From positions 1 through 26,680 of the IMG/VR virus record IMGVR_UViG_3300024999_000339: a DNA stretch of 26,680 nucleotides. One strand, given 5' to 3'. Of this stretch, positions 1-26,680 are shown in pieces (within the stretch, counting starts at the first letter, position 1; each line of letters starts with the position of its first letter). The stretch is from a virus. Made by a program: the position numbers and the translations under genes. The notes under the pieces were generated by a model. The model made no database searches, had not been told where the DNA came from, and saw nothing but the letters and a program-made list of their open reading frames with translations.

Positions 1-87
1 GAGAAGTCCTTTGAAAAGAAAAAGAACTTGATGATTGATCAAATACAAGGTAAGGTCTATCCGTCATTTCCAACGGTGGTGTGGTGA
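1..87 (+). CDS. C-terminal end of an upstream phage gene (partial)
   Basis: Reading from base 1 gives an open frame of 28 codons ending in TGA at 85-87. The visible peptide is basic and helical at first (EKSFEKKKNLMIDQIQGK) and ends in a hydrophobic tail (PSFPTVVW). Its stop overlaps the ATG of the next gene by one base (TGATG), so the two are probably translationally coupled and belong to the same virion operon. By position it could be a head-tail connector or another small structural protein, but too little is visible to assign a function. Confidence 0.6.
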   Translation, partial: EKSFEKKKNLMIDQIQGKVYPSFPTVVW

Positions 88-1793
88 TGTCTGAGAAGTT
101 ACTATACGAGGTTAAGGATATGTCTGGAGGCTTGAACGTTGGCACCAGACCTCATTTAATTAGAGATAATGAAGTTCAGGATTGTCAAAACATTGACTTA
201 TTACCGGGCCAGGCGGCAACGTGTGATGGATACGGATTGTTAAATTCCTTGTCGGCAGAAAGAATCTATAACTATGCTAAGAGAGACGGAACAGTTCAAC
301 TTGTCCAGCAAGTAGCAGATAAATTATATATTGATGGAACCTTAGTGAAGTCCGGCATTGTCGGGCTTCTTTCTTTTGAGACGTATCAGAATTTATTATT
401 TTGCACTAACATTGAAACATCTTTTATTTGGAACGGGCTTATATCGGTATGGGGAATAGAAAAGCCTGGGACAACCTGTACAGCAACGGTGTCAGGTGAT
501 GCTGGATTACCAAATGAGGGACGTTCGTATTACGTAACTTTTGTTAACGATCGAGGTCAAGAAAGTAATCCTTCTCCTGCTTCCAATACTGTCTCTCCTT
601 CGTTAAAAAAGGTTGACCTAACAGATATACCAACTGGTGAATCAAATACCGCCAAACGGAGGATATACGCCTATGCGACCATTGGTAGTACAACAGGAAC
701 ATGGTTGCTCGTCGAGATAGCGGATAACACAACAACAACGTATACCGACAACATGTCCGGTAGTTCTCTTATTATTGGTAATGCTTTAGAGACTGATAAT
801 GATCCACCTACTAAGTCTAGTTATATCTTAGAGCATAAGAACCGGCTGTTCTTGGCACAGGGTTCCTTCCTTTACTTCTCCAAGCTGAATAAGCCAGAAT
901 CATTCCCTTTGTCTAACTACATCCCCTGTAATGATGGAGGTGATAGGATCACTGGTATAAAAGTCCTAAATGATTGGGTTGTAATTTTAAAGGAACGCTC
1001 GATTCAAATGCTCTCCGTGGAAGGTGAACCGTCTTCTTGGAATTTCAAGACGATTAATGATAGTCGGGGGTGCCCTTATCCGGAAACTATTCAACTTTTG
1101 GACAACAATATAATCTTCATGGGCGTTGATGACCTATATCAGATCCAACCAACTTTGGTTCAGGACGAGAGAAGCATAGTCCCAGTTGGTACGAGGATTG
1201 AAAGCCTTCTGGTCAATGAGTCATCCCCCATCAGTGTTGACTATGACGGAAGGTATTGGCTAAAGATCAGTAAGTCAATCATAATCTACGATTATAGAAG
1301 GAATTACTTCACAAAGTATGTCTTTCCTGATGTTCCGAAGTCCTTTTGTGTGACAACTGCTAATAAACTTCTTTTTGGCACAATCAAGGGAACTATGCAG
1401 TACGGAATGAGCAAAAACTTTAATGGCGTAGCAATTAGCTCATTTGTTGTTGGTAAGGACTTCGATATGGGTAGTCGTAGTAGAATGAAAAAAATCAGGA
1501 AGATATTTGTTTATTATCGCAAGGAGACTGTTAGTGATAGTATGTATGTCCAATTCGGTACGGACAAGGTTGGTTATGGAGATAAATTAACAATAGGACT
1601 AGCTAATGGGTACATGGAATGGGGTCCTAATAGCCTGTGGGGTAGACTATGGGGAGGACAATCGTCTCCGGGTCAAGAGTCTCAAACAATATTTCAGAAA
1701 GATAATTACTTTAGAGTGAAGATGGGAAGCGATTCTATTCCTTCTCAGTTTTACGGGTTTGGAATTATCTACAAAATAAAACGAATTAGGTAG
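87..1793 (+). CDS. Virion protein, nozzle / packaged-DNA-stabilisation-like
   Basis: A protein of 568 residues. I start it at the ATG at 87 rather than the in-frame GTG at 81, because the ATG overlaps the upstream stop and has a GGTGGT purine stretch ahead of it. The opening (DMSGGLNVGTRPHLIRDNE, then a run of N, G and D residues and DGYG) is the pattern that starts many Firmicutes podovirus tail proteins. The middle has the recurring form 'NRLFLAQ...LYFSK...PESFP...IPCNDGGDRITGIK', followed by 'RGCPYPETIQ' and 'FMGVDDLYQI'. These patterns occur in proteins annotated as stabilisation or tail-nozzle proteins, comparable in role to T7 gp12 or P22 gp10, which close the DNA channel below the portal. 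No signal peptide or membrane segment is seen. The place just before fibre and ejection genes agrees with this role. The assignment is from patterns and position, not from a search. Confidence 0.6.
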   Translation: MSEKLLYEVKDMSGGLNVGTRPHLIRDNEVQDCQNIDLLPGQAATCDGYGLLNSLSAERIYNYAKRDGTVQLVQQVADKLYIDGTLVKSGIVGLLSFETYQNLLFCTNIETSFIWNGLISVWGIEKPGTTCTATVSGDAGLPNEGRSYYVTFVNDRGQESNPSPASNTVSPSLKKVDLTDIPTGESNTAKRRIYAYATIGSTTGTWLLVEIADNTTTTYTDNMSGSSLIIGNALETDNDPPTKSSYILEHKNRLFLAQGSFLYFSKLNKPESFPLSNYIPCNDGGDRITGIKVLNDWVVILKERSIQMLSVEGEPSSWNFKTINDSRGCPYPETIQLLDNNIIFMGVDDLYQIQPTLVQDERSIVPVGTRIESLLVNESSPISVDYDGRYWLKISKSIIIYDYRRNYFTKYVFPDVPKSFCVTTANKLLFGTIKGTMQYGMSKNFNGVAISSFVVGKDFDMGSRSRMKKIRKIFVYYRKETVSDSMYVQFGTDKVGYGDKLTIGLANGYMEWGPNSLWGRLWGGQSSPGQESQTIFQKDNYFRVKMGSDSIPSQFYGFGIIYKIKRIR

Positions 1794-1804
1794 GTGGCAT
1801 AACC

Positions 1805-3784
1805 TTGGCAATGATACAAAATATAACCAGAGCTAATAACTTCGTTAATGGTACGCCTGCTGACGCTGAAGCTGTAGATGCTGACTTTGATGCACTCTAC
1901 GAAAAGTTGTCTGAAATATTATATGCGTTTAGTAGCGCGTCGATAGGGGAAAGCATTGCTGAAAAGATGAATTGTGCCCCGATTGACGGACTTATTGACG
2001 GTACTATTTACGAAAAGCTGGCTGACATTAAAAGCCAGCTTGGCATTGCGGTTACAGGTACGATACCCAATTCAAGCCTAGAAGCAACTAAGCTAGTTAT
2101 TGAGCTACAAAGATTCCTTAAAAGCACGCGCAAGGAAAATGCAAACACCATGGCTGTCCACGATAAAAACGGACTAGCTATCCCAGGTACGAATAATATT
2201 TATGACTTATTAGATAATACGAACTCGTATTCTTGTGGTAAGCTAGATGCTACAAAGACCATGACAACTATTGCATTGAGCGTTGGAGCTACCAGTATAA
2301 CAGTGGATGACGCGACCGGAATCGTAGTTAATAATGAGTACACTATTCAGCAATCCGATAAGATGCAAAGTTTTATAGTAACCTCAGTATCTGGAAAAGT
2401 ACTCACCGTCCCTGCATTAGTAAATCCGTTCGGAGTCGGTGCTATTGTGTATCGATCCAACGTTATACTCGATCAAGGAAGAATGGTATTCGGAACCGTG
2501 AGGAGCGCAAATTTCCCTGTCAAGATAACTGACCCATCATTACTTCCTGCAGGGACAGTCAATGGGGTTGCCTATTCTCCTGATGGTAAGTGGCTTGCTG
2601 TAGCCAGTGGTTCAACTCCATATCTAATTCTCTATAAAAGAACAGGAGATGTATTCCTAAAACAGCCAGACCTTGATGGAAAACCAACGTCTGATTGTTA
2701 CTGCGTTGCTTTCTCGAAAAATGGAAAATACTTCACAGTTGGAACTAGTGGTTCAACGACTTCTCATTATAAAATATCAGGTGATGTATTTACTAAGCTC
2801 ACTCGACCTGTATCTTATCCTGCAGGAACAGTATATGGTGCTGACTACTCAGAGGACGGAACATATCTAGCCCTTTCCCAATCCTCATCCCCGTATTTGG
2901 TAATCTATAAAATAGACGATGTTGTTTTTACTAAGCTTGCTGACCCTGAGACTAAACCAACTGCGACATGCCACGGCATTAAATTTTCTCATAATGGAAT
3001 TTATCTTGCCGTATCGTCGGACGCTTCTCCCTATGTGTTCGTTTATAAAAGAACAGGAGATGTTTTCGATAAGATTAGTAATCCTGAATCATTACCAACT
3101 GGTGATGGTGACGCATTGTCATGGGGAAAAAACGATGAGTATTTAGCGGTAGCGCACGAAGTAACTCCGTTCGTTACGATTTACAAAAGGACATCAGACA
3201 CTTTTGCCAAACTAGCTAACCCATCAGTCCTGCCCACTGGAAATGCGTTCGGTGCGGACTTTAGTAAGGATGGCAGCTACCTAGCGATAGCTCACGCGGT
3301 TACTCCTTTTGTCACGATGTATGACAGGCTAAATGATACGTTCTCTGCCCTCCCTAACCCAATTTCTCTACCAGCAGACGATGCGAAGTGCGTTACATTT
3401 GGCCTTGATGATTCGTTTCTAACAATTGGTCATGATACTAATCCCTATATATCAACGTATAAATGCGGAACAAAGGTTGCTAATATTGATGTTCGGTATA
3501 ACGTAGTCCCTGTTGATCCGACAAAGGAAGTCTACGCATGGGTTCACCATGAAAAAGACACCAGTTTTAATATTACGCCTACGCTATCAATCGTTGACTC
3601 TGGAAGCGATGAACTATATGCATCAATGGCGCTGAGTACTACAGAAGTAAACGACAATCTGATTATGGATTCAGTAAGAGGTTCTGCTTCTTTATCGAAA
3701 AGTAAGGTTACGTTTAAAATGGCGATCGCTAAAGGAGTAAACGTAGATAAGGCTATTACTAAAATACTTGGCTCAGTGGTTTAA
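1805..3784 (+). CDS. Tail protein with seven-blade WD40-like propeller
   Basis: A protein of 659 residues. The TTG at 1805 is preferred over the ATG at 1811, because AGGTGG at 1792-1797 lies seven bases before it. The N-terminus (NFVNGTPADAEAVDADFDAL) has the 'NGTPADA..VDADF' form common at the virion-binding end of phage fibre proteins. Residues 252-556 hold seven repeats of about 46 residues. Each has a 'F/Y-S-x-D/N-G-x-Y-L-A-V' strand, a 'SPY/TPF...V-YK' strand and a 'DVF-x-K-L-x-x-P' turn, which predicts a closed beta-propeller. The last 100 residues are a separate region with no recognised motif. A receptor-binding or adaptor role in the tail is inferred. It sits between the nozzle-like gene and the ejection-type proteins. 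Confidence 0.65.
   Translation: MAMIQNITRANNFVNGTPADAEAVDADFDALYEKLSEILYAFSSASIGESIAEKMNCAPIDGLIDGTIYEKLADIKSQLGIAVTGTIPNSSLEATKLVIELQRFLKSTRKENANTMAVHDKNGLAIPGTNNIYDLLDNTNSYSCGKLDATKTMTTIALSVGATSITVDDATGIVVNNEYTIQQSDKMQSFIVTSVSGKVLTVPALVNPFGVGAIVYRSNVILDQGRMVFGTVRSANFPVKITDPSLLPAGTVNGVAYSPDGKWLAVASGSTPYLILYKRTGDVFLKQPDLDGKPTSDCYCVAFSKNGKYFTVGTSGSTTSHYKISGDVFTKLTRPVSYPAGTVYGADYSEDGTYLALSQSSSPYLVIYKIDDVVFTKLADPETKPTATCHGIKFSHNGIYLAVSSDASPYVFVYKRTGDVFDKISNPESLPTGDGDALSWGKNDEYLAVAHEVTPFVTIYKRTSDTFAKLANPSVLPTGNAFGADFSKDGSYLAIAHAVTPFVTMYDRLNDTFSALPNPISLPADDAKCVTFGLDDSFLTIGHDTNPYISTYKCGTKVANIDVRYNVVPVDPTKEVYAWVHHEKDTSFNITPTLSIVDSGSDELYASMALSTTEVNDNLIMDSVRGSASLSKSKVTFKMAIAKGVNVDKAITKILGSVV
2558..3472 (+). 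repeat. Seven tandem propeller-blade coding repeats
   Basis: The DNA coding for the propeller consists of seven units of roughly 137 bases. They are diverged at DNA level but keep short perfect matches. For example, the 20-mer TATAAAAGAACAGGAGATGT occurs at 2633 and again at 3044, 411 bases apart, which is three blades. Such repeats can gain or lose blades by recombination. Confidence 0.75.
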
Positions 3785-3796
3785 GGAGGCGGAACG

Positions 3797-5437
3797 ATGC
3801 CAACTACAGCTTATTATTCTAACGATGAGGATTTAGCAAGTGGCAGAAAATACCTTGGTGGAGATGTTAATTACATCAAGTGGACACCCGGGACGAGAAT
3901 CAAGAAGGGGCAGCTAGGATTAGGTGGCAACGCTGTAATTCCAAACTCTGCTTATTATGGCGGTCAAGCATTGGGCGGGTACGATGCAGAAGGAACAGCT
4001 AATGAAATACAGAAATACCAAGGATTGAACAACGCAACAGCAACGGCGAATCTTCAATATGCTCCACAGATTAACCCTATTAGTTCTAAGATTCAAGGGA
4101 TACAGGCTTCGATGGCTGATGCTGCACGACAAGCAGAAGCGCAAAGATTAGCGGCGAATAACCTATCCTTGGACAATGTTAATCAAATTAGAAGACTACA
4201 GGATAGCAACAGGGGACGCACGAATGAGACGATGAATACTCGTGGTTTAATGAATTCTGGCATAAATGATTATGCTCAAGGTCAGATTAATGCCGCCGAG
4301 GGTGCAGGGTTACGGAATAACCAAGCTCAGTTATCTCAGACGCTCAAGGGTATTCAGGATTGGTTGAGTGGCGTGCAACAGACCGGACAGGGCAATGTTG
4401 CTGACTTAGAGTCTCAAAAGGCCGGATTGTTGGCACAGGTTCCACAGTTGGCACAGAGTATTTATGATAAGCAACAAAGTGACGCTGCGGCTGCAAAATT
4501 TGAGCAAGATCAAGCTATAGCCAAGTTAATGGGCATTTATCAAGGTGCCCCAACGTTGGCTGGTCAGGAATTTACTAGAGCTGGACAACAAGCTGATAGG
4601 ACTTTTGGACTACAAGAAGGAGAGTTACTTGGTAACTATCAAGGACTTCCAACTTTAGGAAGAGAGAGGATGAATCAGGATGTTAATCAGTTCTATCAAA
4701 AACAGGCGCAAGATGAAAGTCAATTTGGACGCTCTAATGCAATAGCACAACAAAGGGCTAATTATGATACAGAAGTCTCAACTGGTGGTGGAATTGTTAG
4801 TGGTGGAAGTATGCCTAAGGAATATAGTGCGTGGGTAAATGATGCTGCTACACAAAACGGTATCCCCCCTGCTATTCTCGCAGGACTTATTGAGGCAGAA
4901 TCTAGTTGGAATCCAACTGCAGTTAATAAGACTTCGGGCGCAACAGGATTAGGGCAATTCCTAAAGACTACAGGCGACGAAGAAGGCGTTAACAGAACGG
5001 ATGCTAAATCATCTATTTATGGCGCTGCTGCTTATCTTGCAAAACGCATACAGCAAGCAGGTTCGTTAGAGGGCGGAGTAAAAGGCTACGGAGAGGGCAC
5101 AGATGAATATCTCCAAAGGGTGCTGGCTAAGGCTAAGAATTATACAGTGAGTCAAGGAACTGCGGTTAAGTCTGACAAAAAAACTGACTCCGAGAGAACT
5201 AGGGCAGCAACCGCAGACGCGATTACGGCAATTCAACGCGATGCCCCTAACATGACAAGGGCTGAATTTGAGAACGCTATGAATAGTATAAAAGCCCAGT
5301 TTATTAATGATGGCGTTGATCTAAGAACGGTTCAAGATGTCATTGATAGCGTGAAAACAAAAGATGAATTAGAGGCAGAACAACAAACGGTTAATACGGA
5401 AGATAAGCCATGGTGGAGTAAGTTGTTGGGGGGATAA
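3797..5437 (+). CDS. Ejection-type virion protein with lytic transglycosylase domain
   Basis: A protein of 546 residues; ATG at 3797 is preceded by AAGGAGG. The first ~330 residues are rich in Q, A and N, probably helical, with no known motif, and resemble an internal virion or scaffold-like stretch. Residues ~343-425 form an SLT-type (soluble lytic transglycosylase, lysozyme-like) domain. It contains 'NGIPPAILAGLIEAESSWNP', where the glutamate of the ES pair (about E368) is the expected catalytic residue, then 'SGATGLGQF' and 'IYGAAAYLAKRI'. A Lys/Asp-rich helical tail follows. The family cleaves the glycan strand of peptidoglycan. In a virion operon this usually means local wall digestion during DNA entry, as for T7 gp16. 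The next gene starts three bases after its stop, so the two products are probably made together. Confidence 0.8.
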   Translation: MPTTAYYSNDEDLASGRKYLGGDVNYIKWTPGTRIKKGQLGLGGNAVIPNSAYYGGQALGGYDAEGTANEIQKYQGLNNATATANLQYAPQINPISSKIQGIQASMADAARQAEAQRLAANNLSLDNVNQIRRLQDSNRGRTNETMNTRGLMNSGINDYAQGQINAAEGAGLRNNQAQLSQTLKGIQDWLSGVQQTGQGNVADLESQKAGLLAQVPQLAQSIYDKQQSDAAAAKFEQDQAIAKLMGIYQGAPTLAGQEFTRAGQQADRTFGLQEGELLGNYQGLPTLGRERMNQDVNQFYQKQAQDESQFGRSNAIAQQRANYDTEVSTGGGIVSGGSMPKEYSAWVNDAATQNGIPPAILAGLIEAESSWNPTAVNKTSGATGLGQFLKTTGDEEGVNRTDAKSSIYGAAAYLAKRIQQAGSLEGGVKGYGEGTDEYLQRVLAKAKNYTVSQGTAVKSDKKTDSERTRAATADAITAIQRDAPNMTRAEFENAMNSIKAQFINDGVDLRTVQDVIDSVKTKDELEAEQQTVNTEDKPWWSKLLGG

Positions 5438-5440
5438 CGT

Positions 5441-8400
5441 ATGGGTTACGATTTAATCAGTGCTGGTAAAAAGAAAACTAATACTAGCAACGGATATGAC
5501 TTGATGCAGTATGTTAAGCAACCTCCGGCAACTACACAGCCTGAGTTCTACGAAAATGCCACTCCTGACTATACGAAATATCTGACTACTTCACATGCCG
5601 TTAGTTCGCCTGTTGTTCAACCTACTCAGCCCTCAACGTGGGATCAAGTAAAAGCGGGAGACATTAAGGGTATACTTAATCAAGTAGGATTAGGTTTATC
5701 TCAAGGACTAGCCAATACCGGGGCAGCAAAGCAGAATGTAGACATTGCTAATATGCTGACGAATAATCCATTACCGGGTATGGCTGATATAGGTAGGCAA
5801 CAACTAGCTGGGATACAAACTAATCAGGAATATTTAAAAGCGAATCCCGCCGAGTCTCTTCCTGCAATTATTGGGAAAGAAATTCCTAGCTTGCCTTTGT
5901 GGATGGCTGGTGAGGGAGCAGTTGGTGCGTTGGGCAAGGGTATAGGTAAATTGTTCCCCTCTGTTATTCCGGCTGCCGAGAAGGTTGGTTCTAGGATTCC
6001 TAGTTTTATCAAGGGTGGTTTGACTGACGCGGCGGCTTACGGCGGAGTAGTAGCACCTACGCAGAATATCCAAGAAGGCGGTAGTATTCGGGATCTTCTT
6101 GAGCGAGAGAAGCAGATTCCGAACATTGCATTAGGTGGTGTAGCCGCAAGGGGAGCGTTTAAAGGAATAGGTGAAGGGGCTAAACTTGGTAAAGATGTAC
6201 TTGGAGAAGGTGGTTCACTCAAGCAAGCATTGGAATTAAGGAAGCTTAATATTCCTGAAATAAAGTCTAATCCTCTTGAGGATGTGCAAAACGCTTACAA
6301 AACAACTTTTTCTCTTCAAGATATTAAATCTGCCAATCCTGTCAATCGTTCGGTTCAGCGCGGGACAGAGTTAGGAACATTGAGGGTTAGTGATAGGATT
6401 ACCCCTCAATATAAAGCTAGGCAATCTGAATTGACGGATGCGTTCAAGGATCTCCCTATAGGTTCTACGAAGACCCCATTGGCACGTAATACCTTGCAGG
6501 AGAACATTGATAGCAGTATGGGTATTTCTAAGCCTACAGAGGTCTATCAGGGCTTAGATGCCTTTGGAAAACCCTTGCAGAATTATAAACTTAACACCGA
6601 TGCCAAGAATACCATAGCCGAGATTACGGATAAGATGGATAAGAAGGTTCAAGATATAGCTAAATCCATGAGGCAAGCAGATGGGCAAACTAAGGTTGAC
6701 TCTATCCGTAGTCAGGTTAAGGCTAGAGGTGGTATTAAGCAGGGAAACGCCGACATATTCGAAGAACAGAAAGTCATACCAAACTGGATTCGCAATGATA
6801 AGGGCGGCATGGCCCTAGATCAGATGGCAGACGAAATGAAGATGTCAGCTGATGAGTTATTGAGGGCTATAGATGATTCGGCGTATAGCAAAAAAGATTA
6901 TATCACCGAGGCTTATCGTGTAGCGTACAAGGACCCTGAGTATCAGGCGTTGAGCAATACGTTGGACAAGTTGAAGGCTGATTCGCAAGGTAAGGTAAAA
7001 TTACTTCGTAAGGATAAAATAACCACTCCCGATGATTTCCCATTTCCCATTAAGGATATTCCAATAATTCGTTATCAGAAAGAAGTTGGTCCGGCAACAT
7101 ATTCTGACCTAAGGGGAGGAACTTGGTATAACAGAGTAGACAATGTGCATGGCGAAAACACTGGTTACAATGCCGATGATAGCGCTGTCGGAGGGATGAA
7201 TAAATTAGCAGAGAATTATACTCCCAAAAAACCATTGTTGGTTAAGGATACGGAATCTGCTGGTGCAGGGGATGCCGCAATCAGGGCGATTAAGGGCGAG
7301 AAATATTTAGATGATGTTTATGAGGCATACTTTGATGGTCAGGAATCAATCAATACATTGCTTAGTAAGTTTGGTATTCCTGAACAAGAAGCAACCTTAT
7401 TAATGAAACATCCCGAACAGCCTCAAGTCTTATTGGATCGCGTTGGAACTGAGTTGGCGAAACAAAATGGCTACGATTCCATAGTCCATACTACCCCTAA
7501 TGGATTGTATGCCGAGATTGTCAAGTTAGATAGTTCACCCGGTAGAATAAAGGCTATTGATGGTCCTATCAAGCTCAAACCACGCGAACTAACTCCAAAA
7601 ACTACACCTGAAATACTCCCAATAGAATCATTTAAAAGACTGAAACCTTCAGGTAGCTTACCTGTAGATGAAGTTCCTAGACCTGTCAAGAAACTTACTC
7701 CTGTAGCTAAGGAGAAGTTGATTTGGACTAATAAGGATGGTATAGGGAGTTCTGGTGCAAAGATGAAGGATATTCCTAAGAGGGGAGAAGTTCCGGGTAA
7801 ATTGGAGGTTGGTCCTGCCAAGGTTGAGGGTGCGAAGATTGGTGATGGGATGGATCCGAAGTTGGTTTCGTCCCGTAAAGTAGTAAACGAGGATGTCTTT
7901 TGGAATAAGGTTAAATCGCAATCTAAGTGGCAAGGTGACATTCCGTCCTTACAGGAAGGCATTAAATCAGGACAGGTAAATATCGACGAACTTCCCCCTG
8001 AAATGGCTAAGGAAGTCAGATTGAAAATGAACTTGCAGATGTTCGGTGCTTCAGCAGATCCTTCTCTTCCTGAACCTCAAAGTAAGATAATTATCGGCAA
8101 GCAAAAGGAAAAAATAAACTTTAAAAATGCTTGGGATAAATTTTATACAGCCATTGTTAATACTCAGCAACCTATCGCTAATGCTGCCAAAGTTACTGGG
8201 TCGGATATAGGGAAGTTGGCAAGTAATACGAAGAACGTTAGCGGTATTATTGACCACAATTTCTTAACAGCATTAGTTGATAAGCAGGGTAATAAAGTTG
8301 GGGAATCTTTAAAGTCAACTGTGGAAGCTATCCCCAAGGGGCAGGAAGAAAAGTTCTGGACCTATATGTCTCAAAGGCATAATATCGACAGGGCAAGGCA

Positions 8401-10582
8401 AGAAAGCCATGAAGTTCCAAAGGTTGATAAGCAGGGTTTTCTTGTTAAGGATAAAGAGGGGAATCAACTTTACGATACAGTTATTGACAAAAAGCCTACA
8501 CCAGTTCAAGCTAATTACACATCCAAGATGTCTAAGGATGCCGTAAGAATTGCGGAGAGAGATAATCCTGAGTATAAAGCTATTGGGGATGGCATTGTTA
8601 AGTGGCTTGACGATTTTATGAGGACATGGGGTGTGGATACTGGAGTTGTCAATAAGGATATCTACTCATCATTAAGGGAAACATATAAGAGTTATTTCCC
8701 GACTCAAAGAGATTTTAGTGAACTTGAAAAAGCAATACCTGATAATGTTTCGCAGAAGTTTGCTAATCAGCGTACGCCGATTCGTAAAGCAACGGGTAGT
8801 GAACGCGATATCAAGGACCCGATTGAAAACATTATGAACCTAGTTGACCGGACAATAAGAACAGCAAAATATAATGAAGTTGGACAAAGCTTACTGAACT
8901 CAGTTAGGGAGGCACCTGAAAAACTTAAACCACTGGCTGAGGTTATCCCAACAAAGGATGGGATGTTCAGTAATTTAGACAACGTTATTACCGTTCTTGA
9001 GGATGGAAAACCTGTTTACCTGAAGATCAACGACAAGATGCTCCTTGATGCAATGAATGGATTGCCGAAGTCGATAGGTAGCATTCCGGTTCTTAGCACT
9101 TTGACGAATGGATTTAAGAGTCTAATAACTCAAAAGAATCCATTATTTGCTATTCGTAACATTTTCAGAGATATACCCACATCGTACGTGTACGGCTCGG
9201 AATCCAATCCTTTTAAATTCGGCAAAGGAATACTTGGGGCTAGTAAAGATGTTCTAACCAATAGCCAGCGCTTGCAAAAGTATAAGGCGGTAGGCGGTGG
9301 AGGTGGTAACTTCTTTTCGAGTGGAGACGTTACGAAGTCGGCTTCTGAATTAATGAATAAGGGAAGCGTTGTTAAAAAGATTGCGATGAAACCCATTAAG
9401 GCTATCGAATCGTTTAACACTCTTACCGAGACTGTACCTCGCTTGGCTGAATTCAACCGCGTGCTAGACAAAACAGGCGACATTACAAAAGCGTTGTATG
9501 CGTCTAATGATGTTACTGTAAATTTCTCTAGGGGTGGAAACATCACAAAGAATGTAGATAAAATTGCACCGTACGCCAACGCTGGGGTCCAAGGGCTTGA
9601 TCGCTTCTTTAGAGGGTTTTCCTCTCCCAAGGTTGCACTTGCAACAATGGCTAAGGCCGGGGTTGCTATTACTGTTCCTGATGTTGCACTTTATATGATA
9701 AATAGGGATAATCCTAATTATCAGGCGTTGGACAATAGAACTAAGGATAGCTACTTCTTAATTCCCAAGGAGGGCGGAAAAACCTTTATTAAAGTTCCTA
9801 AATCAAGAGAGTTGGGCGTATTGTTCGGGTCCCTGTTCGAGAGAAGCATGAGGGTGGCAGAGGGACAAAAGGAACCATTCAAAGGGTTTGGTAATGCTGT
9901 TAAGACAAATTTTTCTCCGACCAATCCATTTGATAGCAATTTTTTCTCACCAGCAACGTTTAATATTTATACCAACAAAGATTTCGCTAATCGCGCAATC
10001 GTACCGCAAGGTATGCTTATGGATAAACGCTCTAAATATCTTCAGTATGATGATAAGACTACGGAAATTGCAAAGGAAATAGGAAGATTAAGCACTAACA
10101 TTCCAGGGATACCCGGTGGATTATCTCCGAAACAATTGGATTATTTGGTTAAGTCGTATAGTGGGGTAATTGGCCAATTCGGTACTCCTTTATTAGTTCC
10201 CGGTGGAAGTCCAGGCAAGGTTCTGTCTACTCAATTCTCTGCCGATCCGAAGTTTAGCAATCAAGCGACTACAGACTTCTACGACAAACTAGATAAACTC
10301 TCGTCGGCAGCCGTGGATAAAAACATCCTTGAGAAGATACCTGCTAAAAAGTTAACCAAAGAGGAAGATATTAAGAACTCTATGGTTGGCGTAAGTTCAG
10401 CGTTAAACAGAGGAACTAAACTGATAAACAAAATTCAGGCTAGTTCTGATCCTGACAAGGAATCCAAGATTAACACTATCAAGTCTCAGATGCTACAACT
10501 GACCATGAGGGCTAATTCCGCTAAGGACGCGAAGGCAATGCAGCAGGTAGAAACTTATTCCAAGAAGTTTTTTACAAAATAA
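5441..10582 (+). CDS. Giant polyvalent virion protein, ART-like and LPD38-like regions
   Basis: A protein of 1713 residues; ATG at 5441 follows a GGGGGG stretch. An N-terminal Q/P/N-rich part (1-130) leads to a Gly/Ala-rich, partly hydrophobic part (~145-240). Residues ~420-480 contain a conserved-looking block (VKARGGIKQGN, then GGMALDQMADEM). Residues ~553-702 resemble ADP-ribosyltransferase domains of polyvalent proteins: 'DLRGGTWY', 'KKPLLVKD', 'LAKQNGYDSIVHTTPNG', 'AEIVKLDSS' and 'RIKAIDG'. An internal 'KMNLQMFG' sits at ~862-869. Residues ~1221-1443 match the LPD38 pattern: 'NPLFAIRNIFRD', a GGGGG stretch, 'ETVPRLAEFNRVLDKTGD', 'NDVTVNFSRGGN' and 'NAGVQGLDRFFRG'. LPD38 marks large phage proteins thought to be packaged and injected with DNA. 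The ART activity is a prediction from the pattern; the exact fold needs profile comparison. Confidence 0.7.
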   Translation: MGYDLISAGKKKTNTSNGYDLMQYVKQPPATTQPEFYENATPDYTKYLTTSHAVSSPVVQPTQPSTWDQVKAGDIKGILNQVGLGLSQGLANTGAAKQNVDIANMLTNNPLPGMADIGRQQLAGIQTNQEYLKANPAESLPAIIGKEIPSLPLWMAGEGAVGALGKGIGKLFPSVIPAAEKVGSRIPSFIKGGLTDAAAYGGVVAPTQNIQEGGSIRDLLEREKQIPNIALGGVAARGAFKGIGEGAKLGKDVLGEGGSLKQALELRKLNIPEIKSNPLEDVQNAYKTTFSLQDIKSANPVNRSVQRGTELGTLRVSDRITPQYKARQSELTDAFKDLPIGSTKTPLARNTLQENIDSSMGISKPTEVYQGLDAFGKPLQNYKLNTDAKNTIAEITDKMDKKVQDIAKSMRQADGQTKVDSIRSQVKARGGIKQGNADIFEEQKVIPNWIRNDKGGMALDQMADEMKMSADELLRAIDDSAYSKKDYITEAYRVAYKDPEYQALSNTLDKLKADSQGKVKLLRKDKITTPDDFPFPIKDIPIIRYQKEVGPATYSDLRGGTWYNRVDNVHGENTGYNADDSAVGGMNKLAENYTPKKPLLVKDTESAGAGDAAIRAIKGEKYLDDVYEAYFDGQESINTLLSKFGIPEQEATLLMKHPEQPQVLLDRVGTELAKQNGYDSIVHTTPNGLYAEIVKLDSSPGRIKAIDGPIKLKPRELTPKTTPEILPIESFKRLKPSGSLPVDEVPRPVKKLTPVAKEKLIWTNKDGIGSSGAKMKDIPKRGEVPGKLEVGPAKVEGAKIGDGMDPKLVSSRKVVNEDVFWNKVKSQSKWQGDIPSLQEGIKSGQVNIDELPPEMAKEVRLKMNLQMFGASADPSLPEPQSKIIIGKQKEKINFKNAWDKFYTAIVNTQQPIANAAKVTGSDIGKLASNTKNVSGIIDHNFLTALVDKQGNKVGESLKSTVEAIPKGQEEKFWTYMSQRHNIDRARQESHEVPKVDKQGFLVKDKEGNQLYDTVIDKKPTPVQANYTSKMSKDAVRIAERDNPEYKAIGDGIVKWLDDFMRTWGVDTGVVNKDIYSSLRETYKSYFPTQRDFSELEKAIPDNVSQKFANQRTPIRKATGSERDIKDPIENIMNLVDRTIRTAKYNEVGQSLLNSVREAPEKLKPLAEVIPTKDGMFSNLDNVITVLEDGKPVYLKINDKMLLDAMNGLPKSIGSIPVLSTLTNGFKSLITQKNPLFAIRNIFRDIPTSYVYGSESNPFKFGKGILGASKDVLTNSQRLQKYKAVGGGGGNFFSSGDVTKSASELMNKGSVVKKIAMKPIKAIESFNTLTETVPRLAEFNRVLDKTGDITKALYASNDVTVNFSRGGNITKNVDKIAPYANAGVQGLDRFFRGFSSPKVALATMAKAGVAITVPDVALYMINRDNPNYQALDNRTKDSYFLIPKEGGKTFIKVPKSRELGVLFGSLFERSMRVAEGQKEPFKGFGNAVKTNFSPTNPFDSNFFSPATFNIYTNKDFANRAIVPQGMLMDKRSKYLQYDDKTTEIAKEIGRLSTNIPGIPGGLSPKQLDYLVKSYSGVIGQFGTPLLVPGGSPGKVLSTQFSADPKFSNQATTDFYDKLDKLSSAAVDKNILEKIPAKKLTKEEDIKNSMVGVSSALNRGTKLINKIQASSDPDKESKINTIKSQMLQLTMRANSAKDAKAMQQVETYSKKFFTK

Positions 10583-10583
10583 A

Positions 10584-10612
10584 AGAGAGCAAGGTATTTA
10601 GCCTTGCTCTCT
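10584..10612. terminator. Bidirectional hairpin terminator between convergent genes
   Basis: An 11-bp perfect stem, AGAGAGCAAGG (10584-10594) with CCTTGCTCTCT (10602-10612), loop TATTTAG. It begins two bases after the stop of the giant gene and ends four bases before the stop of the opposing gene. On the minus strand it is followed by CTTTTATTTTG, a reasonable U-tract, so it serves the minus-strand operon best and probably the virion operon as well. Confidence 0.8.
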
Positions 10613-10616
10613 CCTG

Positions 10617-10925
10617 TTAACTATGTTTATTTTTGTAATTGTAATCAATTTCATTCTGCATTCTCTGGATCGAGTCTCCACTTTTATTAAAGGGCGGGAA
10701 TCTCCTGTCTAGCTCAGCATAAATTGATTTATGGGTTTTGTACCACATTCCTATTAGTAAAACAAAGGCGATCCACCAAGGTAATTCCCCAAGACTAGGC
10801 AAAATAGCCACTGAAACTATTGTAACGAGGTAAAGTATTAATCCTGATACGATCATCATTAGTATGTATGTAATTCCAATTACTTTTTCCCAAAACTTTC
10901 TAGAAAGCCAATCGTCGTCACTCAT
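10617..10925 (-). CDS. Small two-helix membrane protein of unknown function
   Basis: A protein of 102 residues on the minus strand. The start has an AGGGG ribosome binding site about seven bases upstream. Residues ~15-42 (VIGITYILMMIVSGLILYL and onward) and ~48-62 (LPWWIAFVLLIGMWY) are two hydrophobic segments, so it should lie in the cytoplasmic membrane. The N-terminus is acidic and the C-terminal tail is charged (DRRFPPFNKSGD). No family is recognised. It is in an antisense island with lysogeny-type genes inside the late region. Small membrane proteins in that setting are often superinfection-exclusion or other lysogenic-conversion products, but here that is only a suggestion. Confidence 0.7.
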   Translation of the reverse strand: MSDDDWLSRKFWEKVIGITYILMMIVSGLILYLVTIVSVAILPSLGELPWWIAFVLLIGMWYKTHKSIYAELDRRFPPFNKSGDSIQRMQNEIDYNYKNKHS

Positions 10926-10990
10926 ATTATTACCCCTAATCCCATTTTTAATATTCTATCCTTTATTTTAACTTCCGCCCCTTTTACCAC

Positions 10991-10996
10991 ATTATA
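10991..10996 (-). promoter_or_regulatory. Candidate -10 box for the small membrane protein gene
   Basis: On the minus strand a perfect TATAAT lies about 66 bases upstream of the start codon. The only TTG-type -35 (TTGATA) is 20 bases away, longer than ideal. Either a weak promoter is present or the gene is read through from the antirepressor operon. Confidence 0.3.
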
Positions 10997-11042
10997 CACA
11001 AATTAAAAAAGCAATATATCAATTCGACAGGATAAGCTAAAT

Positions 11043-11067
11043 CCCCACATCTTACGAGGATATGGGG
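11043..11067 (-). terminator. Hairpin downstream of the antirepressor gene
   Basis: CCCCACATC (11043-11051) and GATATGGGG (11059-11067) pair as nine base pairs on the minus strand, with one G-U. It lies eight bases after the stop of the antirepressor gene. The following minus-strand bases (ATTTAGC) are only weakly U-rich, so termination may be partial, leaving read-through into the membrane-protein gene. Confidence 0.5.
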
Positions 11068-11074
11068 CAAGCAC

Positions 11075-11908
11075 TTATGCTTTTTGTGCCATGATATTCT
11101 GCAACAGTTGAACGGTCTTTGCGTTCCAATAGATTTGGAATCCCTCCCATTTGCTATTTCCAGTTTGCTTGGACGAATCCTGCATAATTCCGTATTCCTT
11201 GCCTTTGTCGGTCAAATGCCAAGGGTTAGTCTTAACCAGTCGCTCCTTTCCTTCTCTTTTTCCAGCTTCTCTGATACCATACTGTAATCCGATTTCTTCA
11301 AGAAGGAGATTGACTTGATTTGCCTTGAGTTTTAATTTATCTCCTATTTGACTAGCTGTAAATATTTCAGCTTCTTCTTGATCTACAGCAGGAAGGAGTC
11401 GGCGATAACTATCAAGTGATAATCCTGATTGATGTTCCACCCTGGCAATTGCAACGGCAAGAGCACGTTCTGTTCTAATTCCTGCTGCTTTTGCAAATTC
11501 CTTAGCAAAACGGATTTCTCCTACAGCAATTTTATCCCAAGTAGGGATGGGTTTAGTCTTGCGACCTTTCATGGTTTCCATAACGTGGTAGTATTCATCA
11601 ACTAGTGATTCGTAAGCATTCCATGCTGCGTCTGTGTTTAGTGATTTAGCATGATGCCACGCACCTTTTTCGGTCCAGAGGTAGAGCTTATTAACATTGG
11701 GCGCGATTCCTAAACAATCGTGTTCGCGCTTAAACGTCCTTAATGCATCACCTTCTATACAATAGTAGTGTTTACCTTCGGTGAATCGGTCGGAATTGTT
11801 CAGAAAATTATTATTGATCATTTTAATTGTTGCTCCATACGACTCGGATAATTGCTCACTTGTTAAAATCCTCTGCCCTTGATAATCTACTGGAACTATC
11901 GCGCTCAT
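11075..11908 (-). CDS. ORF6N-domain phage antirepressor-like protein
   Basis: A protein of 277 residues. The ATG at 11908 overlaps the TGA of the gene before it (ATGA), and GGAG of that gene's end acts as ribosome binding site. Residues ~5-100 fit the ORF6N DNA-binding domain: 'VDYQGQRILTSEQLSESYG', 'MINNNFLNNSDRFTEGKHYY' and 'LYLWTEKGAWHHAKSLNTD'. The C-terminal half has 'TASQIGDKLKLKANQVNLLL' and, later, 'NPWHLTDKGKEYG'. This resembles the KilAC-type helix-turn-helix region seen at the end of phage antirepressors. Such proteins relieve or redirect repression of lytic genes, by DNA binding or by binding a repressor. The repressor itself is not in this window. The domain order is read by eye. 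Confidence 0.75.
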   Translation of the reverse strand: MSAIVPVDYQGQRILTSEQLSESYGATIKMINNNFLNNSDRFTEGKHYYCIEGDALRTFKREHDCLGIAPNVNKLYLWTEKGAWHHAKSLNTDAAWNAYESLVDEYYHVMETMKGRKTKPIPTWDKIAVGEIRFAKEFAKAAGIRTERALAVAIARVEHQSGLSLDSYRRLLPAVDQEEAEIFTASQIGDKLKLKANQVNLLLEEIGLQYGIREAGKREGKERLVKTNPWHLTDKGKEYGIMQDSSKQTGNSKWEGFQIYWNAKTVQLLQNIMAQKA

Positions 11909-12204
11909 TCCATCTCTCCTTCCTTACCAAATGAAGCTATTTCCTTCAATATCTGCATTCCGTCATACAGACCCTGCTTATAAGCGTCTTCAATGCCTAT
12001 GGCGTGTCTTGAAGAGGTCAACTCTTCTATTTCAAAAATTAGCTTCTGATTCTCCGGGCTAAGTATATGCATGACATGGGCGGTCACTGCATCCAGCTCC
12101 AAGCTTTTAGTTATATGGTCAGGGTTTAAGAAAGTTCTAGAACCAGCCAATTCAAACGCTCTTTTGTTAATCAGTAGAGAAACGATACTTTGCTTACTCG
12201 ACAT
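11905..12204 (-). CDS. Unknown phage protein upstream of the antirepressor
   Basis: A protein of 99 residues with AAAGGAGG nine bases before its ATG. It has no signal peptide or membrane segment and appears helical: 'SIVSLLINKRAFELAGSR' near the start and 'DAYKQGLYDGMQILKEIA' near the end. The 'AYKQGLYDGMQ' form occurs in many small phage proteins of unknown role that lie in lysogeny or early regions, so I do not assign a function. It overlaps the antirepressor gene by four bases and is probably co-translated with it. Confidence 0.75.
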   Translation of the reverse strand: MSSKQSIVSLLINKRAFELAGSRTFLNPDHITKSLELDAVTAHVMHILSPENQKLIFEIEELTSSRHAIGIEDAYKQGLYDGMQILKEIASFGKEGEME

Positions 12205-12294
12205 ATAATTTTCCTCCTTTTAATTAGCCCTTGCCAAAGGAGTTTACTGCTGTTAAGATTAAAGCAGATGATCCTCTTTGGAGGGTGGTTTTTG

Positions 12295-12331
12295 GGAAGT
12301 CCGAATCTCTTGGTTGGGGGAACGGACTTCC
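12295..12331. other. 9-bp inverted repeat, possible antisense terminator or attenuator
   Basis: GGAAGTCCG (12295-12303) and CGGACTTCC (12323-12331) pair perfectly around a 19-base loop. On the plus strand TTTAGTTTT follows, so it could stop plus-strand (antisense) transcripts. On the minus strand it lies directly after the HTH gene stop and could reduce transcription into the next gene. It has no U-tract in that direction. Confidence 0.45.
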
Positions 12332-12332
12332 T

Positions 12333-12503
12333 TTAGTTTTGGCTTTTTTGCCGTTCAAGCCATTTTTGAATGTCTGATTCTCGATACCGAATACTCTTAC
12401 CGCTGCCAATGTATGGCATGCCTTTACTTCGCCACTTCCACGCTGTTCCGTGAGTAATTTTTAACCATTTGCATAATTCAGAAGTGGTTAATAGCTCGTT
12501 CAT
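12333..12503 (-). CDS. Small HTH protein, excisionase (Xis)/MerR-like
   Basis: A protein of 56 residues read on the minus strand from ATG at 12503, with AAAGGTGG about seven bases upstream. The sequence has the excisionase-type winged HTH pattern: 'LLTTSELCKWLKIT' (helix 1 and start of helix 2), 'GTAWKWRSKGMPYIGSGKSI' (recognition helix and wing) and 'RYRESDIQKWLERQ' (final helix). Proteins of this kind bend DNA as recombination directionality factors or act as small transcription regulators. No integrase is nearby, so a regulatory role is equally possible. It is the first gene after the minus-strand promoter and probably leads the operon 12503-11075. Confidence 0.85.
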   Translation of the reverse strand: MNELLTTSELCKWLKITHGTAWKWRSKGMPYIGSGKSIRYRESDIQKWLERQKSQN

Positions 12504-12523
12504 GACTCGCCACCTTTCATTCG

Positions 12524-12573
12524 TATGATACTGCTTACATTTATATGATACTCTATTATATCCACATAGTCAA
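12524..12573 (-). promoter_or_regulatory. Promoter of the minus-strand operon with direct-repeat operator
   Basis: On the minus strand, TTGACT (12568-12573) and TATCAT (12545-12550) are separated by exactly 17 bases, a good sigma-A promoter about 40 bases before the HTH start codon. The nine bases TATGATACT (plus strand) occur twice, at 12524-12532 and 12544-12552, 20 bases apart, or about two helical turns. One copy covers the -10 box and the other the start of the transcript. This layout suits an operator for a repressor, perhaps the HTH protein itself. Confidence 0.6.
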
Positions 12574-12654
12574 TACTTTTTCGGAAATATTTCAAAAAAA
12601 ATAGCACCTATATTCTAGGCACTTCTCTGCTTCTATTTATATGAAGTAAAAATA

Positions 12655-12683
12655 TATACAACCCTAAAGATCTTTGATATAAT
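12655..12683 (+). promoter_or_regulatory. Promoter for the large structured RNA
   Basis: TATACA (12655-12660, four of six -35 bases) and a perfect TATAAT (12678-12683) are spaced 17 bases apart. The expected transcription start is about 12690, which is the first base of the helix that closes the RNA domain. This agreement between two independent signals supports both. Confidence 0.65.
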
Positions 12684-12689
12684 AATATC

Positions 12690-13261
12690 AACTAAATAAA
12701 ACGAAGCCACGAGCGGTCTAGAGAACCGCCAGCAGCTTCTAGCGTTAACCTGAAAAAAGCAGGAAAACACTTAACTTATTATACTTCACTAGGACAACCT
12801 AGGGCAAGTGTAAATTAAGGAATTTTCAGCTACAGACCGTTAGAAGTTTGTAGCTTTTGTGATTCCTAGTGGAAGTATAAGCACACTTTAAACTATACGG
12901 GGTTGGTGGCCCCTCTAAAACAAACTGCCAACACGGACTAGGCATTACTCGTTATGCTGTGGACTCCGTGGAAAGGCGATGGCTGCCTTAAAGGTCAGGT
13001 GTGGAAGTATCGGTATGGGGCATGTTCATATACCACCTCTCGGACGATCTTGAGAGAGTAGAACATGTTGCGAAAGCAAGTGACAACGAGGTCTGGGCAT
13101 AATCCGATACCCGATTAGACGGATAAAACTTAGATTTACTCTCTTACTCGTTTAGAAATACAGAAAAAATATGTGTTTCTATTCTGAGTAAGGGGGTAAC
13201 TATCTAAACGTTTCCGTCCCCTCTTACCGGATCTTAATTAGAACGACGAAGTTTACTAGTT
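12690..13261 (+). ncRNA. Large ornate structured RNA (~572 nt), candidate ROOL/GOLLD class
   Basis: No plausible gene lies between 12504 and 13295. The plus strand folds into many helices. The ends pair: AACTA (12690-12694) with TAGTT (13257-13261) and AAAC (12699-12702) with GTTT (13251-13254). Inside are 12703-12707/12735-12739 around 12713-12717/12725-12729; 12744-12752 with 12760-12763 and 12771-12775; a 16-bp helix 12779-12794/12864-12880 holding 12828-12834/12849-12855; 12932-12937/12965-12970; 12973-12977/12985-12989; 13007-13013/13104-13110 around 13021-13027/13061-13067 and a TTGC-GAAA-GCAA hairpin (13068-13079); and the nested arm 13118-13123/13213-13218, 13130-13135/13202-13207, 13143-13149/13186-13192, 13153-13161/13173-13181. 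The GAAA loop and G-U pairs fit only the plus strand. Size and phage setting suggest ROOL; the family is inference. Confidence 0.7.
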
Positions 13262-13295
13262 ATAAAAGGAAATACACTGAAAAAGGAGGAACCAC

Positions 13296-13520
13296 ATGGA
13301 CCACTTCGACAACGCATCCGGCCCAGAACAACGGTACCGCAACGATCTACTCAACGAACTACGCATGCAATCCTCTCTGCTAACCGAACTAAAAGAGCAA
13401 AACAACCTACTCAAAGACCTAATCAAACTCCTGCAAACTCCAAAACCTGACCAGCCAAAAGTAGTGAAGCGTGTTCCATCTAAGAAGAAAGTCGATGCAA
13501 TAATTAAGAGGGGGCTTTAA
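13296..13520 (+). CDS. Small coiled-coil protein directly after the structured RNA
   Basis: A protein of 74 residues; AAAGGAGG lies a few bases before the ATG. Residues ~15-50 form a leucine-rich amphipathic helix (LLNELRMQSSLLTELKEQNN and onward, with L/I heptad spacing), predicting a coiled coil and oligomerisation. The C-terminus is basic (KVVKRVPSKKKVDAIIKRG), which could bind nucleic acid or another acidic partner. The first two thirds use unusually many C-ending codons compared with neighbouring genes, a possible sign of separate origin. It starts 35 bases after the closing helix of the RNA and has no terminator before it. It may be a fibre-assembly protein or may act with the RNA; neither is shown. 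Confidence 0.8.
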   Translation: MDHFDNASGPEQRYRNDLLNELRMQSSLLTELKEQNNLLKDLIKLLQTPKPDQPKVVKRVPSKKKVDAIIKRGL

Positions 13521-13521
13521 T

Positions 13522-14154
13522 ATGACAATACATTTAGGTGATGAATTCGGGAATGAGTACAATGCGAGTAATCCTGTTCCTACTTCTATTACTGGTAGTT
13601 TAGCGAACTACATTATCCCTATGATGGATTTGTTAGCATGGTCAGGGTTCACTAACCAACCTGCTAATGATGGGGTTGAGGTTGTTAGTAATTCGGCTTC
13701 AGACGTTGGAAAATGCACAATATTTGGTACGACAATTGGTACTGGGGTTTTCGCTTATGAAACCGTAACCCTTAACGGCGTAACTGCTGTCGCCACAACC
13801 AAAGTCAATTGGGGCAATGTTTACGGTATTTTTATGGGCGATATCTATGGTCAAAATATTACTCCGTTAGTCGGAACATTAACTGTCAGGGAAGCAAGCG
13901 CAGACCAAACCATTACAACCCTTGCCGCCAATGTGATAAGTAAAGGGATGGTTGCCTTTGATTTAACAGATAAACAAATCATTCTCAACGTCCACTCAGG
14001 AAACGTTTGGAAAAACCATGTAGTTGTGACTGCTGCAAACGGATTCAAGATGAATATCACAGGTGGAAACATTAAAGAGGAACGAGTGTCAAGTATGCTC
14101 TATCTCATATCTGATACCACAGGGGCCACGGCACAAATTGAAGTGCTGGCGTAG
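13522..14154 (+). CDS. Putative virion protein, beta-rich
   Basis: A protein of 210 residues starting one base after the previous stop, with GAGGGGG as binding site. It is rich in T, V, N and G and has short alternating hydrophobic strands (TLTVREASADQTITTLAA, KQIILNVHSGNVW, HVVVTAANGFKMNITGGN). No signal peptide, membrane segment or catalytic motif is seen. Its composition and operon place suggest a beta-structured virion decoration or tail component. The family is not recognised. Confidence 0.75.
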   Translation: MTIHLGDEFGNEYNASNPVPTSITGSLANYIIPMMDLLAWSGFTNQPANDGVEVVSNSASDVGKCTIFGTTIGTGVFAYETVTLNGVTAVATTKVNWGNVYGIFMGDIYGQNITPLVGTLTVREASADQTITTLAANVISKGMVAFDLTDKQIILNVHSGNVWKNHVVVTAANGFKMNITGGNIKEERVSSMLYLISDTTGATAQIEVLA

Positions 14155-14162
14155 GTGATAAT

Positions 14163-14735
14163 ATGGGATTAAGGAGAAGTTTTAAGCCAACAAATAGTAT
14201 AGTTAATGGTAGCTTTGAGTACAACCTTAACGAATGGACAGTTAATGTAGGTGGTGGAACTATTGAAGCATCTATCGCAAAAGCAAAGGACGGTGTAAAG
14301 TCTACCCGTATAGTATGTGCAGCACAAAGCGTCTACGAGTATCAAGATTTAGTGTTTACGGATGGAAACATAATATATATAAGCCTGTGGGCATATTTAG
14401 CCAGCGGCACTATAACGTCTAATGTTCCTTCAATTGTTTATGATTATGGATCTTACCTTAATGGTGCGGTTATCACATTTGCAACGCTTGATGCTAATTG
14501 GAGACGAGCTAGTGCCATAAAAGTTGCAACAAGTGGTGGGGTAAGGGTAAATATTGGACGCACATCTGCTCAAACGGCTGAGTATTATGTCGATGCTATA
14601 ATGGCAATTGATCTTACAGCCTTATTCGGTGCAGGTAAAGAACCAACAGTGGAGTGGTGTGACGCTAATTTACCTGTATGGTTCGATGGCACAATGTCAG
14701 GCGTAAAAATGGGTGGAATAGGAGGGCTGAAATGA
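14163..14735 (+). CDS. Tail/receptor-binding protein with CBM-like jelly-roll
   Basis: A protein of 190 residues with AGGTGAT before its ATG. The opening 'NSIVNGSFEYNLNEWTV' is the usual start of carbohydrate-binding-module-like jelly rolls ('N-G-D/S-F-E/S...W'). The following strands include 'YISLWAYLASGTI' and 'YVDAIMAIDLTALFGAG'. The 'DLTALFGAGKEPTVEW' block is a pattern I associate with structural and tail proteins of Firmicutes phages. The short C-terminal tail (GVKMGGIGGLK) ends with ATGA overlap to the next gene. A sugar-binding role at the virion surface is likely but not proven. Confidence 0.75.
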   Translation: MGLRRSFKPTNSIVNGSFEYNLNEWTVNVGGGTIEASIAKAKDGVKSTRIVCAAQSVYEYQDLVFTDGNIIYISLWAYLASGTITSNVPSIVYDYGSYLNGAVITFATLDANWRRASAIKVATSGGVRVNIGRTSAQTAEYYVDAIMAIDLTALFGAGKEPTVEWCDANLPVWFDGTMSGVKMGGIGGLK

Positions 14736-14968
14736 GATTAAGAGATGGTTGTATTATCGTTTGTGATTGCGGATCTGAATTGAATCCTGAAATCACAACC
14801 CCACAGGATTTTATTAAATATGTTGATGGAGTTGCAACTTGTTCAAATTGTGGAGAAAATGGAGAAATAACCTTCCTAGATACAGGGGATATTGTAATTC
14901 CGCAAGGCCCATCGTTAGAGGATAGAATTACCGCCATGGAAGATATAATTATGGAATTATTAGTATAA
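14732..14968 (+). CDS. Small zinc-ribbon protein of the tail operon
   Basis: A protein of 78 residues. I place the start at the ATG at 14732, which overlaps the previous TGA and has AGGAGGG eight bases upstream; an earlier in-frame start at 14678 lies within the previous gene. Two cysteine pairs, 'CDCG' near residue 11 and 'CSNCGE' near residue 38, could hold one zinc. The C-terminus (LEDRITAMEDIIMELLV) is an amphipathic helix that could oligomerise. Such proteins occur beside fibre genes in many Firmicutes phages. The function is unknown. Confidence 0.75.
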   Translation: MRLRDGCIIVCDCGSELNPEITTPQDFIKYVDGVATCSNCGENGEITFLDTGDIVIPQGPSLEDRITAMEDIIMELLV

Positions 14969-14981
14969 GGGAGGATTTTAA

Positions 14982-15137
14982 ATGTCAATAATTCAACCTA
15001 TGTCAACGGTGTATTACAATTTTTATCTAAACATGTGGATTATGCGAAGAATAACTTCTGAAGTATTGCAAACTAAAGTGCCGAAGTATCTTACCCAAGA
15101 AGAGTGCGATATGATTTTGGCAACACCACAAATTTAA
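14982..15137 (+). CDS. 51-residue phage protein, XkdX-like in size and place
   Basis: Starts at ATG 14982 with GGGAGG seven bases upstream. It ends with TAA at 15137. The sequence has an aromatic N-terminal part (STVYYNFYLNMWIM) and a C-terminal part 'KYLTQEECDMILATPQI'. XkdX-type proteins are about 45-50 residues, lie between fibre genes and the lysis cassette, and end with a similar 'y-I/L-T-x-E-x-y/c' helix. That likeness is general, so the family is tentative. It is the last gene before a terminator region. Confidence 0.6.
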   Translation: MSIIQPMSTVYYNFYLNMWIMRRITSEVLQTKVPKYLTQEECDMILATPQI

Positions 15138-15170
15138 CCTTCGCTAAAGACTACATTATACGGCACACCA

Positions 15171-15234
15171 CCCCCCCCCCACAGAAAAATATCCAACATT
15201 TGTATTTGGATCAAAACTAACTCATAAGGGGGGG
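15171..15234 (+). promoter_or_regulatory. C10 and G7 homopolymer pair flanking a hairpin
   Basis: A run of ten C (15171-15180) and a run of seven G (15228-15234) bracket the hairpin ATCCAA (15191-15196)/TTGGAT (15206-15211). C10 can pair with G7. The last three G also form the left arm of the terminator that follows, so the two structures exclude each other, as in an attenuator. Confidence 0.45.
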
Positions 15235-15259
15235 CACTCTAGAAATCGAGTGTCCTTTT
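15232..15259 (+). terminator. Terminator before the lysis cassette
   Basis: GGGCACTC (15232-15239) pairs with GAGTGTCC (15248-15255), eight pairs with one G-U, and TTTT follows at 15256-15259. It lies between the small tail genes and the lysis genes, which it could separate from the upstream transcript. Confidence 0.7.
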
Positions 15260-15288
15260 CCTATGACTCTTAGAAAGTGGGTGTGTTA

Positions 15289-15618
15289 TTGAGGAAACCA
15301 CTAATAATCGTCTTAATAATCATCTCATTTTTAGCATCACTATTCCTATATATTCACAGCATGGGTTCACCTTCGATCAAAGTCATAGGCAATAACAACG
15401 TTTCAATTATCGGAGATAACAACTCAATGGGCGCTGAGAGGATAGACTTGAATAGGGCGTCACGGGAGGCTTTAGAGAGCTTACCAGGGATTGGGAAGGT
15501 CTTGTCTGCTAGGATCATAGAGGGACGTCCTTACAACGATCTGTACGCGCTTGACCGCGTTAAGGGTATCGGGCCTAAGACGATACAAGCTTTAGAGGGA
15601 AAGGTTGTGTGTAATTAA
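15289..15618 (+). CDS. Membrane-anchored ComEA-like helix-hairpin-helix protein
   Basis: A protein of 109 residues from the TTG at 15289, chosen because GGGTG lies five bases before it; an in-frame GTG at 15277 has no binding site and would add four residues. Residues ~3-23 are strongly hydrophobic (PLIIVLIIISFLASLFLYI), an N-terminal membrane anchor that would place the rest outside the cell. A short 'IKVIGNNNVSIIGDNN' strand pair follows. Residues ~51-107 form a ComEA-type double HhH domain: 'IDLNRASREALESLPGIG' and 'VKGIGPKTIQALEG'. The two GIG turns bind the DNA backbone. ComEA binds transforming DNA at the membrane. In a phage lysis cassette its role is unclear; it could act in DNA binding during entry or exit. 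The next gene begins directly after the stop. Confidence 0.75.
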   Translation: MRKPLIIVLIIISFLASLFLYIHSMGSPSIKVIGNNNVSIIGDNNSMGAERIDLNRASREALESLPGIGKVLSARIIEGRPYNDLYALDRVKGIGPKTIQALEGKVVCN

Positions 15619-15891
15619 ATGGATGTTGCGACAATTGTTGAGGCGTGTATCAGATTAGGGGTAATTCCCAGTCTGTTCATATATCTACTCTTCGATACCC
15701 GAAAAGAGCACGCCGAGCAGATAAAAGAGGCACATGACAGGGAACGGCAACTCATGGAGAGTCTAGCTAAGTCAGACGGTGTTCTTGAAAACTTCGCTGC
15801 CAGCCTTAATAAGATAGGCGAAACGCTCAATGGCATGGACAGAAGCCTTAGTTTCCTGCAAAAAGATGTTGAAAATTTGAAGAACGCGTGA
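15619..15891 (+). CDS. BhlA/UviB-type holin-like protein
   Basis: A protein of 90 residues. The ATG directly follows the previous stop codon. The form is typical of the family: a short amphipathic start (MDVATIVEACIR), one hydrophobic segment (LGVIPSLFIYLLF, ~13-25), then a charged helix (HAEQIKEAHDRERQLMESL) and a coiled-coil tail. BhlA/UviB proteins insert in the membrane and support release of the endolysin or bacteriocin. It is directly followed by the amidase gene, the usual holin-endolysin order. Confidence 0.85.
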   Translation: MDVATIVEACIRLGVIPSLFIYLLFDTRKEHAEQIKEAHDRERQLMESLAKSDGVLENFAASLNKIGETLNGMDRSLSFLQKDVENLKNA

Positions 15892-15901
15892 GGTTATTAT
15901 T

Positions 15902-16609
15902 ATGTTACTAAGAACACAACCCATCAAATACGTTGACTTGCACCACACAGGCGGTCATGAACAAAATACCCAAGCCATCAGAGAATACCATGTCAACGTT
16001 CGTGGCTACGGTGATATTGGCTATAACTCAGTCATCGAGTCAAACGGAACAGTTGGAGTTGGTCGCGATACTAAATGGGCAGGTGCTCACGATCCCGGCA
16101 TAGTTCCGGGCGAACCCTATCCCATGAATCAACTTGCTTATGCAATTTCGCATATAGGCGACTTCATGAAAGAAGAGATGAACGAAGTTCAATTTCAAGC
16201 GTCTATGGCTGAGTGTGTGAGGGTTTGTAAGCTCTACAACGTACCCTCAAGTGGTGTCAGGCGACATAAGGACCAATACGCTACAGATTGCCCAGGGGAT
16301 AATTTCCCCTACAAAAGATATATCACAGAGCTGGACAAAAGGTTGAAGGGGGGTGATGAAGTGCTAGAAGTAGCAATCTTAAAGTTTTCGGCAGAAGATG
16401 AATGGGCCGCGAAGGATATCGATGCCAAACTTGGAGGAGTGGCAAACTTTACGCGGCAGGGGGCTGGTAGGATTATTCCGAAGGACGCGATGGCGGCGAA
16501 GCGTTTGATTGTGGTGGGTGGTCCTACTACGAATCATCCCAATGAGGTCCTTTTAAGCGGAAAAACGAAATTTGATACAGCCGTAGTGGTCGGAAAGTAT
16601 TTGGGTTGA
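15902..16609 (+). CDS. Endolysin, N-acetylmuramoyl-L-alanine amidase (Amidase_2)
   Basis: A protein of 235 residues; TGAGGT lies before the ATG. Residues ~8-148 form an Amidase_2 (PGRP-type) domain, with 'YVDLHHTGG' near the start (His 14 the likely first zinc ligand), 'GYGDIGYNSVIESNGTVGVG', 'AISHIGDF' and 'RRHKDQYATDCPG' (His 122 and Cys 130 the other ligands). It cuts the amide bond between muramic acid and L-alanine. Residues ~155-235 form a second domain containing 'KLGGVANFTRQGAG' and 'LIVVGGPT'. This resembles cell-wall-binding repeats of the CW_binding_2 type in clostridial wall proteins and would target the enzyme. There is no signal peptide, so export depends on the holin. Confidence 0.9.
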   Translation: MLLRTQPIKYVDLHHTGGHEQNTQAIREYHVNVRGYGDIGYNSVIESNGTVGVGRDTKWAGAHDPGIVPGEPYPMNQLAYAISHIGDFMKEEMNEVQFQASMAECVRVCKLYNVPSSGVRRHKDQYATDCPGDNFPYKRYITELDKRLKGGDEVLEVAILKFSAEDEWAAKDIDAKLGGVANFTRQGAGRIIPKDAMAAKRLIVVGGPTTNHPNEVLLSGKTKFDTAVVVGKYLG

Positions 16610-16622
16610 GAAAGGACATTTT

Positions 16623-16868
16623 ATGGATGAAGATTATGTCGAACAGCGTGAAGTGATTGAAATGAGTGATGTCATCAAATTAATGAAGGATTGCAATGAC
16701 ATCAATAAGCGCTTCATGTGGGTTATCGCTATTGCGTTAATATGCTTCACAGTTATGGTTGGCAGCCTTGCCGGGTTTTATTTCTTATCTGGCAACCATT
16801 CCGGAGTAGATCAAAAGGCAGTTCAGTCCGAAGGGCGACAAGAAGTTCACCAGAGTATCATAAAATAA
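16623..16868 (+). CDS. Small single-helix membrane protein in the lysis cassette
   Basis: A protein of 81 residues with GAAAGGAC before its ATG. Residues 1-30 are acidic and charged, ~31-55 form one hydrophobic segment (FMWVIAIALICFTVMVGSLA and onward), and the C-terminus is polar. The layout is like holin-associated or antiholin proteins, and its position after the amidase supports a lysis role. No family is recognised. Confidence 0.7.
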   Translation: MDEDYVEQREVIEMSDVIKLMKDCNDINKRFMWVIAIALICFTVMVGSLAGFYFLSGNHSGVDQKAVQSEGRQEVHQSIIK

Positions 16869-16885
16869 CCCTATGGTAAGGGGTG

Positions 16886-17044
16886 TTGGAAATTAGGAAA
16901 GAATATCGTTGTAAGAAATGTAATAAATTATTGGCGATCGAGGTAGACGGACAACTTCAGATCAGGTGCGTCCAGCGCGGGAAACATACTGACGGACACA
17001 AATGCGACACAATTTTAACTATTCCACTAAATAGGATAATGTAG
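16886..17044 (+). CDS. Com-like zinc-finger protein
   Basis: A protein of 52 residues from TTG 16886; an in-frame TAA lies just upstream and AAGG is close before it, so GTG 16883 is the only real alternative. 'YRCKKCNKLLAI' holds the first cysteine pair (C9, C12). C28 and C40 complete a likely zinc site with 'RCVQRGKHTDGHKC'. This is the pattern of the Mu Com family, in which Com binds mRNA and activates translation of the DNA-modification gene mom. No mom-like gene is in the window, so here it may regulate another message or may be a relic. Confidence 0.75.
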   Translation: MEIRKEYRCKKCNKLLAIEVDGQLQIRCVQRGKHTDGHKCDTILTIPLNRIM

Positions 17045-17084
17045 ACTTCGCGGCGCTCCTTTATTTTAGGAAAGGAGATAAAAT

Positions 17085-18407
17085 ATGCTAGATTTACTAT
17101 TTCCAGAAATTTCAGCAACTGCAGGTAATTACAGCGATGGCGTAGTTATCGGGAATATCGTGCGTTCTAATGTTGTTGGAGCGTTTACTAGTTCCGTAAT
17201 CCTTGATACAATATACGCATTGAGAAAAGAAAGTGTAGTTAGCGGCGAAAATGTAGGGGATCAGTTCTTGGATGTATCAGCTAATGCTATAGGTAATGTA
17301 GTGAATGGATTTGAAGCATTATCTGGGTCAGAATTATGGTTAGCATCTACAAAAGATATTTGTGAAATATATGTACAAATAGATACTCCAGGCGTGTACA
17401 CGGGAACTATGTCTGTCCAAGAAAGCATAGATGGAGAAACCTTGGTTGACGTTGGAAATTTAGTCGATGGTTCAGATGGTTTAAGAGCATCAGCAGGTAT
17501 ATACAAAATAAGTTTTGACGATAACGATAACCGAAAGGCAATATCTCCGTTTTTCGGAGCGACAAAAAGGAAGTATATTGTCATAAGTAGGAGTTTGACA
17601 AGTTCCCCCCAAACCCCACTTTTAAGAAGATTATGGTTAGCTTGTTCTGATAATTCAAAGGAGTATTTAGATTTTACGGATGCTGAAAACCAAGATCTTG
17701 CAGATCCTATAGATCAATCTTTTGTAGATTTAACCGTAATACCGAATATAGACGCTGACACAAACTTAGGTTTTTCCGGATTAACTATGGGATTTGACAG
17801 AACTGATTATCGAGCAGTAGATAATACGTCCATCGTGCCTATTCATGAGTATTATGCTAGTGATGAGACGTGGAAACCTCTGCAAAATGTTGTTGATCTA
17901 TCTAACTTTCATACAATTGGACCAACTAATTACGGTGATCCTACTGTACTTACTAAAGTAAGGTGGACTGTCCCGACAGATTGGACAGCTAAACCACTTA
18001 CGTTTGCACCTTCAACAACACCTGTGACAGCCTATTGGTACAGGGACAGAATGGTTTCAATAGGTACGTATACCTTATATGCTACTCCGTTGTGGCGAGC
18101 TAGGTCGTTGTCATTTGGGAGTAGTCTGGCTTATGGTATATTTCACGCGAAAGCAAGTAGTTATTCATATGTAACGTTTGAAATTGGCATAGCGAGTACC
18201 ACGGACATGATTGTATCCTTCGTTAATGCAATCACAGGTCAGGCAAGAAGCGTTACGATACCTCAAAACACATCTTCAAGTGGCTCAGTCACCGGGGGAA
18301 GGTTGGATTTTGTAACTCCTTTGGAAATTGGGGCAGGTCAACATTTATTAATTTCGCATATTTCAGGATCCGGTAATTTGCAGGATGTTCAATTACGAAT
18401 AGGTTAA
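17085..18407 (+). CDS. Putative virion/fibre protein, first of two tandem paralogues
   Basis: A protein of 440 residues with AAAGGAGA before its ATG. It has no signal peptide, membrane segment or known catalytic motif. It is beta-rich (repeated T/V/I strands) and aligns along its length with the 447-residue protein that follows. Shared blocks include 'MLDL..PEIS', 'IYALR'/'IFALR', 'YVQI', 'GVYTGT'/'GVWTGT', 'ESIDGETLV'/'ESTDGETLV', 'ATKRKY', 'GFSGLT'/'GYSGLT', 'STTPVTAYW'/'STTPITAYW', 'RSLSFG' and 'LLISHISG'. The near-repetition of the whole protein means a gene duplication. The place between lysis and fibre genes suggests an exposed tail component or binding protein. The family is not recognised. 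Confidence 0.8.
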   Translation: MLDLLFPEISATAGNYSDGVVIGNIVRSNVVGAFTSSVILDTIYALRKESVVSGENVGDQFLDVSANAIGNVVNGFEALSGSELWLASTKDICEIYVQIDTPGVYTGTMSVQESIDGETLVDVGNLVDGSDGLRASAGIYKISFDDNDNRKAISPFFGATKRKYIVISRSLTSSPQTPLLRRLWLACSDNSKEYLDFTDAENQDLADPIDQSFVDLTVIPNIDADTNLGFSGLTMGFDRTDYRAVDNTSIVPIHEYYASDETWKPLQNVVDLSNFHTIGPTNYGDPTVLTKVRWTVPTDWTAKPLTFAPSTTPVTAYWYRDRMVSIGTYTLYATPLWRARSLSFGSSLAYGIFHAKASSYSYVTFEIGIASTTDMIVSFVNAITGQARSVTIPQNTSSSGSVTGGRLDFVTPLEIGAGQHLLISHISGSGNLQDVQLRIG

Positions 18408-18418
18408 TTTTCATAAGT

Positions 18419-18459
18419 CTCCCGAAATCCTTCGAGATTCAAAGATTGAATTAAGGGAG
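18419..18459 (+). promoter_or_regulatory. Possible SD-masking hairpin before the second paralogue
   Basis: CTCCC (18419-18423) is complementary to GGGAG (18455-18459), the ribosome binding site of the gene starting at 18469. Pairing would hide the binding site behind a 31-base loop. Only five pairs are certain, so this is a weak candidate for translational control. Confidence 0.3.
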
Positions 18460-18468
18460 GTAATAATA

Positions 18469-19812
18469 TTGCTTGATCTACGCTTGCCAGAAATATCGTC
18501 AACATCTGGGAGTATGAGTGACGGAGTGTCTATTGGAAATATCAATAGAACTCAGCCAGTAGCGGCATACAACAACCTACTACTGTCAACTGAAATATTT
18601 GCTTTAAGAAGAGATACAGGAACAAGCAACATCTTTACAGATTTGTCTTCAGAAGCCATAAGTGAGGTTGATAATTCATTCCTTCCGTGGGGTGATGATG
18701 CTGCGTTCTCATCAGGAGATGAGATATGGATTTCAGATGGTGACAAGAACATAAACGAAATTTATGTTCAAATTACAACTCCTGGGGTATGGACCGGAAC
18801 CGGATTAAGCGTCTTAGAGAGTACAGATGGAGAGACGTTAGTTTCTGTGGGCAACTTAGTAGATACATCTAATGGGCTGAGAAATGCAGCAGGGGTATAC
18901 AAGATATCATTTGATATTAATGCAGCTAATAGAAAGTCCATCGCACCATATTTTGGTGCAACAAAACGAAAGTATGTAGTCTTGAGGCCTAACGGTCTTA
19001 CGTCAAAAACTACTTCTCCCAAATTAAGGAGGATATGGACCACTAGCAGCGAAGGCGCTAATGAATGGACAGACTACACAAGCATGGTTACTGCAGACTT
19101 AACGAATTCTGATTTTGGTTCCATAGCCAATAATACAATTTTCCCCGTCATTGGTAGTGAGTCAAGAATTGGTTACTCAGGATTAACAATAGGGGTGTAT
19201 GATGCTATATACAGGGGTATACCCAATAACTACACTGTAGTTAGGGAATATTTAGCGTCTGACGACACTTGGAAAACTCTACCAGACTATGTTGATCCGG
19301 GTAATAACTTCACAACAGTGTCAACTACGTATAGCGCGACTCCTACCTATTTATACAAGAAGTGGTCAATTCCCTCGGATTGGGCAGCCAAAACCCTTAC
19401 GCTTCCTCCGTCTACAACCCCAATTACAGCATATTGGGTGAGAAGGAGAATAACAGCCGTTTCGACCTATGGTCCCATACCTATATACTTGTATCGTAGG
19501 AGGTCGTTGTCTTTTGGTGCAGGGTTAGCTACGGGGATTTATTTCCGCAATGCTGTTAATTTTAATTATCTGACTTACTCAATCGGGGTACCATCAACTA
19601 GCGCGACTGTGGTAGCGTTTACTAATTGTATTACAGGGGCTAGTCGTTCGGTAACTATACCCGCTAACTCGGTTGACTCGGGAGCTCTAAGTGATGGTAG
19701 GTTGGATTTTAGCTCGGCGCTCAATATTGGGGCCGGAGAAATGTTGCTTATAAGCCATATTTCGGGTACAGGAGTTTTGCAGGATTGCGAATTCCATTTA
19801 GACCCTCAGTAA
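18469..19812 (+). CDS. Putative virion/fibre protein, second of two tandem paralogues
   Basis: A protein of 447 residues from TTG 18469, with GGGAGG nine bases before it. The start aligns exactly with its upstream paralogue (MLDLRLPEIS against MLDLLFPEIS). The last ~110 residues are closest to that protein (RSLSFG, SRSVTIPA against ARSVTIPQ, GRLDF, IGAGEMLLISHISGTG). The first half differs more and has a few extra residues, as expected of a diverging exposed part. No domain with known function is seen. Both copies retain intact frames, so both are probably used. Confidence 0.8.
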   Translation: MLDLRLPEISSTSGSMSDGVSIGNINRTQPVAAYNNLLLSTEIFALRRDTGTSNIFTDLSSEAISEVDNSFLPWGDDAAFSSGDEIWISDGDKNINEIYVQITTPGVWTGTGLSVLESTDGETLVSVGNLVDTSNGLRNAAGVYKISFDINAANRKSIAPYFGATKRKYVVLRPNGLTSKTTSPKLRRIWTTSSEGANEWTDYTSMVTADLTNSDFGSIANNTIFPVIGSESRIGYSGLTIGVYDAIYRGIPNNYTVVREYLASDDTWKTLPDYVDPGNNFTTVSTTYSATPTYLYKKWSIPSDWAAKTLTLPPSTTPITAYWVRRRITAVSTYGPIPIYLYRRRSLSFGAGLATGIYFRNAVNFNYLTYSIGVPSTSATVVAFTNCITGASRSVTIPANSVDSGALSDGRLDFSSALNIGAGEMLLISHISGTGVLQDCEFHLDPQ

Positions 19813-19930
19813 GAAATATGGGAAGAAGTCGCGGGGGCAAGGCACAAAGCCAAGCTATTACATTATGGGGTAATTAATTAAATATCTTTACGCAGGTCTC
19901 GAACCTCTGAATTAAAAGGGGGTTTTTTCT

Positions 19931-22405
19931 TTGAAGAAAGGTTTTTTGACCGTAGCATACCCGCAAAATGCAACAGAACAGGCAGCGGTACCCGTAGGAC
20001 AGTTCGCTATACTTCCTGGTGAAAGTGAAGTCAAACAGAAATCAGCCACAGGAGAGATATCATCGGTCGGAGGTGGAGGAGTTGGAGGTAAAGCACAACT
20101 CACTACTGCTGGCAGTAATGCCTTAACCTATTCCTTGCACAACGGAAAAGAAGTTCACTGTGAGGCAGGAGTAACAGCCGTTACAATGGCATTGGCTGAT
20201 TTCCAAGTAAGTGGAGAGAATGTCTTTGGTTCGTTTTATCTATTCAACTATACAGGGTCTCCATTGCCACTTAGTTTAACTGGTTTGTGGTTTGGAGGTA
20301 TCAGTGAGGATGGAGAAGCAGCAAACGACTTATTCGGAGCAGGAACGTTAGTAACAATTCCTCATTCCATGAAAGCATTGGTTATATTCGATGCCGATAA
20401 GTATGTAAGGGCTTCAATTTTAGGTAGTGAAGTAACGCAAACCGAACTCAATTCAAAGCTAACTAATATTGTTTCTGCAACCGATAAAATATTAGGACGT
20501 TCCACAGCAGGAGCAGGAGCAATTGAGGAAATAACTTGCACCGCAGCAGGTAGAGACATACTTGATGATGCTGATGCAGCAGCACAAAGAACTACTCTAG
20601 GGCTTGGAACGTTGGCTACTTTATCAACGGTAGGTTCAACCAATATCACAGATGATTCTGTAACAAATGCAAAACTAGCTGATATGGCTGCAAATACCAT
20701 TAAAGTTAATGCAACAGCTAGTGCGGCTAATCCAACAGATGTTACTCTTGCTGCTAATCAATTCTTAGCAAGATCAAGTATAGGTAATGTCACAGCATTA
20801 ACATTAACAGATACAGCCATTTCACTACTTGACGATGCTACTACAACGGCAATGAGAACTACTTTGGGACTTGGTGCACTTGCGACCAAAAATACAGTCG
20901 TTTCAACTGATATGTTCGATGGGATCGCAATGAGAAGGAACGAACTTAAGCGCAGACTTCCTAGGTGGAGTTCAACTGTTCTTGCAGTCGATTGTAATGG
21001 AGATTTTACCGACTTATCAAACGCACCAACAACTCTTACAACTACAGGTACCGTTGCATTTGTAGCTGATACTAACGGAATTGGTACTCAAGTCGCAGAC
21101 TTTGCAGGTGCTAGTAATTCAGTAACCGAAACCGCAATAGACTTAAATGGTCATTCGTTTTCGTTAGCATGTTGGTACAAGAAAGCCGCCGTTGGTGATT
21201 TTGGGTATATTATAGGGCAAACAGGTGCGGGAGTCACTAATAACACAATGCTGTTTGGATATAATGGAGTGGCAGGAACTTTTAGTCTTGTATTTTGGGG
21301 GAATGACTTAAACTACACATCTGCACCGAACGACACGAATTGGCATCATGCAGTTGGAACTTACGACACGTTGACTAATATCCAGGCTTTGTATATTGAC
21401 GGTGTTTTAGTTGCAACGAGGACTTCCACATCAGACTTATTATCTAATAAAACTATATATATAGGTCGTTCGGAAAGTAATGGAGAATGGGGAGGACTTG
21501 TTCAACAAGCAGTTATTTGGGATAATACTGTCTTGACGTCTTCTGAAATTTCTTCACTCTATTCAAAGGGTGATTTAACATCATTTGGACAGTTAGCGAA
21601 TACAAGCAGTAGTGTAGAATCATTTTTGTTAAATACAGGTATTGCTAAATTATGGACTCCTAGCGACTTAATTCGTGCAATTGATATTGACTTTTCAAGT
21701 TCTCCACTTGGAACATTGACTACCATAACAAATACTGGCTCACTTGGTGGAAATGCAGCACAAGCAACAGGTTCAAGGCAACCAGTGATAATAACTGATT
21801 TAAATGGAGTTAAATGTTGCTCGTTTGATGGAATAGACGATTTCCTAGAGAGTAGTATTGCATGGCCGCTTGGTACTCACTACGCATTATTTGCAGTTTA
21901 TAGATACGTTGCAACTGGTCAAAATAAAATGATAATATCAGACGTTCACACACCAGATGGTAATATTAGTTATTGTATGGGTTTTGACAATGCGACCGGA
22001 GAACATACTTCAACCGCAAATTCCATTGGTGGAGCGCACTTCAATGGTTCTTGGAGAGCTGGGGCATCTACCGGATACACAGCAGGTAATTTTGGATTCC
22101 ACTTTGCGCAGTATGACGGTGTAAACATTGCAAATAAATCAAATGGTGGGACTACTGTAAATACAGCCCAAGTATCAGACCCGGCAGGTGCACAAACAAC
22201 ACTCACAAGAATATGCGCAGATTGGAATACAGCTACTGTTGATTATTCAAATGTTCGCATATTTAGAATATTAGGATTTGTAGCAGGTGCTGGTCTTTCC
22301 GCCGATACTATAGAACGGCTAGAAGGTTGGGCAGCTTGGACTCACGGACAGCAGGCACTACTTCCCACAACGCACACCTATAGGTACAAAAGACCCCTAG
22401 TTTAA
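19931..22405 (+). CDS. Long tail fibre with shaft repeats and two lectin-like domains
   Basis: A protein of 824 residues from TTG 19931, with AAGGGGG eight bases before it. The N-terminal ~50 residues (GFLTVAYPQNATEQAAVPVG, then GESEVKQK) match the start of the next gene and are probably the virion anchor. Residues ~200-330 contain two copies of a shaft-type repeat, 'DDADAAAQRTTLGLGTLAT' and 'DDATTTAMRTTLGLGALAT', a form common in phage fibres. Residues ~353-545 form a LamG/concanavalin-A-like domain ('FSLACWYKK', 'NWHHAVGTYD', 'LYIDGVLVATRT', 'IYIGRSES'). Residues ~574-824 form a second lectin-like head ('CCSFDGIDDFLESS', 'HFAQYDG') ending with 'IERLEGWAAWTHG' and 'LPTTHTYRY'. The protein should bind host surface sugars. 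Confidence 0.8.
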   Translation: MKKGFLTVAYPQNATEQAAVPVGQFAILPGESEVKQKSATGEISSVGGGGVGGKAQLTTAGSNALTYSLHNGKEVHCEAGVTAVTMALADFQVSGENVFGSFYLFNYTGSPLPLSLTGLWFGGISEDGEAANDLFGAGTLVTIPHSMKALVIFDADKYVRASILGSEVTQTELNSKLTNIVSATDKILGRSTAGAGAIEEITCTAAGRDILDDADAAAQRTTLGLGTLATLSTVGSTNITDDSVTNAKLADMAANTIKVNATASAANPTDVTLAANQFLARSSIGNVTALTLTDTAISLLDDATTTAMRTTLGLGALATKNTVVSTDMFDGIAMRRNELKRRLPRWSSTVLAVDCNGDFTDLSNAPTTLTTTGTVAFVADTNGIGTQVADFAGASNSVTETAIDLNGHSFSLACWYKKAAVGDFGYIIGQTGAGVTNNTMLFGYNGVAGTFSLVFWGNDLNYTSAPNDTNWHHAVGTYDTLTNIQALYIDGVLVATRTSTSDLLSNKTIYIGRSESNGEWGGLVQQAVIWDNTVLTSSEISSLYSKGDLTSFGQLANTSSSVESFLLNTGIAKLWTPSDLIRAIDIDFSSSPLGTLTTITNTGSLGGNAAQATGSRQPVIITDLNGVKCCSFDGIDDFLESSIAWPLGTHYALFAVYRYVATGQNKMIISDVHTPDGNISYCMGFDNATGEHTSTANSIGGAHFNGSWRAGASTGYTAGNFGFHFAQYDGVNIANKSNGGTTVNTAQVSDPAGAQTTLTRICADWNTATVDYSNVRIFRILGFVAGAGLSADTIERLEGWAAWTHGQQALLPTTHTYRYKRPLV

Positions 22406-22456
22406 TAATAACGGCTGTCATTCGTGGCAGCCTATTTCCTTAAGGTGGTGAAATAG

Positions 22457-23410
22457 GTGAGAAGCGGTTTCGCTGGAATATATTACCCTCAGACAGCAAC
22501 TGAACAAACAAGCGTTCCTATAGGTAAAATGGCCTTACTATCAGGCGAAACGGTAGTAAAAGTGAAACTAAGCGATGGAACATTTATCCCGTTAGGTGGC
22601 ATAACCGACATTACTGACTTTGGTAGGGACTTAATTGACCTGCCGAATATAACAGAGCTAAAGATATTGTTAGGTACGGCTACAGCATGGCAACCAACGG
22701 CATTGACTAGGCGAGTAGATGTTGACTTTACTAATGTAAGCCTTGGAGCAATTGCAAGCATAACTAACACTGGTTCTGTCGGAGCAACATTTTATCAAGC
22801 AACAGAAGCCGACAAGCCTACAGGCATAGATTTCCTGACATATAGGGGAGCTTCATTTGATGGAACTAATCATATGACAAGTGAAAATGCATGGAACGTA
22901 ACAGCAAACTATGCGTTCTTTATTGTGTTTTCTTATGATGCAGAACCACCAGAACAACAATACTTATATAGTGGTTTTTCTGTACTTACTAGCAAGGTTC
23001 CTCATACTGTCGGGTCTCGTAACACGTCAGGTAATCTAATAGGAGCAGCACACTTCGTTAACGATGTATGGCATTCAGGCAACGGAAGCTCGGCTAATTA
23101 TGGCAGCATTGACTTTGTGTATTGTTCTTATGACGGTGCTAATTTTCATACTAAATTCAATGGTAGAACAGATTCTTTGGTAGCGGATGCAACAGCTCCA
23201 GACGTTGGATACAATACACTTGGAGTTATTGGTGCATCTGATGAGTATGACAAAAATCTTAAAGGTAAAATTTTTAGGGTTATAGGATTTTCTTCACATC
23301 AATCTGATGCTGATATAGCCAAAATGGAAGGATGGGCAGCGTGGGCATTCGATAGAGTTAGCGAATTGCCAACAGGACACACATACAAAACCATTAGGCC
23401 AATAATATAA
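22457..23410 (+). CDS. Short tail fibre / receptor-binding protein sharing anchor and head
   Basis: A protein of 317 residues from GTG 22457, with AAGGTGG upstream. The first ~50 residues (GFAGIYYPQTATEQTSVPIG, then SGETVVKVK) match the anchor of the preceding 824-residue fibre. Residues ~75-317 match its last domain: 'WQPTALTRRVDVDFTN' against 'WTPSDLIRAIDIDFSS', 'ASFDGTNHMTSENAW', 'AHFVNDVWHSGNG', and the end 'IAKMEGWAAWAFD' with 'LPTGHTYKTIRP'. The shaft and middle LamG domain are missing. The 'EGWAAW...LP..H.Y' ending is typical of LamG-like lectin domains in Firmicutes phages. It may be a second host-range determinant on the same base. Confidence 0.8.
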   Translation: MRSGFAGIYYPQTATEQTSVPIGKMALLSGETVVKVKLSDGTFIPLGGITDITDFGRDLIDLPNITELKILLGTATAWQPTALTRRVDVDFTNVSLGAIASITNTGSVGATFYQATEADKPTGIDFLTYRGASFDGTNHMTSENAWNVTANYAFFIVFSYDAEPPEQQYLYSGFSVLTSKVPHTVGSRNTSGNLIGAAHFVNDVWHSGNGSSANYGSIDFVYCSYDGANFHTKFNGRTDSLVADATAPDVGYNTLGVIGASDEYDKNLKGKIFRVIGFSSHQSDADIAKMEGWAAWAFDRVSELPTGHTYKTIRPII

Positions 23411-23442
23411 GGCGGCTTTAAATGAGTCGCCTACTTATTTTT
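23411..23442 (+). terminator. Terminator after the tail-fibre genes
   Basis: GGCGGCT (23411-23417) pairs with AGTCGCC (23425-23431), seven pairs with one G-U, loop TTAAATG, followed by TACTTATTTTT. It starts immediately after the fibre gene stop. The next gene's binding site lies just downstream, so some read-through or an unseen promoter is required. Confidence 0.7.
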
Positions 23443-23457
23443 AAAGGGAGTGATAAC

Positions 23458-23649
23458 TTGAAAGGCACTAAAAAATGCACAGAAAACGAAACTAAGCACA
23501 AAAAAGAACTATTAAGAATGTCTTCTGAAAATCGACGGCATGGTTTAGCGACCGTTAAACTTGCCAAAGAAGAAGCAAAGGCCGCTAAACCGGGTAAGTC
23601 TACTAAACCAATGAAGCCCACGAAAACTATGAAGATGGGCAAATATTAG
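23458..23649 (+). CDS. Small, very basic protein with Lys/Pro-rich tail
   Basis: A protein of 63 residues. I start it at TTG 23458, which has AAAGGGAGTGA well placed upstream; an in-frame ATG at 23422 lies within the terminator stem and has no binding site. The first half is charged and helical (NETKHKKELLRMSSENRR). The second half is Lys/Ala/Pro-rich with a short repeat (STKPMKPTKTMKMGKY). Such tails often bind nucleic acid or acidic surfaces. No family is recognised. It precedes the holin-like gene by nine bases. Confidence 0.6.
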   Translation: MKGTKKCTENETKHKKELLRMSSENRRHGLATVKLAKEEAKAAKPGKSTKPMKPTKTMKMGKY

Positions 23650-23658
23650 GAGGTATAC

Positions 23659-23841
23659 ATGTTAGAACGACTTAGAAGACCTGCACTGGCAATAGCTATT
23701 TTAGGTTCCGTGAAATTGGTGACTGACACGTTTGGGATATCAATATTAACCAACGAAAGCATTAACGCTATCGCCAATGGTGTTGCTGCAGTTGCTACTA
23801 TTGTTGGGATTCTGATTAATCGAACAACTACAACGGAATAA
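23659..23841 (+). CDS. Second holin-like protein (phi-LC3-type pattern)
   Basis: A protein of 60 residues with AGGAGG seven bases before the ATG. Two hydrophobic segments (~8-27, PALAIAILGSVKLVTDTFGI; ~37-54, AIANGVAAVATIVGILIN) are joined by a short polar turn. It ends with 'GILINRTTTTE', which resembles the 'Gii-DPTT' ending of phi-LC3-like holins. Such proteins form the membrane hole that sets the time of lysis. It is 7 kb from the amidase, so it may act as a second or regulatory holin. Confidence 0.65.
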   Translation: MLERLRRPALAIAILGSVKLVTDTFGISILTNESINAIANGVAAVATIVGILINRTTTTE

Positions 23842-23856
23842 AATATTTTCCTTCCG

Positions 23857-23900
23857 AATAATCCCTTCTGTTCTTAATTGAATGGAGGGGATTATTTTTT
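23857..23900 (+). terminator. Strong terminator closing the late region
   Basis: AATAATCCCTTC (23857-23868) pairs with GAGGGGATTATT (23885-23896), 12 pairs including one G-U, around a 16-base loop, followed by a T-tract ending at 23900. It separates the late genes from the next operon. Confidence 0.85.
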
Positions 23901-23935
23901 ATGCCTAAATATAGGACATACGGGGTCTTTATTGC

Positions 23936-23964
23936 TTGTATTCATACACAGTAAGTAGTATAAT
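23936..23964 (+). promoter_or_regulatory. Promoter of the early/accessory operon
   Basis: A perfect TATAAT (23959-23964) lies 17 bases after TTGTAT (23936-23941). The -35 box is weak but the position, after a strong terminator and 25 bases before the first gene of a tightly packed operon, fits a start of transcription. Confidence 0.55.
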
Positions 23965-23989
23965 TAACGTATAGAAAAGAGGTGTTTTA

Positions 23990-24118
23990 GTGAAAAGGAT
24001 TGACTTGACCATCACAGACACACAGCGTGAATGGTTGGAGAAACTAGCTGAAAAATTAGGAATAAGTAAATCTGAGATTGTAAGAAGAGTTTTAGATAAG
24101 GAGATGAAAAAGAAGTGA
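23990..24118 (+). CDS. CopG-like ribbon-helix-helix regulator
   Basis: A protein of 42 residues from GTG 23990, with GAGGTG about six bases upstream. It is a minimal ribbon-helix-helix domain: strand 'KRIDLTITDTQ', helix 'REWLEKLAEKLG', turn and helix 'ISKSEIVRRVLDKEM'. Such proteins bind DNA as dimers and often repress their own promoter, so the promoter at 23936-23964 is a natural target. Its stop overlaps the next GTG (GTGA). Confidence 0.85.
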   Translation: MKRIDLTITDTQREWLEKLAEKLGISKSEIVRRVLDKEMKKK

Positions 24119-24231
24119 CATCTAAAGAAGTGATGGAGTTTACTATGTTCGGTTCAGGTATTTTATATTACGCAGCGTTTTGTTTCTATCGTCAATGGAT
24201 GCAAAATAAAGAGGAGATGAAAAGGAAATGA
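24115..24231 (+). CDS. 38-residue small membrane-type peptide
   Basis: Starts with GTG 24115, overlapping the RHH stop, and ends with TGA overlapping the ATG of the next gene (ATGA), so it is locked into the chain by overlaps on both sides. 'FTMFGSGILYYAAFCFY' (residues ~9-25) is a hydrophobic, aromatic segment, followed by a charged tail (NKEEMKRK). It could be a small membrane peptide. The double overlap and the upstream GGAG argue for real translation. The function is unknown. Confidence 0.6.
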   Translation: MTSKEVMEFTMFGSGILYYAAFCFYRQWMQNKEEMKRK

Positions 24232-24971
24232 GGACGATTGATTATCCAACCAAAACTCAGGAAGAATATGACCAAAGCTGGCTTGAGCGCAGGAAATTAA
24301 GAACGGATAACAAAGCCCTTCACAGTTCTAAAGAGAGCGTTAAGGATGATGAATTATCCACAGAAATACTTAATTACTGGAACTCAAAAGGAATAATTGT
24401 TCATCGTAAATACTCAAAAAGAACGCCACTTATACTAAGAAAAATAATTAAGGATTACTCTAAGGAAGAGATATTAAAAGCAATTGATAATTATGTAACA
24501 GTTATCAACGATAATAAATATTTGTTTGATTACAAATGGAGCCTTGAAACATTTTTGCAAAAACCAAACGCTTTTCCTGATTTTGTAGATGGAGGAAGCA
24601 AGTGGTTAAGTTATCTGGCGTCTATAACCATAAAAGACAAACCTAGAAAAGAGCAACCGACTTTAATTATTGGACCGAATGATAAGGTTATAATTGCCAG
24701 TAGCGACTTTCATTCTATTGAAGAATCATACTTAGCGATGATTGACGCTTTTAACCGTATGCCATACGGTGAATACTTACAGACTTCTCATTGGTTACAT
24801 TTTAAAGGAGAAGCATTGAAAGATGCAGGTTTTAAATGCCGAACGTGTTGCAGTAAAGAAACTGTCCTGAATGTACATCACAATAATTATAGTAATCGCG
24901 GTCGAGAGACATTTAATGACGTTGTTGTGTTATGCGAAGTATGCCACGCCAAATTTCATAATAAAGAATAA
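24228..24971 (+). CDS. HNH endonuclease with replisome-organiser-like N-terminal part
   Basis: A protein of 247 residues. ATG 24228 overlaps the previous stop. Residues ~45-125 contain 'ILNYWNSKGI', 'ILRKIIKDYSKEEILKAIDN' and 'WSLETFLQKPNAFPDF', a pattern like the C-terminal region of DnaD-like phage replication organisers. Residues ~180-247 form an HNH domain: C204xxC207, the His pair at 217-218, N230, C236xxC239 and H240, with a final His at 244. HNH enzymes use one metal to cut DNA. Phage HNH proteins nick during packaging, replication or as homing enzymes. The fusion suggests a link to replication, but the N-terminal match is weak. Confidence 0.75.
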   Translation: MRTIDYPTKTQEEYDQSWLERRKLRTDNKALHSSKESVKDDELSTEILNYWNSKGIIVHRKYSKRTPLILRKIIKDYSKEEILKAIDNYVTVINDNKYLFDYKWSLETFLQKPNAFPDFVDGGSKWLSYLASITIKDKPRKEQPTLIIGPNDKVIIASSDFHSIEESYLAMIDAFNRMPYGEYLQTSHWLHFKGEALKDAGFKCRTCCSKETVLNVHHNNYSNRGRETFNDVVVLCEVCHAKFHNKE

Positions 24972-25058
24972 TATTAATCATTTTGCTACAGAAGGGATTA
25001 TGGCTAACCTGGTATTTGAGGCAGGATTACGTTAGGAATAAGCGAAGGAGATGTATAG

Positions 25059-25349
25059 ATGAGAGTCTACAGAATGTGCAATATGGACCACGGCTACGGT
25101 CCGATAACAACAAATGAAGATGATTGCATAGTGGAAATCGAAGAGGATTTAAACGAAAACGGAGAAAACGAGGAACAGGATTACATTAAGTCCAACTTAC
25201 CCAAAATTAAGAAATCCCTAAAATCATTACCCATAGTAGGAGATATTAACGATGCTATTGCGATTGTTGTTTTCGGACCATATATGATTCAGGCTGAGGA
25301 AATGACGCAAGAGGAATATGATAGTTTTCCTGAGTTTGATGGGTATTAA
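25059..25349 (+). CDS. Unknown acidic early-region protein
   Basis: A protein of 96 residues with AAGGAG before the ATG. It is strongly acidic in the middle (IVEIEEDLNENGENEEQD) and at the end (EEMTQEEYDSFPEFDGY). Between them lies 'LPKIKKSLKSLPIVGDIND'. No signal peptide or known motif is seen. A highly acidic small phage protein could act as a DNA mimic or inhibitor, but nothing beyond composition suggests this. Confidence 0.75.
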   Translation: MRVYRMCNMDHGYGPITTNEDDCIVEIEEDLNENGENEEQDYIKSNLPKIKKSLKSLPIVGDINDAIAIVVFGPYMIQAEEMTQEEYDSFPEFDGY

Positions 25350-25383
25350 TTATTAAAGAAATAAAGAGAAGGAGGAAGTAAGC

Positions 25384-25803
25384 ATGGGAATAACAATAAG
25401 TTCAAAAAGGCATAGTTGCGACATGGGGTATGGTGGTTTCAATAGGTTCAGGAACGTGGTAGCTGAAAAGGTTAGTAAGAAATTTAGTGAACATTATGTA
25501 AGAATGGATATACCAGAGGTTATGTTTTTAAGCGGAAGCAATAGGCAGGATTTCTTTAAAAAGTATAACGCAACCACAGAGGAACTTATAGAGCAAAAAG
25601 AAGTAACGGAAGAAGTTGCTAATTTCTTATACCAAACGGATTGTGGCGGAAAGATAGACAGAAAGCAAGCCAAGGAAATTTATTCACTGATTAAAGAGTA
25701 CGACGATAATATTAGCTTTGGTTATTCGGGCAGAAAAGATTGTGCCAAAATGTCAGACTTGAAGAATGTTTTTTCCGACGGCACAAAGGTTGAATGGAGT
25801 TAA
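25384..25803 (+). CDS. Conserved-type phage protein of unknown function
   Basis: A protein of 139 residues with GAAGGAGGAAG before the ATG. The start 'MGITISSKRHSCDMGYGGFN' followed by 'RFRNVVAEKVS' is a pattern I associate with many Firmicutes phage and prophage early proteins, none with a known activity. The rest is polar and probably mixed helix and strand. The region holds three cysteines without the spacing of a zinc site. Confidence 0.75.
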   Translation: MGITISSKRHSCDMGYGGFNRFRNVVAEKVSKKFSEHYVRMDIPEVMFLSGSNRQDFFKKYNATTEELIEQKEVTEEVANFLYQTDCGGKIDRKQAKEIYSLIKEYDDNISFGYSGRKDCAKMSDLKNVFSDGTKVEWS

Positions 25804-25852
25804 ATTGAAGTGTTAGGACATTTGATAAATAAGTGAAGGATGAAGAAGTAGG

Positions 25853-26299
25853 ATGAGGGAAATTAAGTTTCGCGGCAAAAGGGTTGATGGTGGGGAATGG
25901 GTTGTAGGCTTTATTGAACTTCACTTGATTGACGGTGATTTGACCAAAATAAAGCAGGACGCATTCATTACTTACGATTACATGGATAAAATAGGAAAAG
26001 TTTATCGAGATAGGTTTGATGTCATCCCTGAAACAGTCGGGCAGTTCACAGGATTTTTCGACGATAATGGCAAGGAAATTTATGAGGATGATATCTTGAC
26101 TCAGAAAGGTTATTGGCCATTAAGAATAGAGTTTCAAAAAGGTATTATGTGGGTCCGTGACTTAGAAAGAGTTCGCTATAACAACTTAATATTAAATACA
26201 CCAATTGCGCTGTTTGACTTTAGCGGATACAAGATTATTGGAAATATTCATGACGACACTGAATTATTGGTGATTTGGAAGGAGAAAATAACCGAATGA
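25853..26299 (+). CDS. YopX-family phage protein
   Basis: A protein of 148 residues, ATG 25853, with AAGAAGTAGG upstream, a weak binding site. It fits the YopX family by 'REIKFRGKRVDGGEWVVGF' at the start, 'VIPETVGQFTGFFDDNGKEI' and 'YEDDIL' in the middle, and 'GYKIIGNIHDDTELL' at the end. The family name comes from an SPbeta gene; its members are common in early regions and the biochemical role is unknown. Its stop overlaps the ATG of the next gene. Confidence 0.9.
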   Translation: MREIKFRGKRVDGGEWVVGFIELHLIDGDLTKIKQDAFITYDYMDKIGKVYRDRFDVIPETVGQFTGFFDDNGKEIYEDDILTQKGYWPLRIEFQKGIMWVRDLERVRYNNLILNTPIALFDFSGYKIIGNIHDDTELLVIWKEKITE

Positions 26300-26583
26300 A
26301 AGAAAATAAGGAAGCGATTAACTTAAACACTCCCGACTATCTAAAGGGATTGCATGACGGTTATATAAAAAATCGTACAGATTACTTCGAGCAATACGGA
26401 AATTTAGTAGCGGAACTAGATAGCCAAGTTCCAAGACAGTATATTATTAAGACGGAAACAAAAAGCGAAATGTACAGAGCGTTGAAAGCGTGTGAATATT
26501 ATTTATGTAGAATGTCATTTGTTGACGAGGAATTATTAGAGATGGTTCGAAATGCGTTAAGGGAGGCGGATGGCAAAATATGA
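26296..26583 (+). CDS. Unknown small helical phage protein
   Basis: A protein of 95 residues. I use ATG 26296, which overlaps the YopX stop (ATGA) and has GGAAGGAG about eleven bases upstream, rather than an in-frame TTG at 26275. It is charged and mostly helical: 'TPDYLKGLHDGYIKNRTDYF' and 'LLEMVRNALREADGKI'. No family is recognised. Its stop again overlaps the next start. Confidence 0.7.
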   Translation: MKENKEAINLNTPDYLKGLHDGYIKNRTDYFEQYGNLVAELDSQVPRQYIIKTETKSEMYRALKACEYYLCRMSFVDEELLEMVRNALREADGKI

Positions 26584-26680
26584 ACTGTCAATCCTGCAAC
26601 GAACCAACTAAATACATCCTTGGACTATGGGATGGATCAAACGGAACTCATGGCGCAATATTCGACTGCCATAATCTAAG
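26580..26680 (+). CDS. Start of a gene with N-terminal zinc-finger-like cysteines (partial)
   Basis: ATG 26580 overlaps the previous TGA, and GGGAGG lies about 16 bases before it. The 33 codons visible read 'MNCQSCNEPTKYILGLWDG' and continue with 'AIFDCHN'. The CxxC pair and the later C-H could form a zinc site. The gene continues past the end of the window; its function is unknown. Confidence 0.6.
   Translation, partial: MNCQSCNEPTKYILGLWDGSNGTHGAIFDCHNL

Follow-up and report, generated by a model that had tools for sequence, protein, structure and literature searches.

Few RNAs are as poorly understood as the large structured ones of phages. ROOL forms an octameric cage made of RNA only, and EAR of Bacillus is a cis-acting antitermination RNA. 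The put RNA of phage HK022 is likewise a cis-acting antitermination RNA (PMC9378689). ROOL is frequently located near tRNA islands, a setting that is typical rather than required (PMC12286853).

Here, we analyzed a large RNA candidate in IMG/VR virus record IMGVR_UViG_3300024999_000339, taken as a whole (26,680 bases; referred to below as the window). The window codes for virion proteins, including an LPD38 protein at 5441-10582, and also contains small genes; a protein of the virion gene block (1805-3784) carries WD40-like beta-propeller repeats, which are unusual in a phage. The candidate region, 12690-13261, lies between minus-strand genes and a plus-strand open reading frame (ORF) starting at 13296. 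An initial annotation, made from the sequence alone, had described it as a noncoding, structured RNA of about 572 nt with its own promoter and a helix joining its two ends, and had proposed it as a candidate member or relative of ROOL or GOLLD or, failing that, as a new class of large RNA. The setting is as follows:

11075-11908, minus strand: ORF6N antirepressor gene
12600-12654, plus strand: conserved upstream region, ATTTATATGAAG..AAA..TATATACAA, common to the window and phage contig L040
12655-12683, plus strand: sigma-70-type promoter from a consensus scan, with equivalents in phage contigs L040 and L030 and a predicted start near 12690
12690-13099, plus strand: sequence-supported part of the structured RNA, based on its relatives and covariance model R1; certain to about 12930 and probable to 13099
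13296-13520, plus strand: first gene downstream of the RNA (74 amino acids), with homologues in related phages
15902-16609: amidase endolysin gene

Between the divergent promoters, TTTATATGA occurs at 12540 and again at 12636, and TATGATACT is found twice near 12523-12550. These repeats (12520-12650) may serve as operators for the regulatory genes on the minus strand.

Comparison with known RNA families

In its length, phage setting, many helices, and lack of coding sequence, the region resembles ROOL; with GOLLD it has in common that it is large, structured, and phage borne and that part of it varies. However, when the record was scanned against all families of Rfam 15, no family reached its threshold, and none was meaningful for the RNA region at an E value of ≤10. 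The ROOL model (RF03087; threshold, 99.1 bits) found no match in the window record or in the two phages carrying relatives of the RNA, whereas it recovered the positive control, the established ROOL on L. salivarius plasmid pMP118, at 130.4 bits. GOLLD was also without a match in the all-family scan, which was run without a GOLLD positive control. Unlike the typical ROOL setting, neither the window nor the other loci tested contained tRNA genes (no relevant tmRNA or tandem repeat was found there either), and the conserved part of the RNA is much shorter than ROOL. Membership in ROOL or GOLLD thus found no support in these searches, and the RNA appears, by sequence, to be new at the family level: it is not ROOL, and there is no sign of GOLLD.

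A structured RNA with its own promoter

The predicted fold energy of 12690-13261 was −183.8 kcal/mol, corresponding to a z-score of −5.9 on the plus strand and −4.6 on the minus strand, against values between −1.9 and 1.8 for 300-nt windows elsewhere in the record. The signal was carried by a 5′ core (12700-12895; z, −4.3) and a 3′ arm (13098-13262; z, −5.9) and was absent from the middle (12895-13110; z, −0.8). No plus-strand ORF of at least 60 amino acids was present within 12690-13261. The promoter ahead of the region, TATACA-17-TATAAT with a TG before the second hexamer, matches the consensus at 10 of 12 positions; it was the only site with at least 10 matches on the plus strand between 10.5 and 26.7 kb, while the scan-wide number of sites was about the same in shuffled sequence. 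The noncoding character, the promoter, and the plus-strand structure noted initially are all upheld by these results, and the GAAA tetraloop (hairpin 13067-13080) and G-U pairs singled out at the time are indeed present in the sequence. The end-closing helix (12690-12702 with 13251-13261) fared worse: it can be drawn, but depending on how much 3′ sequence is admitted, 202 or 422 of 1000 shuffles pair equally well. Since this helix is at chance level and also lacks support from the relatives, it does not define the 3′ end of the RNA. That we are dealing with a real structured RNA outside the known Rfam families is nevertheless highly probable.

A conserved core in related phages

Relatives of the RNA were found in two other phage contigs, L030 and L040, and share with the window a core of about 200 nt (12702-12930) at approximately 73% identity. 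Positions 9835-10051 of L030 match window positions 12673-12892 (73% identity), and the relative in L040 lies at 1625-1879 (73%); the cores of L030 and L040 are 94% identical to each other. Equivalent promoters precede both (L040, 1645-1673; L030, 9817-9845). Farther upstream, the alignment of window positions 12561-12690 with L040 positions 1561-1680 reached a local score above those of 1000 of 1000 shuffles, and the conserved stretch in it (12600-12654) is a possible regulator site. Because this upstream region is kept in the window and L040, although the surrounding genes differ, the promoter and the RNA go together. The elements along the RNA, all on the plus strand, are as follows:

12703-12739: hairpin P1, GAAGC/GCUUC and GCGGU/ACCGC, with both-sided changes in the relatives
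12744-12768: hairpin P2, GUU AA CCUG ... CAGG AA AAC, with an invariant stem and a variable loop
12770-12819: arm P3, with base CUUAA/UUAAG and tip CUAGG/CCUAG
12829-12854: hairpin P4, with a both-sided change from U-A to G-C
12858-12885: hairpin P5, outer UGUG/CACA and inner UUCC/GGAA
12922-12929: AAACTGCC, retained in all three phages; L030 and L040 part ways right after it
13067-13080: tetraloop hairpin GUUGC-GAAA-GCAAG, identical in L040
13120-13216: long stable 3′ arm; stretches holding it have z-scores of −5.4 to −6.1

P1 to P4 can form in all three phages, P1 with local mismatches, and 93.8% of the alignment cells in the core fold are paired, versus 32 to 49% when the partners are slid. 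Changes on both sides of a helix affect two pairs in P1 and one in P4. A few compensatory changes are thus present, but the covariation score was reached by 42 of 500 shuffles, and with three sequences, of which L030 and L040 are 94% identical over the core, covariation is supportive rather than decisive. P1 also has a competitor, as the 5′ end (ACAAAGC in the relatives) can alternatively pair with the end of P4 (GCUUUGU).

Beyond the core, further 3′, ATGTTGCGAAAGCAAG is letter-identical in L040, and CTGGGCA is likewise common to the window and L040, with the order of the two motifs unchanged; the best local score was reached by 25 of 1000 shuffles. No significant similarity was seen past 13099. 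Conservation by sequence is clear from 12690 to about 12930 and, on the basis of L040 only, probable to 13099. The sequence of the 3′ arm shows no significant homology between the phages, and the arm is a candidate part of the RNA. Among the initial proposals, the best fit is the new class of large RNA, although the conserved part measures about 200 nt, probably about 400 nt, and not 572 nt.

Collections of phages, plasmids, and species genomes yielded no further true member. Against 50,697 phage and 72,556 plasmid records, blastn with the window RNA returned short chance matches only, as did the L040 copy against the phage records. The core pattern had 22 matches in 84,980 species genomes, approximately the chance expectation, none of them with a meaningful covariance-model score, and the only true matches of the core and 3′ patterns in viral contigs were L030 and L040. 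R1 was also run on 380 genomes belonging to one class and on 398 from its phylum, with three weak matches (L080, L081, and L118), all rejected because they lay in or across genes; that class had been picked via a Sporomusaceae MAG that proved to be a chance pattern match and need not include the phages' host, so that absence from these genomes says little. Each of the three RNA-bearing contigs either stems from one of a set of metagenome samples with closely spaced numbers or is related to contigs that do, and the known spread of the RNA is narrow, so far one group of phages.

Location and possible mobility

In L030 and L040, the RNA is found after the holin gene rather than before the 13296 ORF, behind a terminator that belongs either to the lysis genes or to another RNA gene. 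With the core at a different genome place in these phages, the promoter and RNA behave as a movable cassette. Conversely, the RNA is missing from the window site in phages closely related to this one; upstream of their homologue of the 13296 ORF lies an HNH endonuclease ORF (L005) or a putative secreted-protein ORF (L003). This position is a cargo hotspot, where, depending on the relative, one finds the RNA, a putative secreted-protein ORF, or HNH endonuclease ORFs (window, 12224-13296; L005, 15408-16331; L030, 5259-5942; L003, 5491-5898). A leader specific to the 13296 ORF was ruled out, as that ORF is present in L003, L005, and L030 without the RNA in front of it. The downstream genes are retained in relatives that lack the RNA and so do not depend on it; from this comparison, we argue that the RNA is accessory.

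The L030 core passes into a reading frame that stays open over 333 nt (chance, about 0.003). The frame, open for 228 codons from the RNA core (10016-10702), ends in a SLOG (YAcAr) domain; L040 holds a broken remnant of the same gene. No similarity was found between the L030 downstream protein and the product of the 13296 ORF.

Possible functions of the RNA

We propose that these phages carry an RNA cassette, consisting of its own promoter and a folded core of about 200 nt, with a larger, variable 3′ part following the core, and that this cassette occupies the heads of different operons in related phages. In all three phages, the RNA lies ahead of co-directional genes, and a crude consensus search scored no terminator between it and the next co-directional gene in the window, L030, or L040, so transcripts of the downstream operon would begin with the RNA. 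A folded RNA directly behind a promoter, heading an operon and with no terminator after it, is also the arrangement of put and EAR, from which the window RNA differs in being much larger; its sequence relation to them was examined through Rfam only. The core would then act in cis on transcription of the downstream operon, by processive antitermination in the manner of put or EAR or by attenuation at P4 and its U-rich stretch (UUUUGUGAUU or UUUGUGUUUU). We would give a cis action of the core, through antitermination or attenuation, a probability of roughly 0.4.

Comparison among the phages supports the ingredients of this proposal, namely, a core fold that appears to be kept at the RNA level, a conserved promoter, and different locations. 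The fold signal stands out from a background near zero, and two relatives carry core and promoter elsewhere. The both-sided changes in P1 and P4, the high pairing fraction, and the upstream region conserved with L040 all point in the same direction. P4 with its U-rich stretch scored as terminator-like in all three phages, and no terminator was scored before the next gene. The sequence after the core is exchanged from phage to phage, which is what one would expect if the core were a leader, and at the equivalent operon head L005 and L007 possess another conserved structured leader behind a promoter. Against a cis action, the downstream genes persist in relatives that lack the RNA; the window RNA greatly exceeds known antitermination RNAs in size; no more than three members are available, two of them closely similar in the core, for a covariation score that shuffles can match; the U-rich stretch after P4 is short; and the terminator scan was a crude one.

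The closest competitor, slightly less likely, is a stand-alone ornate RNA carried as moron-like cargo; it would resemble ROOL and GOLLD without being related to them and would work in trans or as an RNA particle. The size and complexity of the RNA in the window, the joint occurrence of promoter and RNA at unrelated loci, its absence from relatives, as would be expected of cargo, and its placement after a terminator in L030 and L040 would all suit this reading. On the other hand, neither a terminator nor a conserved 3′ end was found, the 3′ half is exchanged or diverged in L030, and tRNA genes are not nearby. A cis-acting operon-head RNA is favored as slightly more likely, on account of the operon-head position without a terminator, the linkage of promoter and RNA, the open frame in L030, and the leader in L005 and L007.

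Alternatively, the RNA might be a smaller one of about 160 to 240 nt, an sRNA or attenuator ending at P4 or P5, with the remainder of 12930-13261 being unrelated sequence with a hairpin-forming insert. While the concentration of conservation in the core, the U-rich stretch directly after P4, and the lack of a fold signal in the middle region agree with this, conservation continues beyond P4 to P5 and AAACUGCC in all three phages, and the window and L040 share motifs in the same order further 3′; we consider it unlikely. A divergent member of ROOL or GOLLD, for which a length near that of the ROOL model (574 positions) and the phage setting might speak, is highly improbable given the lack of any Rfam match with a working ROOL control.

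It is possible, though less likely than not, that the RNA founds a new class of large phage RNA, either an operon-heading cassette that controls RNA polymerase elongation via its core of about 200 nt or a new RNA-only particle. If the former were true, the elongation-controlling core would be larger than known antitermination RNAs. The function of the RNA is testable, since the RNA comes with a promoter and a clearly delimited core, and both phages that have it and phages that lack it at this site occur in nature.

Other RNAs in the phage group

The same phage group yielded two further unannotated RNAs. One, about 220 nt long and structured but unrelated to the window RNA (GTGTAGTGGCG...CCATACCTACAC...), directly follows the holin gene; it has a promoter-like sequence and a terminator and was without an Rfam match in the contigs scanned:

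L040, 1363-1600
L111, 11341-11600
L003, 8995-9155
L009, 18296-18438

The other is a 46-nt leader with a three-way junction fold (GUGGGCUAGGAGGCAUCC...UGCCCA) behind a promoter, riboswitch-like in size:

L005, 15321-15366: 46-nt leader
L007, 10762-10793: 32-nt core of the leader

By exact search, the central 32 nt of this leader are identical in L005 and L007, two diverged phages with different ORFs downstream.
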